Assembly: GCA_002694745.1 (NCBI GenBank)
Contig: NZMY01000012.1
Location: 1 to 57,536, forward strand
DNA: 57,536 bases
Source of the DNA: Croceicoccus sp.
GTDB lineage: Bacteria; Pseudomonadota; Alphaproteobacteria; Sphingomonadales; Sphingomonadaceae
Direction: 5' to 3'
Of the stretch, positions 1 to 57,536 are shown in pieces. Positions within the stretch are counted from its first letter, which is position 1. Each line of letters opens with the position of its first letter. The notes beneath the pieces were generated by a model. The model was not told where the DNA came from, made no database searches, and was given only the letters and a program-made list of their open reading frames with translations. The position numbers and the translations under genes are program-made.

Positions 1-33
1 CCACATGATCGCGACGGTCGGCCGGCGTCCGAA

Positions 34-84
34 ATGTCCATATGGACATCGCGTGGACATTTCAACTGCGAAATGGACATTTCA
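34..84. repeat. TGGACAT repeat cluster
   Basis: A perfect 16-bp palindrome, ATGTCCATATGGACAT (34-49), is followed by two direct copies of TGGACATTTCA (54-64 and 74-84). The last two copies are 20 bp apart, about two helical turns. The cluster lies just upstream of the first operator-controlled promoter. It could be an operator, an iteron group or a resolution/centromere site; the sequence does not say which. Confidence 0.6.
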
Positions 85-108
85 GAAAGATCCCTACAAG
101 ATCGACGC

Positions 109-154
109 TTGACCCGCACGCAGAAACCCCCTACTCTGTGAATGTCACATTCAC
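109..154 (+). promoter_or_regulatory. Op1: sigma70-type promoter with dyad operator
   Basis: TTGACC (109-114), 17 bp, TACTCT (132-137), then the perfect odd-centred dyad GTGAATGTCACATTCAC (138-154) directly after the -10. The dyad must cover the transcription start, so a bound protein would repress. It is one of seven full copies in the window. No convincing coding region follows before the hairpin at 319-351. Confidence 0.8.
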
Positions 155-351
155 TACTAACTGAGTAGAGGGAGACCCCACAGACCCACAGCCAGGGGAA
201 CCGCGCAACGCCGTTCCCCTCCCAGGGACAGGCGCCACACCGCAGCCTGACGAGCGCTCGCCGCGCTCTTCGCTCCGTCCCTCACGGCGACCGCCGTCCT
301 CCCAACCAGGTCGCCGCCGCGGGGGCGGCTCCGTGACATAGCCGCCCCCGC
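144..351 (+). ncRNA. putative small RNA from the Op1 promoter
   Basis: From the expected start (about 144) to the terminator-like hairpin at 319-351 there is no ATG-initiated ORF with a ribosome site. The transcript would contain a perfect GGGGAAC/GTTCCCC stem (195-201 with 213-219), the palindrome CGAGCGCTCG (251-260) and the terminal 12-bp stem. Promoter, structure and terminator without an ORF suggest a regulatory RNA of about 200 nt. A long untranslated leader is the alternative. Confidence 0.4.
319..351 (+). terminator. strong hairpin, likely terminator
   Basis: A perfect 12-bp GC stem (319-330 with 340-351) closes a 9-nt loop. No long T-run follows, as is common for actinobacterial terminators. 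It ends the Op1 transcript just before the next promoter box. Confidence 0.65.
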
Positions 352-364
352 ACCTTCCCCTTCA

Positions 365-397
365 TGTCCGCGAAGAGAACGATCCGCGGCCTATACC
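365..397 (+). promoter_or_regulatory. TGTCCGCGAA/CCTATACC promoter box 1
   Basis: TGTCCGCGAA (365-374) and TATACC (392-397), with 17 bp between CGCGAA and TATACC. First of eight copies with identical spacing. It lies 22 bp upstream of the start codon at 420, which has GGAGG just upstream. Confidence 0.75.
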
Positions 398-419
398 CAC
401 AGACGCATCGGAGGATCCC

Positions 420-1190
420 ATGGACAGCATCGACACCACCGCACCGGCAGACTGGCACGACTTCTACGTCGACCCCTTCCCCGGCCGCAAGGGCTCCGAG
501 CGGATCACCGACACCTGCGGCAAGTGCATCGGCACCGGCCTGTACACCGGGCCCACCCACTTCACCGATGGCCACGGTCGCCCGATCTGCTTCGACTGCC
601 ACGGCACCGGCACTCGCAGCCGGCTCGTCAGCAGCGCTCGCGCCACCGCCCGCGCCCACGCGAAGGCGCACGCCGAGCACATCGACACGACGCGCGCGAT
701 CACCGCCCGTCGCGCTGCCTTCGAGGCCGAGCACCCCGGCCTGCGCGACCAGCTCACCGAAGCTCATCTGAGCATCCGGGAGGGCAACCCGCTGCGCGAG
801 AAGATCGGCTACCTCCTCGACTCGCTCGAGGACTCCACCGGCACCCTCGACGCCGATGAGGTCCGCACTGCCCACGAGCTGCTCGAGCAGCTCGAGCGCG
901 AGCTGGCAGCGCGCCGCCCCGTCCCCACGGGACGCACCCTCATCCAGGGTGAGATCCTCGCAACCAAGACCACCGACACCCAGTGGGGCATCACCGTCAA
1001 GATCCTCGTCCAGGGCGAAGGCTGGCGCGTGTGGGGCACCAAGCCCTCCGAGATCTCCTCCGCGACGCGCGGCGACGTCGTCGCATTCACCGCAACCGTC
1101 TCCGCCTCGGACGACGACGACAGCTTCGGCTTCTACTCCCGTCCCACCAAGGCGCACATCATCGCCGTAGGCATCCGCCGCACCGCATGA
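420..1190 (+). CDS. DnaJ-type zinc-knuckle protein, function unknown
   Basis: A 256-aa protein. Residues 33-40 and 57-64 are two CxxCxGTG motifs (C33, C36, C57, C60), the signature of the DnaJ central cysteine-rich zinc fold, but there is no J-domain. The middle is helical and charged (about 75-165). The C-terminal 80 residues look like a beta-rich domain. The start is set by GGAGG at 410-414. It has its own box-1 promoter and overlaps the next gene by ATGA, so the pair should be co-translated. A nucleic-acid or protein-binding scaffold is possible; I do not recognise a specific family. Confidence 0.75.
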   Translation: MDSIDTTAPADWHDFYVDPFPGRKGSERITDTCGKCIGTGLYTGPTHFTDGHGRPICFDCHGTGTRSRLVSSARATARAHAKAHAEHIDTTRAITARRAAFEAEHPGLRDQLTEAHLSIREGNPLREKIGYLLDSLEDSTGTLDADEVRTAHELLEQLERELAARRPVPTGRTLIQGEILATKTTDTQWGITVKILVQGEGWRVWGTKPSEISSATRGDVVAFTATVSASDDDDSFGFYSRPTKAHIIAVGIRRTA

Positions 1191-1651
1191 ACGAGCGCCT
1201 CATGAACAGCCGCACCAGCCTGACGATCTACCCCGCCCACGACGAGCGGTCTCTGCATCCGCCGGCGCCGATACTCGTCGACGAGCACTACTTCGTCCGC
1301 TCCGGGCTCGAGCAGCTCCCCGCCCGCCTCATCGGGTTCAGTCCTGCCGGCGCGATCGCCATCACGGCATGGGTCCACGACGTGTTCCGCTCCCCCGAGC
1401 TCGCACGCGATCTGTACCCGACCTTCATCATCGCCGGCCGCGTCCACGCCCACCCAATCCCTGCTGCCCGAGTCACCGTGCGCGAGCCCTCCGGCGTCGT
1501 CCAGGTCGTCATCACCGACCCGCGAGGCAAGCGATACCGCCCCTACCTCGGCGAAGACCGCGACGTCGCCGACCGCATCGCCGCCGCCTGGGGTTCCCAC
1601 CGCGGCTACTCAGCCACCGTCGAGCAGATCACCCCGGCGGCTACCGCCTGA
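1187..1651 (+). CDS. hypothetical protein, 154 aa
   Basis: Starts at the ATG of the ATGA overlap with the upstream gene; a second ATG at 1202 is possible. The protein has alternating hydrophobic and charged stretches with no TM segment or recognised motif. A central IDRGK-like beta region gives way to a C-terminal helix. Translational coupling suggests it works with the zinc-knuckle protein. Confidence 0.65.
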   Translation: MNERLMNSRTSLTIYPAHDERSLHPPAPILVDEHYFVRSGLEQLPARLIGFSPAGAIAITAWVHDVFRSPELARDLYPTFIIAGRVHAHPIPAARVTVREPSGVVQVVITDPRGKRYRPYLGEDRDVADRIAAAWGSHRGYSATVEQITPAATA

Positions 1652-1671
1652 CCACACGATCGGAGATCACC

Positions 1672-1881
1672 ATGCGCTGCCTGATGTGCGAAGAGCCCAC
1701 CACCATGTACATCCCATCCGACGACGTCGATGGCGTCGGACTGCACAGCTGCGGCGCGTGCGGCTTCGAGATCGAAGCGCCTCGTGATGAGCCCATGCGC
1801 ACCGTGCCCGCCGACAGGCAGCGCTCTCGACTTTCGGCGACGACGACGACGACGGTTGCGAGAACGCTGCAACCTCTCTAG
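1672..1881 (+). CDS. small zinc-ribbon protein
   Basis: A 69-aa protein with paired CxxC motifs (C3-x2-C6 and CGAC near residues 27-30), a four-cysteine zinc ribbon. The C-terminus is low complexity (Thr/Arg run) encoded by a GAC repeat. That stretch overlaps the -35 region of the next promoter, so the last codons double as promoter DNA. A GGAG-like site precedes the ATG. Function unknown. Confidence 0.55.
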   Translation: MRCLMCEEPTTMYIPSDDVDGVGLHSCGACGFEIEAPRDEPMRTVPADRQRSRLSATTTTTVARTLQPL

Positions 1882-1903
1882 TATCAGTGAATGTCACATT
1901 CAC
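1856..1903 (+). promoter_or_regulatory. Op2: promoter with dyad operator
   Basis: TTGCGA (1856-1861), 17 bp, TAGTAT (1879-1884), then GTGAATGTCACATTCAC (1887-1903). A (GAC)n run (1837-1855) abuts the -35 on its upstream side, as also happens at Op6. Drives the 1933 gene. Confidence 0.8.
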
Positions 1904-1932
1904 TACTTTCTGATTGATTGAGGAGATCGCCC

Positions 1933-2394
1933 ATGAGCGAATCGGCAGAGACCGTCACTGAGGATGTCGTCTACGTCGGGCGCAGGCAGGCGGGCAATGG
2001 CAAGCTCGCGCACTGGTACCGCACGCTCGTCGACGGCGAGATCTCCGACAAGGAGCTCGGCTCGTACAAGCCGTACACGTCGGCGCCGGTCGGCGCGATC
2101 ATCACGATCACTCGCCCGATCGACGAGCCGAACTCGCTCTACACCCGCGGGCTGCATGCGCCACGGATCACGGGCGCCTATGCCGACCGCGCGGCCACCG
2201 ACGAGTGGCGTGTGACCGATCAGGCCGAGGCGCAGCGCGACGCGAACGAGCGGCGCGTCAAGCGGGATCTCGACGGGCTGCCTGCCGAGTTCACCGCAGC
2301 ACTGGACACCCTGGGCGCGCACTTCTCCCGCCTCAACTCTCCGCAACGGGCGGCGCTGTTGTCGCTCGTCACCGCGAAGCTCCTGCGCTACTGA
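1933..2394 (+). CDS. hypothetical protein under Op2
   Basis: A 153-aa soluble protein. The start is chosen at 1933 because GAGGAG lies 7-12 bp upstream; an earlier in-frame ATG at 1918 has no such site. The N-terminal half is beta-rich, and the C-terminal half is helical and ends in a leucine-rich amphipathic helix (roughly residues 115-153) that could mediate oligomerisation. First gene of an operator-controlled unit. Family not recognised. Confidence 0.75.
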   Translation: MSESAETVTEDVVYVGRRQAGNGKLAHWYRTLVDGEISDKELGSYKPYTSAPVGAIITITRPIDEPNSLYTRGLHAPRITGAYADRAATDEWRVTDQAEAQRDANERRVKRDLDGLPAEFTAALDTLGAHFSRLNSPQRAALLSLVTAKLLRY

Positions 2395-2405
2395 GGCCGA
2401 ACGTG

Positions 2406-3683
2406 ATGTCCACCCTCGACCTGCTCGACGACAGCTTCCCGCACGGCACCCCGGACGGGTACCGCCGCGGATGCCGCACTGCAGCGTGCCCCGCGCTCAT
2501 CCCCTGCCGCACCATCCACACCCGCTATGCCGGCGACTTCTCCTTCGCGAAGCTCATCGACGCCGGCACGCCCCTTGCGGAGATCCTCGAGCGCGACGCA
2601 GCCGCACGCGACCAGTCCCGGCAGCGTGACAAGATCGCCGCTCGAGAAGAGCGCCGGGCCGCGGCCGAAGCCACGCAGCCCCGCCGACCCAAGCAGGCCT
2701 CGAAGCGCACACCGACAGCACGGCCCGCCCGCCCGCCGAAGACGGCGCCGCTGAGGATCGCGACCCCGCGACCGACGTTGCTGAGGACGCGCACGCATCC
2801 TGGCTATCAGTGGATCGACAAGGCCCGCCTCGCGGCCGAGACGCTCCCCGTCGAGCGTGCCAGCACGTTCGCGGAGACGGTCGACGGCTACGAAGCAGCG
2901 CTGGATCGTCACGTCGACGAGCTCGCACAGTGGCGCAGCGACCACCGGGATCTGCGCGTCCAGCTGCGTTCCGCGGTCGAGACGCTCAAGACGGCCACCA
3001 TCGCCGCCGGAAGCGGCCTATCGGTCGGCGGCGTGATCGAGCGTGCTCTGCAGGACGCCACCGCCAGGCATCAGGCAGCAGTCGACGAGCTCGCGAAGCA
3101 TGATCGCCCGGCACCGCCGGCCAGGCCGCGGATGCCGCGGCCGCAGACCCCGCGGGCCCCTCGCGTCTCCCGACCGCGGCAGCTGCAGCCGCACGGCACC
3201 AACGCCTGCCGGGCGCGTGGCTGCGATCGACCGGAGTGCATCGAGGCGGGCCGCGAGTATCACCGGCAGTGGATGGCAAACCGGAAGGAACAGAGCATCC
3301 CGGCCGAACACCACGGGACCGCCTACGGCTACCAGCTCGGCTGCAAGGACCGAGATCAATGCCCTGCCGAGATCTCCTGCGCCGACGCATCGCTGACCGA
3401 AGAGCGACGCCGGCGGCGGGAAGCCGGCATCGCCCCGCAGGCCCCGCGCGTGCCCGCTGACCCCGTTCGCCGGCACGTCCGACAACTGATGGCCTCCGGC
3501 ATGACCATCCTCGAGATCGCCGACCGAGCGCAGGCCTCCAAGACCGGCGTGAAAGTCCTTCTCTACGGCCGCTCCGGCGCTCGTAAGGGAGAGCTGCCGG
3601 GCGAGATCGAAGCAGCGAAGGCGCAGCGGCTCCTCGCGCTGCAGCCGACCGCCTCCGCTGCGCAGCTCGCACGTTCCGCCTGA
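2406..3683 (+). CDS. protein with three HGTxxGYxxGC cysteine modules and C-terminal HTH
   Basis: About 425 aa. Three cysteine/histidine modules are visible: HGTPDGYRRGC...CPA near residue 14, HGTNACRARGC...C near 263, and HGTAYGYQLGC...CPA near 303. Each has spacing suited to binding a metal ion. A coiled-coil-like and proline/arginine-rich linker lies between modules 1 and 2. The C-terminus (about 355-400) contains an HTH-like segment, ILEIADRAQASKTGVKVLL. A single related module occurs in the 11,291 gene. The start could also be the GTG at 2403. Probably a DNA-binding plasmid or phage-type protein; exact role unknown. Confidence 0.7.
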   Translation: MSTLDLLDDSFPHGTPDGYRRGCRTAACPALIPCRTIHTRYAGDFSFAKLIDAGTPLAEILERDAAARDQSRQRDKIAAREERRAAAEATQPRRPKQASKRTPTARPARPPKTAPLRIATPRPTLLRTRTHPGYQWIDKARLAAETLPVERASTFAETVDGYEAALDRHVDELAQWRSDHRDLRVQLRSAVETLKTATIAAGSGLSVGGVIERALQDATARHQAAVDELAKHDRPAPPARPRMPRPQTPRAPRVSRPRQLQPHGTNACRARGCDRPECIEAGREYHRQWMANRKEQSIPAEHHGTAYGYQLGCKDRDQCPAEISCADASLTEERRRRREAGIAPQAPRVPADPVRRHVRQLMASGMTILEIADRAQASKTGVKVLLYGRSGARKGELPGEIEAAKAQRLLALQPTASAAQLARSA

Positions 3684-3719
3684 CATCGACAGCTCAACCG
3701 CCGCAAGAAGGCCCCGCCG

Positions 3720-3962
3720 TTGAACTGGTCGCAGCGGGTCACCATGCGGATGATCGCCGATGGCCGGTCCCCCTCCGGTGGCGCCAGCTACCTCGATACG
3801 ACAGGCCTGGGGATTCCCGGTGGCACCATCCAGTCTCTCCGCAGGCGCGGTCTGATCGAGCGCTACTCATGGGTCGAACCCGGCTGGGTGCTCACGAAAG
3901 CCGGCGTCGATGCCATCAACAGTGGCGCGTGTGACGAACCCGACAGCAGCATCGACGACTAA
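3720..3962 (+). CDS. small winged-helix-like protein
   Basis: An 80-aa protein. GGTIQSLRRRGLIERYSW followed by a Gly-Trp turn and LTKAGVDAI reads as a recognition helix plus wing. TTG at 3720 is preceded by AAGAAGG at suitable spacing; the in-frame ATG at 3744 is the alternative. A transcriptional regulator is plausible, and it is one of several candidates for the unknown operator-binding protein. Confidence 0.5.
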   Translation: MNWSQRVTMRMIADGRSPSGGASYLDTTGLGIPGGTIQSLRRRGLIERYSWVEPGWVLTKAGVDAINSGACDEPDSSIDD

Positions 3963-3986
3963 CCTCACCGATCTTCGCAACTCGGG

Positions 3987-4019
3987 TGTCCGCGAACAGC
4001 GCCAAGACCGGCCTATACC
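3987..4019 (+). promoter_or_regulatory. TGTCCGCGAA/CCTATACC promoter box 2
   Basis: TGTCCGCGAA (3987-3996) and TATACC (4014-4019), 17-bp spacer. It lies upstream of, and in tandem with, the Op3 promoter, so the 4127 operon appears to have two promoters of different classes. Confidence 0.7.
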
Positions 4020-4056
4020 CAGCAAGAAGGGCCTGCGGCACAGTCAGGCACGGGGG

Positions 4057-4104
4057 TTCCCCTACCAGACTCGCAGGCGTATAGTCAGTGAATGTCACAT
4101 TCAC
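4057..4104 (+). promoter_or_regulatory. Op3: promoter with dyad operator
   Basis: A weak -35 (TTCCCC, 4057-4062), 17 bp, TATAGT (4080-4085), then GTGAATGTCACATTCAC (4088-4104). Drives the 4127 operon together with box 2. Confidence 0.75.
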
Positions 4105-4126
4105 TATTTGATTGAGGAGACAGGCC

Positions 4127-4426
4127 ATGACCATCACCCAGGCCGCAGCCCCCACGGGCACCGCGGTCACCATCGCAGGAACCGTCCGCACACCGCTCCC
4201 CCTCGTCCGCCGACTCACCGACCGTCAGGCGCGCGTAGGGTTCCGCGTCGAGACCGACGCCGGCTCATACAACGTCCACGCCAACGGGATCCTCGCCGAG
4301 ATGCTCCGGCTGACGACCCACCGCGGCGACCGTGTAATCGTCCACGGCCCGGCTGTCACGTTCAGCCACCCTGCCCAGACCATCCCCGACCTCGAGGCCG
4401 ACAGCGTCGAGCTCGACCTCCGCTGA
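4127..4426 (+). CDS. OB-fold/SSB-like protein
   Basis: A 99-aa protein. The order AGTV...(beta)...RVGFRVETD...YNVHANGILAEML...GDRVIVHG resembles the first three-quarters of a single-stranded-DNA-binding OB fold, where an F-R-V strand and a KGDRV-V-G strand are typical. It lacks the long acidic C-terminal tail of housekeeping SSB. GAGGAG precedes the ATG. An SSB-like role on incoming single-stranded DNA fits the operator control shared with ArdC. Assignment is by pattern, not alignment. Confidence 0.55.
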   Translation: MTITQAAAPTGTAVTIAGTVRTPLPLVRRLTDRQARVGFRVETDAGSYNVHANGILAEMLRLTTHRGDRVIVHGPAVTFSHPAQTIPDLEADSVELDLR

Positions 4427-4473
4427 CCCACGACGAGGATGGACACCACGACGCATCAGCAGGAGAGAACCCC

Positions 4474-4695
4474 ATGACCCGCATCTTCCACGTCAACGGC
4501 AAGCCCGTCGACGTCACCGACGCCGCCGCGGTCCAGGCACTCACCGCGGACGAGTACGCCGACCTGCTCGCTCGGACCCTCAACGACACCGACGCGACCG
4601 ACACCGAGATCGTCGGACTGCGCCAGGACCAGCCCGACGCCGGCACAGGGTTCATCATCACCAACCCGCCCAACGAGAGCGGGAGCGAGCGATGA
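4474..4695 (+). CDS. small acidic hypothetical protein
   Basis: A 73-aa protein with an N-terminal beta hairpin (FHVNGKPVDV) and a long helix, Asp/Glu-rich overall. AGGAG precedes the ATG. It overlaps the next gene by ATGA. No family recognised. Confidence 0.65.
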   Translation: MTRIFHVNGKPVDVTDAAAVQALTADEYADLLARTLNDTDATDTEIVGLRQDQPDAGTGFIITNPPNESGSER

Positions 4696-5183
4696 CCGAG
4701 CGCCGGAACAACACAGCCCATCGCCGCGGCGTTGGTGTCCGCAGCGCGGAGGCTCGACGATGCCCCGTGTGCGGACGCGGCGCCGCGCTGGTGAGCGTCA
4801 CTCCCCGCCCGCTCACGCCAGAGGAGACGACCACCTACTGCCGGTGGGACGACTGCACCTATGCGCGGGTGGTGCCCTCTTCGAGTGATCTGTCGCGGCT
4901 GCGAGACGGCACACATGCGACTGCGAGAGCGATCGCCGACGCCGAGGCTCGCGGAAGGATCGACGACGCTGCGAATCAGGTGCTGATCGACCGCCTGTAC
5001 CCGCCGCTCGATTCGACCGGTCAGCCGTGGCGGAGCGCGTTCGATCATGCGCGCCAGGAAGGGCACAGCGAGGCCGAGGCATACGACTTCGCAGACGAGT
5101 ACGCGGCCTACGTGGAGGACCGGCAGTACGAGATCCGCGATCCTGACCTGCCGATCCCGTCCCCGAGCGAGTACACGCGATGA
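4692..5183 (+). CDS. zinc-ribbon hypothetical protein
   Basis: A 163-aa protein. CPVCGRG near residue 24 and YCRWDDC near residue 50 give two cysteine pairs typical of a zinc ribbon. The rest is acidic and helical. Coupled by ATGA to both neighbours in the 4127-5939 operon. Confidence 0.65.
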   Translation: MTERRNNTAHRRGVGVRSAEARRCPVCGRGAALVSVTPRPLTPEETTTYCRWDDCTYARVVPSSSDLSRLRDGTHATARAIADAEARGRIDDAANQVLIDRLYPPLDSTGQPWRSAFDHARQEGHSEAEAYDFADEYAAYVEDRQYEIRDPDLPIPSPSEYTR

Positions 5184-5536
5184 CCGGGCGTGAGAGTAGT
5201 AGGGATCGGCATCAGCGCACGCTGAGCGAGTGGACAACTCGCGCAATCCGGAGCATGTTGCGTTCCTCGGACCCGGCCACCGCCTTCGCACAGCAGGACG
5301 GGGTCATCAAGGATCGCATCAGGAACGAGCTCGGTCAGCACCGCCGCGCAACGCTGAGGGTGATCCTGCCGATCGTGCTGCTCGCTGTCGGCGTGGTGAT
5401 CGTGGTCCCCGCCCCGATCGTGCTCCTGCCTCTTGCCGGCATTGCGGTGGTCTTCGTCATCATCGTGCGAGAGGACCGACTGGCCCGCCTGCACGAGGCG
5501 ATCCAGCGTGTGGACCCCGACGAGGACACCCGATGA
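5180..5536 (+). CDS. small membrane protein
   Basis: A 118-aa protein with an amphipathic charged N-terminus and two adjacent hydrophobic segments (about 60-77 and 80-96), then a charged C-terminus; probably a helical hairpin with both ends in the cytoplasm. ATGA overlaps on both sides tie it to the operon. Function unknown. Confidence 0.65.
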   Translation: MTGRESSRDRHQRTLSEWTTRAIRSMLRSSDPATAFAQQDGVIKDRIRNELGQHRRATLRVILPIVLLAVGVVIVVPAPIVLLPLAGIAVVFVIIVREDRLARLHEAIQRVDPDEDTR

Positions 5537-5814
5537 ACGAGGCATCGCCGACCGTCACGCTGGACGTGCGCGCAACGATCGTGCGCACGATCCAGCAGCA
5601 CACGGACGAGGCGGACGAGGAGGCCGGCTACATCGCGGACGACATCATGGACGCGCTGAGCCTGGGCAGCGAGCTCACGGTGACCGTCCCCAGGCTGCGG
5701 CGCCGCGGCGAGCACGAATGGCCGTGCGCGCTGTTCTACGTCGGGAACTGGAACGGTTCGCGGCCGCGTGCACGGTGCAGTTGCCCGCCTGCCGAGGCGG
5801 GAGCCGAAGGATGA
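5533..5814 (+). CDS. small hypothetical protein
   Basis: A 93-aa protein. The N-terminal half is an acidic helix and the C-terminal half has a Cys-Ser-Cys near the end. Start by ATGA overlap with the membrane-protein gene. No recognised domain. Confidence 0.6.
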   Translation: MNEASPTVTLDVRATIVRTIQQHTDEADEEAGYIADDIMDALSLGSELTVTVPRLRRRGEHEWPCALFYVGNWNGSRPRARCSCPPAEAGAEG

Positions 5815-5939
5815 AGGATCCCCGCCAGCTCTCCCAGGCTGAGCTCGACGAGTACCTCGACCAGCTCGTGCGTGACGGCGACGATGACAGCCCGGAGTTT
5901 CACCGCGCCTACCAGGTGTGGGAGGAGCTCAACGGCTGA
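5811..5939 (+). CDS. 42-aa acidic protein
   Basis: A short ORF with an excellent ribosome site (GAAGG) and ATGA coupling to the previous gene. Strongly acidic and predicted helical. It is the last gene before a terminator, so it closes the 4127 operon. Confidence 0.55.
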   Translation: MKDPRQLSQAELDEYLDQLVRDGDDDSPEFHRAYQVWEELNG

Positions 5940-5959
5940 CGTTTGACCATGCCGCCCTC

Positions 5960-5991
5960 ATCGGGGCCCTGCCGACCGGCGGGGCCCCGAT
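5960..5991 (+). terminator. Rho-independent terminator
   Basis: A perfect 10-bp stem (5960-5969 with 5982-5991) and 12-nt loop, ending in TTT. Promoter box 3 starts 4 bp after it. Confidence 0.75.
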
Positions 5992-5994
5992 TTC

Positions 5995-6027
5995 TGTCCG
6001 CGAACACCCCCAACCCCGGCCTATACC
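5995..6027 (+). promoter_or_regulatory. TGTCCGCGAA/CCTATACC promoter box 3
   Basis: TGTCCGCGAA (5995-6004) and TATACC (6022-6027), 17-bp spacer, 23 bp upstream of the ATG at 6050. Confidence 0.75.
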
Positions 6028-6049
6028 CAGCAGACGAACGGGAGAGGCC

Positions 6050-7453
6050 ATGTGCGACGACATCGACCACGGAGGGCGGCGGTGCCCGTCGTCGACGGCC
6101 GAAGGGCAGCGGCGTCGCCGCGCCGAGAAGCGCGAGCGGAACGCCGAGAAGCAGCTTGAGGCCTTCATCGGCGCGACCCCGTTCCGGCCGGTCTCGGGCG
6201 AGCTGATGCGGATGAGCTCGCGCCCCAGCTATTGGGACACCGACGAGTGGATCGAGTACGAAGACACCCTGCGCGCGGCCGCGGAACGTCACGGGATCGA
6301 GATCTCCGAGCTGCAGCACGCGGACGGGCTCTGGGAGGGCACGTCGGAGCCTGCAGGCGCCTACATCGTCCACGCGGACAGCTTCGAGCAGGTCACCGAC
6401 TGGGCCGGCGAGCTGGCGGGGCGGTATGAGCAGGACAGCATCATGGCCGGGTACTTCGACGCTGACGGCCCCGACCGGGTCTACAGCTTCGCCGCCGGCA
6501 CCGGCTCGCAGCAGCAGGTCCAGGAGACCCTCGACATTCTCCGCGCCGCCGGCGCACCGGGAGGCAGGCTCTATGACGGCAAGCTCGAGATCGCGGAACC
6601 CGCCGAGTATCCGCTGCCGGCATCCGCCGTGAACGCGATCGCCGCCCGTCTCGGAACAGAACCCACCTTCGCTCGAGCGCACGTTGCCTTCGTGCCCGGC
6701 AACGACAGCTACCGTCACCACCAGCCGATCAAGGAGATCCAGTCGCTCAGAGAGCGGTACGCCGATGCGCACGGTTTCCCACAGCGCACGCCGATCCCCC
6801 GACTGACCGAGCTCGACGACATCGCTGCAGCGAGGGCATACGCGGCCGCACCGCACGAGCCCGCGCACCCGCAGGTCGCCCGCTCCTACCGATCACTGCG
6901 GCAGCACATCGGCGCTCAGTGGGACATGCTCACAGAAGCCGGCTACACCTTCGAGCCCTGGCACGGCGAGACCGAGCAACCCTACGCCGACTCTGCCGCG
7001 ATGCTGGCCGATCTCCGCGAGAACAAGCACCTGTTCTACTTCCGCACCGAGGTCTCGCAGCACAGCGAGGGGGCCCTTCCGCCGGATCATCCGATGGCTC
7101 GCAGCGTTACGGTCACCCTGCCCACGGGCGAGCGGGCGCCGATGCTCGCCAACGACGTCTTCCGCGCCGTCCACGACGCGATCGCGCACAGCGAGGGCCA
7201 CCAGTTCGGACCCTACGGCGAGAAGCGCGCCTGGTGGACACATCGTGCCTGCCTCCCCCGCGAAGCGCGGCTCGCGCTGTGGTGCGAGACGCGCGCGCAG
7301 AACTGCTGGACCAACGCCGGCCCCCACATGACCACGGAGGGGGAAGCCGGGCATCCCCGGCTCATTCGGCGAAGGGAACCGGGTTGGATGCCGCTGAGTG
7401 AACGCCCCTATGCGCAGCAGAAGTGCTTCCGCGTCGACTCAGCACTCCTCTAG
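6050..7453 (+). CDS. phage/plasmid polyvalent-type protein
   Basis: A 467-aa protein. The Arg-rich N-terminus (about 10-35) precedes an alpha/beta middle region. The C-terminal third holds a dense motif block: V-H-D-x3-H, then G-x3-A-W-x2-H, then E-T-R-x-Q-N, then GPH. I associate this His/Asp/Glu-rich pattern with domains found in large phage and mobile-element polyvalent proteins, and it looks like a metal-dependent active site. The precise family name is from memory and uncertain. GGAGAGG sets the start. It is alone between box 3 and Op4. Confidence 0.6.
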   Translation: MCDDIDHGGRRCPSSTAEGQRRRRAEKRERNAEKQLEAFIGATPFRPVSGELMRMSSRPSYWDTDEWIEYEDTLRAAAERHGIEISELQHADGLWEGTSEPAGAYIVHADSFEQVTDWAGELAGRYEQDSIMAGYFDADGPDRVYSFAAGTGSQQQVQETLDILRAAGAPGGRLYDGKLEIAEPAEYPLPASAVNAIAARLGTEPTFARAHVAFVPGNDSYRHHQPIKEIQSLRERYADAHGFPQRTPIPRLTELDDIAAARAYAAAPHEPAHPQVARSYRSLRQHIGAQWDMLTEAGYTFEPWHGETEQPYADSAAMLADLRENKHLFYFRTEVSQHSEGALPPDHPMARSVTVTLPTGERAPMLANDVFRAVHDAIAHSEGHQFGPYGEKRAWWTHRACLPREARLALWCETRAQNCWTNAGPHMTTEGEAGHPRLIRRREPGWMPLSERPYAQQKCFRVDSALL

Positions 7454-7463
7454 TCCACGGCGG

Positions 7464-7511
7464 TTGACGAGGGTACGTCGCCCGCGTACCATCAGTGAAT
7501 GTCACATTCAC
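7464..7511 (+). promoter_or_regulatory. Op4: promoter with dyad operator
   Basis: TTGACG (7464-7469), 17 bp, TACCAT (7487-7492), then GTGAATGTCACATTCAC (7495-7511). Drives 7538 and probably the Mom-like gene. Confidence 0.85.
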
Positions 7512-7537
7512 TACCGTTCTGATCTGAGGAGGACTCC

Positions 7538-7861
7538 ATGACAACGGCCATCAAGATCACCCCCGCTGGCGAGATCGACACCATCCGCATCGACGAGCTG
7601 CCCGACTACCAGCGCGAGATCGGCGGCTGGGTCGCAGAGCTCCGCCTGACCAACGGCCACGCACTGCTCGTCGACGAGGAAGCCGGTCTCAAGGTCACAG
7701 AGCCGAACCTGCTCGCCTCGCTCTACCTGACCGAGCACGGCCGCAGCGCACTGCTGTTCAGCACCGCGCTCATCGTCGGGCTGCACCCCAGGACCGGTGA
7801 GTGGATCGACGTCGCCCCCGACGTCGACGAGCAGCTCCGCGCGATCGCTGCGCAGATCTGA
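7538..7861 (+). CDS. DUF3846-like protein
   Basis: A 107-aa protein whose layout (IDELPDYQREIGGWVAELRL, then LLVDEEAG, then ASL, then an IVGLHPRTGE-DV end) matches the small DUF3846 domain found on phages and plasmids. A very strong CTGAGGAGG ribosome site. The first gene under Op4, immediately followed by the Mom-like gene. Biochemical role unknown. Confidence 0.6.
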   Translation: MTTAIKITPAGEIDTIRIDELPDYQREIGGWVAELRLTNGHALLVDEEAGLKVTEPNLLASLYLTEHGRSALLFSTALIVGLHPRTGEWIDVAPDVDEQLRAIAAQI

Positions 7862-7865
7862 CCTC

Positions 7866-8819
7866 ATGCCCACCCTGAACGCTCGGCCGGTACTCATGCC
7901 GGCCGAGCCGCCCTCCTCCCCCGCGAGCGACTACTGCCAGCGTTGGTCTCGCGGCGCCCATTCGTGGCGCCACATCTCCGAAGGCGGGTTCGACCCCCGT
8001 CTATACCAGGTGGCCCCGATCACGGAAGCCGCCGCGCGAGCATTCGTCATCGACGAGCACTACGCAGCATCCTTCCCCGCAGCACGCTTCTCGATCGGGC
8101 TGCTCACCCGCGACGACCGCTTCCCCATCAACGGCGCCATGGTCGACGAGATGGCACTGGTCGGCGTCGCCACCTTCTCCACCCCGATGAGCAGAGGAGT
8201 CCTCAGCTCCGTCTTCGGCACGCTCGAGCCCTACGAACAGAGCATCGAGCTCGGCCGATTCGTACTCACCGACACACCCGCGAACGCCGAATCCTGGTTC
8301 CTCGCACGCGCTTTCCGCCACGCCTACGACCGGGGCATCCGCGGCGTCGTCTCTTTCGCCGACCCCTTGCCACGGCGCCGACAGATCACCGAGACCCTCG
8401 ACAACGGCACCACAATCGAGCGCATCGAACAGACCTCGCCCGGCCACATCGGCGGGATATACCAAAGCGTCAACGCGATCGCCCTCGGCCGCAGCACCGC
8501 ACGCACCCTGAACTACCTCCCCCGCCGCGGCCTCGTGCTCTCCGAGAGATCTCTGTCCAAGGTAAGAGGACAGGAGCGAGGCGCCGACGCCGCCGAGCGA
8601 CACCTGGTCTCGCTCGGCGCCCCCATCCGCCGCGCAGGGCAAGACCCGCGAGCCTGGCTGCGCGAGGCGCTCGCCGCGCTCGATGTCACGAAGATCAGGC
8701 ATCCGGGGAACTTCCGATACGCCTTCCCTCTTGGCAGCAGCTCCCAGCGTCGCCGGCTGCCGATCGGGCTGCCGCGCACCGCGTACCCCAAAGCCGCCAC
8801 CGACATCCTTCCGGGCTGA
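7866..8819 (+). CDS. Mom-like GNAT-fold protein, candidate DNA modification
   Basis: A 317-aa protein. Features shared with the Mu Mom family, as I know it: DEHY near residues 63-66, an ELGRFVLTD strand followed by N-A-E-S-W-F and a long helix, then a VVSFADP strand and a GHIGGIYQ segment. Mom has an acetyltransferase-like fold and modifies adenine to protect DNA from restriction. This copy adds a basic C-terminal extension of about 90 residues. It starts 5 bp after the DUF3846 gene under operator control. Antirestriction by base modification would fit the ArdC gene that follows; substrate and activity are unproven. Confidence 0.6.
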   Translation: MPTLNARPVLMPAEPPSSPASDYCQRWSRGAHSWRHISEGGFDPRLYQVAPITEAAARAFVIDEHYAASFPAARFSIGLLTRDDRFPINGAMVDEMALVGVATFSTPMSRGVLSSVFGTLEPYEQSIELGRFVLTDTPANAESWFLARAFRHAYDRGIRGVVSFADPLPRRRQITETLDNGTTIERIEQTSPGHIGGIYQSVNAIALGRSTARTLNYLPRRGLVLSERSLSKVRGQERGADAAERHLVSLGAPIRRAGQDPRAWLREALAALDVTKIRHPGNFRYAFPLGSSSQRRRLPIGLPRTAYPKAATDILPG

Positions 8820-8850
8820 GACCCCCGCTGCAGGCGGGTGCAAATCGGAG

Positions 8851-8897
8851 TTGACGGGGCATATCGAATGCCTCATACTAGTGAATGTCACATTCAC
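8851..8897 (+). promoter_or_regulatory. Op5: promoter with dyad operator
   Basis: TTGACG (8851-8856), 17 bp, CATACT (8874-8879), then GTGAATGTCACATTCAC (8881-8897). Drives the ArdC-like gene. Confidence 0.85.
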
Positions 8898-8924
8898 TAC
8901 TCGTCCACTCTGAGGGAGGACACC

Positions 8925-9800
8925 ATGACCACCAAGACCCGCCGCAGCGGCACCACCCGCCGCACCCCGGAAGAGCGCCGCGCACAGGCCGAGGCGCTCC
9001 ACGAGCAGCTCACCGCACAGGTCGCCACGCTGGCCGAGAGCGAGAACTGGAAGGCCTGGCTGCGCTTCGCGCGCATCGTCCGCCGGCGCTCGTTCTCCAA
9101 CCAGATGCTCATCCTCGCGCAGGGCGGCACCCACTGCCTCGGCTACCGCCAGTGGGAGACCCTCGGCCGTCACGTCGTCAAGGGCGCGAAGTCGATCAAG
9201 ATCTTCGGCTACTCCACCAAGCGGATCGTCGAGGTCGACGAGGCCACCGGAGAAGAGTCCACCAGCAGTCGAGTGATCTACCCGGTGCTCTCCGTGTTCG
9301 ACGTCCGCGACACCGATGGCGAGCCGCTCCCCGAGCAGCCGGCCATCTACCTCGAGGGCGACGACGTCGCAGGCCTCTTCGACCAGCTCGCCGACTTCAT
9401 CACCGCGCAGGGCTGGGATGTCGCGCTCGAGGACATCGCACAGGACGGGCTCAACGGGTACACCGATGGCCAGGCCCGACAGATCCGGGTCGACAGCAAG
9501 ATGGCACCGGCCATGCGCGTCAAGACCCTCCTGCACGAGATCAGTCACGCACTTCTGCACTTCGACGAGGGCAGCACCCGCGAGCACCGCGGAGTGATCG
9601 AGACCGAAGCCGAGTCGGTCGCGTACTGCGCCGGTGGCCTCCTCGGACTCGACACGTCCGCGTGGTCGATCGGGTACGTCGCAGGATGGGCCGGCGGTGA
9701 CGTCGACCTCATCCGCAGCGTCGCCGGCAACGTCCTCCGTGCCGTCAACGCGATCGCCGACGCCATGCTCGGCGCCGACGACCAGGCCGCGGCCGCGTAA
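8925..9800 (+). CDS. ardC: ArdC-like antirestriction protein
   Basis: A 291-aa protein. The N-terminal domain (about 15-110) has the ArdC single-strand-DNA-binding pattern: W-x2-FARIVRRRSFSNQMLIL, then GYRQWETLGRHVVKGAKSI. The C-terminal domain is a zincin-like metallopeptidase with HEISH at residues 204-208 and downstream glutamates in VIETEAESVAY. ArdC proteins bind single-stranded DNA and protect incoming plasmid DNA from host restriction. GAGGGAGG precedes the ATG, and the gene is alone under Op5. This is the clearest functional anchor for the operator regulon. Confidence 0.85.
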   Translation: MTTKTRRSGTTRRTPEERRAQAEALHEQLTAQVATLAESENWKAWLRFARIVRRRSFSNQMLILAQGGTHCLGYRQWETLGRHVVKGAKSIKIFGYSTKRIVEVDEATGEESTSSRVIYPVLSVFDVRDTDGEPLPEQPAIYLEGDDVAGLFDQLADFITAQGWDVALEDIAQDGLNGYTDGQARQIRVDSKMAPAMRVKTLLHEISHALLHFDEGSTREHRGVIETEAESVAYCAGGLLGLDTSAWSIGYVAGWAGGDVDLIRSVAGNVLRAVNAIADAMLGADDQAAAA

Positions 9801-9805
9801 CAGCC

Positions 9806-9840
9806 CTCGGGGGGCGGGCTCGCCTATGCCCGCCCCCGAG
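9806..9840 (+). terminator. terminator after ardC
   Basis: A long GC stem (CTCGGGGGGCGGGC paired with GCCCGCCCCCGAG) and short loop, followed by promoter box 4. Confidence 0.7.
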
Positions 9841-9846
9841 AATCTC

Positions 9847-9879
9847 TGTCCGCGAACACCCCGAACTGCGACCTATACC
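9847..9879 (+). promoter_or_regulatory. TGTCCGCGAA/CCTATACC promoter box 4
   Basis: TGTCCGCGAA (9847-9856) and TATACC (9874-9879), 17-bp spacer. 27 bp upstream of the ATG at 9906. Confidence 0.75.
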
Positions 9880-9905
9880 CCTAGACGAATACCCCGGAGG
9901 AACCC

Positions 9906-10109
9906 ATGGATCTCGCCCTGTCTACCGCCCGCGACTTCGCTCCCCTTCTGCTGGGCAGCGGCGGCCTCGTCGGCATCCTCGTCACCGTCGACACTGCACG
10001 CCGCGCAGAGCGCACGGTACGGCGCAGCCTCAAGTTCCTCGTCACCCTTCTCCTCAGCGTCGCCGCGGTCGCCGCGGCCGTCGTACTCGGCGCCGCCCTC
10101 TTCCTCTGA
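9906..10109 (+). CDS. 67-aa membrane protein
   Basis: Two hydrophobic segments (about 8-28 and 43-66) flank an Arg-rich loop. GGAGG at good spacing. Directly upstream of the secreted nuclease under the same box-4 promoter; it could be an immunity or secretion partner, but only position suggests this. Confidence 0.6.
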   Translation: MDLALSTARDFAPLLLGSGGLVGILVTVDTARRAERTVRRSLKFLVTLLLSVAAVAAAVVLGAALFL

Positions 10110-10120
10110 ACGGACCACTC

Positions 10121-10843
10121 ATGAACCGCCGAACCACACGCCTCGCCTCCGCCGCCGGCGCTGTTGTCGTCGCCCTGCTCGCTGGCGCGATCGCGATCAC
10201 CAGCCAGCCCTCCGGCGTCAGCGACCTCACCGACACCGCGCCCGCGCCTGTGCCTGTGCCTACCGCAGAGATCTCCGCGGACACCGCCGCAGCCCTCGAT
10301 GAGCTCGAGCAGCTCGTCGTGGCCGATGCAGCCGACCAGGACAGCTACGACCGTGACGCGTTCGGGCAACGCTGGGCCGACATCGACCGCAACGGCTGTG
10401 ACCAGCGCAACGACGCACTCGCGGCCGCGCTCGAGAACATCACCACCAAGCCCGGCACACACGACTGCGTCGTCCTCACCGGAACGCTTCACGACCCTTA
10501 CACCGGGCTCACGATCGCCTTCGAGCGCGGCCAGGGCACGAGTGAGCTCGTGCAGATCGACCATGTCGTGCCGCTCGCGTGGGGGTGGCGTCAGGGCGCC
10601 GACGAATGGGACGAGGCCCAGCGTGAGCGCTTCGCCAACGATCCTCTCAATCTGCAGGCCACGGACGGCAGCACCAACCAGTCGAAGAGCGATCGCGGCC
10701 CCTCCGAATGGATGCCCCCGAACGCGGACTACGGATGCGCCTACGCTGCGCGCTTCGTCGACGTCCTCACCGCCTACCAGCTGACGGTCAACCCGGCCGA
10801 CTACTCCACGCTCCGCGCGCAGCTCGCCAGCTGCGCCGCATGA
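10121..10843 (+). CDS. secreted HNH-family nuclease
   Basis: A 240-aa protein. Residues 1-28 form a signal peptide (RRTTRLAS, then an Ala/Val/Leu-rich core), followed by a Pro-rich stretch. The catalytic region holds VQIDHVVPLAW, then QGADEWD, ANDPLNLQA, N-x-SKSD, and WMPPN, which together match secreted HNH nucleases of the GmrSD C-terminal/DUF1524 type. The DH is the usual general-base pair. It may degrade DNA outside the cell or help remodel the mating surface. Box-4 control is shared with the upstream membrane protein. Confidence 0.75.
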   Translation: MNRRTTRLASAAGAVVVALLAGAIAITSQPSGVSDLTDTAPAPVPVPTAEISADTAAALDELEQLVVADAADQDSYDRDAFGQRWADIDRNGCDQRNDALAAALENITTKPGTHDCVVLTGTLHDPYTGLTIAFERGQGTSELVQIDHVVPLAWGWRQGADEWDEAQRERFANDPLNLQATDGSTNQSKSDRGPSEWMPPNADYGCAYAARFVDVLTAYQLTVNPADYSTLRAQLASCAA

Positions 10844-10869
10844 CCCCCCACCCGAGAGGACTGACAACG

Positions 10870-11280
10870 ATGAGCACTCTGAACAACATCGTCATCACCG
10901 ATGACACCGGCACCCGTTACAACGATCTCTTCCTCGACATCCCGCTGGACAGCTACGAGATCTCCCGCTCCTCTGTCGGCTTCCATTCCGTCGACGCGAT
11001 CGTGCCAGCCGACCCCTACTCGACCCGCGCATCCGAAGATGGTCCGCTCGGTGCACTGCTTTTCCGCTGGGCTCAAGCGCACGTCGCCGGCCGCAACTAC
11101 ATCATCAGCTGGCAGTACATCGACGCTCACGACGTCCATACCGTCGCCGTCGCCGACACCACCACTCGCGAGCTGCACTTCGTCAACCTGTTCGGCCACG
11201 TCATCGCCGGTCGACGCAGCTACAGGCTCCGTGAGCTCGCCGACGCGCTCGACCTCCTGATCGACGCCAGCTTCGACTGA
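10870..11280 (+). CDS. hypothetical protein, 136 aa
   Basis: A soluble alpha/beta protein with no metal or catalytic motif that I recognise. GAGAGG lies upstream of the ATG. First of four closely spaced genes (10,870-12,089) that probably form one unit. Confidence 0.6.
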   Translation: MSTLNNIVITDDTGTRYNDLFLDIPLDSYEISRSSVGFHSVDAIVPADPYSTRASEDGPLGALLFRWAQAHVAGRNYIISWQYIDAHDVHTVAVADTTTRELHFVNLFGHVIAGRRSYRLRELADALDLLIDASFD

Positions 11281-11290
11281 GGACCAGGCC

Positions 11291-11536
11291 ATGCTTTCCG
11301 ACGAGGTCGCTCGACAGATCATCCACGGCAGCCCCGAGGGCTACGACCTCGGATGTCAGACCCGCGCCGGATGCGCCAACCACCACCACCCCACGCTCAT
11401 GACCTGTTTCGCCGCCGCGATCGCCGTCCGCGATGACTGGCGCCTCGCGAAGCTGCCTCGCAACGAACCCCTCCCCAAATCCGCTCGGCGGCTACGCCGC
11501 TCCTCCCCCAGAAGCAAGGAAGGAACACCCTCATGA
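11291..11536 (+). CDS. single HGSxxGYxxGC-module protein
   Basis: An 81-aa protein. HGSPEGYDLGCQTRAGC near residues 12-28 is the same cysteine/histidine module that occurs three times in the 2,406 gene. It is followed by H-H-H and a basic C-terminus. The shared module suggests a plasmid-specific metal-binding family. ATGA overlap with the next gene. Confidence 0.6.
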   Translation: MLSDEVARQIIHGSPEGYDLGCQTRAGCANHHHPTLMTCFAAAIAVRDDWRLAKLPRNEPLPKSARRLRRSSPRSKEGTPS

Positions 11537-11817
11537 CCGACCCCGAGCTCACTGCGTGGCCGGCACTGCGCCTCGGAGATCATGCCCTCATCCGGGAGCG
11601 CGCGACAGCACGCGAGCTCGCCGTCACCATCGTCGCTCTGCTCGAGCCGATCGAGGGCGAGGGTGAGGGCCTGGTCGACCACCGGGGCCGCGTCATCCGG
11701 CACCACTTCTACGACGCCCGACCCATCGCGGCCGACGTCGATCTCCCCGACCAGCGCGACGTCGACACACGCTTCGCCCGACTGACCGCAGATCTCCTGA
11801 ACACGAGGACACGATGA
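11533..11817 (+). CDS. hypothetical protein, 94 aa
   Basis: A soluble, acidic protein. The start is fixed by the ATGA overlap and an AAGGAA site. It overlaps the next gene in the same way. No recognised motif. Confidence 0.6.
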   Translation: MTDPELTAWPALRLGDHALIRERATARELAVTIVALLEPIEGEGEGLVDHRGRVIRHHFYDARPIAADVDLPDQRDVDTRFARLTADLLNTRTR

Positions 11818-12089
11818 CCGCACCGCTCACCACCACCGAGACCCGCCTGCTACACAAGTCGCTCGAGCTCGCCGCCGGCTACGCGAACAATGAACGCGAC
11901 GAGACCGCGATCCTTGAGCTCAGCGCACGCATCCGACAGGCACAGAAGACCATCCCCTCTGCACCGGACGCGCACACCACGATCCTCGCGACGATCGACG
12001 CCATAAAGCGCGCAGGACGCCACGAGCAGCTCACCCCTCAGCTGCTCGACCGAGTCGCTGACGAGCTCCTCCAATCCACCCCGCTCTGA
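11814..12089 (+). CDS. hypothetical helical protein, 91 aa
   Basis: Almost wholly helical with heptad-like leucines. The last gene of the 10,870 operon, coupled by ATGA. Function unknown. Confidence 0.6.
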   Translation: MTAPLTTTETRLLHKSLELAAGYANNERDETAILELSARIRQAQKTIPSAPDAHTTILATIDAIKRAGRHEQLTPQLLDRVADELLQSTPL

Positions 12090-12114
12090 CCGCCCCGCGC
12101 GGTACACTAAGGCG

Positions 12115-12225
12115 CGGCACCCGGCTGTTGAGCAGGTTCCCTTCCGCCCCTCGGGGCGATGGCTCCTCCTCAGTTGGATCGTTGGTGAATGTGACAATTT
12201 CCACGCTCCGGCCGGGTGCCGTTTT
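12115..12225 (+). ncRNA. candidate structured RNA closed by an 11-bp stem
   Basis: CGGCACCCGGC (12115-12125) pairs perfectly with GCCGGGTGCCG (12211-12221), which is followed by TTTT. The 85 nt inside contain a CGCCC/GGGCG hairpin (12145-12158) and an operator-like half-site (12185). The fold resembles a transcript with a terminator-like closing stem. No tRNA T-loop or anticodon arm can be placed, so it is not a tRNA. A long-range terminator for the 10,870 operon is the alternative. Confidence 0.35.
12185..12204 (+). promoter_or_regulatory. degenerate operator half-site
   Basis: GTGAATGTGAC matches one strand of the dyad operator; the second arm is broken by extra bases (AATTTCCAC). No good -10 precedes it. 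It may be a weak or relic site. Confidence 0.35.
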
Positions 12226-12247
12226 CTCTTGCCCCGGTGGCACGCGA

Positions 12248-12529
12248 TCATCGACGATTGCTCACCGGTGGACCAGTCGCCCTCACATACTCCGACCAGG
12301 TGCACTCGACAGCGAGCCTCATTGCATCGTCGGGGAAGTAGCCGATCAACACTCGCCGCTCGGGATCGCGATCGAACGTCACGGAACGCAGCAGCCTACG
12401 GCCGCGGATCTCGACATGGCGGATGATCGCGATCCTCTTGCTGTGGTCGAACACGTACCAGATCCCCGGCTCCGGCGACGCCTGCAGCTGAGACATCGGA
12501 GACCAGTGCTGCACCACAACAGCGAACAC
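12248..12529 (-). CDS. hypothetical protein downstream of the R-M genes
   Basis: Up to 93 aa. The GTG at 12,529 has no clear ribosome site; an internal ATG (MSQLQ) is the alternative. The sequence is balanced and plausible (IWYVFDHSKRIAIIRHVEI, then RVLIGYFPDD), with a small beta-rich fold. It is in the same direction as, and 45 bp after, the 12,575 gene. Confidence 0.5.
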   Translation of the reverse strand: MFAVVVQHWSPMSQLQASPEPGIWYVFDHSKRIAIIRHVEIRGRRLLRSVTFDRDPERRVLIGYFPDDAMRLAVECTWSEYVRATGPPVSNRR

Positions 12530-12574
12530 TATGCCGGCGCACCGACAGCCCCGTGCCGACGACGACCGCGTGAC

Positions 12575-12910
12575 TCAGCTCGTCAGCGACCCGCCGGATC
12601 CGTAGGCGTCGTGGTCATACCGCTGTAGCGCAGCAATGAACTCGGCACTAGTGATCTCATAGCGAGCCACCGCGGCCGCGGCGCCGTGGAACAGAGCAGC
12701 GTTGGGATACACACGGCCGCACACTGGGCAGACCGCGAACTCGTCGGGGTCGGCCGAACCAGCAGCATCGAAGGCAAGACGCCCAAGACGATCGGCGCTC
12801 CGCCAGTCCTGAGTCCACGAATCATTGCCACAGGCGCAGACCTGATTCTCCCCTTCCTCATCGACCGTCGCGGTCCCATCGACGCGGACGGTCGGGTACG
12901 GCCAGCTCAC
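12575..12910 (-). CDS. zinc-ribbon protein coupled to the type IIG enzyme
   Basis: A 111-aa protein. CACGND near residue 25 and CPVCGRVYP near residue 61 give two cysteine pairs. The GTG start overlaps the stop of the restriction-modification gene (GTGA), so the two are translated together. A helper or specificity-related partner is possible; I do not recognise the family. Confidence 0.65.
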   Translation of the reverse strand: MSWPYPTVRVDGTATVDEEGENQVCACGNDSWTQDWRSADRLGRLAFDAAGSADPDEFAVCPVCGRVYPNAALFHGAAAAVARYEITSAEFIAALQRYDHDAYGSGGSLTS

Positions 12911-15693
12911 GATGCCGCACTCGCTGCTGTCGCCTTGCGGGGACGTTTCTTCGGCATCGCGAGCTCGTCGACCGTGGTGAGCTTCGCATAGCTGGCGAAC
13001 AGCGCTCGCAGTCGGTCAGCCTCCGTCGCTATCCCCCGCAGGCCCAGGGCCTTGTCGACAGCAGTGTCGAGCTCACGATGCGCCCGGAGCAGTTCGGGCG
13101 ACATCGCGAGGGGGTTGTAGTGGTCTGCGAGCGAGCGTTCTGGGCGTAGCGCTCTCGCATCCAGAACGGCTTGCCCCCCGGCGATGATGGCGGCACGCTG
13201 CGTGTCGGTGAGGGCGGGCAAGGGGAAAGTGTTCCACGTCAGGGTGCTCGAGAAGCGCAGACGAGACTCAAGGCGACCGCCGATAGTGCGCTGCCAGGTG
13301 ATGAATGCCGACGACGAGATCACTGCGAAGGCGAGGCCGTCTGGGTCGTCTGCCTTGAAGTTCGCGTCACCGCAGATCACATCAGGGGTGAACAGGGCGG
13401 TCGGGAAGAACTTGCGTGTCTCGCTCACATGCCGCGGCACACAGACATAGGGCGTGTCGGGTTGCGACCTTTGACCGAACAGGTGCGGCGTGTCCGCCAT
13501 CTGTCGCGTGGACTCGGCCTTCGACGCTGCGCGGAACTGACGCACGGCATCCAGCCGCCCGCGGAGTATCGGGGATCGGGCGATGTCGCTGGGGTCAAGA
13601 TCCACGAGCCACAGGCACCACCGGGGTTCGTTGTGGATGAGCTGTCGGGCGCCGACAAACGGCCGGACGTACTTCGCGGCGATCGGATCTGCCATCACTT
13701 CCGCATAGTCGGCCGGCTCGATCAGGAGATTGCCGTCGTCGCGAGCCATGTTCCCGAACACCATCGGAGGGAGAGCCGACGCCAGCGGGCTTCGCCGCTG
13801 ATCGATTAGCACAATGGGACCGTCGACCAGGTATCCGTTGAGCTGATCCACGACGGGGATCTCGACGGGCTCGCCCTTGAGGTTTCCTGAGTAGTCGAAC
13901 AGCCGCGCTCTCTTCCTCGACGGCCGGTCAAAACCGATCACCGAGCAATGCACTGCCGCAGCGCCGGGCGCTTCACTGGTCCACGCGAACGTCCGGTGCG
14001 CGAACTTGACGCGCCACCCTGCGGCAAACACAGGGCCGAAGAGCGCTGGCACCGGCTCTCCCTGTGCGATCGAGTTTGTCGAGACGAACGCGAACTCGCC
14101 TCGGTAGCCGGGACGGCCGAGCAGCTCGAGAGCCTTCGCGTACCAGCCGGTGACATAGTCCAGCCGACCGATGTCGTCCCTCCGCCACACGTCGCGAAGT
14201 TCCTGCGCTTGCTCGGTCGAGCGGGTGGCGTGGCCGAGGAAGGGCGGATTGCCCATGATGTACAGGTGCTCAGTCGGTTGTAGGACAGCTGCCCAGTCGA
14301 CACGCAGCGCGTTGCCGACGACGATGCTCTTGATCTTGTCCAGCGGCAGCGGATCTGGTGCAGATCCAAGCGCCAGCTCCATCGCCTGGTTTGCCTGGTG
14401 TTCCACCAGGTGCAGCGCCGTCGCTGCGATCTGCGCGGGCCATTCCTCGAGCTCGATCCCGTGGAAGCTCGACAGCCGCACGGCGAGGTGCTCCTCGGTG
14501 AAGAACATTGTGCGGGCCGTCTCACCGGACAGCTCTTGGATCCGCAGCAGAACCTCAAGATCGAGGGCTCGCATCTGTCGGTAGCCGACCACCAGGAAGT
14601 TGCCACAGCCGCACGCCGGATCAAGGAATCGCATCAGCCCCATGTCCGCACGCAGCTTCTTGAGCTTGGCGGTGTCGTGGTACCCGTCCGTGAACCGCTG
14701 CCGCAGCTCATCGAGGAACATCGGGCCGATGACCTTCATGATGTTGGTCTCGGTGGTGTAGTGCTCGCCGAGCTCACGCCGAGCGGTCTTGTCTTTGACG
14801 GCCTGGAAGAGGCTGCCGAAGATGGCCGGCGAGATCGCCGACCAGTTGAACATTGCAGCCGCGATCAGCCGGTCACGCATGCCTGCGTCGAACGACGGGA
14901 TCGACACCGATTCCTCGAAGACTCCACCGTTGACGTAGGGGAATCGCGAGATTAGCTCGTCGAGGTTTGACTGCCGACGAGACGGCTCACGTCCCATGAC
15001 CTGGTACAGCAACGACAGCTGAGGCCCGAGGTCGGAACCATCCGTCGCGGTGCGGGTCTCGAGGAACTCGAGGAACAGATCGCGATCCCACACTCCGGCG
15101 TCATCGGCGTAGAGGGCGAACAAGGTGCGCACCAGGAACACCGACGCCTCGTGATCGTCGTACCCAGACCCCTCGAGGGCCTCGTAGAGGGACGCCATCA
15201 GCTTTGCCGCTTTGATCGACGCAGACTCCTGCGCCTTCGATCCGAAGGTGCGCTCACCGTACCCGGCGAGGAAGGCGAGCACGTCAGCGCGATCCCGCAT
15301 CTGGGTCAGGGCGAACTCCTGCACACCCTCGCTCTCAGCGTGGAGATCGAGCAGACGGAACCGGCGGAAGTCGCTCGTGATTACCCACCGAGGAACCTCC
15401 GGGTCAGGAAGGTCGTCAATGTAGTCGAGCGCCTGCTGCTCAGCCGCGACGAGATCCTTGCCGGCGGACTTCATTTCGATCAGCGCGAGACCAGGGATCA
15501 GCGCGTCGATGTATCCGCGCGAGCCGGTCGACGAGCGCTTGACACGCTTCTCGTAGAACGCCGCGCGGGTCTGGGTTATCCCGTACACGCCGAGCAGATC
15601 CCGGACGAAGGACTGCGCTTGCTGTCGCTCGTCGCCGGGCTCGTCCTGCCAGTCACGGGTGAACTGCGCAGCGCGGGCTCGGATCTCATTCAT
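12907..15693 (-). CDS. type IIG restriction-modification enzyme (MmeI/YeeA-like)
   Basis: 928 aa from the ATG at 15,693, chosen because MNEIRARAAQFTRDW is a typical family start; the frame extends to a GTG at 15,744. The N-terminal nuclease shows a PD-(D/E)xK core near 60-75: YIDALIPG, then IEMKSAG. The adenine methyltransferase has motif I DPACGCGNF near residue 358 and motif IV NPPF near 481. The C-terminal third is the target-recognition region. Such enzymes cut and methylate as one chain, with no separate specificity subunit. It is divergent from its plus-strand neighbours and not under the dyad operator. It probably acts as host defence or plasmid addiction. Confidence 0.85.
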   Translation of the reverse strand: MNEIRARAAQFTRDWQDEPGDERQQAQSFVRDLLGVYGITQTRAAFYEKRVKRSSTGSRGYIDALIPGLALIEMKSAGKDLVAAEQQALDYIDDLPDPEVPRWVITSDFRRFRLLDLHAESEGVQEFALTQMRDRADVLAFLAGYGERTFGSKAQESASIKAAKLMASLYEALEGSGYDDHEASVFLVRTLFALYADDAGVWDRDLFLEFLETRTATDGSDLGPQLSLLYQVMGREPSRRQSNLDELISRFPYVNGGVFEESVSIPSFDAGMRDRLIAAAMFNWSAISPAIFGSLFQAVKDKTARRELGEHYTTETNIMKVIGPMFLDELRQRFTDGYHDTAKLKKLRADMGLMRFLDPACGCGNFLVVGYRQMRALDLEVLLRIQELSGETARTMFFTEEHLAVRLSSFHGIELEEWPAQIAATALHLVEHQANQAMELALGSAPDPLPLDKIKSIVVGNALRVDWAAVLQPTEHLYIMGNPPFLGHATRSTEQAQELRDVWRRDDIGRLDYVTGWYAKALELLGRPGYRGEFAFVSTNSIAQGEPVPALFGPVFAAGWRVKFAHRTFAWTSEAPGAAAVHCSVIGFDRPSRKRARLFDYSGNLKGEPVEIPVVDQLNGYLVDGPIVLIDQRRSPLASALPPMVFGNMARDDGNLLIEPADYAEVMADPIAAKYVRPFVGARQLIHNEPRWCLWLVDLDPSDIARSPILRGRLDAVRQFRAASKAESTRQMADTPHLFGQRSQPDTPYVCVPRHVSETRKFFPTALFTPDVICGDANFKADDPDGLAFAVISSSAFITWQRTIGGRLESRLRFSSTLTWNTFPLPALTDTQRAAIIAGGQAVLDARALRPERSLADHYNPLAMSPELLRAHRELDTAVDKALGLRGIATEADRLRALFASYAKLTTVDELAMPKKRPRKATAASAAS

Positions 15694-15823
15694 CGACAAC
15701 GACTTCGGCACGATCCCAACGCTATCCGGCCAGACCACTCGCACCCGGTACTACCCGACCTCCGTCCGCAGCGTGGCGGCTGCTTGGCGCCACCACCACA
15801 GCGACGACGACGACGACGACGTC

Positions 15824-15870
15824 TTGACATGAGCGCCGACTGATTCTAGGGTAGTGAATGTCACATTCAC
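15824..15870 (+). promoter_or_regulatory. Op6: promoter with dyad operator
   Basis: TTGACA (15824-15829), 17 bp, TAGGGT (15847-15852), then GTGAATGTCACATTCAC (15854-15870). A (GAC)n run (15801-15820) lies just upstream of the -35. Drives 15,888 to about 17,812. Confidence 0.85.
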
Positions 15871-15887
15871 CACCTGAGGGGGTCATC

Positions 15888-16403
15888 ATGCGCGCGTTTC
15901 CCGTGAACCGCGACACCATCGACCTGTTGGTCACCGCCGCCTACATTTCCACACCCGCCTACCGCAGCAGCACTCCGCGCGAGCTCGCCGAGAACGCCGA
16001 CCGGATGGGTCAGAGCCTCTGGGATGAGAACTACGCGAGCGTCAGCTACGCGATCAAGCAGCACATCGCCGCACCGCGCTACGAATGGCAGCCGGTCGCC
16101 GAGATCGTCCCCCATGCCGATGACGAGCAGGCGTTGCAGATCGAGCGCAGCCGTCTACTGCTCGCCGAAGTCTCCTGCCATCACCCCGGATGGGATCAGT
16201 CCCCTGCGCGTGACCTCGTCGAACGCCTCGGCGACGCGATCGCGCGACGGTTCGCTCACCGCCCGCTCGTCGACTCCCCGGACCACCTGGGCGTGAAGGA
16301 GTATGAGGGCCTGCATCGCGCCGCCGAGGTCTGGGAACGGGAGATCGGATTCCGCCACCCTCTCACGCACGACGCGGCCGCGCGGGAAGGGAGCCGGCCA
16401 TGA
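15888..16403 (+). CDS. hypothetical protein under Op6
   Basis: A 171-aa, mostly helical soluble protein. GAGGGGG precedes the ATG. The C-terminus is rich in charged residues and histidine. ATGA-type overlap with the DUF3560-like gene. No recognised domain. Confidence 0.65.
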   Translation: MRAFPVNRDTIDLLVTAAYISTPAYRSSTPRELAENADRMGQSLWDENYASVSYAIKQHIAAPRYEWQPVAEIVPHADDEQALQIERSRLLLAEVSCHHPGWDQSPARDLVERLGDAIARRFAHRPLVDSPDHLGVKEYEGLHRAAEVWEREIGFRHPLTHDAAAREGSRP

Positions 16404-17353
16404 TGCTCACGATCATCCACGCGGCCGCGGAAGGCACCCTCATCGAAGGGACCAGCCGGGGCGACGGCACGGCCGATACTCTCAAGGCCAACGGCTGGCG
16501 GTGGAGCCGGGCGCTCGGATCTTGGTACATCCCCCACTCCCGCGACCGCGAACCGAAGATCGCGATCATCAACCGCACCGCCGAGCAGCTCACCGCTGCC
16601 GGGTTCGTCGTCGAGATCTCGATCGACTATGAACGCCGGGCCGCGGCCGTCGTCGAGGCTGACCTGGTCGACCGCAGGAACGATCGCGCTGCCGCCCTGG
16701 CGGTGCGCGCAGATCGACGACACCAGGACGCCACCGAAGAGGCAGAGCGCGCGGCCCGCGCGCTGCGACGCCTCCCCGAAGGTGGCGAGCCCATCAAGGT
16801 CGGACACCACTCGGAGGCCGGCCACCGCCGAGCGATCGGCAAGGCGGACGCGGCGATCCGCCGCTCCATCGACGCCGACGCGGCGGCACGGCGCGCCCAG
16901 GTGCGTGCCGACGTCGCGGCCGCGGCGACCGATGCACGGTATGCGCCGATCACCGTGGCGAACCGGATCGAGAAGCTCCGCGCAGATCGCGCCGGCATCC
17001 GTCGACGTCTCGACGGGTCAAGCCGCACCCTTCCTGGCGGGTATGTCGAGGTCACGGCTGCAGCCACCGGCGCCTACGCCGAACGGCTCGAGAGGGAGCT
17101 GGCCGCGACCGACGATCAGCTCACCTACTGGCAGGAGGTCCGCGCCGAGCAGGTCGCGACCGGCGCGGCCACCGACCACAGCAAGGACACCATCAGCGTC
17201 GGCGACCAGATCAAGTACTTCGGCGCCTGGTGCACCGTAACCCGCACCAACCCGAAGAGCGCCACCATCGTCGACGCCTACGGCCACCGCGGCACAGTCC
17301 CTTACACGCACATCCGCGAGCACCGTGCCGGCCAGAGCGGAGCGATCTCATGA
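16400..17353 (+). CDS. DUF3560-like protein
   Basis: A 317-aa protein. After an N-terminal beta domain (1-75) comes an Ala/Arg-rich helical region with the signature LPEGGEPIKVGHHSE...HRRAI (about 130-155), characteristic of DUF3560 proteins from plasmids and phages. The C-terminal 60 residues (VGDQIKYFGAWCTVTRTN, then VPYTHIREHR) form a small beta barrel, perhaps nucleic-acid binding. It sits inside the Op6 operon, so it would be expressed with the entry genes. Molecular function of the family is not known to me. Confidence 0.75.
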   Translation: MMLTIIHAAAEGTLIEGTSRGDGTADTLKANGWRWSRALGSWYIPHSRDREPKIAIINRTAEQLTAAGFVVEISIDYERRAAAVVEADLVDRRNDRAAALAVRADRRHQDATEEAERAARALRRLPEGGEPIKVGHHSEAGHRRAIGKADAAIRRSIDADAAARRAQVRADVAAAATDARYAPITVANRIEKLRADRAGIRRRLDGSSRTLPGGYVEVTAAATGAYAERLERELAATDDQLTYWQEVRAEQVATGAATDHSKDTISVGDQIKYFGAWCTVTRTNPKSATIVDAYGHRGTVPYTHIREHRAGQSGAIS

Positions 17354-17571
17354 CCATCGCCGCCCGCCCCCGCACGATCCCGGAGCCCACGACTCGTTGG
17401 CTCCGCCGTCTCGTAATCGCGCTGCTGTACATCGCAGCCGCGGTCCTCTCTGGGTGGCTCGGGATCCTCGCCGCGCCGATCCTCGATCGCATCATCGTCA
17501 CCGCCGCGGCGGTGATCCTCGTCCCCATCACCATCGCGCTCGTGATCGACTTCTTCAGCAACCCAGATTGA
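17350..17571 (+). CDS. 73-aa membrane protein
   Basis: Two hydrophobic helices (about 20-40 and 45-68) separated by a short turn. Start by overlap with the preceding stop (ATGA). Function unknown. Confidence 0.6.
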   Translation: MTIAARPRTIPEPTTRWLRRLVIALLYIAAAVLSGWLGILAAPILDRIIVTAAAVILVPITIALVIDFFSNPD

Positions 17572-17578
17572 GCGTCCG

Positions 17579-17812
17579 ATGCCCGCCTACAAGGTCCAAT
17601 GGCAGCAGCGCGTCGACGTCACCGCCACCGTCACTGTGGAGCTCGACGAGCTCGCCGACTGGGCATGCGAGCATCTCGGGCTGCGCACCCTCGAGGCCGG
17701 TGCGCCGGCAGGCGCGGCGCCGGCAGGGGTTCGGATGATGCTCGAGCGGAACGGGCCTCTGCGGGAGCAGCTGCTGCAGCGGTGGGCAGCGGCGCACATG
17801 CCGCACAGATGA
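17579..17812 (+). CDS. hypothetical protein, 77 aa
   Basis: An N-terminal beta hairpin (YKVQWQQRVDVTATVTVEL) and a C-terminal helix rich in Leu/Arg. The last gene before the bidirectional terminator. No family recognised. Confidence 0.55.
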   Translation: MPAYKVQWQQRVDVTATVTVELDELADWACEHLGLRTLEAGAPAGAAPAGVRMMLERNGPLREQLLQRWAAAHMPHR

Positions 17813-17834
17813 TGTCCCGCTCCGATGAGCAGAG

Positions 17835-17874
17835 CAGAGGCCCCACCGGCGAAGAGCTGCCGGTGGGGCCTCTG
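17835..17874. terminator. bidirectional terminator
   Basis: A perfect 16-bp stem (17835-17850 with 17859-17874) and 8-nt loop between converging units: the plus-strand Op6 operon and minus-strand nrdH. Confidence 0.85.
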
Positions 17875-17881
17875 TCGTCAA

Positions 17882-18142
17882 TCACGCGAGCCGTTGCGCG
17901 AGCTCGTCGATCTTGTCGGGACGGAAGCCCGACCAGTGATCCTCATCCGTGATGACGACCGGTGCCTGCAGGTAGCCGAGCGACTTGACCTGTTCGAGCG
18001 CTGCGGCGTCTTCGCTGAGGTCGACGACGTCGTACTCGATTCCCTTAGCATCGAGCGCGCGGTGTGTCGCGACGCACTGTACGCATGATTTCTTGGTGAA
18101 CAGCGTGATCGTCTTGTCGCCGTTCGTCAGTGTGGTTGTCAT
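17882..18142 (-). CDS. nrdH: NrdH-like glutaredoxin
   Basis: An 86-aa thioredoxin-fold protein with redox-active C20-V-Q-C23, then a typical PVVITDEDHWSGFRPDKI C-terminus. NrdH supplies electrons to class Ib ribonucleotide reductase, making dNTPs. No nrdI/nrdE genes are adjacent. On a plasmid it may boost dNTP supply or act as a general redoxin. GGAGGAG precedes the ATG. It may be the end of the FtsK-like transcription unit. Confidence 0.85.
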   Translation of the reverse strand: MTTTLTNGDKTITLFTKKSCVQCVATHRALDAKGIEYDVVDLSEDAAALEQVKSLGYLQAPVVITDEDHWSGFRPDKIDELAQRLA

Positions 18143-18193
18143 GGGTGATCTCTCCTCCTTCCTGGGTCTCGTTTGCTGAGCATGGCGGGCAGC

Positions 18194-18481
18194 TCAGACA
18201 CGGGCAGCCGCGCGGCGCTTGAGCCACACGATGAGCGCGATCGCACCGATCAGGATCGCGAGGATGACGAGGATCTGTCCCCAGCCGAGGCCGACGCCGT
18301 CGACGACGGGGATCGCCACGGTTTCACCCTGCTCGAGCAAGTGGTACTTCAACATCCACGCGCGCAGCGGATCGAGGAACATCCCCAGCGACACTGCGCC
18401 ACTGGCCAGGACGAGCACGGCGATCAGCAGCAGCGAGATCCAGTCGTCTTCCGACACGCTCTGGTTCGACACGCGATTCAT
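18194..18481 (-). CDS. two-TM membrane protein
   Basis: Up to 95 aa with hydrophobic segments at about 15-34 and 65-86. GAAGGG touches the ATG at 18,481; the GTG three codons in gives better spacing and may be the true start. It lies between nrdH and the coupling ATPase on the same strand, so it may belong to the transfer apparatus. Confidence 0.6.
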   Translation of the reverse strand: MNRVSNQSVSEDDWISLLLIAVLVLASGAVSLGMFLDPLRAWMLKYHLLEQGETVAIPVVDGVGLGWGQILVILAILIGAIALIVWLKRRAAARV

Positions 18482-18530
18482 CCCTTCTCTCGGGGCCGGT
18501 AGGCCCGCAGCATCATGACGGCCACGACGA

Positions 18531-20642
18531 TCAGGCTGCTTCGGGTCGGCGGTAGCTGATCACCGAGTTGTCGAAGAGCGTCAGCAGCCCGTCCTCACCG
18601 CTGTCGAGGTCGCGGTATTCGATCGCGAGGTACTCGTCGTCGACGACGTCGGGCTCCACTCCTTCGACCACTCCCCACAGCCCCAGAGTCGCGTCGACGA
18701 GCAGGAGATCTCCGACCTCGAGCTCCACCGCGGGGCCCTCGAGGGATTCGCCGTATCCGTCGCCGTCAGCGGCCGCGTCGACGTCCGGTGCATCGTCGTC
18801 GACTTCGGGCACGAACCGGACCCGTTCACGAGAGTCCAGTGGGGTGACATTGGAGGGTCGAAGCGCGTCGTGCTTGGTCGTCGACGGTACCGATGCATCC
18901 CAAGCGACAATCTCGGCCGAGGACCACTGGAAGTAGTCGGGCTCGAGCTCCTCCCCCTCGCCGTCGTCGGTGAGCTCCGCTTCCGGGTCGCGCACCATCA
19001 TCCGCTCGTAGTCGGCAGCGTCGGGACGCAGCGCCGCCAGGTGATCCCAGTCCGCCTTGTCGGTGGAGTCGAGCTTGGCGGGGTCGGGGGTGTAGAACGC
19101 CTGAATCTCGACGGGCTGAGATTCGGCGTTCAGAGTGACACCGCGGCCACGCTTGTTGCGAGGGATCGCGACACCGACCGCGAAGCTGTCCCACATCATG
19201 TTGGCGCCCTGCGGGGAGAGACGACCGAAGCTGACGCGGGCGCCGAAGTTGTCTCGCATCTCACCGCCGAGGAACTCGACGTCGGGGCGCTGCAGACCGA
19301 GCAGGATGTGGATCTTCGCCGACCGTGCCAGTCGCGCGAGATCGGAGAGCAGATCGAGAACGGGGGCCTGCGCCGGCGCACCCTTCGGCTTCACCGTCTT
19401 GTACCAGCGCTGCACGCGCGCCTTGAACGTCGCGTACTCGTCGATGATCAACGCGAGGGGGTCGAAGTCCTCGAGCCGGGCCGTGCCGTTCTCGAGCTGC
19501 GAGTACCGCTCCTCCATGAGCTCGTGCGCAGCGTGCAGCATCCGCACCTGGTGCTCCACCCGCGCGCCGACGAGCTCGACGTTGGGCCAGTCCCGGAATC
19601 CGGCGAACTCGATCCGCTTCCCATCGAGTACCCACACCCGCCAGTGAGCGTGCGCGAGATGGGTGAGCACCGTGTGCTGGAAGCTGGTCTTTCCCGATCC
19701 GGTTCCACCGATGACGAGGCAATGCGGGGAGACCGCCGGATGCCACGACTGGATCTGACCGTCTTCGTCAGGACCGATCGGGATCTTGAACGCCTTGTAG
19801 GCGGCGTGGGTGAGTGCGGCCGCGGGCTCCACTTCGTGCAGGACCATGTCGGGCATCGTCGGTCGGACCTCGAACGTGATCTTGTCGCCCTCGAGATCCC
19901 AGTGCGCACGCCACCGGCCAGGGAGCATCGAGGAGACCACCTTCTCGACCTGGGAGCGCCGCGCCGCGATCGCCATCTTCGGTCCCACGTTGTGCTTGAC
20001 GTCGATCTTCGAGACCGAGCCGTCATCGGCACTCTTCACCGAGACGCTCGCGGTCGGGTCGATGACCAGCTTGACGACCTCGATCGCGCGCTGCTGCTCA
20101 CGGGAGACCGGATCACTCACGGGTGCGAGCTCGACGACGAGCACGCACCGCCTCGAGTTGTGCTTGCGTACCCGGTACTCGGCACCAAGCCTGCGTGCAA
20201 GGCCTGCGAGGATCTGGTCGACGAAGCGGGGGTCGGTGTCATCGACGTGCGAGGCGTACCGGATCTTGATGCGCTCCGGGAGGCCCACCCATCCACGAGT
20301 CCACTTCACCGGCACGACGAGAGCACGGGTTGGCTGTGCCGCACCGAGCATCGGAAGGACCGCCTCGATCGCCGGGTCCATCCGCCCTTCCCGTTGGAAG
20401 GTCCGCACGCCGGATGCGACCGCGCCGGCGGCGAGCAACACGGCCACGACCCACACCAGCGGGATCAGATCGGTGAACGGGCGCACCGCGTTCAACCCGG
20501 TGGCGGCGGTCGCCAGTGCGATGCACAGCAGCGCCGGGATGATCCCGGTCAGCTGACGCCGAGGAAGAACACCCAGAGCCACCGTCGCCGGTGCAGGTGG
20601 GCGCGCCGGCGGACGAGATGCCACACGAGTTGTCGTTGCCAT
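18531..20642 (-). CDS. FtsK/SpoIIIE-type conjugation coupling ATPase (TcpA/TraB-like)
   Basis: A 703-aa protein. Two N-terminal TM helices (about 33-50 and 60-80) anchor it. A central region precedes a P-loop GGTGSGKT at residues 312-319 and Walker B LALIIDEY near residue 400, the FtsK/HerA motor arrangement. The C-terminal 150 residues are acidic. Such proteins pump DNA to the mating channel. AGGAGG sets the start, and promoter box 5 lies upstream. It is transcribed separately from the secretion operon but in the same direction. No FtsK-gamma DNA-reading domain is evident. Confidence 0.85.
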   Translation of the reverse strand: MATTTRVASRPPARPPAPATVALGVLPRRQLTGIIPALLCIALATAATGLNAVRPFTDLIPLVWVVAVLLAAGAVASGVRTFQREGRMDPAIEAVLPMLGAAQPTRALVVPVKWTRGWVGLPERIKIRYASHVDDTDPRFVDQILAGLARRLGAEYRVRKHNSRRCVLVVELAPVSDPVSREQQRAIEVVKLVIDPTASVSVKSADDGSVSKIDVKHNVGPKMAIAARRSQVEKVVSSMLPGRWRAHWDLEGDKITFEVRPTMPDMVLHEVEPAAALTHAAYKAFKIPIGPDEDGQIQSWHPAVSPHCLVIGGTGSGKTSFQHTVLTHLAHAHWRVWVLDGKRIEFAGFRDWPNVELVGARVEHQVRMLHAAHELMEERYSQLENGTARLEDFDPLALIIDEYATFKARVQRWYKTVKPKGAPAQAPVLDLLSDLARLARSAKIHILLGLQRPDVEFLGGEMRDNFGARVSFGRLSPQGANMMWDSFAVGVAIPRNKRGRGVTLNAESQPVEIQAFYTPDPAKLDSTDKADWDHLAALRPDAADYERMMVRDPEAELTDDGEGEELEPDYFQWSSAEIVAWDASVPSTTKHDALRPSNVTPLDSRERVRFVPEVDDDAPDVDAAADGDGYGESLEGPAVELEVGDLLLVDATLGLWGVVEGVEPDVVDDEYLAIEYRDLDSGEDGLLTLFDNSVISYRRPEAA

Positions 20643-20686
20643 TCGAGCCTCCTGAGTGGGCCGAGTACTTCACGACCCTCTTGCGA

Positions 20687-20719
20687 GGTATAGGCCGGAG
20701 ATCTGCTCCTTCGCGGACA
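20687..20719 (-). promoter_or_regulatory. TGTCCGCGAA/CCTATACC promoter box 5
   Basis: On the minus strand, TGTCCGCGAA (20719-20710) and TATACC (20692-20687), 17-bp spacer. It precedes the coupling ATPase start at 20,642. Confidence 0.75.
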
Positions 20720-20811
20720 TCGCGGATTCTCCCCGCGTCTGACGCACTCGTGATGTCCCCTGTGCAAGAGTGTGCTCGAGGAGATCGCCACGGCGGCTGG
20801 AAAGGGTTATT

Positions 20812-20860
20812 GCGCCACATCGCGGCGCAGACCAGCGCAATACCTCCGCCACACCCGCGC
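20812..20860. repeat. short GCGC-phased cluster near the coupling-protein promoter
   Basis: GCGC cores at 20812, 20825, 20835 and 20857 (steps 13, 10, 22) in units such as ACCAGCGCAAT and ACCCGCGCTTG. These match the unit of the large array before parA, and may be extra ParB-type sites controlling the transfer promoter. Confidence 0.4.
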
Positions 20861-20986
20861 TTGACACGGGTGATAGGATCAAGCCCGATCGGCGTTCTGC
20901 CGCAGGCACGGTTGTCGAATCGAGCTTGAACCCCTCCCCCTGGGAAATATTTCCAGCAGGCACACCCGCGCAGTTATGTGTCGTGT

Positions 20987-21067
20987 CTCACTCCAGTTGT
21001 CCGATTCTCACGGACCTGTCGAGTCGTCTCACTCCACTTGTCGGATTCTCACTCCAGTTGTCCGATG
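20987..21067. repeat. 20-bp iterons, four tandem copies
   Basis: CTCACTCCAGTTGTCCGATT (20987-21006), a degenerate 21-bp copy (21007-21027), CTCACTCCACTTGTCGGATT (21028-21047) and CTCACTCCAGTTGTCCGATG (21048-21067). Two inverted, weaker copies lie near 21111-21140 and 21190-21221. The 587-bp gene-free region 20720-21306 also holds a GGGAAATATTTCC near-palindrome (20942-20954). Candidate origin or partition site. Confidence 0.7.
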
Positions 21068-21228
21068 CTCGGCGCGCCGCGTAGTGCTGCTTCGAGGCGG
21101 GAGCAGCAGGGTCGGATTCGTGACAACTCGTGTGAGACAGACCGCTCTGCCGGGACTGCACCGCGAATGAGAGAAGTCCCGGTCAGCCCATCCGAGATCC
21201 GACAAGTCAAGCGAGATCCGACATTATG

Positions 21229-21297
21229 GCGCAATACTGCGCCGCACATCGGCGGCATACTGCACCGCACACCCGGTGCAACACGTCGCCGTGGCGC
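21229..21297. repeat. second short GCGC-phased cluster
   Basis: GCGC cores at 21229, 21239 and 21294 (steps 10 and 55) with GCGG/GCAC half-cores between. Lies between the iterons and the end of the RHH gene. Weak on its own. Confidence 0.3.
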
Positions 21298-21306
21298 GGA
21301 GTCGGG

Positions 21307-21900
21307 TCAGTCGTTGGAGTCGGTCGGCGGGGTCTGCGCCTGTCGCCGGCGCTCCCACTCGCCTCGCAGCCATTCGCCCTGTCGTTGTGCTGCAGCGCGG
21401 CTGATCCCTCGCGCCTTGGCCGGCGCCGGCGGGAACGGGGCACCCTCGTTGTAGAGCTGCTCAAGGCGGTCGGCTTCCCGCATGAAGGCGACCTCGACGA
21501 GACCGGCCAGCGCGGGCGCACCCTCCGGCTCATCCCTCGTCGACCACCACGCAGCCTTGAGGCGCGCGTGCAGCGCGACCGGCAGGTAGTAGGTCTGATG
21601 GCGGTATCCCGCGGCTCCTCTTGGGTTCACACCCTGGGCACGGTCGGGGGCAGGAGGGAAAGGGGAGCCGGCGTTGTAGAGCTGCTCGAGGCGGTTGGTC
21701 TCGCGGCCGATGGCGACCTCGACGAGACCGGCCAGCGCGGGCGCACCCTCCGGCTCATCCCTCGTCGACCACCACGCAGCCTTGAGCCGTGCATGCAGCG
21801 CGACCGGCAGGAAGTATGCGATCGAGCGGTAGCCGGTGGCCGACACTGACCCGGCGGGGCGGTCGGTGTCACCAGCGGCGTTGACATCTGTTGAGGGCAC
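21307..21900 (-). CDS. tandem-domain RHH protein (pCXC100 ParB C-terminal-like)
   Basis: A 197-aa protein made of two near-identical domains. Each runs Y-x-LPVALHARLKAAWW, then LAGLVEVA, then RLEQLYN-x-G-x-PFPPAP. This is the pattern I know from the ribbon-helix-helix C-terminal domain of centromere-binding ParB of plasmid pCXC100 and its relatives. A 75-bp stretch is identical in both halves (21487-21561 and 21712-21786, offset 225 bp = 75 codons), so the duplication is recent or under gene conversion. GTG start, weak ribosome site. It probably binds the nearby 20-bp iterons; target untested. Confidence 0.7.
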   Translation of the reverse strand: MPSTDVNAAGDTDRPAGSVSATGYRSIAYFLPVALHARLKAAWWSTRDEPEGAPALAGLVEVAIGRETNRLEQLYNAGSPFPPAPDRAQGVNPRGAAGYRHQTYYLPVALHARLKAAWWSTRDEPEGAPALAGLVEVAFMREADRLEQLYNEGAPFPPAPAKARGISRAAAQRQGEWLRGEWERRRQAQTPPTDSND

Positions 21901-21929
21901 GAGTCACCGTCTGGGTGGGAGAGGCTTCG

Positions 21930-21949
21930 GCCCCGTTTCGGGCCGGGGC
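21930..21949 (-). terminator. weak terminator-like hairpin
   Basis: A 6-bp GCCCCG/CGGGGC stem with 8-nt loop between the M23 gene and the RHH gene. Too short to be sure. Confidence 0.3.
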
Positions 21950-22026
21950 TGCCCCCAGCCTACAGGCCGGTTTCCAGGCCGTCAGGAGGGTTACATGCCG
22001 CGAGTTGACTCGGTTTTCCAGGGGGG

Positions 22027-23274
22027 TCAGAGGCGTCGGCAAGTGCCGTCTGTGGGACAGATCTCGATGCCATACAGGCGGAGGAACTCTTCGGGGTTCA
22101 CGTAGCCGGCGTACTGCGAGGGGGCACCGAGTGCAGTCGCCTCCTGCAGCCCGGCGACGGCCTGATTCGTCGTCCCGTTCTTGTTGACGGCCAGGTGCAG
22201 GTGGCATCCCCCACTGGGCGGCACGTTCCCGACGACACCGATCTGCTGGCCGGCGGTGACGGTGTCTCCGACGTCGACGAGCCGCTCGCTCTTGTACATA
22301 TGCAGGTAGGACACCACGAACCCATCGGGGTGCTTGATCGACAACCACAGTGAGCTGCTGAGAGTCACCGTGCCCGGCAGGACCGCGTAGACAGGGTCGC
22401 CGCACGGGTTTGGCCAGCGCTGCAGGTCGATTCCGACATGCCAACTCGACGCACCCGGAACGGTGATGTCGCGCGGCCCGTAGCCGGAGGTCATCTGGTA
22501 GCCGGCCGCAAGGGGGAAAGCGGCCTGCCCGACGACAGTGCTGCTGTCGCAGCTGATCGACCCGCCGACCGCGGTGATGATCTGCTGTGCTGCGGGCTCC
22601 CACTTGTCGTAAGCGGTCGGGTATGCGGAGACCTGCACGGTCTGCGCGGCCTCCCCCAGCCCCATGTCCTCCCAGCCGGGGATGTCGAGCAGCCCACGCG
22701 GCGATCCGCCGTTGGGGCCCTCCTCGCCGCCGAAGAACGCCTTGGCTGCGTAGAGGGGGTCCATGAGCTCCTCGACGGTGCCCCAGCCCGACACACGCTG
22801 CTGGAAGTAGTTGACGGAGTCGTGGTCGCTGCCGACCGCGTCGTGCGGGTAATCGAGGGACTCAGGCACGGAGGAGTTGGCGTACATCTTCAAGCCGGAC
22901 TCCTGCAGCGCGGTCATGATCGCGATCTGCTGGCCCCGCGCGGACACGCCCAGTGAGCGGGCGACCGAGAGGATGGTGGCCGCGTGGCCGAGCTCCGTCG
23001 CACCGAGGGTGCGGGTCGATCCTCCTGTGGTCTGGACCTCGAGCTTGTCGGTGGTCAGCGACCCCGCGGTGCACTGCGACGACCCACCGCCGGAGGCGCC
23101 GGCGATCGCCATCATCAGGAACATCGTGTAGCCGGCGAAGAGCACCACCGGCACCAGCACGAGCGCGATCACCCAGAGGACGACCTTGCGCGAACCACCA
23201 CCGTCCCCGTCGTCTCCCCCATTGACGGCGCCGGCGACGTCGGCAGAGCGCTCGAGTACTCCCGATGCGGACAT
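22027..23274 (-). CDS. M23 endopeptidase/transglycosylase-like cell-wall hydrolase
   Basis: A 415-aa protein. A cytoplasmic N-terminus, one TM helix (about 31-57), a lytic-transglycosylase-like segment (QQIAIMTALQESGL, then YFQQR near 140-160) and a C-terminal M23 domain with HVGID and HLHL metal-binding motifs. It opens the peptidoglycan for the mating channel, like bifunctional VirB1-type enzymes of Gram-positive conjugation systems. 6 bp after the VirB6-like gene with a poor ribosome site of its own, so probably coupled. Confidence 0.8.
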   Translation of the reverse strand: MSASGVLERSADVAGAVNGGDDGDGGGSRKVVLWVIALVLVPVVLFAGYTMFLMMAIAGASGGGSSQCTAGSLTTDKLEVQTTGGSTRTLGATELGHAATILSVARSLGVSARGQQIAIMTALQESGLKMYANSSVPESLDYPHDAVGSDHDSVNYFQQRVSGWGTVEELMDPLYAAKAFFGGEEGPNGGSPRGLLDIPGWEDMGLGEAAQTVQVSAYPTAYDKWEPAAQQIITAVGGSISCDSSTVVGQAAFPLAAGYQMTSGYGPRDITVPGASSWHVGIDLQRWPNPCGDPVYAVLPGTVTLSSSLWLSIKHPDGFVVSYLHMYKSERLVDVGDTVTAGQQIGVVGNVPPSGGCHLHLAVNKNGTTNQAVAGLQEATALGAPSQYAGYVNPEEFLRLYGIEICPTDGTCRRL

Positions 23275-23280
23275 GCGGGG

Positions 23281-25311
23281 TTACTTCTGTGCGATCGCGA
23301 GCCGGGCGCGCATCTCACCGCTGCGCGGAGAGCGAGGCGCGCGCGCCGGCAGGGACGAGATGTCGACGACACCTGACGAGGGGCGCCGTTCGATGTGTCC
23401 CATGCCCGAGGAGTCGACGACGATCCGTCGAGGACCGTCCGGGGTGCGCGTGGGCGCCGGGCCCTGGTCGACGACCATCGAGACCACCTTCGGGTCGCCC
23501 GCAGCTCGCGGCTTGCTCGCGCCTGCCGCGGCCGCGGAGACAGCCTTCGACGCTCCCTTGCTCGCGACTCGGCCACCGACCTCGAGCGCCGCGGCGCCGG
23601 CGGCGCCGGCCACACCGCCCGCTGCGGCACCCTTGCCGATCCGCGCGGCCGTGAAGACCAGGTCCGCGGTCTTCGAGGCCTTGGCGGCAGCACCCGCGCC
23701 AGCGCCGCCCCCAGAGCCCATCTGAGGCGACGGGAGGGCGGGACGGCTCGGTGAGCCGCCAGAGGGCGTCGAGGGCGGCTTGGGAGCCGCGGGCGGGCGT
23801 GTAGCGGTCATTGTGCCGATGTCCTGCGCAGCCCCCGCGCCGAAGTTGATGGAGCGCGCGTCGACCTTGTTGTCAGGGCGACGCAGCGCCGCGGCCGCGA
23901 CGGTGGATACGGCGCTCATCGCCGCGACGGTCTTGACCCCGTCGCGCTGCGCCGGCGCGCCCTTGCCGATGCCGTACTTGGAGAGCTGCTCGGCGATCGA
24001 CCGGCCGGTCTTCTTGGCAATGCGACGCGCTCGGATGATGAGGAACAGCAGCACGATCATCACCAGCGTCGCAAAGGTCATCTGCGCGACGAGCGGGATT
24101 CCCAGGCTGCTGAGCCCGGTGATCGCTGCGACGGTGAGCTTGAGGACGGCCGCCATGACGACTGCCATGAAGACGATGGCGACCAGGCCCATGAAGGTGT
24201 CGGCGAGGGACTTCCACAGCGGGTATCGGTTGACCGGGAGGATCCCGATGTAGACGTTCCACATGGTCTTGAGTGCGGAGATCAGGAAGCCGAGAACCGT
24301 GACTAGGAACAGCACCCCGAAGGCCATCGGCAGGATGAACAGGGTGAGCGCTCCGGGGGTCATCGTGACGGCCGTGAGCACCTGGCCGAAGTTCGGATTC
24401 TGGTTGAACGTCTTCGCCGCCTCGTCGCACCCGCCGACCGCGTCACGGACCTCGTTGCCGCCGGTCTGGATGGGCGCCGAGTTGGTCATCGTGTCGGTGA
24501 ACGTCGCGGCGCACTGCCCCTCGAGGGCGTGGCCGAACGCGATCGTCTGCGCAGGGATCTTCACGAAGATGTCGACCAGCTGCGACGTGACCGCAGCTGA
24601 CAGCAGGTTCTCGGAGTCGAGCTCCGTGCTGTTGATGTCGTCGGTGACGACGACGGCAGCGATCTGACCGCCGTACTCCTGGGCGGTGTCGAATGCTCCG
24701 CCTGCGGCGGTGAGCGAGGCGATCGGGTTAGCGAGCAGACCGGTCGCCAGCACCGCACAGCACGCAGAGATGAACAACTCCGCCCACCCGGTGGAGTGCC
24801 GGCCGAGCATGATCGCCAGGCCCGCGACACCGCCGGCGATCGTCAGCGCGAACGGGATCCATGCGATCTCGCCGAGGAAGTCCTGCAAGAGGTCGGCCAG
24901 CGCGCCGAACGGTGCCGCGACGATGTCGACCCACTCGAAGGAGAGCAGCCAGTTGCAGAACCAGATCATCCACGACACCAGACCCAGATGCCCGGTCCAG
25001 ATCGGGTCGATCCACATGGAGATGAAGAACTTCCCCATCGTGAACACATCGCCGCGGTCCAGTGGAAGCACCGTGTAGTTGGTCAGCGGGACGCCGTCGC
25101 TGTCAGTGATGTCGCCGCCGAGCATGAACGGGGACGAGCCGCCGCCGTCAGCGGCGAAGGCCCAGTACGTGTTGCCGAACAGGACCAGGAACAGGTCGAT
25201 CAGGACGACGGCGATGACCTTGCTCCACCGCGGGTGATCGTGCGCCCAGAAACGGACCCGCCAGAACGCGCCGCCCAGAGTCTCGAAGGTGTGCCGGTAG
25301 AAGGTGATCAT
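23281..25311 (-). CDS. VirB6/TrbL-like polytopic membrane protein
   Basis: A 676-aa protein. One TM near 30-50, several more between about 115 and 205, and a cluster between 315 and 430, then a long Pro/Ala/Gly-rich cytoplasmic tail (450-676). This size and layout fit the multi-TM channel component of a type IV secretion system. ATGA overlap with the VirB4 gene. Assignment rests on topology and operon position. Confidence 0.75.
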   Translation of the reverse strand: MITFYRHTFETLGGAFWRVRFWAHDHPRWSKVIAVVLIDLFLVLFGNTYWAFAADGGGSSPFMLGGDITDSDGVPLTNYTVLPLDRGDVFTMGKFFISMWIDPIWTGHLGLVSWMIWFCNWLLSFEWVDIVAAPFGALADLLQDFLGEIAWIPFALTIAGGVAGLAIMLGRHSTGWAELFISACCAVLATGLLANPIASLTAAGGAFDTAQEYGGQIAAVVVTDDINSTELDSENLLSAAVTSQLVDIFVKIPAQTIAFGHALEGQCAATFTDTMTNSAPIQTGGNEVRDAVGGCDEAAKTFNQNPNFGQVLTAVTMTPGALTLFILPMAFGVLFLVTVLGFLISALKTMWNVYIGILPVNRYPLWKSLADTFMGLVAIVFMAVVMAAVLKLTVAAITGLSSLGIPLVAQMTFATLVMIVLLFLIIRARRIAKKTGRSIAEQLSKYGIGKGAPAQRDGVKTVAAMSAVSTVAAAALRRPDNKVDARSINFGAGAAQDIGTMTATRPPAAPKPPSTPSGGSPSRPALPSPQMGSGGGAGAGAAAKASKTADLVFTAARIGKGAAAGGVAGAAGAAALEVGGRVASKGASKAVSAAAAGASKPRAAGDPKVVSMVVDQGPAPTRTPDGPRRIVVDSSGMGHIERRPSSGVVDISSLPARAPRSPRSGEMRARLAIAQK

Positions 25312-27830
25312 GGTGTCACCAGAGACGGGGTCGACAGCACGGCTTCGCGGCGGTCGGGGCGCTCGGGCAGCGTCTTGCGGAACTTCCCGATTCGACCGCG
25401 CTGGTCACGGATCAGTCCCTCGCCGCGCCGCTCCGGGGCGACCTTTCCGTCCGCCCCGAGCGGGGACAGGTCTTCGGTGACCACCTGGACCATCGCCGGG
25501 TCCGCGGGCTCGCCGGTCAGCCACTCGATCGCGCGGCGAGCGAGCTCCTTGTCGGTCTGGCGCATCACGTAGCGGGTCTTGAGCAGGCCTCGGGTCTGGG
25601 TTTCTCCGAAGTCGGCGGGGTCGTGCGAGCCGAGGGCGAAGAACGCGCGGTGCTTGCGACCGTCGCGGATGCCGATGCGCAGGTCGCGCTCTCCCTCCGG
25701 TGACTGGGTGATGTGGTGGCACTCGTCGAAGTAGGCGCCGGCGAGCTCGCCGGGGTTCATGAAGCAGACCTCGCGGGAGATCCCCATGAGCATCGCGTAC
25801 ATGGCGCGGCCGTAGATCTTTTCCAGGGGCATCTCCTCGAACAGGTGCGCGTGCTCGAGCTCGGTCTTGTCTGGCAGCGACAGCCCATGGGTGAGGAAGA
25901 CCAGGGCACGCGATTTCAGGTCGACAGCGGTCAGCCCGTCATTGAAGAGAACCTCGCCGATGTCCTTCGACGCGACCAGGTTGATCAGGCCCGACAGCTC
26001 ATCGCTCTCCGCCGAGGAGATCGTCTTGAGGTGCGCCCGCAGGCGACCGAGGCTGGTGATGTCGTGCGCGGCGACGTACTCCGGCTCGAGGAGGCGGGAC
26101 AGGGCGACGCCTCGGGAGTCGCGGGCCCGGATGCCGAGCATCACCGCGAAGAGCGACTGCACCATGCGTGCGCCGACGAGAGGGCCGAACACCCGCAGCG
26201 GGTCCAGCGAGTACTCCGGGGTCATCAGGTCAACGATCGTCGTGGTGTCCGGCCGGAGGCTCTGCGCGAAAACCGCGTACTCCTTGGCCTCTGTGCGGTC
26301 GATCGCGACGACGCGGCCGTTGCGGTCGACCGTGTCGCCCATGTCTCCCTTGAGCAGCACGCTCTTGCCGGCGCCGAGCTCGGCGACCACGCCGAAGCTG
26401 GCGCTGGTGTCGGCCTGGATACTGCCGTCCGCGTCGCGGAGGATCGGGGTGTGCCGGGCGGTGCTGATGTTCTCGCCGAAGCGGGCGCCCTTCTCGTCTC
26501 CGAGCTCGTTGCTGGAAAGCGGAACGCCGGTCGCGAACTCCCGGCCCGTCGTGATCTGGGTGAGCTCACGGACGATGCGCCCGGTGGGCGTGCCGGGGAT
26601 CATCGCCCACCAAAGCTCCTCCTGACCTCCCAGGGGAGCCTCGAGGAGGAAGTCAGCGCGCTTGTACTCGTCTGCCACGAACCGGCCCTTAGCCTTCGCG
26701 AGATCGGCGGTATCTGCCCCCACAGCGAACAGCACCGTCGCCTGAACCTCGACCTCCTTATCGGAGCGGTTGAGGGAGGCGGGGTAGGCGGCCAGCGTCT
26801 CCGCGATCTCTCCGAGGTCGGATCCGCCGCCGGTGATCGTCGCGGTGCCCTCCTGGTGCTTGTACTGCTCCTCGAGGGCGGTTTCGGCCTTCTTGTTGCG
26901 ACGCTTGACCTCGTCGGCGCCGGTGACGGTGAAACGGATCCCCCAGTCGACGTCAAGGGGGAACTGGTCGACGTGTGAGATCCACTCGACGCCGGGCGAA
27001 ACCCAGCCGGCCTTGGGTGCGGCGACCATGGCCTGCACCACCTGGTAGGACGACGTCTCGTCCGCGTAGGGGCTGTGCACCTTGAGGTAGCGGCGCTTGA
27101 ACGGGAGGAACTGCTGCCCCTTGGGAAGGTCGCTCTGTCCGCCTTCGTCGAGCCATGGGTTCGGCATCGCGGAGGGCATCTGGAAGTGCGCGAGCTCGTC
27201 GACGCCGAATCCGTCCTCGGTACCCTCGGCGGGCGGGACAGGGGCGGCGAGATCTGCGGAGAGGCCGCGCTGCTGCGAGTGAAGGGCGATCCAGATCTGC
27301 TCGGCCGGCGTTGCACGGGTCGGCTGGAACGCGGCCGGGATGCGAACCTCGATCTCCTTGGCCATCCGCGCGGCCGCAGCGATCTCGGAGTCGGTAGGCA
27401 GCTGACGGGGAAGAGCCAACGTGTCGCGCAGCTTGGTGTCGGCGGCGCGCACTGCCGACCTCGCGCGAGCCTTCATCGAACCGGCCGCGAGCGGGACCGA
27501 GAACCAGAACGCGCGCGTTCCAAGCGGGATCTGCTCGAGCGCGTCCAGGGTCAGCTCGACCTCGCGCGCCCAGTCCGGACACTCGTCGATGCGAACACCG
27601 TCCAGCATCCGCTCCACGACAGACACCGGATCCAGGTCAGCGCACAGCCCCAGCAGCAGTCCCTCGCCCCGGTGCGCCTGGAAGAGCGCCTGGTGGTGCG
27701 CCTTGACGAGCTGCTTTGCCGCCGTGGTGGCGTAGGCATACGGGAGCGGCTGCAGCCGCCACGTAGCCCAGACCACGCCCGAGCGGGTCCACATCAGGTT
27801 GCTCGTCATCGCTGTTGCCGGAATCTGCAT
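25308..27830 (-). CDS. VirB4/TraC-type secretion ATPase
   Basis: An 840-aa protein. The N-terminal half is the variable VirB4 domain. The C-terminal motor has Walker A LGAGKS near residue 485 and Walker B AGAYFDECHH near 700, followed by a Q-R sensor region (RYVMRQTD). VirB4 powers assembly of, and transport through, the conjugation channel. A weak ribosome site lies upstream, with the small 27,845 gene 15 bp before it. Confidence 0.85.
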   Translation of the reverse strand: MQIPATAMTSNLMWTRSGVVWATWRLQPLPYAYATTAAKQLVKAHHQALFQAHRGEGLLLGLCADLDPVSVVERMLDGVRIDECPDWAREVELTLDALEQIPLGTRAFWFSVPLAAGSMKARARSAVRAADTKLRDTLALPRQLPTDSEIAAAARMAKEIEVRIPAAFQPTRATPAEQIWIALHSQQRGLSADLAAPVPPAEGTEDGFGVDELAHFQMPSAMPNPWLDEGGQSDLPKGQQFLPFKRRYLKVHSPYADETSSYQVVQAMVAAPKAGWVSPGVEWISHVDQFPLDVDWGIRFTVTGADEVKRRNKKAETALEEQYKHQEGTATITGGGSDLGEIAETLAAYPASLNRSDKEVEVQATVLFAVGADTADLAKAKGRFVADEYKRADFLLEAPLGGQEELWWAMIPGTPTGRIVRELTQITTGREFATGVPLSSNELGDEKGARFGENISTARHTPILRDADGSIQADTSASFGVVAELGAGKSVLLKGDMGDTVDRNGRVVAIDRTEAKEYAVFAQSLRPDTTTIVDLMTPEYSLDPLRVFGPLVGARMVQSLFAVMLGIRARDSRGVALSRLLEPEYVAAHDITSLGRLRAHLKTISSAESDELSGLINLVASKDIGEVLFNDGLTAVDLKSRALVFLTHGLSLPDKTELEHAHLFEEMPLEKIYGRAMYAMLMGISREVCFMNPGELAGAYFDECHHITQSPEGERDLRIGIRDGRKHRAFFALGSHDPADFGETQTRGLLKTRYVMRQTDKELARRAIEWLTGEPADPAMVQVVTEDLSPLGADGKVAPERRGEGLIRDQRGRIGKFRKTLPERPDRREAVLSTPSLVTP

Positions 27831-27844
27831 CGTCGTCTCGTTTC

Positions 27845-28060
27845 TCAGTCGGTCGGCGTGGCCAGCAGCAGATCGCGACCGCCGCTGAGGGGTGCCGTGA
27901 TCGGCGTGCCGCCGAGGATGGGGAGGAGGGCTGCGTAGCTCGTGGTAGCGGGGTCCGCACAGATCGGCCCACGCGCGGTCTCCGCCTTGACCACGAGGGT
28001 CTTGATGACGTAGCCGCGGCCTCGGCCGATGATGCCGAGCGGGATGTCGGTGTTGTTCAT
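27845..28060 (-). CDS. 71-aa secretion-operon protein
   Basis: A small neutral protein with no TM segment, between the TcpE-like and VirB4 genes. GAGGAGG is ideal. The ATG lies 3 bp downstream of the previous stop. Function unknown, but its position suggests a structural or chaperone role in the secretion complex. Confidence 0.6.
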   Translation of the reverse strand: MNNTDIPLGIIGRGRGYVIKTLVVKAETARGPICADPATTSYAALLPILGGTPITAPLSGGRDLLLATPTD

Positions 28061-28062
28061 GG

Positions 28063-28638
28063 TCAGTTGCCTCCTCGGGCTTGCTGCAGCAGGCGCTCGA
28101 CGCCGCTGACCGCGTGTGCGGGTGCGTGCGCCGGCAGCGGCGTCGAGCGCGGCTGCAGGACCGGCTGCGCCACGACGGGCGCTTCCGGTGCGGGTGCGGT
28201 GGTCTCGCTATCCGGGGTGGTGAGCGTGGCTCCGACCGGCTCGGCGATCGTTGTTCCGCCGCCTGCGAAGTGGGGCGGGCGAACCCGCATGGTCACTCCG
28301 CGGTAGCGGCCGGCTGCGGGGCGGGTCATCGCGGACAGGCCGCTGGTGATGATGCTCAGCAGGTTCCGGCGTGTGGCCGGGATCCTTCCGGCTCCCCACG
28401 CTGCTCCCCAGGACACGAAGGCAGCGACGGGGATATCGACGATCGGAGAGCCAGTCCCCCACACGCTCTGCGTCAGCAGGGCGACGACCAGGACGATCGC
28501 CAGGACGACGCCCTGCGTCAGCGTGTAGGGGCCCCCGGGGATCTTCGTGCCGTCGTGGAGACGGCCGATGAACTTTGGGAACCGGCGGCTGCGCGTGTAG
28601 AAGCGCGCAACCTCTCTCTCTTCGTCGCGATCGGCCAC
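28063..28638 (-). CDS. TcpE-like conjugation membrane protein
   Basis: 191 aa from a GTG with AAAGGGG upstream. RFPKFIGRLHDGTKIPGGPYTLTQ precedes two TM helices (about 38-56 and 64-82), resembling TcpE-family proteins of Gram-positive mating systems. The C-terminal half is Pro/Ala-rich. It probably sits next to VirB4 in the membrane complex. Confidence 0.65.
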   Translation of the reverse strand: MADRDEEREVARFYTRSRRFPKFIGRLHDGTKIPGGPYTLTQGVVLAIVLVVALLTQSVWGTGSPIVDIPVAAFVSWGAAWGAGRIPATRRNLLSIITSGLSAMTRPAAGRYRGVTMRVRPPHFAGGGTTIAEPVGATLTTPDSETTAPAPEAPVVAQPVLQPRSTPLPAHAPAHAVSGVERLLQQARGGN

Positions 28639-28648
28639 GTTCGCCCCT

Positions 28649-28972
28649 TTACGCGACCAGCCGGTAGACCGTGTCGCCGGCCGCGGTGGTGGTCTCGTTG
28701 AGCACCAGGGCGTCCGCCGGAGCTGCGATCTGATGGATCGTGACTCCGATGGCGTCGACGGTCTCGGTCTGGATGAGGCCCATGACCCACTCGCCACCGC
28801 CGGTGGCGAGGAACATGGCCAGGCCGCACGCGATGCCGGTGATGATGGTCGTCGCCATGGCGAACCGCACCTTGGCGGCGACGACGAAGAAGATCACTGC
28901 TGCTGCGAGAAACACGACCGCCCGGAAAGCAGTCGTCGCATCAGCGGTGATCCCGTTGATCCAATCGAACAT
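28649..28972 (-). CDS. VirB2/TrbC-like small membrane protein
   Basis: 107 aa from ATG 28,972 (GGAAGGAA upstream). Two hydrophobic helices (about 16-35 and 38-58) separated by a short basic loop, then a soluble tail. This topology matches the pilin-like subunit of type IV secretion, and it lies between the TcpC- and TcpE-like genes. Confidence 0.6.
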   Translation of the reverse strand: MFDWINGITADATTAFRAVVFLAAAVIFFVVAAKVRFAMATTIITGIACGLAMFLATGGGEWVMGLIQTETVDAIGVTIHQIAAPADALVLNETTTAAGDTVYRLVA

Positions 28973-28988
28973 GGTTGGTGTTCCTTCC

Positions 28989-29978
28989 TTAGTTGCCGTT
29001 ACCGGACGGTGTCGGCGTGGGGGTTGTCGATCCCTTGTCGGAGACCGCTTGCGGTGCAAGATCAATGGCGCTGACCTCCCAGCGGGAGGCACGCGCGGTG
29101 AGGGTGAGCGTGTACGTCGAGGTCACTTGCTGGTCCAGCGGGCTCAGCAGTGAGACGGTCGCGAGCACCTTGAGGGTGTCGCCATCGCTCGGGGACTCCG
29201 TAGGCGTCAGGTCTGACCGCATCTCCTCGACGTTGACCATCACGTAGGGGGCGGGCGAGATCGCCACGAAAGATGTGTCCGGGGCGCTGTATCGGGACAG
29301 GTCACCCGAGCCGGCAAGGTACGCGCCGAGGAACGCCGACACTGTCTCCGCGGACGGGTCAGAGGATCCGATGGTCTGCTTGTAGACCAGCGACGTTGTC
29401 TCGCCCTGGACGGGAGCGGAGATCTGGGCCGGGAGACCGACTGCCCTCACCGTGTCCCCGTTGACCGCGATCGCCACCTGGAAGTAGCGGCGCGGCCAGC
29501 TCGTCGTGCTGGTGTCGTCGGAGTCCGTCACCGACAGCTCCTTGATGTTCGCCGCGACGACGACGTTGACGAAGTCCGAGCCGTCGACGGGCGTGATGGA
29601 GACCACGGACAGGTCGCGGTACTCCCAGGCCGTGACCGACAGCTGCCGCAGCGCCGCCAGGTCGACGTAGGTAGCCAGGTCGCCCGGTGCGTCCTTCGTC
29701 GCGCTCAGCCACGAGGAGACGAAGCCCTCCGCGTAACCGCCGGCAGCCTGCTGCTGCGTGCTCAGTCCCGCTGCCTGCGCCTCGGGCGCTGCGGCGACGA
29801 CGGGCGCCGGACGTGCGGCCGCGGCGAAGAGCGCGATAGGCCCACACGCGATCGCGGCGAACAGAAGCGCGGACAGCAGCTTGCCGCCCAGCTGCCGACC
29901 ATGGGTCCAGCTGCTCCCCTGTGCCGGGACGGTCTTCGTCTCCTTGGCCGGCTTCGACGTCTTCTCACGACGCGCCAT
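28989..29978 (-). CDS. TcpC/VirB8-like conjugation protein
   Basis: A 329-aa protein. A Lys-rich cytoplasmic N-terminus, a single TM (about 34-55), then two NTF2-like extracellular domains (about 75-200 and 210-315), each carrying a region resembling FVNVVVAANI. TcpC proteins form the VirB8-like core of Gram-positive mating channels. The start overlaps the previous stop by 1 nt (TAATG). Confidence 0.75.
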   Translation of the reverse strand: MARREKTSKPAKETKTVPAQGSSWTHGRQLGGKLLSALLFAAIACGPIALFAAAARPAPVVAAAPEAQAAGLSTQQQAAGGYAEGFVSSWLSATKDAPGDLATYVDLAALRQLSVTAWEYRDLSVVSITPVDGSDFVNVVVAANIKELSVTDSDDTSTTSWPRRYFQVAIAVNGDTVRAVGLPAQISAPVQGETTSLVYKQTIGSSDPSAETVSAFLGAYLAGSGDLSRYSAPDTSFVAISPAPYVMVNVEEMRSDLTPTESPSDGDTLKVLATVSLLSPLDQQVTSTYTLTLTARASRWEVSAIDLAPQAVSDKGSTTPTPTPSGNGN

Positions 29979-30214
29979 TATGCAGCTCCTCCCACTCGCA
30001 GCTGCGCCACCCGCAGAGCTGCCGGCACCGCTGCCGAAAGCTCCTCAACCGCCTTCACCACGCGACCATGCGTGGAGGGGTCGAAGGGTGCGTCGAGAGT
30101 GCTCGCCACTGCTTCCTCGAACCCCTGGCGCGCACGGATCGCGCGTGCAGCGTCGGGCTTGAATCCTTCCCACATGGCGTCGTCGGCGCTGTCTGCGGTG
30201 CTGCTCTCGCTCAC
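29978..30214 (-). CDS. first gene of the secretion operon, unknown
   Basis: 78 aa from a GTG with GGAAGGGA upstream; the frame extends further but would overlap the promoter box. Soluble and helical, with an acidic N-terminus. Promoter box 6 lies 54 bp upstream. Confidence 0.6.
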   Translation of the reverse strand: MSESSTADSADDAMWEGFKPDAARAIRARQGFEEAVASTLDAPFDPSTHGRVVKAVEELSAAVPAALRVAQLRVGGAA

Positions 30215-30267
30215 GTTTCTGTCCCTTCCGCGGAGTCCTGATGCCTCCCGACCAACGGGGGCATATC

Positions 30268-30300
30268 TGTATAGGCCGGGTTTTCGGCCCTTCGCGGACA
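30268..30300 (-). promoter_or_regulatory. TGTCCGCGAA/CCTATACA promoter box 6
   Basis: On the minus strand, TGTCCGCGAA (30300-30291) and TATACA (30273-30268), 17-bp spacer. It should drive the whole secretion operon down to about 22,027. Confidence 0.75.
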
Positions 30301-30316
30301 TCGCGGATCGAAGAAA

Positions 30317-30348
30317 TCTTGCGTGGATATTGCGCCCATGCAGCGAGG
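30317..30348. repeat. three GCG-centred 11-bp units upstream of box 6
   Basis: CTTGCGTGG, ATTGCGCCC and GCAGCGAGG cores start at 30321, 30332 and 30343, exactly 11 bp apart, like the array before parA. A possible ParB-type control site for the secretion promoter. Confidence 0.4.
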
Positions 30349-30485
30349 CATGGAAACCGCCCCTGAACAGGTATTTACAGCATCGGATCGCAACTCAGAT
30401 CCACCGAAGCCAGCATCCGCCGATCGGGCGCTCTCCTGCCCGGCCGGAACTTTCCAGGATCTGAACCAGGGGTGCTGAGGAACGT

Positions 30486-30519
30486 GGCCCTTCGTCAACC
30501 GACGTCACGACGAAGGGCC
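30486..30519 (+). promoter_or_regulatory. hairpin that contains the ribosome site of the sigma-like gene
   Basis: GGCCCTTCGTC (30486-30496) pairs perfectly with GACGAAGGGCC (30509-30519). The only Shine-Dalgarno-like sequence before the ATG at 30,527, GAAGGG, is inside the 3' arm. Translation would therefore depend on melting the stem. It may instead be a terminator of an upstream transcript. Confidence 0.5.
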
Positions 30520-30526
30520 ATTTCTC

Positions 30527-31291
30527 ATGACTGCTTGGGCGAAGACATCACCTCTTGCCGACCAGCTGTTCGATGAGTGGAACAGCTTCCACTCCCACAC
30601 CACTCACCACTTCGGAACGCTCGGCGAGCTGACTGGCGATGAGGCCGTGAACCTCATCCGGCAGCCGCAAGCTCCCGAACAGCGCGACGCGCTCCTGCTC
30701 GAGCTGCTCACCCTCGAGCACGCCGGCGATACCATCGCCGGCCGCGTCCTGCTCAAGTCGTTCATGCCGCTCGCGCTGCGGCTGCCGAGCAGCTGCAGCA
30801 GCATGCGCAGCCTGTGGCAGCACTCCCCCGCCGACGCCCGTACCGCGACGATCGGCGTGCTCTGGGAGGTCATTCACACCTACCCGCTCGAGCGGGTCCA
30901 CTCCGTCTCCGGAAACATCCGCCTCGAGACGATCAAGAACCTCGGAGTCTGGTTCGGCAGCGAGCACAGCGTCGACGCAATGCCGGTCGAAGACGAGCTG
31001 CTCGAGAAGATCGCAGGCCCCGACGAGAGCGATGACGTCTTCCGGGATCTGGTGACGATCCTCACCTGGGCGATCGACTCCGGCACCCTCCGCCGCGACG
31101 AGGTCCAGCTGCTTGCTCGCATCGAGCTCGCGGAGGGTGATCCCGGTGTGGCGCGTGAGGAAGCAGCTGTCGAGCTCGGCGTCAGCCGGGAGACGCTCAA
31201 CCGCCGAGTGTGCCGAATCCGCACCAAGCTCATGCAGGCCGTCAGCGGCGACATGGAGGCCAAGGTCTCCTACGCCCCGCGCCGCAGCTGA
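30527..31291 (+). CDS. sigma-70-family-like transcription factor
   Basis: A 254-aa protein. The C-terminus (about 193-243) reads as sigma region 4: LRRDEVQLLARIELAEG, then AAVELGVSRETLNRRVCRIR, an HTH for a -35 element. The middle (about 55-130: LEHAGDTIAGRVLL, then TATIGVLWEVIHTYPLERV) resembles region 2. It is larger than a simple ECF factor because of an inserted linker. It faces away from the secretion operon. It is the best candidate to read the eight TGTCCGCGAA/CCTATAC boxes; no anti-sigma is obvious nearby. Confidence 0.7.
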   Translation: MTAWAKTSPLADQLFDEWNSFHSHTTHHFGTLGELTGDEAVNLIRQPQAPEQRDALLLELLTLEHAGDTIAGRVLLKSFMPLALRLPSSCSSMRSLWQHSPADARTATIGVLWEVIHTYPLERVHSVSGNIRLETIKNLGVWFGSEHSVDAMPVEDELLEKIAGPDESDDVFRDLVTILTWAIDSGTLRRDEVQLLARIELAEGDPGVAREEAAVELGVSRETLNRRVCRIRTKLMQAVSGDMEAKVSYAPRRS

Positions 31292-31381
31292 GCCAACCCG
31301 CCATCCAGGGGGCAAGCGCAGTCGACGAGTCGAGCGCTCCCCACAGGCCGGAGCAACACTCCCGCTCCGCCCCCCCAGACA

Positions 31382-31416
31382 GACAGGGCCTCTGGATGGC
31401 CCCCAGGGGCCCTGTC
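31382..31416 (+). terminator. terminator after the sigma-like gene
   Basis: A perfect 9-bp stem GACAGGGCC/GGCCCTGTC with a loop rich in C, followed by TTCCCCT. Confidence 0.6.
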
Positions 31417-31545
31417 TTCCCCTCCGCCTCACTCGGAGCCCTCCTCATGGCCGAAATCGCCTCAGCAGGCCGCACAGGCCCGTCTACGCCCGCATCCATC
31501 GTTTGGATGCCCCACCACGACTCCATGACCAGCCCTCGCGACACC

Positions 31546-32111
31546 GCGCACCCCACCATCGCCAGCGCCGCGCTACACACGCGCCACCCCGCCGCCATGC
31601 TCTGCGCTGTACCCTCGCAGCAACACCGCGATAGCCTCCGCCACTCCCCCGCCAGATCACCGCATCACTTGCGCGATACGCTGAGCAACCCCCGCGCCAT
31701 ACCCGCGCCAGACATCCGCAATATCAACTGCAATATTCGCGCTATTACATCGCCCTACCCGCGCATGCTGTTGCGCTCTAACGTGCGCATTACGAGCGCC
31801 CGGCTGTCGCCTGTACGGCCCCTTACTTGCGCATTGCTTGTGCCCGTATGTAGCCACTATGGCGCGGGTCTTGTTTTAGATGATGCGCACTGTCAAGCGC
31901 TCTGCTTGCGTTGTTCTTGCACCGACAGAGCGCGTTCATCGCACAGTTCTAGCGCCGTAGCTCCACATGCTCTAGCGCATGTGTCGCGCCAGACACGCGC
32001 GATTGTTGTTGCATATAGGCGTGAATGTGACGCTATACTGGCGCCCATGAACCCGCCACAGTTGCCCCATACCCGCGCCACACATCCGCACACCGCGCGC
32101 TCGACTGGCGC
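31546..32111. repeat. 11-bp-phased GCGC array, centromere candidate
   Basis: GCGC cores at 31570, 31581, 31604, 31671, 31694, 31705, 31739, 31761, 31773, 31785, 31796, 31829, 31862, 31885, 31897, 31930, 31952, 31975, 31985, 31996, 32041, 32075, 32095 and 32108. Nearly all gaps are whole multiples of about 11.25 bp, and missing positions usually hold CGC. A common unit is AcnnGCGCnnT. It fills most of the gene-free 31292-32147 stretch and runs into the parA leader. It resembles tandem-repeat centromeres of type Ib partition systems. Confidence 0.8.
32008..32038 (+). promoter_or_regulatory. parA promoter with operator half-site
   Basis: TATACT (32033-32038) is the probable -10 and TTGCAT (32008-32013, 19-bp spacer) a weak -35. 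GTGAATGTGAC (32020-32030) is one arm of the dyad operator, here inside the promoter. The promoter also lies within the GCGC array, so ParB autoregulation is likely. Confidence 0.5.
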
Positions 32112-32147
32112 GACCGCTGCCAACGCCCTCAGCCGTGGAGGCCGATC

Positions 32148-32822
32148 GTGAGAATCATCGGCGTCTGCAACCAGAAGGGCGGGGTGGGCAAGACCACCAC
32201 CGTCATGAACCTCGCGGCCGCGCTGTCCCGCGCTAACAATGTGCTCGTGGTCGACGTCGACCCGCAGCAGTCCGCAGCACGCTGGGCCGAGCGCGCGGGG
32301 GATGACCTTCCGTTCGACTTCGCCGCCGACGTCGACCCCAACAACATCATGGGATTGCGTGACCTCGACGGATACGACATCGTCCTCGTCGACACACCTG
32401 GCAGCCATGAGAACACCGGCGTTCTCACCGCAGTCCTGCAGGTCGCCGACTTCATCGTCCTGCCGCTCGAAGCGGCCACCATGGCCATCGAGTCCGTCGC
32501 GGACACGCTCGCCGAGCACATCATCCCGACTGGGGTGCCCTACCGACTCCTGCTGAACAAGATCGACACCCGCCGAGGCGGGCGGCGACTCGAGGACTGG
32601 GAAGAGCAGCTCGACACCGTCGAGTTCATCGAAGGACAGATCGGACTCCCGCGGTTCCAGCGTCACATCCGCCTGTCCGCGAGCATCGAGGACGCTCCCT
32701 ACGACGGCAAGGTCGTCACGCAGTACACCGATTCCCGCAAGAACCAAGCAGCGATCTCCGACTACACCAGTGTCGCGTTGGAGCTCACATCGCTGTGGGC
32801 CAACCAGATGAAGGAGGCCTGA
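32148..32822 (+). CDS. parA: ParA partition ATPase (type Ib)
   Basis: A 224-aa, compact Walker ATPase with a deviant P-loop KGGVGKTT at residues 10-17, DVDPQQSA and VDTPGS motifs, and no N-terminal HTH, which is the type Ib form. It moves plasmid copies by ATP-dependent binding to the nucleoid. GTG start with GTGGAGG upstream. parB follows 1 bp later. Confidence 0.9.
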
Positions 32823-32823
32823 C

Positions 32824-33423
32824 GTGGCACGCCAGGATCTCGGAAAACTCACCCGCCGCGCCGTGCCGACGCCGGCTCCCGCAGAACCCGTGGAGCCCAC
32901 CGTCGACCAGGCTCCGCCCACCGAGCCCGTCCCTGCAGCGGCGGTCGAACCTGCGGCCGCTCCTGCGAAGAAGCAGGCGCCGCGCAAGCAGCCGACTCGC
33001 ACGACCCGCGCGGAGGACGAAGACGGGGGAGAGGGGGAGGAGCGGGAGACCGCGACCAAGGGCGTCCCTGTCCACCTTCCGGTCCCGCTGAACGACCGAC
33101 TGCAGGCGTACATGGCCAAGACGCGCAAGAGCCACCAGACGGTCCTCCTGGACGCCGTCTCGGCCACCTATAAGCGTCTTCCTGAACTGATCCGCCAGGC
33201 CACCGCCGGCGGAGAAGAGACTGACGAGGACTGGACGGATCTGTTCAACCGGCAGAAGCGTCCCGCCCCCGTCACTGATGCGGGGCCTCGCGTCAAGCAC
33301 ACCGTGCGCGTTGCCCCGTCGTACCGCGCGATCCTCGATCGCGTCACCGCTGAACTCGATGCTCCCTCCCGGAACTTCGTCATCATCACCGCCTACGAGG
33401 CATTCCTTCCGCCTCTCGAATAG
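32824..33423 (+). CDS. parB: ParB-type centromere-binding protein with two RHH-like segments
   Basis: A 199-aa protein. Residues 1-75 are a disordered Pro/Ala/Arg-rich tail that could stimulate ParA. Two ribbon-helix-helix-like modules follow: GVPVHLPVPLNDRLQAYM to about 125, and VKHTVRVAPSYRAILDRV to the C-terminus. This layout fits type Ib ParB proteins such as that of pCXC100. Next to parA and the phased array it is the obvious array-binding partner. Confidence 0.75.
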   Translation: MARQDLGKLTRRAVPTPAPAEPVEPTVDQAPPTEPVPAAAVEPAAAPAKKQAPRKQPTRTTRAEDEDGGEGEERETATKGVPVHLPVPLNDRLQAYMAKTRKSHQTVLLDAVSATYKRLPELIRQATAGGEETDEDWTDLFNRQKRPAPVTDAGPRVKHTVRVAPSYRAILDRVTAELDAPSRNFVIITAYEAFLPPLE

Positions 33424-33468
33424 ACGGTGCGGTGTCCAGCTACAGCAGAAGACCAGCTGTCGCGACAG

Positions 33469-33486
33469 CGGTATATGAGACACTCA
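33469..33486. repeat. 18-mer shared with tadC (copy 1)
   Basis: CGGTATATGAGACACTCA, identical to 38264-38281. It lies 56 bp before the first Tad gene, next to the palindrome CTGTCGCGACAG (33457-33468). Confidence 0.5.
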
Positions 33487-33541
33487 CCGAACTGCTTAGA
33501 CACCTACGCCACATCCGCCCACGTTGAAGGACTGACTTCCA

Positions 33542-34234
33542 ATGACCACCACCACTGACCGCAAGAGCAAGCGCACGAAAGACACCACCGAGCAGGGCGA
33601 GCAGAAGCAAGGACTCACTCCTGCAGTCCTGCAGCCGACGAAGTCTCGCCGGCGCCCCGCGATCATCGCCCTCGGCATCGCGCTTGTCCTCCTCGGCGGA
33701 ATCGGCGTGTGGTGGGTCACCACGAACCTCACCCGCACCGTCAGCGTCATGGCGACCAGCGTCGATGTCTCACGCGGGGAGACGATCACCACAGACGACC
33801 TCACGACCATCCAGCTCGCCGGCGGGCAGCAGGTCGACGCCGTCTCCGCCGCGGATGCCGCCGACCTCGTCGGAACCACCGCGCTGGTCGACCTGCCCGC
33901 TGGCACCCTCATCACGTCGGCCAACACCGGCGACACCCTCGCGGTGCCGTCCGGCTCCTCGATCGTGGGCGTCACGCTCACCCAGGCGCAGATGCCCGGC
34001 TACCAGCTCGCAGCAGGCGACAACGTCCGTGTCGTCGAGACCCCCGTCACTCAGGGCGACCCGCCCGTCGAAACCCCCAAGAGCTTCGACGCCACGGTGT
34101 TCACCGCCACCTACGACACTGAGACCCAGGTGTGGGTTGTCGACCTGGTCGTGCCGAACCGTGAAGCACCCGACATCGCCGCTCGTGCCGCCACCGGCCG
34201 TGTCGCGCTGGTCATCGACTCGACGGGGGAGTGA
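33542..34234 (+). CDS. CpaB/RcpC-like Tad pilus protein (SAF domain)
   Basis: A 230-aa protein. A Lys-rich cytoplasmic N-terminus, one TM (about 38-60), then a SAF domain (about 70-130: VDVSRGETITTDDL, then LVDLPAGTLIT). CpaB proteins sit in the periplasm or cell wall of Tad systems and guide the pilus. First gene of the Tad locus, with GAAGGA upstream of the ATG. Confidence 0.75.
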   Translation: MTTTTDRKSKRTKDTTEQGEQKQGLTPAVLQPTKSRRRPAIIALGIALVLLGGIGVWWVTTNLTRTVSVMATSVDVSRGETITTDDLTTIQLAGGQQVDAVSAADAADLVGTTALVDLPAGTLITSANTGDTLAVPSGSSIVGVTLTQAQMPGYQLAAGDNVRVVETPVTQGDPPVETPKSFDATVFTATYDTETQVWVVDLVVPNREAPDIAARAATGRVALVIDSTGE

Positions 34235-34240
34235 CCCCGC

Positions 34241-35068
34241 ATGGCGATCATCTTCCTTGCCAGCGCGTCCGGCGCCCCCGGCGTGACCACCGCCGCCGGC
34301 GCCCTGGCCCTCAACTGGTCCAAGCCCGTGATCCTCGTCGAGGCTGACACCACCAAGACCAGCAGCATCATCCCCGGACTCATCCGCGGGCAGGTCTACC
34401 ACAGCACCGGACTGACCGAAGCGGCCGTCGCAGACCAGTACGGCGCTCTGACCCCTGACAAGCTCTGGGAGCAGACCGTCGAGCTCAGCCCCCGCTCAGT
34501 GCTCATCCCCGGCTTCAAGAGCCTGCAGGGCGCCGCCGGCGCGGGCCCCCACTTCTGGCGGGCACTGCTCGACGCGCTGCGACCCTACGAGTCCGCCGGT
34601 TACGACATCCTCGTCGACGGCGGGCGCCCCCACGTCAACGACCCTCGTCTCCCGCTACTGCGCGAGGCGGACAGCATCACCCTGTTCACCGATCGCACGT
34701 TGCCCTCCGTGGCAGCCGTGCTCGCACACTGGCGATCCCTCGACGAGAACCGCAACACCGTCCCCGAGTGGCTGCTGAACACGCTCAACGAGATCGGGCA
34801 CGCCAGCTACGTGGATCTCCTCGTTACCGAACGCTCCACCACGCAGGAGACCTGGCCTCTCAAGACCGTCACCAAGCAGATCGGCATGAACCTGCTGGGC
34901 ACCATCCCCTGGGATCCGAAGGGCGCCGCTATCTACTCGGTCGGCGCACCCACCCTCGGTGCCCAGCGCACCCCCTACTCGCGGGCCATCGGCGCACTGC
35001 TGCACAGCTACAGCGATGTCCTCAACACCCGCACATACACAACCACCGACTGGGAGGGACAGCAGTGA
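34241..35068 (+). CDS. TadZ/CpaE-like ParA-superfamily protein
   Basis: A 275-aa protein. SASGAPGVTTAA near residues 8-19 occupies the P-loop position but lacks the conserved lysine pattern of active ATPases, as in many TadZ proteins that only position the apparatus. DGGRPHVND replaces the Walker B region. Placed between CpaB and CpaF, and overlapping cpaF by GTGA. Confidence 0.75.
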   Translation: MAIIFLASASGAPGVTTAAGALALNWSKPVILVEADTTKTSSIIPGLIRGQVYHSTGLTEAAVADQYGALTPDKLWEQTVELSPRSVLIPGFKSLQGAAGAGPHFWRALLDALRPYESAGYDILVDGGRPHVNDPRLPLLREADSITLFTDRTLPSVAAVLAHWRSLDENRNTVPEWLLNTLNEIGHASYVDLLVTERSTTQETWPLKTVTKQIGMNLLGTIPWDPKGAAIYSVGAPTLGAQRTPYSRAIGALLHSYSDVLNTRTYTTTDWEGQQ

Positions 35069-36690
35069 GCGACTCCACGCCCGACCCTGCAGACCTGGGC
35101 AACATCCCGTTCTTCACCGCGCCAGCACCGGCCACCGCGCCGGCACCGGCAACACCGCAGGCACCAACGACCGCACCGGCCGACACGGGCCTGCGCAACC
35201 TGGGACACGCCGCCGCGCACCTGACCCGTGCGGCGCAGCGGAACGCTCCGGCCGAAGCCGCCCCCACGACACCTGCTGCTCCGATCGTGCCGACACCGCC
35301 CTCCACCCCCGAACGGCCTGCACCCGAGGTCACTCCGCAAACCACCCTCGACGCGCGCAGCGATCTGCCCTGGGCCGACATCGCCGCCATTCGCGACGAG
35401 GTCTCCCGTGAGCTCGCCGCGGTATTCAGCGAGTCCATGGACATCACTGCCGAGCAGCGCGAGCAGACAGCGCAGGACCACATCGTTGACCGGGTCCGAG
35501 CTCGCGTCGACGACCAGACCCGACGCCCCGGCGAGGGCCGCTGGCCGGCGCCGATGCAGACCGCGATCCGGCAGGCCGTCTTCGACCAGCTGTTCCGCCT
35601 GGGTCGGCTGCAGCCGCTCGTCGACGAGCCCGACGTTGAGAACATCCACATCAACGGGTTCGACGACGTCTGGATCTCCTACGCGGACGGCCGCGTGGTC
35701 AAGTACCAGTACCCGATCGCCGAGAATGACCGTGAGCTCGAGCGAGAGATCAACCTGCTCGCCGCCCGCTCGGGTGAGGGCGGACGATCGTTCACGAGCG
35801 CCCGGCCGCGACTGCACATGGACCTGCCCGGCGGAGCGCGCCTGGCAGCGATCGCCGAACCCGTCGCCACCCGCCCCACGATCGTCATCCGTATCCACCG
35901 CCTCGTCGACGTCACCCTCGACCAGCTCGTGGAGCGCGGCACCATCACCCGCCAGGCGGCAGCCTTCCTCCGCGCGGCCGTCATCGCCGGGGTCTCCGTC
36001 GTCACCAGCGGCTTCCCCGGCGCAGGCAAGACCACACTGCTGCGCGCGCTCGCCGACTGCATCCCGGCCGAGGAGAAGATCGTCACAATCGAGATGGAGC
36101 GTGAGCTCTACCTTCACAAGATCAACGACCGCCACCCTCGAGTGGTCTCGCTCGAGGCGAAGCCGGGGGAGGGGGAGCGTGGCGCCGATGGGCGGCTGCC
36201 TGGTGAGATCACCCCCGAAGACCTGGTCTACGACACCCTCCGACTGGACACGCAGCGCTTCATCGTTGGTGAGGTCCGCGGGCCTGAGATCTACGCCATG
36301 ATGCAGGCCATGCAGTCCGGTGTCGGGTCGCTGTCCACTCTGCACGCCGCCAGCGCAGACGACTCGATCGACCGCATGTCGGCGCTGATGCTGTCGCGCG
36401 GCAACAACACGACCCCCGTGTACGCCTACCGGATGATCGAGCAGAACATCAAGATCGTGGTGCAGATCTCGAAGATCATCGACCCCGCTACCGGCAAGCC
36501 CCGCCGCGTCGTCACCGAGATCGCCGAGATCCTGCCCGGCGAGGAGCAGAACAACTCCCGCCCTGTGGCTTCTCAGGTGTTCCGCTTCGACCGATCCACC
36601 GGCAGCCTCATCACCGCTGACATGCCATCGCCGCGGCTCCTCGAGGAGCTCAAGTTCTACGGCTTCGATCCCGCGAACCTGGGAGTGTGA
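35065..36690 (+). CDS. tadA: TadA/CpaF secretion ATPase
   Basis: 541 aa from the GTG in a GTGA overlap. The N-terminal about 100 residues are a Pro/Ala-rich tail, then the ATPase N-domain. Walker A GFPGAGKTT near residue 320, Walker B RFIVGEVRGPE near 408, and the STLHA His-box near 428 define the GspE/VirB11 family. It powers pilin assembly. Confidence 0.9.
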   Translation: MSDSTPDPADLGNIPFFTAPAPATAPAPATPQAPTTAPADTGLRNLGHAAAHLTRAAQRNAPAEAAPTTPAAPIVPTPPSTPERPAPEVTPQTTLDARSDLPWADIAAIRDEVSRELAAVFSESMDITAEQREQTAQDHIVDRVRARVDDQTRRPGEGRWPAPMQTAIRQAVFDQLFRLGRLQPLVDEPDVENIHINGFDDVWISYADGRVVKYQYPIAENDRELEREINLLAARSGEGGRSFTSARPRLHMDLPGGARLAAIAEPVATRPTIVIRIHRLVDVTLDQLVERGTITRQAAAFLRAAVIAGVSVVTSGFPGAGKTTLLRALADCIPAEEKIVTIEMERELYLHKINDRHPRVVSLEAKPGEGERGADGRLPGEITPEDLVYDTLRLDTQRFIVGEVRGPEIYAMMQAMQSGVGSLSTLHAASADDSIDRMSALMLSRGNNTTPVYAYRMIEQNIKIVVQISKIIDPATGKPRRVVTEIAEILPGEEQNNSRPVASQVFRFDRSTGSLITADMPSPRLLEELKFYGFDPANLGV

Positions 36691-36691
36691 G

Positions 36692-37558
36692 ATGACTACC
36701 GCAACCCTCGCTCTGTGCATCATCGTCGCGGTGGCCGGCGCGATCCTGGTCATCCTCAGCGCCGCCCATAAGCCCAGCACCAGTGGGCTGCCCACGCGCA
36801 GCGCACTTCGCGGGAAGGCGACACGCGACTTCACCCGCACGCAGCAGATCCAGCTCGTCGGCGGCGCCGCGGTCGGTCTGGTGTTCGCGCTGATCACCGG
36901 ATGGTGGCTGCTCGTGATCGCGGTGCCCGTCGCCGCTGTCGGCCTGCCATGGCTGCTGCAGAAGGGCCCCGAGGAGAACACGATCGCCAAGCTCGACGCC
37001 CTCGAGTCCTGGACCCGCAGCCTCGCCGGCCTCACCGTCTCCGGTGCCGGCCTCGAACGCACCATCGCCGCATCGCTGAGCAGCTGCCCCGAAGCGATCC
37101 GCCCACAGGTCACGCAGCTCGTCGCGCGCATCAACGCCCGGTGGACCACCACCGCGGCGCTGCAGGCGTTTGCCGACGATCTCAACGACGAGACCGCGGA
37201 CGTGCTCGTGATGCATCTTCTCCGCAAGGCCGAGCTCCGCGGCTCCGGTCTCGCCGCCTCGCTCGAGGATCTCGCCAAGAGCATCTTCGAGCGGGTCAAG
37301 ATGCGCCGACAGATCGAAGCCGACCGCGCCACCCCGCGCAACGAGGCCAGGTTCGTCGTCTACTTCACCGTCGCGCTGCTCGTACTTCTGGTCCTCGCCC
37401 AGCAGTACTCCGCCCCCTACGGCACCCCGATCGGTCAACTCCTGTTCGCCGCGTACCTCGTCAGCTACGCCCTCGTACTGCTGTGGATGCGACGCATCAG
37501 CCGCGGCGTGCCGGCACCCCGTCTGCTCGTTGCCTCCGAGAAAGCTGGTGAGAAGTGA
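36692..37558 (+). CDS. tadB: TadB-like inner-membrane platform protein
   Basis: A 288-aa protein with an N-terminal pair of TMs (1-20 and 50-85) and a GspF-type core with TMs near 220-240 and 250-270. The start is 1 bp after the cpaF stop. TadB and TadC form the membrane platform turned by TadA. Confidence 0.8.
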   Translation: MTTATLALCIIVAVAGAILVILSAAHKPSTSGLPTRSALRGKATRDFTRTQQIQLVGGAAVGLVFALITGWWLLVIAVPVAAVGLPWLLQKGPEENTIAKLDALESWTRSLAGLTVSGAGLERTIAASLSSCPEAIRPQVTQLVARINARWTTTAALQAFADDLNDETADVLVMHLLRKAELRGSGLAASLEDLAKSIFERVKMRRQIEADRATPRNEARFVVYFTVALLVLLVLAQQYSAPYGTPIGQLLFAAYLVSYALVLLWMRRISRGVPAPRLLVASEKAGEK

Positions 37559-38436
37559 ACCTCGCACTAATCGTCCTCCCTGGCCTCGTCCTGGGGCTCG
37601 GCTTCGCGCTGGTCATCGCCGCACTGGTGCCCACCCAGCCCAGCCTCTCCGCAGCGCTCGATCGGATCGGCACCACCACCGTCGCCGCCGACCCCGCCTA
37701 CGCCGCCACCCTTGAGAACCGGGTAGGCTCAGCCGTCCTCCGTCGCGTCGGCGACAGCCCCTCGCTCAAGATCCCCACCCGCGATCTGCGCCTGATCGGC
37801 ATGAGCGTCAACCGGTTCCTGTACCAGAAGGTGCTCTCCGCCGGCCTCGGCCTCATCGCCCCCATCGCGATCGGACTGATCTTCCAAGTCCTCGGCCTGA
37901 CCGCGTTCTACATCCCCGCACTGTTCGGCATCCCCCTCGCCATCGGCGGCTGGTACCTGCCCAACCTGCTCGTCCGCGACCAAGCCGAAGCCGCCCGCAA
38001 GGAGTTCTCCCGCTCGGTCGCCGTCTACATGGAGCTCGTCGGATCCGAACGCATCAGCGGCGCCCCTCCCGGCAAAGCCCTCGAGTCCGCAGCCCAAGTC
38101 GGACGCAACTGGGCCTTCGTCCGTATCCGCCAAACCCTCACCGAAGCCCGCTACGCCGGTACCGCCCCCTGGGACGCGCTCGAGCAGCTCTCCGTCGAGA
38201 TCAACGTCCCCGACCTGGGTGAAATCGCCAAGGTGATCAGGCTCTCAGGGGAGCAAGGAGCATCGGTATATGAGACACTCAGGGCACGGGGGCAGAACCT
38301 CCGGGACCGACTTCTGAATGACGAAGTGACGGAGGCGAACAAAGCAACCAACAAGATGACCATCCCGATGACCCTCACCGGCGTCCTCTTCATGCTCCTC
38401 CTCGGCACACCGTTCGTTCTCAACGCTTTCTTCTGA
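37555..38436 (+). CDS. tadC: TadC-like inner-membrane platform protein
   Basis: A 293-aa protein; GTG start overlapping tadB. TMs near 1-20, 95-115, 118-135 and 275-293 surround a helical GspF domain (DLGEIAKVIRLSGEQGASVYETLRA, given here by its ends D217 and A241 approximately). It contains the second copy of the 18-mer found upstream of cpaB. Confidence 0.8.
   Translation: MNLALIVLPGLVLGLGFALVIAALVPTQPSLSAALDRIGTTTVAADPAYAATLENRVGSAVLRRVGDSPSLKIPTRDLRLIGMSVNRFLYQKVLSAGLGLIAPIAIGLIFQVLGLTAFYIPALFGIPLAIGGWYLPNLLVRDQAEAARKEFSRSVAVYMELVGSERISGAPPGKALESAAQVGRNWAFVRIRQTLTEARYAGTAPWDALEQLSVEINVPDLGEIAKVIRLSGEQGASVYETLRARGQNLRDRLLNDEVTEANKATNKMTIPMTLTGVLFMLLLGTPFVLNAFF
38264..38281. repeat. 18-mer shared with the cpaB upstream region (copy 2)
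   Basis: CGGTATATGAGACACTCA, identical to 33469-33486, inside tadC and about 175 bp upstream of promoter box 7. Confidence 0.5.
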
Positions 38437-38455
38437 AAGGTTGTTTATCCACCGA

Positions 38456-38488
38456 TGTCCGCGAAGGCTCCAAACCGGGGCCTATACC
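38456..38488 (+). promoter_or_regulatory. TGTCCGCGAA/CCTATACC promoter box 7
   Basis: TGTCCGCGAA (38456-38465) and TATACC (38483-38488), 17-bp spacer. It gives the pilin and minor-pilin genes a promoter separate from the upstream assembly genes. Confidence 0.75.
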
Positions 38489-38537
38489 TAGTAGACCAAG
38501 CACCACCCACCCAGAGAGAGAAAGGAACCAGGATCCT

Positions 38538-38732
38538 ATGTCGACCCTGAGCCGAGAGTTCCTGTCCCGCATGCGCGGGCGGGCAGCTCGCTTCACCGAA
38601 GAGCCCGAACGTGGCTCCATCACCCTCGAGCAGGTCATCTGGACCGCCGGGATCGCGCTCGCCGCGGTGGCCGTCGTGGCGATCATCGTCACCGCGATCA
38701 ACGCCTACGCCGGTCAGATCCCCACCGGCTGA
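38538..38732 (+). CDS. Flp-type major pilin
   Basis: A 64-aa protein. A basic leader ends in G, followed by S-I-T-L-E: cleavage after the glycine leaves a Glu at +5, the classic prepilin rule. A 25-residue hydrophobic helix follows. AAAGGA sets the start. Likely the main pilus subunit, cleaved by the peptidase at 45,019. Confidence 0.8.
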   Translation: MSTLSREFLSRMRGRAARFTEEPERGSITLEQVIWTAGIALAAVAVVAIIVTAINAYAGQIPTG

Positions 38733-38747
38733 AAGAGCCACCCGCAG

Positions 38748-39161
38748 ATGGTCCGCACCACCAACCCCGGTCACCGGCAGCGCCTCAGAGAAGCGCTCGC
38801 CGGTGATCGGGGTGCGGCCACGCTGCAGAACACGATCATCGCCCCGGTACTGCTGCTCGTCCTCGCGGTCTTCCTGCACCTGGGCATCATCCTTCACGCC
38901 AACAACCTCGCCCACGCCGCCGCCACCAGCGCCTACAACGCCGCCCGCGCCTACAACGCCAGCGGAACAGACGGCTCCACCGCCGGCCTCGCTGTCCTGA
39001 ACCAGTCCGGCTCACCGATCAGCGGCGCGTCCGTCGCGGTCGACCGCGGCGCCAACACCGTGACAGTGACCGTCACCGGCAACGCCCCCTCCTTCGTCCC
39101 CGGACTGACCACCAACATCGACGTCACCGTGACCGGCCCCACTGAAAGGTGGGTCAACTGA
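38748..39161 (+). CDS. TadE-like minor pilin
   Basis: A 137-aa protein. DRG followed by AATLQ and a hydrophobic helix (about 23-47) is a prepilin-like site with Gln instead of Glu at +5. The rest is Ala/Thr/Val-rich beta structure. Typical TadE-like pseudopilin. Confidence 0.75.
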   Translation: MVRTTNPGHRQRLREALAGDRGAATLQNTIIAPVLLLVLAVFLHLGIILHANNLAHAAATSAYNAARAYNASGTDGSTAGLAVLNQSGSPISGASVAVDRGANTVTVTVTGNAPSFVPGLTTNIDVTVTGPTERWVN

Positions 39162-39610
39162 TGCGCACCATCCGCACCCTCATTGCCAAGCTCCGCGACG
39201 ACCGCGGCTCCGCCGGCCTCGAGATCGCCATCCTCGCCCCGGCCCTCGCCGCCGTGCTCGTGCTGCTCGCAGCTTCCGGACGTCTCGCTCTGGCCGGCAA
39301 TGCCGTCGAGTCCGCAGCGTCAGCCGCAGCTCGCGAAGCCTCGCTCGCGCGCACCACAGCCGAGGCGCAGGAAGCCGCCGAAGACATGGCGCGGATCTCG
39401 ATGGAACAGTCCGGCGTCAACTGCACCACCCTCTCCGTCAACATCGACGCCTCTGGCCTGAGCGCCCCGATCGGGACCACCGGCCGAGTCAGTGCGACCG
39501 TCTCCTGCACCGTCGCACTCAGCGACGCCGCCATGATCGGCCTCCCCGGCACCCGCGACCTCACAGGCACCGCTGCTTCTCCGGTCGACGCCTACAGGGA
39601 GCGGCGATGA
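39161..39610 (+). CDS. TadE/TadG-like minor pilin
   Basis: 149 aa from the ATG in a TGATG overlap. DRG then SAGLE gives cleavage with Glu at +5, followed by a hydrophobic helix and a soluble domain with a likely disulfide pair (CTT, then SCT). Confidence 0.75.
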   Translation: MRTIRTLIAKLRDDRGSAGLEIAILAPALAAVLVLLAASGRLALAGNAVESAASAAAREASLARTTAEAQEAAEDMARISMEQSGVNCTTLSVNIDASGLSAPIGTTGRVSATVSCTVALSDAAMIGLPGTRDLTGTAASPVDAYRERR

Positions 39611-40017
39611 AAACCATGATCCAGAGGCTCCAAGCCAAGTTCCGTGACGACAAGGGCGTCGCGACGATCTACTTCGTCATCATGACCGTCGCGTTCCTCG
39701 CGATCGTCGGACTCGTCGTCGACGGCGCCGGCAAGGTGCAAGCCAACCAGCAGGCCTACACCACCGCAGCCAGTGCCGCCCGAGCCGCAGCGAACGCGGT
39801 CAGCGGCCAAGCGATCATCGACGGCACCACCGCGATCGACAGCAACCGAGCCGTCAGCGCCGCCAACGGCTACCTCGCCGCCGCTGGCGTCGGAGGAAGC
39901 GTCGCCGTCAGCGGCGACCGCATCACCGTCACCGTCGACACCGACTACTCGGCAACCTTCCTCCCCGTGCCGTTCCCCGTCCAAGCCACAGCCACCGCAG
40001 AGCTGATCACCCAATAG
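39607..40017 (+). CDS. TadG-like pilus assembly protein
   Basis: A 136-aa protein; ATGA overlap. DKG then VATIYF and a hydrophobic helix, but Tyr at +5, so it may stay membrane-anchored rather than being processed, as for TadG-like N-termini. The C-terminal part is beta-rich. Confidence 0.7.
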   Translation: MKTMIQRLQAKFRDDKGVATIYFVIMTVAFLAIVGLVVDGAGKVQANQQAYTTAASAARAAANAVSGQAIIDGTTAIDSNRAVSAANGYLAAAGVGGSVAVSGDRITVTVDTDYSATFLPVPFPVQATATAELITQ

Positions 40018-40027
40018 GAGCCCCACC

Positions 40028-40639
40028 ATGAGCATCAAGCGCCTCGCCATCGCCGGCATCATCGCCGCCGCACTGACGCTGACCGCATGCACGGGCACCG
40101 GCAACCAGAACCCCACCGCCAGCCCCACAGACACCCCGACCCCCACGCCTACCGCCAGCAACGCACAGGTTCCGCCGCCGGCGAGCGAGGATGAGGCGAT
40201 CACCGCAGCGGAGACCGTGCTGACCCAGTACTTCGTCACACGGGGCGAGGTCAACGCAGCTGGTGGTACCGATACTGCGCCGCTTGAGGCGTGGGCGACC
40301 GGGCGAGCTCTCGAGGTCGCTGTCAACGATGCAGCTGGCATCGCAGAGGGGCCGATTCTCAACGTCGACCAGGTGAACGTCGAAGGCCCCGCAACCACAG
40401 AGGGAGCGATCAAGTACGAAACGGTTGCTTCCTACGGGCAGGAGTGGGAAGGCATCGAGAACGGTCTTGTCACGATCAATGCCTGCCAGGACGCGAGCGA
40501 GTACAAGGTCTGGGCTAGCGACGGGTCGGAGGCCATGCGCCCCGAAGCTCGCAGCACCTTCGACTACCAGGTCGTCTACGACAGCGAGAGCGAGACCTGG
40601 CTGGTTTACAACCTGATCAGTCTGGGGGAGAGCTGCTGA
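40028..40639 (+). CDS. secreted lipoprotein of the Tad locus
   Basis: A 203-aa protein. Lipobox LTAC with the lipid-bearing Cys at residue 21, then a Thr/Pro-rich spacer and an NTF2-like alpha/beta domain. It probably sits on the outer face of the membrane around the pilus. GGAG upstream. Confidence 0.7.
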   Translation: MSIKRLAIAGIIAAALTLTACTGTGNQNPTASPTDTPTPTPTASNAQVPPPASEDEAITAAETVLTQYFVTRGEVNAAGGTDTAPLEAWATGRALEVAVNDAAGIAEGPILNVDQVNVEGPATTEGAIKYETVASYGQEWEGIENGLVTINACQDASEYKVWASDGSEAMRPEARSTFDYQVVYDSESETWLVYNLISLGESC

Positions 40640-40658
40640 CCGTAGCTCGGGAGATCGC

Positions 40659-41675
40659 ATGCTGAAACGACTAGTCACCGCCCTTGCCTCGATCGCCTTG
40701 ATCGCAGGCACCTTGATGGCCACGGCTGCGCCTGCTAATGCTGCCGGTGGTGTTTGGTGTGACCCGGAGTCTTCGCGTTGCTACCTCACGATCTCGATAC
40801 CTTCGGATCCGGCGCCGAACCCGGACAGCAACGGGTGGACCCCTGGCGCACCGACCTGCTACTACGAGAACTCGCAGTCTGGCCTTCTGCAGCTGGGCTG
40901 GACCGAGGATCAGATTCGAGTGTTCGAGGGCGGCACCTACCAGCGCTTCTACGCGATCATCGACTGCGGTGGATCCGACTCGTACTGGTCGAACACGCGG
41001 CAGTGCTACGTCTTTATGAAGGACGGCGTATGGCCGGCCCGCCCGCCGGGCTACTCGCAGGAGGCCGGCTACTACGGCTGCATCATGTTCAACCCGACGC
41101 CCGGTGGATCGCCGGGCCTGGGCACGGAGAGCAACTTCTGGGGTGAGACGGTCCCGCCGGGGCTGCGGGTGCTCACTCCGGGTGCCGCTGCTCAACAGCT
41201 CATCTCCACGTTCGCCCTGCGCGGCATCGACATCGGCATGGCTCCCGAGGTCAACCCGGAATGGGGTCACCGTCGCGGCTACGTCGGGGTGCCGATCTGG
41301 CTCTGGGTCAACAACCCCGAGCCCCTGACCTGGGGCCCCTATACGGAGACCGCGACGCTGGGTGGGCAGACGATCACGGCGACCGCTCAGGCCACGTCCG
41401 TTCGCTGGCAGATGGGCGACGGCGCGTCGACGACCTGCGGCAACACCGGCACCCCGTACAACGTCGGCTACGGCATGACGACGTCGCCGACCTGCGGTTA
41501 CCAGTACACGTCGACCTCGAGCCGGAACCCCGGCGATCGCTTCACGGTCACGGCCACGACGAACTGGACCGTGACGTGGACCTCTCTCGCCGGCCCCGGC
41601 GGCACCATCAACCTGACCACCAACAGCGCAGTCGACCTCGAGGTCAACGAGCTGCAGACGGTCATCGTCCCCTGA
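40659..41675 (+). CDS. secreted protein of the Tad locus
   Basis: A 338-aa protein. Signal peptide 1-28 (ANA-A cleavage), several cysteine pairs (WCDP, RCYL, TCYY, DCGG) and a C-terminal beta-sandwich with PKD-like features (NPGDRFTVTATTNWTVTW). Possibly a surface or adhesin-like component encoded with the pilus. Specific family not recognised. Confidence 0.65.
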   Translation: MLKRLVTALASIALIAGTLMATAAPANAAGGVWCDPESSRCYLTISIPSDPAPNPDSNGWTPGAPTCYYENSQSGLLQLGWTEDQIRVFEGGTYQRFYAIIDCGGSDSYWSNTRQCYVFMKDGVWPARPPGYSQEAGYYGCIMFNPTPGGSPGLGTESNFWGETVPPGLRVLTPGAAAQQLISTFALRGIDIGMAPEVNPEWGHRRGYVGVPIWLWVNNPEPLTWGPYTETATLGGQTITATAQATSVRWQMGDGASTTCGNTGTPYNVGYGMTTSPTCGYQYTSTSSRNPGDRFTVTATTNWTVTWTSLAGPGGTINLTTNSAVDLEVNELQTVIVP

Positions 41676-41691
41676 CCCCCAAGGAGGCATC

Positions 41692-44600
41692 ATGAACCGC
41701 ATCGGAAAGGGCCTCGGGTCGCTGATCCTGCTCGCCGTGCTCCTGGTCGGTATCCCCGCCGGGCTCGTGTTCTTCGCCGGCAACCCGCTGCCGTCGTGGG
41801 ACGAGCTCGTGGCCGGGTTCACGATGCGCGACTACACCGGATCCTTCCTGATCGGGACGATCATGCCGATCGTCGCGTGGATCGCGTGGGCGACCTTCGC
41901 TGTCGGCTTCCTCGCCGAGCTGCCCGCGCAGCTGCGCGGCGTGCCGCGGCCGCGGATCCCTGGCCTCGGCGTCCAGCAGAAGGTCATGGGCGGTCTGCTC
42001 GCCGCAGTCATCGCACTGTTCTCGCCCGCGGCCGCGTTTGCGTCAGAGGTACCCACACAGCCTTCGGTGTCGATGAGCACCTCTGTCGTCTCGGTTGCGA
42101 CCACCGAGGCTGCGACTGAGGAGGCCCCTGTCGTCGAGGCAGGCCCGCAGTACGTGGTGACGGGTACGGACACACTCGCCCGGATCGCGGAGAGCACGCT
42201 GGGCGACCGCAGCCGCGCTGCAGAGATCTCCGCGCTCAACCTCGGTGTGCAGCAGGCCGATGGGGGAGCGCTGACCGCATCGGGATGGCTGCAGGAGGGA
42301 TGGGTGCTCCCCCTGCCGGCAGACGCCGTCGTGCCAGCCGCAGCGGATGTCGCGGCAGCGCCTGCAAGCGCCGAGGCGGAGACGGTCACCGAGATCACCT
42401 ACGAGCAGCGTGCCATCGTCTCCGGCGACACCCTGTGGGACATCGCGGCCGAGGAGCTCGGCGACGGTACCCGCTACCCCGAGATCTTCGAGGCCTCGAA
42501 AGACATCGTTCAGCCTGGCGGCGGCACCATCACCGATCCGAACTGGATCTACCCCGGCCAGCAGGTCAACATCCCCGTGGCCACCGTCGTCCCCATCGCT
42601 CCGACCGACGACGCGGCGGGCACCACCGGCAGCACTGGCTCGATCGACACGGACGAGGGCGCTGCCGGCGCCGTCGACGTCGACGCAGACGAGGGTGCTG
42701 GTGCCGCGGGTGCTGGCGGCGGCGCCGACGAAGGCGCTGGCGCGTCGGGTGCGGATGCCGCGGCCGAGGACGAGGCCACAAGCGGTCTGGGGTTCACCAC
42801 GGATGCCACCCAGGCGCCCGCCGACGAGGCGCCCGTCGACGAGGCTGCAGCTCCGGCCGCGGCCGTCGACGTCGACGAGGACGACACGAGCGGCATTGAG
42901 GACTACTTCCAGGTCGCCACCATCGGAGGCATCGGCGCCACACTCGCCGCCGGCCTCCTCACCCTCCTCGGGTGGCGGCGTCTCAAGCAGCGCCGCGACC
43001 GCAAGCCCCGCCAGCGGATCGCGATGCCCGACGAGACGGTGTCCTCCGTGGAGCTCGAGCTGCGCGCCGTGGAGAACCCGCTGGGCGCCGAGGCGGTCGA
43101 CACAGCCCTGCGCCACCTGGCCGTGTGGGCGCAGGAAACCGGCAGCCGGCTCCCCGCGCTGTACGCCCTCCGCCTCGATGAGAGCTCGGTCGCCGTCTAC
43201 CTCGACGAGCCGACCGACCTTCCGGCACCGTTCACCCAGTACGACCCCGAAGACAAGCTCGCTTGGATGGTCGCGCTGACCGACCTCGAGCCTCTCGACA
43301 CGGTCCCGTCCGCGCCGTACCCGGCGCTGGTCATGCTCGGCCACGACGACAACAACGGGCACATCTTCGTCGACCTGGAACGGATCGGTGCGCTCAACGT
43401 CACCGGCGCCACCGGAGAGCTGCGCCAGGGCGTGCTTACCGCCATCGCGATCGAGCTCGCCGCGAACACCTGGTCTGAGGACGTCCAGGTCACCCTCGTC
43501 GGCGTCGGCGATCGCCTCCCGCTCGCGCTCGGCAGCGGCCGCGGGCGTCACGTCGAGGACACCGACACGCTGCTGCGCAACCTGCACGGACAGGCCGCGG
43601 CGGTCGAAGCTGCTCTCGCTGAGCTCGGCGTCGACGGGCTCGAGCAGGCACGTACTACCGGAGCGGATGCGGAGGCCTGGGCGCCGGAAATCATCATCCT
43701 CGGCGACAACCCGGACGAAGCCACCCGTGAAGCCATCAGCGAGCTGGTCACCCGGATCCCGCGGGTCGGTATCGCAGCTGTCAGCGCCGGCCACCTGACG
43801 GGCAGCTGGAACCTGGCACTCACCGAGGACCGTCGAGCTCAGCTCGAGATCCCCGGCACCGGCGTCGCCATCCCGATCACCCCGCAGCTTGTCGGCACGC
43901 GCGAGTACAACGAGATCCTCGCGCTGTTCGACGTCGCCACAGAGGGCGCCGCTACCGGCGTCGCGCTCGACGACGAACTCGAGCTCGACGAGATCCCCGC
44001 CGCTGCAGTCGAAGCCGACGAGGTCGAAGCCGAGCAGCTCCCGCTCGTCGACGAGCCCGACGTCGAGATCTCCGAGCCTGTCGCCGCCGAGAAGGAGGCG
44101 GAGATCTCCGAGGCGGACGAGGCAGCACCCGCCGCCGTCGACGAGGAGCCGGCGGAGACCGTCACGGTCGACCTGGTCGACGAGGAGGCCGCGGCCGAGC
44201 ACGACGAGCCGCTCGCGGCGATCACACCGCTGCACCGTGGGCCGTACCTGCAGCTGCTCGGACCCGTCGAGGTTCGCGGCGCGCGTGGAGAGGCGCCGGT
44301 GAACCCGAACACCGCCGCGCAGTGGCGATCGGCAATCCGCAAGGGGACCGAGCTGGTCGCGTTCTTGTCGGTGAACCCGAACGCCACCGCCGAGCAGGTA
44401 CACGCCGTGTTCTGGCCCGGCCAGATCGCCTCGGGCAAGAAGGCAAACGACGACCGCAACGGGCTGACCTCCAAGACTCGCCGCTGGCTCGGACAGAACG
44501 ATGACGGCGAGCTCTATGTGCCGCTCGTGACGACGGGGGAGTACCGGCTGCACGAGGACGTCCGCTCCGACTGGCAGGACTTCCTCGGTCTCATCGGTGA

Positions 44601-45015
44601 CGAGATCTCTGACACCCCCACCGACCGGCTGCTCGCTGCGCTCGAGCTCGTCAAGGGACAGCCCATCAGCGGCGTCCCCGACAAGCGCTACGTGTTCGCC
44701 GACCGGCTGCGCAACGAAATGATCGCGACCATTGGCGACGTCGCCCATGAGGTAGCCACCCGCAGCCTGTCCACAGGGAAGGTCCGACACGCACGCCTCG
44801 CCTCCGCGATCGGACGCATGGTCGACCCCATCAACGAGGTCTTCTGGCGTGACGGTCTGCGCGCCGAGCACCAGGCAGGCGACCACGCCGGCGTCGAGCG
44901 ACTGATCACGCAGCTCGAGCAGAACCTTGCCGCCGTCGACGAGGACTACGAGCCCGACACCGAGACGCAGTCCCTCATCGCTCAGCTGCGACAGCGCCAC
45001 GCGATCGCCAGCTGA
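41692..45015 (+). CDS. LysM-membrane-BTAD/SARP-like regulator of the Tad locus
   Basis: An 1107-aa protein. Three N-terminal TMs (about 10-30, 50-80, 98-117) precede two LysM domains (about 152-205 and 236-290), an acidic Asp/Ala/Gly repeat stretch (300-390), another TM (408-424), a cytoplasmic domain, a second acidic linker (750-845), and a C-terminal winged-helix (from about 849) plus tetratricopeptide-like BTAD domain. This couples peptidoglycan binding outside to a SARP-like domain inside, so it could report cell-wall state to transcription of pilus genes. The same architecture occurs in other actinobacterial Tad loci. Confidence 0.75.
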   Translation: MNRIGKGLGSLILLAVLLVGIPAGLVFFAGNPLPSWDELVAGFTMRDYTGSFLIGTIMPIVAWIAWATFAVGFLAELPAQLRGVPRPRIPGLGVQQKVMGGLLAAVIALFSPAAAFASEVPTQPSVSMSTSVVSVATTEAATEEAPVVEAGPQYVVTGTDTLARIAESTLGDRSRAAEISALNLGVQQADGGALTASGWLQEGWVLPLPADAVVPAAADVAAAPASAEAETVTEITYEQRAIVSGDTLWDIAAEELGDGTRYPEIFEASKDIVQPGGGTITDPNWIYPGQQVNIPVATVVPIAPTDDAAGTTGSTGSIDTDEGAAGAVDVDADEGAGAAGAGGGADEGAGASGADAAAEDEATSGLGFTTDATQAPADEAPVDEAAAPAAAVDVDEDDTSGIEDYFQVATIGGIGATLAAGLLTLLGWRRLKQRRDRKPRQRIAMPDETVSSVELELRAVENPLGAEAVDTALRHLAVWAQETGSRLPALYALRLDESSVAVYLDEPTDLPAPFTQYDPEDKLAWMVALTDLEPLDTVPSAPYPALVMLGHDDNNGHIFVDLERIGALNVTGATGELRQGVLTAIAIELAANTWSEDVQVTLVGVGDRLPLALGSGRGRHVEDTDTLLRNLHGQAAAVEAALAELGVDGLEQARTTGADAEAWAPEIIILGDNPDEATREAISELVTRIPRVGIAAVSAGHLTGSWNLALTEDRRAQLEIPGTGVAIPITPQLVGTREYNEILALFDVATEGAATGVALDDELELDEIPAAAVEADEVEAEQLPLVDEPDVEISEPVAAEKEAEISEADEAAPAAVDEEPAETVTVDLVDEEAAAEHDEPLAAITPLHRGPYLQLLGPVEVRGARGEAPVNPNTAAQWRSAIRKGTELVAFLSVNPNATAEQVHAVFWPGQIASGKKANDDRNGLTSKTRRWLGQNDDGELYVPLVTTGEYRLHEDVRSDWQDFLGLIGDEISDTPTDRLLAALELVKGQPISGVPDKRYVFADRLRNEMIATIGDVAHEVATRSLSTGKVRHARLASAIGRMVDPINEVFWRDGLRAEHQAGDHAGVERLITQLEQNLAAVDEDYEPDTETQSLIAQLRQRHAIAS

Positions 45016-45018
45016 CCC

Positions 45019-45630
45019 ATGACCACAACTCGTGAGGCCCCCCAAAGCGCGCGCGCGGGACGTTTCCCGGCGTTGCGGTACCCGCTCGCGGCTGTGGGGG
45101 GCTTCGCTCTGTCAGCGGCCATCACAGCGCCCCTGAGCCCCGATCTCGGGCTCACGGTCGGCAGTTGGGTCATGATCAGCGTCTACAGCGTCTACGGGGC
45201 GCTCCTGGCGCGCACGGACCTGCAGGAGCGTCGACTGCCCGACGCGCTCACACTCACGCTCGCCGCCTTCCTGACGGGCACCGTCCTCGCTCTCGCGATC
45301 ACTGCCGGCGCCGGCGGTGCAGCGATCTCTGCAATCAGCGGCGCACTCGGCCTCGCGGTGTTGCTGGCAGCGTTCGGGCTGCTCGGGCAAGTCGGTTTCG
45401 GTGACGTGAAACTCGCTCTCAGCGTGGGGCTGCTCACCGGGTGGCACACCTGGTACTTCCCGTTCATCGCAATCGCGGTCGCCTACGTCCTCGCGTTCCC
45501 CCACGCGATCATCGCGGCGGTGCGACGCAAGCACGGACACGAGAGCACGGACCTCCCGTTCGGCCCCTACATGATCGCCGCCGGCCTGGTCGTCGCGATC
45601 GTCGCCACCCTCGCCACCCTCGCCAGCTGA
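45019..45630 (+). CDS. type IV prepilin peptidase
   Basis: A 203-aa protein with about six TMs. Two catalytic aspartates are visible: ARTDLQERRLPD near residue 66 and GFGDVKL near residue 134. It cleaves the Flp and TadE-type leaders just after Gly. Starts 3 bp after the LysM-BTAD gene. Confidence 0.85.
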   Translation: MTTTREAPQSARAGRFPALRYPLAAVGGFALSAAITAPLSPDLGLTVGSWVMISVYSVYGALLARTDLQERRLPDALTLTLAAFLTGTVLALAITAGAGGAAISAISGALGLAVLLAAFGLLGQVGFGDVKLALSVGLLTGWHTWYFPFIAIAVAYVLAFPHAIIAAVRRKHGHESTDLPFGPYMIAAGLVVAIVATLATLAS

Positions 45631-46512
45631 ATGTCCGACGAGTACTACAGCCCCGAAGGGGAGTACCTACGGCGCGTGCTGCGGCGCAGGCGCGCGCGGA
45701 CCGAAGTCGCGGCCGCGGGCTGGTTCGGCCGCAGACGCGCACGCGACCAGCTCCGTGAGCTCGAAGAGAGCGACGGCCTCGACGATGCAGCACAGCGATG
45801 GGCGCGTTCGATGCTGCTGACCGAGATCGCGAACGCCTGGGCGCGGACCTCCCGGCATTCCAACGAGTGGCATCCGCGACTGCTCGAGCACCTTCCGGGC
45901 CTCGCCGAGGAGGCCGCGGCCGAGGCTGTGCTGCAGGCCGGTGACGACGAGTTGCTCCACCCGCTGCTCACCGCCGCGGCCGCGGAACAGCTCGCGCGTG
46001 AGAACGTCGATCGGGTGAGGCGCGTGGTGGACGACCCGACCATCTACCTGCTGCGCACCACGACGCCAGAGGGGAACCCGATGACCGTGCTGCAGCACGC
46101 TGCGAGCGGTCTGCGTGGACGATTCGCCGTCGATCCCTTCGACGGGTTCGGTGACGTGTTCTCGAAGCCCTACGACATCCCGTCGATCAACCCGGACAAC
46201 CCGCACGACGATGGCAACCGCTGGGAGCTGTACGCGGGTCTCGGCATCGGGCGTCGCCTGTACCTCTCCGCGGCCGACCTCCACCCACACGTCCGCTGGC
46301 GTGCCGGTATCCAGAGCCCCTATGCGGCGCCGCTGCGCACCAGGCTGCACGACGCCGACCCGTACCACTGGGGGGCGAGCTGCACCTGGTGCAACGAGCG
46401 GCGGATCATCTGGCGCGAAGCCGACCCGACCAAGCTCGCCGAACACCCCATCACGCCGGCGCCGGCCGCGATCGCCCCCCGGATCATCGAAGTCATCACC
46501 AGCTCGAGGTAG
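45631..46512 (+). CDS. hypothetical protein after the Tad locus
   Basis: A 293-aa, Arg-rich, helical N-terminus and a mixed C-terminal domain with CTWCNERR-x-IWREAD near residue 250, a single cysteine pair. Starts directly after the peptidase stop. Not a known Tad component; probably an unrelated plasmid gene on the same transcript. Confidence 0.65.
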   Translation: MSDEYYSPEGEYLRRVLRRRRARTEVAAAGWFGRRRARDQLRELEESDGLDDAAQRWARSMLLTEIANAWARTSRHSNEWHPRLLEHLPGLAEEAAAEAVLQAGDDELLHPLLTAAAAEQLARENVDRVRRVVDDPTIYLLRTTTPEGNPMTVLQHAASGLRGRFAVDPFDGFGDVFSKPYDIPSINPDNPHDDGNRWELYAGLGIGRRLYLSAADLHPHVRWRAGIQSPYAAPLRTRLHDADPYHWGASCTWCNERRIIWREADPTKLAEHPITPAPAAIAPRIIEVITSSR

Positions 46513-46528
46513 CAGAGGGTCATCCTCC

Positions 46529-46753
46529 GTGGATGCTCGCGCCGACGAAGACCGGGGGAGAGGCCACCTGTGGCAGCGCCTCCTCACGGCCGCACACCAC
46601 GCACGCCAACGCGGCAGGGCGATCGCGCATCACCACACCGCAGCAATGCGGCTGGGTGCCGGCTGCCAGCCAGTCGTGGACCATCCTGCGAAGCTACGCC
46701 CCCGCGCGGCCGCGAGCATCGACTTCTCCACAGCACGTTCCCCAGACAGGTGA
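46529..46753 (+). CDS. doubtful small ORF, 74 aa
   Basis: A GTG start with a weak AGGGTCATCCTCC upstream. Arg/His/Ala-rich, with no domain. Fills part of the 260-bp gap 46513-46772. May be chance. Confidence 0.3.
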   Translation: MDARADEDRGRGHLWQRLLTAAHHARQRGRAIAHHHTAAMRLGAGCQPVVDHPAKLRPRAAASIDFSTARSPDR

Positions 46754-46772
46754 TTTGTGGCACAATACCTAT

Positions 46773-47051
46773 ATGGGAATCGAGTGGCCGGAGTCAGCTG
46801 ACAAGCACGACATCCCCCACGCTGACGCTCTCTACGCAATGCAGAACGCGACCTACACGAGCACCAAGGTCAAGATCAACGACGGCGACACCCGCAACCA
46901 GCGTCGCGTCTTCATCGGCCCACAGCACGCACAGACCGATCGGCTGATCGAAGTGCTCATTGAACTCAAGCCCGGCGGCAACTTCGTCGTCTACCACGTC
47001 ATGCCGCTGGGCGCCTACTACCGCCGACAGATGGAGGAGGAGAACGAATGA
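46773..47051 (+). CDS. BrnT-like toxin candidate
   Basis: A 92-aa protein. Layout HDIPHADALYAMQNATY, then RRVFIGP, then LIEVLIEL, then FVVYHVMPLGAYYR, resembles small BrnT-like RNase toxins of actinobacteria. CAATAC lies about 5-10 bp before the ATG and no ribosome site is seen, so the mRNA is probably leaderless. Overlaps the RHH partner by ATGA. Confidence 0.6.
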   Translation: MGIEWPESADKHDIPHADALYAMQNATYTSTKVKINDGDTRNQRRVFIGPQHAQTDRLIEVLIELKPGGNFVVYHVMPLGAYYRRQMEEENE

Positions 47052-47413
47052 CCCTCAGCAAGAAGGACCAGGAGCGCTACGCCACCCTCGCCGCGCTCGA
47101 AGAGCAGCCCACCGGCGCGTCAACGCCGGGGGATAGCGCCCACGGCGCCGACGCCGCAGCCATCGGGCAGCAGCTCCTCCTCGAGGCCCTCGGAAGCACA
47201 CAGGCTGTCGCACGGGCCGTCGGAGGACGACCCCGCGTCGGCGGCACGGCCGCGGGATCCGGCGCGTCCCCGACGATCCGCACCCGCGTCACCCCGACCC
47301 GCAAGCGCGAGGTCGACCAGCTGCGCGCGCAGCTGGGGATGAAGACCGACTCCGACGTCGTCCGAGCCGCCCTCGACGAGTACGTGCAACGGCACCTGCA
47401 AGCCAGCGCATGA
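47048..47413 (+). CDS. RHH antitoxin candidate
   Basis: A 121-aa protein. The C-terminal 50 residues (IRTRVTPTRKREVDQLRAQL, then SDVVRAALDEYVQRH) are a ribbon-helix-helix. The N-terminal half is flexible and could wrap the toxin. Encoded after the toxin, as in BrnT/BrnA pairs, with AGGAGG and ATGA coupling. Confidence 0.65.
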   Translation: MTLSKKDQERYATLAALEEQPTGASTPGDSAHGADAAAIGQQLLLEALGSTQAVARAVGGRPRVGGTAAGSGASPTIRTRVTPTRKREVDQLRAQLGMKTDSDVVRAALDEYVQRHLQASA

Positions 47414-47451
47414 CAGCGGGGAATGTCGGAGACGACCACTAGGGTCCGCCC

Positions 47452-47604
47452 ATGCGCGTCATCGGAACCATCCGCAGCACCGCCACAGAGCGGATCACCG
47501 TCGAGGCCGGCAGCTACCAGGAAGCGCGCGAGATGCTCGAAGCGCAGATCCCCGAAGGCCACGAACTCATCGCCATCCGCACCGACGACACCGACGCCAG
47601 CTGA
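47452..47604 (+). CDS. 50-aa protein
   Basis: ATG 47,452 is preceded 7 bp upstream by TAGGGT, the same -10 as Op6, and by no ribosome site, so a leaderless transcript is likely. The sequence (MRVIGTIRSTATERITVEAGSYQEAREML) looks like a genuine small alpha/beta protein. The next gene starts 2 bp later. Confidence 0.5.
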   Translation: MRVIGTIRSTATERITVEAGSYQEAREMLEAQIPEGHELIAIRTDDTDAS

Positions 47605-47606
47605 CC

Positions 47607-48650
47607 ATGGGCACACTCGCAGACTCGATACCCGCAGCTCACGCGCGAAGCGCCTGGGCTGCGGGTATCGAGCCCCTGCGTGAGGCGTTCCCACTCCACG
47701 CCGACAAGCTCGTCCGCGCGATCGCGTACTCCTACATCGAGCCCCTCCCGACACCGATCTTCATCATCGGGGGAACCCCCACAACCCGAGACGCGCTCGC
47801 CGACGCACTCGCCGAGCTCGCCGGCGAGATCGAACGACCACACATCGACCCCCTCACGTTCGCAGGAGTCCGACGTGCCGTCGTGCCCGGCAGGCCACTG
47901 GTCCTCACCAGCGCCCCCCACGTCAGCCCCCGCGCACCACTCAGCGCGCTCGACGAGATCGAGATCGAGAGCTTCGTCTCATTCGCCACCCCACTCAGCA
48001 AGGCCTCCGCGCTGATCATCGCCAGCTCTCAGACAATTCAGCCGCTCAGCGCCGAGCGCTCCATCACCATCGAGCTTCCCCAGCGTCCGCGCAGCCTTCA
48101 ACCGCTCCGCTCGCTGGGAAGTGAACCCGCCGCTGCCGGCCGACGCATCATCGCGAGCTATCTGCAGCAGAACGCGCCCCACCTGGATCTCGACCCTCAT
48201 GGGATCAACATCGCCCGACATCCCGACTTCGCCAAGCCCCGGCGCCTCGACGCCGCGTTCTACCTCGGCGACACGATCCTGAGCACCCTCGGCCTCGATG
48301 CTCCCGCCCAGCCCGCGACGTCATGGCTCGGCGAGGACGACCAAATCATCTGGGCCCTACGCGAGGCCGTCAGATACCTGCTCGCCAACGGCGGCGAGCT
48401 CACCGACAACGCCAGCCAGACCAAGGAGTGGGTGATCGGACGCACCGACCACCGCTACCTGTATATCCGCCCCACCGAAGCGCTGCCCTTCATCCGGGCC
48501 GCGCACGGTGACCCCACCCTCAGCATCAAAGCGATCACCACGACACTGCGCCGGCTACATCTGATCGGCACCAAGACCGGAACCGTGACCGCGCGAATCG
48601 GTGGAGAACCCACCCGCGTCTGGAAGATCCCCGCCGATCGAGAGATCTAG
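47607..48650 (+). CDS. unrecognised protein with degenerate P-loop-like segment and winged-helix C-terminus
   Basis: A 347-aa protein. FIIGGTPTTRDALADAL near residue 52 sits where a Walker A would be but lacks GK[ST]. The C-terminal 70 residues (LSIKAITTTLRRLHLIGT, then TRVWKIPA) resemble the end of phage or plasmid primase-helicases. It may be a catalytically dead replication helper encoded just upstream of the origin candidate. Confidence 0.6.
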   Translation: MGTLADSIPAAHARSAWAAGIEPLREAFPLHADKLVRAIAYSYIEPLPTPIFIIGGTPTTRDALADALAELAGEIERPHIDPLTFAGVRRAVVPGRPLVLTSAPHVSPRAPLSALDEIEIESFVSFATPLSKASALIIASSQTIQPLSAERSITIELPQRPRSLQPLRSLGSEPAAAGRRIIASYLQQNAPHLDLDPHGINIARHPDFAKPRRLDAAFYLGDTILSTLGLDAPAQPATSWLGEDDQIIWALREAVRYLLANGGELTDNASQTKEWVIGRTDHRYLYIRPTEALPFIRAAHGDPTLSIKAITTTLRRLHLIGTKTGTVTARIGGEPTRVWKIPADREI

Positions 48651-48796
48651 CGCGACACGCCGAGCTCAGCGAGCGAAGACGGGCCACACCACCCGAGGAA
48701 TCCACTCCGAGGAAGCGTCGGATGACACACAACCCTCGTCGACGCAGCAGTATTGCTCGCACGTCGCTGTAACAGCAAAGCCCGACTCGCGCGCAG

Positions 48797-48996
48797 TGGT
48801 ACACAATTGAGGTGTACCAACGAAATTAGCGCTGACCTGGGGTTTCATTACCTCTGGTACCCCTGCCGATTCGCAAGGTGTACCAAGCATTTTTGCCTTC
48901 TGATCAGTGTTTTTATCGCGTTTGGTACACCTGGTACACCTTTTCAGCGGCAGCCCTCACACATGCGCGCCCGCGCGAGGCGTAAAAGGTGTACCA
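48797..48996. repeat. GGTGTACCA iterons, origin candidate
   Basis: GGTGTACCA at 48811-48819, 48877-48885 and 48988-48996; its complement TGGTACACC at 48923-48931 and 48932-48940 back to back; near-copies at 48797-48804 and 48855-48862. The stretch 48651-49141 has no gene and is AT-richer than its neighbours, with several T-runs. It lies directly upstream of the replication genes, as expected for an iteron-type origin. Confidence 0.7.
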
Positions 48997-49027
48997 ACAG
49001 CGAAGCCAAACTTTTTTCGGGAACCGA

Positions 49028-49060
49028 TGTCCGCGAAGCGTCCGAGGCTGGGCCTATACC
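49028..49060 (+). promoter_or_regulatory. TGTCCGCGAA/CCTATACC promoter box 8
   Basis: TGTCCGCGAA (49028-49037) and TATACC (49055-49060), 17-bp spacer. It faces the 49,142 gene. The dyad TGATTCTGAATCA (49108-49120) lies between box and start codon. Confidence 0.75.
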
Positions 49061-49141
49061 TGGCATGAGAGCTCAGAGCCGTCTGCGCGACGCACCGAAC
49101 CAATCCGTGATTCTGAATCAGCTACGTGCTAGAAACAGGGC

Positions 49142-49414
49142 ATGCCAGCCAGAGCGAAGCCAGGACGTCGTTCATACGGCCCTCGCGCCGTCAGGACGGT
49201 TCGATATCCGGAGGCCTACGACCCGATCCTCGAACGCCTCGCTGCGGAGTCTGGGATCCCCCTCAGCAGCTGGCTTGCGCTGGCTGTCTCACAGCAGGCC
49301 GGGCTTGAGATCCCGGACTACGTCAAGGACGAGTTGGAAAAGGCGGCGCGCGAGCGCGCTACGCGCGAGGCAGAACAGGAGCTCGACATGCTCGACATGC
49401 CAAAGTCCGCGTAG
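49142..49414 (+). CDS. small RHH-like protein upstream of the replicase
   Basis: A 90-aa protein. VRTVRYPEAYDPILERLAAESGIPLSSWLALAVSQQ reads as a beta strand plus two helices of a ribbon-helix-helix, then a charged helical tail. A possible second promoter (TGCTAGAAA, 49127-49135) would make a leaderless mRNA starting at the ATG. Position between iterons and replicase suggests copy-number control. Confidence 0.6.
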   Translation: MPARAKPGRRSYGPRAVRTVRYPEAYDPILERLAAESGIPLSSWLALAVSQQAGLEIPDYVKDELEKAARERATREAEQELDMLDMPKSA

Positions 49415-49418
49415 AAAG

Positions 49419-49466
49419 ACTCAACCCCCTCCGGTCTGCCAACCATCGGGGGTCTTGAGTGCTTTT
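49419..49466 (+). terminator. Rho-independent terminator
   Basis: ACTCAACCCCC (49419-49429) pairs with GGGGG-tc-TTGAGT (49448-49460), followed by GCTTTT. Separates the RHH gene from the replicase. Confidence 0.75.
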
Positions 49467-49638
49467 GGGTCACAGCCTCCTGCCAGAGGCTGATCAAGTT
49501 ACTGATGCTGAGTCAGTCAATCCATGATCGGATGTTCATGATTATAGCCGCGATATTGCGGATGTCTAGCGTTGGTGTGGCCGTCGTGTCGCACACGCTG
49601 GGCGCTGCAGCGTGCACCCGAGGGGGTGTGCTGCAGCG

Positions 49639-52600
49639 ATGACGCTTGAGTACACCGGCACGTCGACGGCTACGAACTCTCTCGATCGTGTTCTCGAGGC
49701 CCTGGACCGGGGCGGGTGGAAGCCCCGCCGGCAGGGAAGCCAGCACATGGCGCTGTGCCCAGTGCACGGCGACGCGATGCCGTCGCTGAGCATCCGCTAC
49801 GACCGCACCGGCGGCAAGGTGATGTTGCACTGCTTCGGCTGCGGCGATGCCTTCGATCTCCGCGACGTGTGCGGCGCGCTCGGCCTGACCGTCAGCGACC
49901 TGTTCGACGCACCGCTGCCCGCCGATCGCCGCACCGGCTCGCGCACCCCGCGGGCGAAGCGGCCCTCGCTGCCGCCGCGGCTGACGCAAGATGAGCTCGC
50001 CCCCAAGACTCCGGATCTGACGGGCGCGACATGGCGCCAGGTCAAGGTCTACGAGTACGTCGACGACAACGGCGTCGTCCTGCAGCGCGTGCACCGCGAA
50101 GAGACCACCCTGGACGGACAGCGGCACAAGAGGTTCACGCAGAGCTACCGTGGCGCCAACGGCCGGTGGGTCAAGCGCAAGCCCGAAGGCTTTGCGCCCC
50201 TCCTGTACAACCTCGCCGCGATCCGCGCAGCGGTCGCCGCCGGCGGCGACGTGTGGCTGCTCGAGGGGGAGAAGGACGCCGACAGCGCGATCGCCGAGGC
50301 CCTGGCCGCGACGACGAACGCCGGCGGTGCCACGGCGTTCCCCGCCGAGCTGCTCGAGCAGTTCCGCGGCGCCACCGTCAACCTGGTCGTCGACAACGAT
50401 CCCGCCGGCGCACAGCGGGCCGCGGCGGTCGGCGCGCAGCTGGCGGAGCTGGGCATCCCGGCACGGATCTACCTGCCCAACCTCGACGACCGCAAGTCGG
50501 ACTTCACCGACCACATGGACGCCGGCGGCACCGTCGCTACGCTCGTCGAGATCTCCGTCGACGACGCCCGCGCCATGGTCGCCGCGGCCGAGGCAGACAA
50601 GCTCGTCCACGGCCGCACCGGCGTCGCCGTGTGCCTCAAGGAAGCGACTGCCCAGCTTGAGCAGAACCAGCAGGACCGGGCAACCTCCGAGCAGCACGCC
50701 GAGGCGTGGGCGCGCGAGTCCCTCAACCGCCTCGAGCGGATCCACGCGATCAACCCGGACCTGACCGCGGAGCAACTCAGCGACCGGGGCCGCGTCGCCC
50801 TGACCGAGCACGCGGCCGCGGTCGCGGAGGGCGCGCGGATCTCCCGCGACACCTACATCGTCGCAGGTCTCGACGTGCCCCAAGCGGTCGCCTCCTCCGT
50901 GGTCGCAACCCGCCCCGTCGTCGACGAGCAGCAGCCGGCAGAGACTATCGAGATCACCCCCTCCGCACCCCTCACGCAGACCGGCAGCGGCGGCGGGGGA
51001 GTGTTCTTCGGCAACGACAACCCCGAGGACCAGCCCGAGAAGCGCCCCTTCATCCGAGGCAACCACTACGGCGTGGTTGAGGGGCAGACCGTGCTCATCA
51101 AGCACACCCCCGGCGACGAGGACGACCAGTACCATCGGGTCATGCACGGCTGGGCAGAGGTCCAGACAGTCGCCATCGAAGACGACGGCACGGACAACGA
51201 GATCGCTCGCCCCCCGCACCTGTACGTGATCAAGTTCTCCCGGTGGGTCCGCAACGATCGCGGCTACCCGATCCGCGACAAGGAGACCGGCCAGTTCCAG
51301 ACCGAGTCGGTGGTGCTCAAGTACACCGAAGACCAGATCCGCGACGGGTCATGGTCCAAGGCGATGCCCTGGCCTGGGTTCCTCGAGTCGAACAGCCGCC
51401 GCGGCGCGGATCAGGCATGGGATGCGATGAACGCGATCAAGCCGCCGCGGAACAACAGCATCGTGCACACCACGGTCGGATGGCGCACCACCGACACCGG
51501 CGACTACTTCGTGCACGCGACCGGCGCGATCGCCAAGAACGGCGCGCTCGGCGTCGAGGTCGACGTCGCGACGACCTCCGAAATCTACGCGATGCCCGAG
51601 CCGACCACCGACCGCGACCAGCTGCGCCAGGCGTGGCTCGACGGCACCGTGGCGCTGCGGGAATCCGAGCTGCCCGCCCGTGTGATCGCACCGCTGCTCG
51701 GCCACTCCTGGACCGCCCCGGTCCTGCCTGGCCCGATCTTGCTGCACCTGGTGGGCGGGTTCGCTTCCTACAAGACCTCACACAGCCGTCTGGCCGTGCA
51801 GTACTTCGCCCCGAACCTCACCCACAACACCAAGGGCCTGATCTCCGGCGCATCCGGCGGATCCACCGCGATCGGCCTGCAGCGCCCCCTCTCCGCGATC
51901 AGCAACGTGCCGGTGATCGTCGACGACTTCGCCCCGGACGGCAACGCCAGCGACGCGATCCGCCGCATCAGCACCCTGGGCCGCACCGTGTTCAACGGCA
52001 TCGGTCGCATCCGCGGCAAGCAGCGCGGCGGCGCCGAGGCCGACCGCCCGATCCTCGCCAGCATCATCACGTCCGGCGAACTCTCCGCCCAGGGCTCCGC
52101 CGACTCCCGCATTGTCAACCTCCCGCTGGATCCCGCCACGCTCAAGAACGGCGGCGTGATCTTCGGTCGCCTCGAGTCCAAGCGCGCCCGCCACGCTCGC
52201 GCGCTCATCGGTGCTTCGCTCGTGCAGTGGACGGCCGCGCGCCGTCAGCAGCTCGTCGACGACTTCACCGAGGCCGAAGAGGACAGCGAGCACCGCCTGT
52301 GCACGCAGGCCTACTGGCGTGAGGCCATCCCCCGCCAGAACGGGCACGCGGGCCTCCACGACCGCCTCGTGCAGTCTGCCGTGGTCCTGGACCGCGGCAT
52401 CATGATCATGCTGATGATGCTCCGCGACCTCGACGTCATCAGCGACGACGAGGCCCGCGACTTCTACGGGTGGGCGCGAGCGGGCATCGCCGAGGCGATC
52501 AGTCTGCAGGACTCGTCCGCATCCGACCCCGCCGAGCAACTCATGGAGTACCTGCGCGAGGCGATCGCCAACGGCAACGCTCACCTAGCCGGCATGGACG

Positions 52601-54633
52601 GCACAGTCCCCGACGATGCGAGCTCGCTGGGGTGGGCCGACCAGTCCACCGGAATGAACCCGCAGTGGCGCCCCAACGGGCAGCGCGTCGGCGTCATCAA
52701 CAAAGACCGCCTCTACCTGTTCCCGACGACGGCCGTCGCCGTGGCCCGTCAGATGTCGCAGCGCGCCGATGAAGCGTTCAGCGACACCAAGACCTCGCTC
52801 TCCTCGTCGATGCTCTCCCACGGCTGGCTCATCGCGGACGGCGCCGGCAAGCGCAGCGTCGTCCGCCGCACCGGACGGTCGATGCAGCACCGCGTGTGGG
52901 ACATCCCACTGTCCGCGCTCACCGGCAGCGGCCCCGACACCCCGAACGACGACACCGGCCTGGACGGGGGAGAAGGCCCCCAGACGCCGCCCGAGAACGA
53001 CATCCCGTCGCTGTTCGAGGCGCCCAAGGTCGACGAGGCCACAACCACCCCCGAGGCGCCCGCACAGCCCGCCGTGACCGAGCCCCAGCAGCCTGCATCC
53101 GCAGAATCACCCGCCGCGCCTGCCCCCCGACCGGCAGCGCCCGCACAGCCCGCCGTCGCGACGTCGGCCGAGGACTTCCGTGCACCGCTCGGCGTGCTCC
53201 ACACGGACGGGCTGTGGCTGTCCACGGGCGAGCTGATCACCATCCGCGGTCAGCTCGAGCACGCCGGCCAGCTCGCGCAGCTCGCCACCGACCTCAACCT
53301 GGGCACCCGCATCAACCAGGGCACCAACGGGGCGCGCAAGACCGAGCGCGGCCAGATCTTCCTCACCATGGAAGCCGCTCTCGCTCTCGGACTCCCGCTG
53401 GACACCCTGCCCGAGTCCACCGACTCCGACTACGGCAAGCTGCTGCGCGAAGCCACCAAGGGGCACCCGTTCATCACCATGGCGACCGAGACCGGATTCT
53501 CGCTCAGCGGCGACGGATCCATGGCCGGCAGCATCGACATCTGGCGCGAGGATGACCGCCGGATCGGCGCGCACATCGCCCTCATCCCTGCCCAGGACTT
53601 TCGCTTCATCAGCACGATCCTCGACGGCGACCCAGACCCCGCGACCATCGCCCGTCGCCTGGGGAAGTTCACCGCGGCGCTCAAGTTCCCCTACCGCAGC
53701 AGCGCCGGCACCACCGGCACCAAGCTCATGCGCGCGCTGCTGCCCCGCGACAAGCACGACGAGATCTACTACCCACAGGACCGCCCCGGCCCGGTCAAGG
53801 ACCAGATGATGGCCGAGGGTGACTTCAACTGGCAGCGCAAGCTCTTCGGCGACGAGCTCGAGCAGCGCTGGGTACACGGCTTCGACCGTGGAGGCTCCTA
53901 CCTCGCCGCCGCGAGCACCGAGGTCGGCGTCGGAGCCCCCACCCACTACGACGGCCCGCTGCAATTCACCAAGGCCACGAACAAGCCCGGCTACTGGCTG
54001 ATCACCGCACCGGAACCCGGCAGCTGGCTGATGCCCGACATCTTCGCCGCCCAAGGCATCGTCCGTGACGGGTTCACCGGATCGCAGATCTGGGTCACCA
54101 CCCCCACGCTCGAGCTCGCGAGCGAAATGGGCCTCGAGCTCGAGATCCACGAAGCCTGGCTGTGGGACCGCAAAGCCAAGGTCTTCGAGGCCTGGTACAA
54201 GCGGGTCCGCGACGCCCGCACCACCCTCGACACCACCGACGTCGACGACCAGGCCGCTCGTGACCTCCTCAAGATCGTCTACGCGGCCGCGATCGGCATG
54301 CTCGACTACCGCGGCGACCACGACACCCTCGCCGTGTGGGCCCCGCACCGCCACGACATGATCGTCGCGAAGTCCCGCGCCAACATCATCCGCCGCGTCC
54401 TCGCCAACGCCGAGCGCACCGGCCGCTGGCCCGTCGCGATCGAGAAGGACACCGTCGTCTACACCAGCGACCACATCGACCCGCTCGAGGCCTGGCCCGG
54501 CGACCCGTCCTGGTTCGGCCGCGGCCTCGGTCAGTACAAGTACGAGGGCTCCGACCAGCTCTCGCATCACGCCGAGTTCCTCAACGGCGACGGCACCTAC
54601 AAGGGCAAGCGACACCTGAATGAGTTGATCTGA
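49639..54633 (+). CDS. giant replication protein: CHC2-Toprim primase, DUF927-like ATPase, Tap-like C-terminus
   Basis: About 1664 aa from the ATG after GAGGGGG; the frame reaches a GTG at 49,612. N-terminus: CHC2 zinc finger (C40, H43, C65, C68), then a Toprim fold (LLEGEKD near 209, VVDNDPAG near 250). Middle: DUF927-like helicase/ATPase with a variant Walker A VGGFASYKTS near 705 and Walker B VIVDDF near 760. After a Pro/Ala linker (about 1130-1175), the last 480 residues resemble telomere-associated protein Tap, with polymerase-B-like motif positions: GFDRGGSYLAA near 1414, K-SRAN near 1576, EKDTVVY near 1601. The Tpg-like gene follows by TGATG overlap. Probably the plasmid replicase; the polymerase reading is inference. 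Confidence 0.75.
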   Translation: MTLEYTGTSTATNSLDRVLEALDRGGWKPRRQGSQHMALCPVHGDAMPSLSIRYDRTGGKVMLHCFGCGDAFDLRDVCGALGLTVSDLFDAPLPADRRTGSRTPRAKRPSLPPRLTQDELAPKTPDLTGATWRQVKVYEYVDDNGVVLQRVHREETTLDGQRHKRFTQSYRGANGRWVKRKPEGFAPLLYNLAAIRAAVAAGGDVWLLEGEKDADSAIAEALAATTNAGGATAFPAELLEQFRGATVNLVVDNDPAGAQRAAAVGAQLAELGIPARIYLPNLDDRKSDFTDHMDAGGTVATLVEISVDDARAMVAAAEADKLVHGRTGVAVCLKEATAQLEQNQQDRATSEQHAEAWARESLNRLERIHAINPDLTAEQLSDRGRVALTEHAAAVAEGARISRDTYIVAGLDVPQAVASSVVATRPVVDEQQPAETIEITPSAPLTQTGSGGGGVFFGNDNPEDQPEKRPFIRGNHYGVVEGQTVLIKHTPGDEDDQYHRVMHGWAEVQTVAIEDDGTDNEIARPPHLYVIKFSRWVRNDRGYPIRDKETGQFQTESVVLKYTEDQIRDGSWSKAMPWPGFLESNSRRGADQAWDAMNAIKPPRNNSIVHTTVGWRTTDTGDYFVHATGAIAKNGALGVEVDVATTSEIYAMPEPTTDRDQLRQAWLDGTVALRESELPARVIAPLLGHSWTAPVLPGPILLHLVGGFASYKTSHSRLAVQYFAPNLTHNTKGLISGASGGSTAIGLQRPLSAISNVPVIVDDFAPDGNASDAIRRISTLGRTVFNGIGRIRGKQRGGAEADRPILASIITSGELSAQGSADSRIVNLPLDPATLKNGGVIFGRLESKRARHARALIGASLVQWTAARRQQLVDDFTEAEEDSEHRLCTQAYWREAIPRQNGHAGLHDRLVQSAVVLDRGIMIMLMMLRDLDVISDDEARDFYGWARAGIAEAISLQDSSASDPAEQLMEYLREAIANGNAHLAGMDGTVPDDASSLGWADQSTGMNPQWRPNGQRVGVINKDRLYLFPTTAVAVARQMSQRADEAFSDTKTSLSSSMLSHGWLIADGAGKRSVVRRTGRSMQHRVWDIPLSALTGSGPDTPNDDTGLDGGEGPQTPPENDIPSLFEAPKVDEATTTPEAPAQPAVTEPQQPASAESPAAPAPRPAAPAQPAVATSAEDFRAPLGVLHTDGLWLSTGELITIRGQLEHAGQLAQLATDLNLGTRINQGTNGARKTERGQIFLTMEAALALGLPLDTLPESTDSDYGKLLREATKGHPFITMATETGFSLSGDGSMAGSIDIWREDDRRIGAHIALIPAQDFRFISTILDGDPDPATIARRLGKFTAALKFPYRSSAGTTGTKLMRALLPRDKHDEIYYPQDRPGPVKDQMMAEGDFNWQRKLFGDELEQRWVHGFDRGGSYLAAASTEVGVGAPTHYDGPLQFTKATNKPGYWLITAPEPGSWLMPDIFAAQGIVRDGFTGSQIWVTTPTLELASEMGLELEIHEAWLWDRKAKVFEAWYKRVRDARTTLDTTDVDDQAARDLLKIVYAAAIGMLDYRGDHDTLAVWAPHRHDMIVAKSRANIIRRVLANAERTGRWPVAIEKDTVVYTSDHIDPLEAWPGDPSWFGRGLGQYKYEGSDQLSHHAEFLNGDGTYKGKRHLNELI

Positions 54634-55199
54634 TGGCACTGAGCAAGGAAGCGCAAGCGCGGCAGCTCGCCGCGATGTTCGAGGGACTCACCGGGCACAA
54701 GCTCCCCGAGGTCTCCCGCGACACCAAATCCATGCTCAAGTTCCTCTTCCCCGGCCAGAGCGACCGGTTCCCGATCGCCACGAAGCTCGCCGCCACGAAG
54801 CTCGGAGTCTCCCAGGGCACCGTGCAGCGCTGGATCCGCGGGGCGCAGAATCCCCGCGCCGCGATCACCCAGGAGCTCACCAAGCGCGTCCGCCAGTCCG
54901 TCACCACCAAGCGCGGCCGCGGTCAGCTCGCCAAGCGCATCCAATCCCAGATCCCCACCCGTCAGCGCACCATCCGCATCAACGCGCTGCAGGGCCCGTC
55001 CGCAGACCCCACGGACAAGAAGTACGTCGCCGAACGGTTCAGCAACCTCGATATGTCGCCCTCCGAGCAGCAACAGCTCTATGACGCCTGGGTGCAAGGC
55101 GGCGACACCGGCGCCACCGACTACCTCACCGGCCTCTACGACAACCGCTACGTCGACGGTTGGCAGTTCCACGGCATGAAGGGCGTCGAGTTCCGCTGA
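54633..55199 (+). CDS. Tpg-like terminal-protein homologue
   Basis: A 188-aa, Lys/Arg-rich protein. An N-terminal HTH (TKLGVSQGTVQRW near 53-66) followed by RGAQNPRA and a second, less basic domain reproduces the layout of Streptomyces telomere terminal protein Tpg, which caps linear replicons. Encoded directly after the Tap-like domain, as tap-tpg pairs are. Such homologues also occur on circular elements, so linearity is not implied. Confidence 0.7.
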   Translation: MALSKEAQARQLAAMFEGLTGHKLPEVSRDTKSMLKFLFPGQSDRFPIATKLAATKLGVSQGTVQRWIRGAQNPRAAITQELTKRVRQSVTTKRGRGQLAKRIQSQIPTRQRTIRINALQGPSADPTDKKYVAERFSNLDMSPSEQQQLYDAWVQGGDTGATDYLTGLYDNRYVDGWQFHGMKGVEFR

Positions 55200-55239
55200 C
55201 ACGAATGACCCGGCACCACAGCCTCGTCACGCTACGCTG

Positions 55240-55262
55240 TATGTAGTGAATGTCACGCTTTT
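55240..55262 (+). promoter_or_regulatory. half-operator before the HTH/PolA gene
   Basis: GTGAATGTCAC (55246-55256) matches the left arm of the dyad operator, but the right arm is GCTTTT instead of ATTCAC. TATGTA (55240-55245) is a possible -10; no good -35. Confidence 0.5.
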
Positions 55263-55304
55263 ATCAGGTGTGACCGGACTGACGACCAGAGAAAGGACCA
55301 GCCG

Positions 55305-55742
55305 ATGGCAGCCTCCATGCCCGAGCTCGTCGACTACGCCTACATCGCCGAGAAGCTCAACGTCTCTCAGCAGACGGTGCGCGTCTACGCCACCGGCACC
55401 AAGCAGCGCAAGGCCGGCTTCCCCGAGTCGGTCGCACCCAAGACCGCGCGCTCGCCGCTGTTCCGCAAGAAGGACGCCGACGCGTTCATCCAGCGACGCC
55501 TCACCGAGACCGCCGGCGACACCGCCCAGGAAGAGGCAGCTCACAGCGCATTCGCCGAGCTCGGCCGCGAGATCAACCTGCGCAGCCGCGAACAGCTGCA
55601 GCAGGCCCTCTTCGAGGATCTCAGCCTGCCCCGCACCGAGAAGGACTCCGTCTCGACGCCAGCGCTCAAGAAGCTCTATGCCGACACCGGATCCACCTTC
55701 GTCGCCCACGTACTCGCCTACCGCGGCGCTGCAGTCGAGTGA
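55305..55742 (+). CDS. HTH fused to a DNA polymerase I thumb-like fragment
   Basis: A 145-aa protein. Residues 8-60 form a MerR/excisionase-type HTH (YIAEKLNVSQQTVRVYATG). Residues about 90-141 (REQLQQALFEDLSLP, then VSTPALKKLY, then VLAYRGAA) closely follow the family-A polymerase thumb/early palm segment (QL-LFE-L-LP...ST...L-YR). No catalytic palm is present. It may bind primer-template DNA or interact with host Pol I. AAAGGA precedes the ATG. Confidence 0.65.
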   Translation: MAASMPELVDYAYIAEKLNVSQQTVRVYATGTKQRKAGFPESVAPKTARSPLFRKKDADAFIQRRLTETAGDTAQEEAAHSAFAELGREINLRSREQLQQALFEDLSLPRTEKDSVSTPALKKLYADTGSTFVAHVLAYRGAAVE

Positions 55743-55779
55743 TCGCCTCGCGCTCGCCGCAGCGCCGGCACCAGCTCGG

Positions 55780-55825
55780 TTGACGGAGCGCGCCCACGCC
55801 TCTAGGCTGTGAATGTCACATTCAC
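55780..55825 (+). promoter_or_regulatory. Op7: promoter with dyad operator
   Basis: TTGACG (55780-55785), 17 bp, TAGGCT (55803-55808), then GTGAATGTCACATTCAC (55809-55825). Drives the 55,842 unit. Confidence 0.85.
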
Positions 55826-55841
55826 TAGTAGGAGTCAGGTA

Positions 55842-56552
55842 ATGCCAGACGAGATCGACACGCCGGCACCCTTGTGGTTCACCCCCGAGAGCGCCGACGT
55901 CGATGCGCTCGAGCAAGCCTGGGGAGCCCACAAGCTCAGCAAAATCATGGGCGCCGCCCTCGGCAGCTTCAACCGGCTCGGCCACGTCAACGCCGGCACC
56001 GCCTCCGACACCTTCGGCGTCTCGGAGGGCACCATCCGCCGGTGGATCCGCGACGGAGTTCCTGCCAGTCGACTCGAGCGTGTCATCTCGCTCGTCCGCC
56101 CACCACAGGGCGCATTCGACCAGGAGCGCAAGGATCTCGTCTACGCCCGCGGCGCCGTGACCAAGATCACCACCGATCCAGAGAACGCCGTCGCACTCTG
56201 GGGCTACAAGGGCTACCTCGAGCAGTGGGATCTCGCGATCATCAAGATCAAGGGAATGCCCGTCCTCACCGTCCGCATGGCCCGCACCGACCGCGACCGC
56301 GCCGCAGACAAGCGTCTCGTCGCCGGCGGCGAGCTCGTCGAGCGCGTGACCTTCCCGAGCTACTGGGCAGCCATCGTCGCCCGTAGCGAGCTCCTCGAGG
56401 ACGTCTACCCCTACCGAGTCCAGCTGCGCAACACGAAGCTCGCCAGCGGCGCTGGCAAGGCTTTCCTCGACGAGGCTCCCCGCAAGACGTTGCGCTCCTA
56501 CCGGAAGCGTGCCCGCACCAGCGTCCGCAAGACCACCGAACAGAGCGACTGA
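55842..56552 (+). CDS. HTH protein under Op7
   Basis: A 236-aa protein. NAGTASDTFGVSEGTIRRWI near residues 46-65 is a good HTH and resembles that of the Tpg-like protein. The rest is alpha/beta with a basic C-terminal tail. TAGGAG precedes the ATG; an upstream GTG in the operator itself is unlikely. A DNA-binding protein directly behind the dyad operator is a fair candidate for the autoregulated repressor, with no direct proof. Confidence 0.65.
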   Translation: MPDEIDTPAPLWFTPESADVDALEQAWGAHKLSKIMGAALGSFNRLGHVNAGTASDTFGVSEGTIRRWIRDGVPASRLERVISLVRPPQGAFDQERKDLVYARGAVTKITTDPENAVALWGYKGYLEQWDLAIIKIKGMPVLTVRMARTDRDRAADKRLVAGGELVERVTFPSYWAAIVARSELLEDVYPYRVQLRNTKLASGAGKAFLDEAPRKTLRSYRKRARTSVRKTTEQSD

Positions 56553-56566
56553 CAGGCGGCAGAGGC

Positions 56567-56782
56567 ATGCTCCGACAGCTCCCGCTCAACCTTCCCGACG
56601 AGGACGAGCTTCTCGCCGTCGCCACGATCACGCTCGACGGCGCCGGGGAGTACAGCCTGAGCATCCACAACATCGTCGACGCCCCGCTCAAAATGACGCC
56701 CACTCAGCAGGCTCGAGCGCTGCGCATCCTCGCCACCGGTATCGAAGCAGAAGAAGCAGTCGGCAGAGAGCAGACCCCGTGA
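56567..56782 (+). CDS. 71-aa hypothetical protein
   Basis: Small alpha/beta protein; AGAGG site and GTGA coupling to the next gene. No family recognised. Confidence 0.6.
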   Translation: MLRQLPLNLPDEDELLAVATITLDGAGEYSLSIHNIVDAPLKMTPTQQARALRILATGIEAEEAVGREQTP

Positions 56783-57372
56783 GCAAGGGGCACACGGGCC
56801 CCACGTTCTGGCATGGCGGGTTCCCCGGCCTCACGGTCGGCTCACGCCTCCTGAGTCCCTATGACGCCGCGGCCGCGCGCATCCCGATCTCATACACACC
56901 CCGCGATCGGCCGCAAATCGGCCTCGTCTCTCGCACCGATCGCGTTTACTTCAGCACGCGCCAGGAGTTCGCTCGCGCCTTCGCGTTCCAGACCGAGATC
57001 ACCACACCCTCCGGCACCCTGACATCGCGAGGCACCCTCTACGCCGTCGAGCCGATCGGCGCCACCGAGGAAGATCCCGACTTCGCCGGCCACGAGATCT
57101 CATGGTGCGCGCCCGGCGCCATCATCACTGCGATCGTCGAAACCGATGTGCGCATGCGAGCTCGTGACGCAACCCGCGTCATCGGCAGCTACGCCACCTG
57201 GGACGACGGTCGACCGATGTACCTCGAGGACGGACGGCTCTGCATCACCTGGCAGATGGAGAGCCTCGGCCTCACTCAGGACACCGTCGACGAGATCGTG
57301 CGTCCGTGGACTCCTGTCGAAACCGCACTCGAGCGCATCGCGACAGCCACCCGTACCCATCACCCCCGCTGA
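56779..57372 (+). CDS. Arr-like ADP-ribosyltransferase candidate
   Basis: 197 aa from the GTG in a GTGA overlap. WHGGFPGL near residue 13, VYFST near 55, an A-x-AFA helix, and YAVEPIGATEEDPDF near 95 occupy the positions of the His, Tyr and Asp motifs of Arr-type ADP-ribosyltransferases. The C-terminal 70 residues are an extra domain. Target unknown: it could be a toxin-like host-takeover enzyme or a drug-modifying enzyme. Family assignment is by motif pattern. Confidence 0.55.
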   Translation: MSKGHTGPTFWHGGFPGLTVGSRLLSPYDAAAARIPISYTPRDRPQIGLVSRTDRVYFSTRQEFARAFAFQTEITTPSGTLTSRGTLYAVEPIGATEEDPDFAGHEISWCAPGAIITAIVETDVRMRARDATRVIGSYATWDDGRPMYLEDGRLCITWQMESLGLTQDTVDEIVRPWTPVETALERIATATRTHHPR

Positions 57373-57536
57373 CCGGGGGAGCCGCGGTGTCGACCGCGCT
57401 CGGAATCGAGGCGAGGCCGGCCGAGCGCAGCGAGCCGGACCTGCCGGGCACCGCCACGACAACTGCACCCACGACAGCGGCCGGCTCGCCGGCCCGCCCG
57501 AGGCGTGCGGCGCAGCCGCTTGCCCACCCGGGAAGG
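57373..57536 (+). other. hairpin-rich 3' end of the window
   Basis: No gene is supported. Several palindromes lie here, including CCGGCTCGCTGCGCTCGGCCGG-type pairing at about 57415-57436, GCCGG-CTCG-CCGGC near 57481-57494, and GCGGC-GCA-GCCGC near 57508-57520. They may be terminators or a structured element; no match to the left end is seen. Confidence 0.4.

Follow-up and report, generated by a model that had tools for sequence, protein, structure and literature searches.

Among the closest described systems are the Tap and Tpg proteins of Streptomyces and the tap-tp pair of the Arthrobacter linear plasmid pAL1. According to an extract of PMC4513846 (2015), Streptomyces Tap together with Tpg joins a dNMP to Tpg in vitro and extends it to 13 nt. 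In the same extract the authors state that Tap has no polymerase motif and term it a new class, and they suggest that removing Tap from hairpins may require a helicase. The priming residue of Streptomyces lividans Tpg is mapped to T114 in an extract of PMC3572947, which also describes the terminal protein (TP) of pAL1 as taking dCMP. Tap and TP of Rhodococcus WAY2 are compared with those of pAL1 in an extract of PMC7276702.

The window, i.e., the whole stretch of DNA analysed here (57,536 bases), carries a tap-tp pair of the pAL1.101 type. This is a known kind of locus, and what is added to it in this study is a proposed mechanism. The pAL1.101-type family, which the first-pass annotation did not recognise, has reportedly been under study since 2010, and the abstract of Kolkenbrock 2010 is said to describe TP deoxycytidylation for pAL1.101 and family-B motifs conserved in part. 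A later paper reportedly calls Tap a telomere-associated primase in its title. Taken as a whole and with the mechanism included, the locus is in our judgement best explained as a tap-tp module that a linear, conjugative-type plasmid of a Microbacterium-like host carries at its right end, and we consider this highly probable. Most likely, this plasmid has its ends copied and capped by the products of the gene pair.

The window Tap is 41% identical to pAL1.101 over 95% of the length, and in both the zinc finger is followed by Toprim, ATPase and the C-terminal domain in turn. The TP gene lies directly downstream in both, 1.3 kb from the end in pAL1. However, a cysteine-rich stretch that precedes the C-terminal domain of pAL1.101 is missing from the window Tap, and the pAL1 TP is only 32% identical to the window TP. 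We know of no functional difference between pAL1.101 and the window Tap. The Streptomyces tap/tpg genes are in the same order as the window pair, and the five Streptomyces Taps that were aligned have a homologous C-terminal domain with the same invariant motifs. These five proteins are about half as long as the window Tap and are annotated as helix-turn-helix proteins; the C-terminal domain alone was aligned, and nothing of them was aligned to the CHC2-Toprim-ATPase part. The window Tap has CHC2-Toprim-ATPase at its N-terminus whereas the Taps of model NF047542 have a helix-turn-helix.

The tap-tp gene pair, its helicase and primase parts and its relatives

The features of the locus are as follows.

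49,028-49,059, plus strand: promoter-like TGTCCGCGAA-N15-CCTATAC element (pattern count in the window)
49,142-49,414, plus strand: small ORF of 90 aa upstream of Tap (position comparison with relatives)
49,639-54,633, plus strand: gene for a Tap-like telomere-associated protein of the pAL1.101 type, 1664 aa (ORF, family models, plasmid relatives)
49,726-49,851, plus strand: CHC2 zinc finger, residues 30-71, with ligands C40, H43, C65 and C68 (Pfam PF01807)
50,257-50,526, plus strand: Toprim domain, about residues 207-296, with E209, D252 and D254 (PF13362 below cut-off, invariant residues)
50,986-53,058, plus strand: central region with an initiator-helicase-like ATPase, residues 450-1140 (predicted fold, Walker motifs)
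53,149-54,630, plus strand: C-terminal domain predicted to be like protein-primed family-B polymerases, residues 1171-1664 (predicted fold)
53,875-53,901, plus strand: motif A, H1413 to Y1421, including D1416 (alignments)
54,271-54,297, plus strand: motif B, K1545-x7-G1553 (alignments)
54,361-54,384, plus strand: helix preceding motif C, I1575 to N1582, the K-SRAN segment (model, profile alignment)
54,448-54,462, plus strand: motif C, D1604 to Y1608, with D1604 at the position of phi29 D458 (model turn between two strands, alignments)
54,633-55,199, plus strand: TP gene, 188 aa, helix-turn-helix (NCBIfam NF047541, alignments)
57,417-57,536, no strand assigned: right telomere with palindromes at 57,479-57,494 and 57,507-57,519, its 5' strand beginning CCTTCCC (comparison with sister plasmids)

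The first-pass annotation had described a 1664-aa chain with a small adjoining protein, a Tap-like C-terminus and a Tpg-type partner, and these points hold. The frame of the ATG at 49,639 is stop-free over 1664 aa and runs uninterrupted to 54,633, and its stop codon shares its last base with the start of the 188-aa ORF, which runs to 55,199. An alternative in-frame GTG start at 49,612 would give 1673 aa. The C-terminus of Tap matches NCBIfam NF047542, the Streptomyces Tap equivalog, at E 9.3e-37 with 127.1 bits, below the curated cut-off of 600 bits, and the 188-aa protein matches the Tpg model NF047541 at E 5e-5 with 23.4 bits, below the curated cut-off of 90 bits. A 247-aa protein (55,809-56,552) was considered as a second TP and rejected, as only 17 helix-turn-helix residues align.

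The 90-aa ORF has a counterpart at a like place upstream of tap in 10 of 14 relatives, with 13-43% identity, and has no match in Pfam or NCBIfam. Its look is that of a ribbon-helix-helix protein, by impression alone and without a model match. The TGTCCGCGAA-N15-CCTATAC element stands ahead of the small ORF, Tap and TP, and occurs 8 times in the window with 0 expected; no enrichment was found for the octamer GGCTTGCC.

In the N-terminal part, the CHC2 motif noticed earlier is confirmed by PF01807 (E 1.5e-6, 28.4 bits, above the cut-off of 24.9). Its zinc ligands are kept in most of the 15 aligned proteins (C40 and H43 in 12, C65 and C68 in 13). For Toprim, taken as a primase-like core, E209, D252 and D254 are invariant in 15/15 whereas the PF13362 score (E 0.0023) is below the cut-off. 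The label of a DUF927-like ATPase stands in its second half: all 15 proteins keep the Walker A residues G706 and K712 and the Walker B residues D762 and D763, but the ATPase region has no Pfam match to DUF927. The model of residues 450-1140 (mean pLDDT 80.4, pTM 0.68) has SaPIBov1 Rep and SCCmec Cch as its four best PDB matches (E 3.1e-14 to 9.8e-14; 8tch, SaPIBov1 Rep, E 3.1e-14; 5dgk, SCCmec Cch, E 4.0e-14). After a gap, PriRep1 and the helicases poxvirus D5/E5 and ASFV PrimPol follow, none of them better than E 2.8e-5. A sequence profile of the ATPase region also matches Cch 5dgk at E 0.0059. The central region, by its predicted fold, resembles the initiator helicases SaPI Rep and SCCmec Cch, with which it has the Walker A and B motifs in common; the window counterpart, a predicted helicase, differs in standing inside a primase-polymerase fusion.

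Among 72,556 plasmid records, 424 match the window Tap, and 25 of these matches span 80% or more of it at a single site. The closest plasmid relative is that of Microbacterium sp. YJN-G (pYJNG), with 89.5% identity over the full length, followed by Microbacterium No. 7 plasmid A, Curtobacterium pC1c and Arthrobacter pAL1. Many of the Rhodococcus plasmid matches are annotated as telomere-binding protein. Fourteen full-length plasmid relatives, hand-picked among the best 40 of the 424 matches, were viewed. A TP-like gene lies directly downstream of tap in all 14, and the pair is at most 6.3 kb from the record end in 11; in the other three the distance is about 18, 19 and 30 kb. Viral contigs, also searched, gave 68 pattern matches and no relative.

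Among 147 sampled genomes of the order to which the assembly is assigned, the C-terminal domain was found at E <= 1e-10 in the window's own genome only. Contigs of Microbacterium sp. T2.11-28 and M. testaceum FXH-28 carry the domain with 100% identity over 494 aa, and the host is therefore taken to be Microbacterium-like.

Predicted fold and motifs of the C-terminal domain

An AlphaFold2 model of residues 1171-1664, made with 37 relatives, has a mean pLDDT of 89.4 and a pTM of 0.87. In a Foldseek search of the PDB, ranks 1-9 are phi29 DNA polymerase chains (E 3.4e-14 to 7.0e-12), among them the phi29 polymerase-TP complex 2ex3. Ranks 10-35 (to E 1e-3) are presumably archaeal family-B polymerases and engineered forms, and all 35 matches at E <= 1e-3 we take, by their titles, to belong to family B. 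In the viral structure library protein-primed polymerases lead, the top three matches being those of phages GA-1, BadAztec1 and Toil. Most of the named proteins among its 49 matches at E <= 1e-3 are DNA polymerases; the other names are poxvirus proteins at ranks 20, 27 and 29 and a herpesvirus helicase-primase associated protein at rank 42. The superposition is loose, with TM-scores of 0.47 and 0.41 and an rmsd of 8.9 over 506 columns, which we read as a shift of subdomains. A phi29-like, protein-primed family-B polymerase fold of residues 1171-1664 is a well-supported prediction. The first-pass annotation had likened this region (residues 1180-1664) to family-B polymerases; the model agrees, being related to PolB and not of an unrelated fold.

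Sequence by itself does not establish the polymerase link. The profile alignment (hhalign) with seven phage polymerases is weak (E 0.021, probability 2.2%; with the A4 alignment E 0.18, 0.3%), and a profile search of the PDB found no polymerase and was of no use; proof from sequence was therefore given up. Pfam DNA_pol_B_2 matches one of 15 family members (E 0.024), and not the window Tap.

Conservation was read from two alignments. The structure alignment A4 has 38 rows, made up of the window and 37 of 51 loci. The 14 loci left out are two identical to the window in the domain, two partial ones, and ten apparent near-copies, which were judged by length and score, not letter by letter. A8 has 28 rows and holds 17 of the 37 loci, five of the 14 plasmid relatives, and five Streptomyces Taps picked among the 40 matches listed. 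From the short length class of relatives, 12 of 17 were analysed (L036, L037, L043, L057 and L059 were left out).

D1416, K1545, G1553 and D1604 are invariant in 38/38 rows of A4 and 28/28 rows of A8, the Streptomyces Taps included, and so is E1406. The profile alignment, whose score is weak, pairs the four residues collinearly with D249, K383, G391 and D458 of phi29 (literature numbering, three above that of the sequence aligned), and motifs A, B and C come in the same order in both. The K-SRAN segment picked out in the first-pass annotation, if meant as motif B, is misplaced: the segment forms the helix that precedes motif C, and motif B is K1545-x7-G1553. In the model D1416 is at a strand end and D1604 in a turn between two strands, and the metal-binding Asp residues of family-B polymerases sit likewise. 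Compared with phi29, motif C has one Asp and not two, the first Asp being absent so that the YxDTDS form is not found, and the NSxYG part of motif B is also absent from the window Tap.

The single Asp of motif C, the short thumb region and the loose superposition would also suit a Tap that is a scaffold only, in which a dead polymerase domain binds TP and the telomere hairpins while priming falls to a host polymerase. Motif-less copies of the same domain do exist: relatives from Mycobacterium and Nocardia hold tandem domain copies, and among 12 N-terminal copies the motif A Asp is found in one, the motif B Lys in none and the motif C Asp in one, with no copy having all three. However, the loss of the motifs in these copies, while the four residues stay invariant elsewhere, is the contrast expected if catalysis is selected. 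Because Streptomyces Tap and Tpg moreover suffice in vitro, we regard a scaffold without catalysis as quite improbable. Tap as a shortened relative of phi29-type polymerases is a simple answer offered by the predicted fold together with the motifs.

The shortening is seen in the spacing of the motifs. From motif A to motif B there are 129 residues, versus 134 in phi29, but from B to C there are 59 versus 75, and after motif C 60 versus 117. Over the 28 rows of A8, the B-C spacing is 58-73 and the tail after motif C 59-84. The phi29 polymerase uses its TPR2 and thumb regions to displace strands and to synthesise processively. In the window Tap the TPR2-like and thumb regions are short, which sets it apart from phi29 and favours end patching over copying of the whole replicon, and a short product fits, since the shortened regions are those that phi29 uses for strand displacement and processivity. 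In the proofreading region (the first 180 residues of the domain), and again unlike phi29, no acidic column is invariant; the best ones, D1190 and E1236, are each kept in 20 of 28 rows, and in 34 and 33 of 38, respectively. A loss of proofreading is therefore likely, judging from the aligned sequences.

The same data bear on the proposal of the first-pass annotation that Tap is a self-contained replicase. As a full single-chain replisome, its primase, helicase and polymerase would copy the whole plasmid from the ends, as phi29 polymerase does its genome. All three kinds of domain are indeed in one chain, and Pfam recognised no replication initiator among 26 other window proteins, which are part of the window ORFs of a plasmid that may itself be incomplete. 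This reading is nevertheless quite improbable: the short place of TPR2 and the short tail argue against processive strand displacement, the acidic columns of the proofreading region vary, and the product of Streptomyces Tap stops at 13 nt. A bolder proposal is that the long actinobacterial Taps as a group are single-chain protein-primed replisomes, with an initiator helicase, a primase, a phi29-type polymerase and probably no proofreading, which start at the telomere and do more than end patching. Streptomyces Tap would then be a reduced relative, and the class reported in 2015 as new and without motifs would belong to family B as one of its branches. We think that this bolder proposal is unlikely to be correct.

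The telomere and the terminal protein

The right edge of the window is the contig end, and Tap ends 2.9 kb from it. Read inwards, this end of the window agrees in sequence with the left end of pYJNG, and the contigs of T2.11-28, H83 and Wellendorf end within 12 bp of the telomeric place of the window (four genomes with the window's own). The FXH-28 contig matches 164 of the last 200 bases and diverges afterwards. The right end of pAL1 starts with CC, as does the 5' strand of the window. That the replicon carrying tap-tp is linear and that the right end of the window is its telomere is supported, in accordance with the linear replicon end supposed in the first-pass annotation. The single-strand folding energy of the last 120 bases is no better than that of shuffles (z -0.25), so the proposal of telomere hairpins rests on the palindromes and their conservation. 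The left end of the window has no telomere match, and the left part of the plasmid may therefore be missing. A telomere module that has decayed and no longer works, on an element that is integrated or circular, would agree with the absent left telomere and with the circular filing of some close-relative records, but it is extremely improbable in view of the open frame, the invariant motifs, the 89.5% full-length identity with pYJNG and the common ending place of contigs from four genomes.

In the TP, T92 and Y173 are invariant in 15/15 TPs and Y131 is kept in 14/15; these three are candidate priming residues. The position of Tpg T114 holds Lys in the window TP and Thr in one of nine TPs that go with long Taps, in a gapped part of the alignment. 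T127 of the window TP is two residues from this column, and the pYJNG TP (84% identical) has Asn there. Therefore the priming residue may be at another position than T114 of Tpg. The 188-aa TP is the probable primer. In 6 of 7 phages with protein-primed polymerases that we viewed, the polymerase gene likewise adjoins a gene annotated as TP.

Proposed mechanism and its meaning

From the fold, the motifs and the gene neighbourhood, we infer polymerase activity, metal binding, the use of TP as primer, helicase action and the division of labour between the parts of Tap. Copying of the plasmid would leave a 3' single-stranded overhang, which would fold into hairpins. Tap would bind this overhang and its helicase part would open the hairpins; such a fused helicase fits the suggestion in the extract of PMC4513846 that a helicase clears Tap from hairpins. 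The polymerase part would then join the first nucleotide to a hydroxyl of TP, D1416 and D1604 holding the metals in this step. The first nucleotide would be dC because the 5' strand begins with CC. Tap may make a short DNA, which another polymerase would then extend. The predicted fold is common to the window Tap and the protein-primed polymerases of the phi29 kind; the fusion to primase and helicase parts is a difference from phi29.

Among the titles and abstract openings listed, mainly of open-access papers and with preprints excluded, we found no prior statement that Tap is a relative of phi29-type polymerases, and we do not claim that the idea is unpublished. The locus itself is ordinary in kind. 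The well-supported fold assignment, however, makes a question on actinobacterial telomeres testable, and it addresses a missing piece in the end completion of linear replicons in Streptomyces and other actinobacteria. Together, the fold match and the four invariant residues define a putative active site of Tap, which can be tested by single substitutions. Tap enzymes would then stand with the polymerases of phi29 and tectiviruses, and not in a class of their own.

Repeated sequence elements of the plasmid

The palindrome GTGAATGTCACATTCAC occurs in seven exact copies in the window, and none is expected by chance. These copies are likely to be operator sites of a single plasmid regulator. A second element, TGTCCGCGAA-N15-CCTATAC, is present in eight copies, again with a chance expectation of none, and one of them stands upstream of the small 90-aa ORF, the telomere-associated protein (Tap) and the terminal protein (TP). 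It looks like a promoter class spanning the whole plasmid.

Copies of the two elements in the window (minus strand marked)
138, 1887, 4088, 7495, 8881, 15854, 55809: palindrome GTGAATGTCACATTCAC
365, 3987, 5995, 9847, 20688 (-), 30269 (-), 38456, 49028: promoter-like element TGTCCGCGAA-N15-CCTATAC

Other plasmid genes and the DNA polymerase I fragment

The region 10121-38436 carries a GmrSD_C gene and an MmeI-type restriction-modification gene, a ParA-like gene, two T2SSF genes, and FtsK/TcpC/AAA_10/M23 genes resembling those of a conjugation system. A direct repeat pair of 170 bases each, 88% alike, lies at 21422-21591 and 21647-21816, with starts 225 bases apart.

Downstream of TP, positions 55305-55742 encode a 145-aa protein that combines a helix-turn-helix with a DNA polymerase I fragment. 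It matches Pfam DNA_pol_A at E 1.6e-7, below the cut-off and covering model positions 14-85 of 381, and mycobacterial Pol I at E 1.3e-9. Counterparts are found shortly downstream of TP in pYJNG and in Microbacterium No. 7 plasmid A, and another is contained in a 328-aa protein of M. sediminis. Among 60 related genomes, the protein was found at E<=1e-8 in the window's own genome only.

Relatives of the Tap polymerase-like domain

Three records of relatives, NZ_CP060403.1 (L003), NZ_CP012698.1 (L005) and NZ_CP012699.1 (L007), were deposited as circular. Since each has telomere-like palindromes at one end, this topology is probably misfiled.

In Mycobacterium, Nocardia and actinobacteria related to them, the Taps are composed of two polymerase-like domain copies in tandem (loci L030, L034, L035, L041, L042, L044, L050, L054, L056, L060, L061 and L062). 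They are about 1035-1240 aa long, with uncertain starts, and the following counts cover 12 of the 17 loci of that length class. By profile, the N copies match single-domain relatives at E 1.9e-18; they keep the motif A Asp in 1/12, the motif B Lys in 0/12 and the motif C Asp in 1/12. All four motif residues are kept by the C copies of all 12. Judged from these residues, the C half would be live and the N half dead. Pol epsilon is also built of one live and one dead polymerase half; the live/dead pairing of the tandem Taps is alike, although the order of the halves is reversed.
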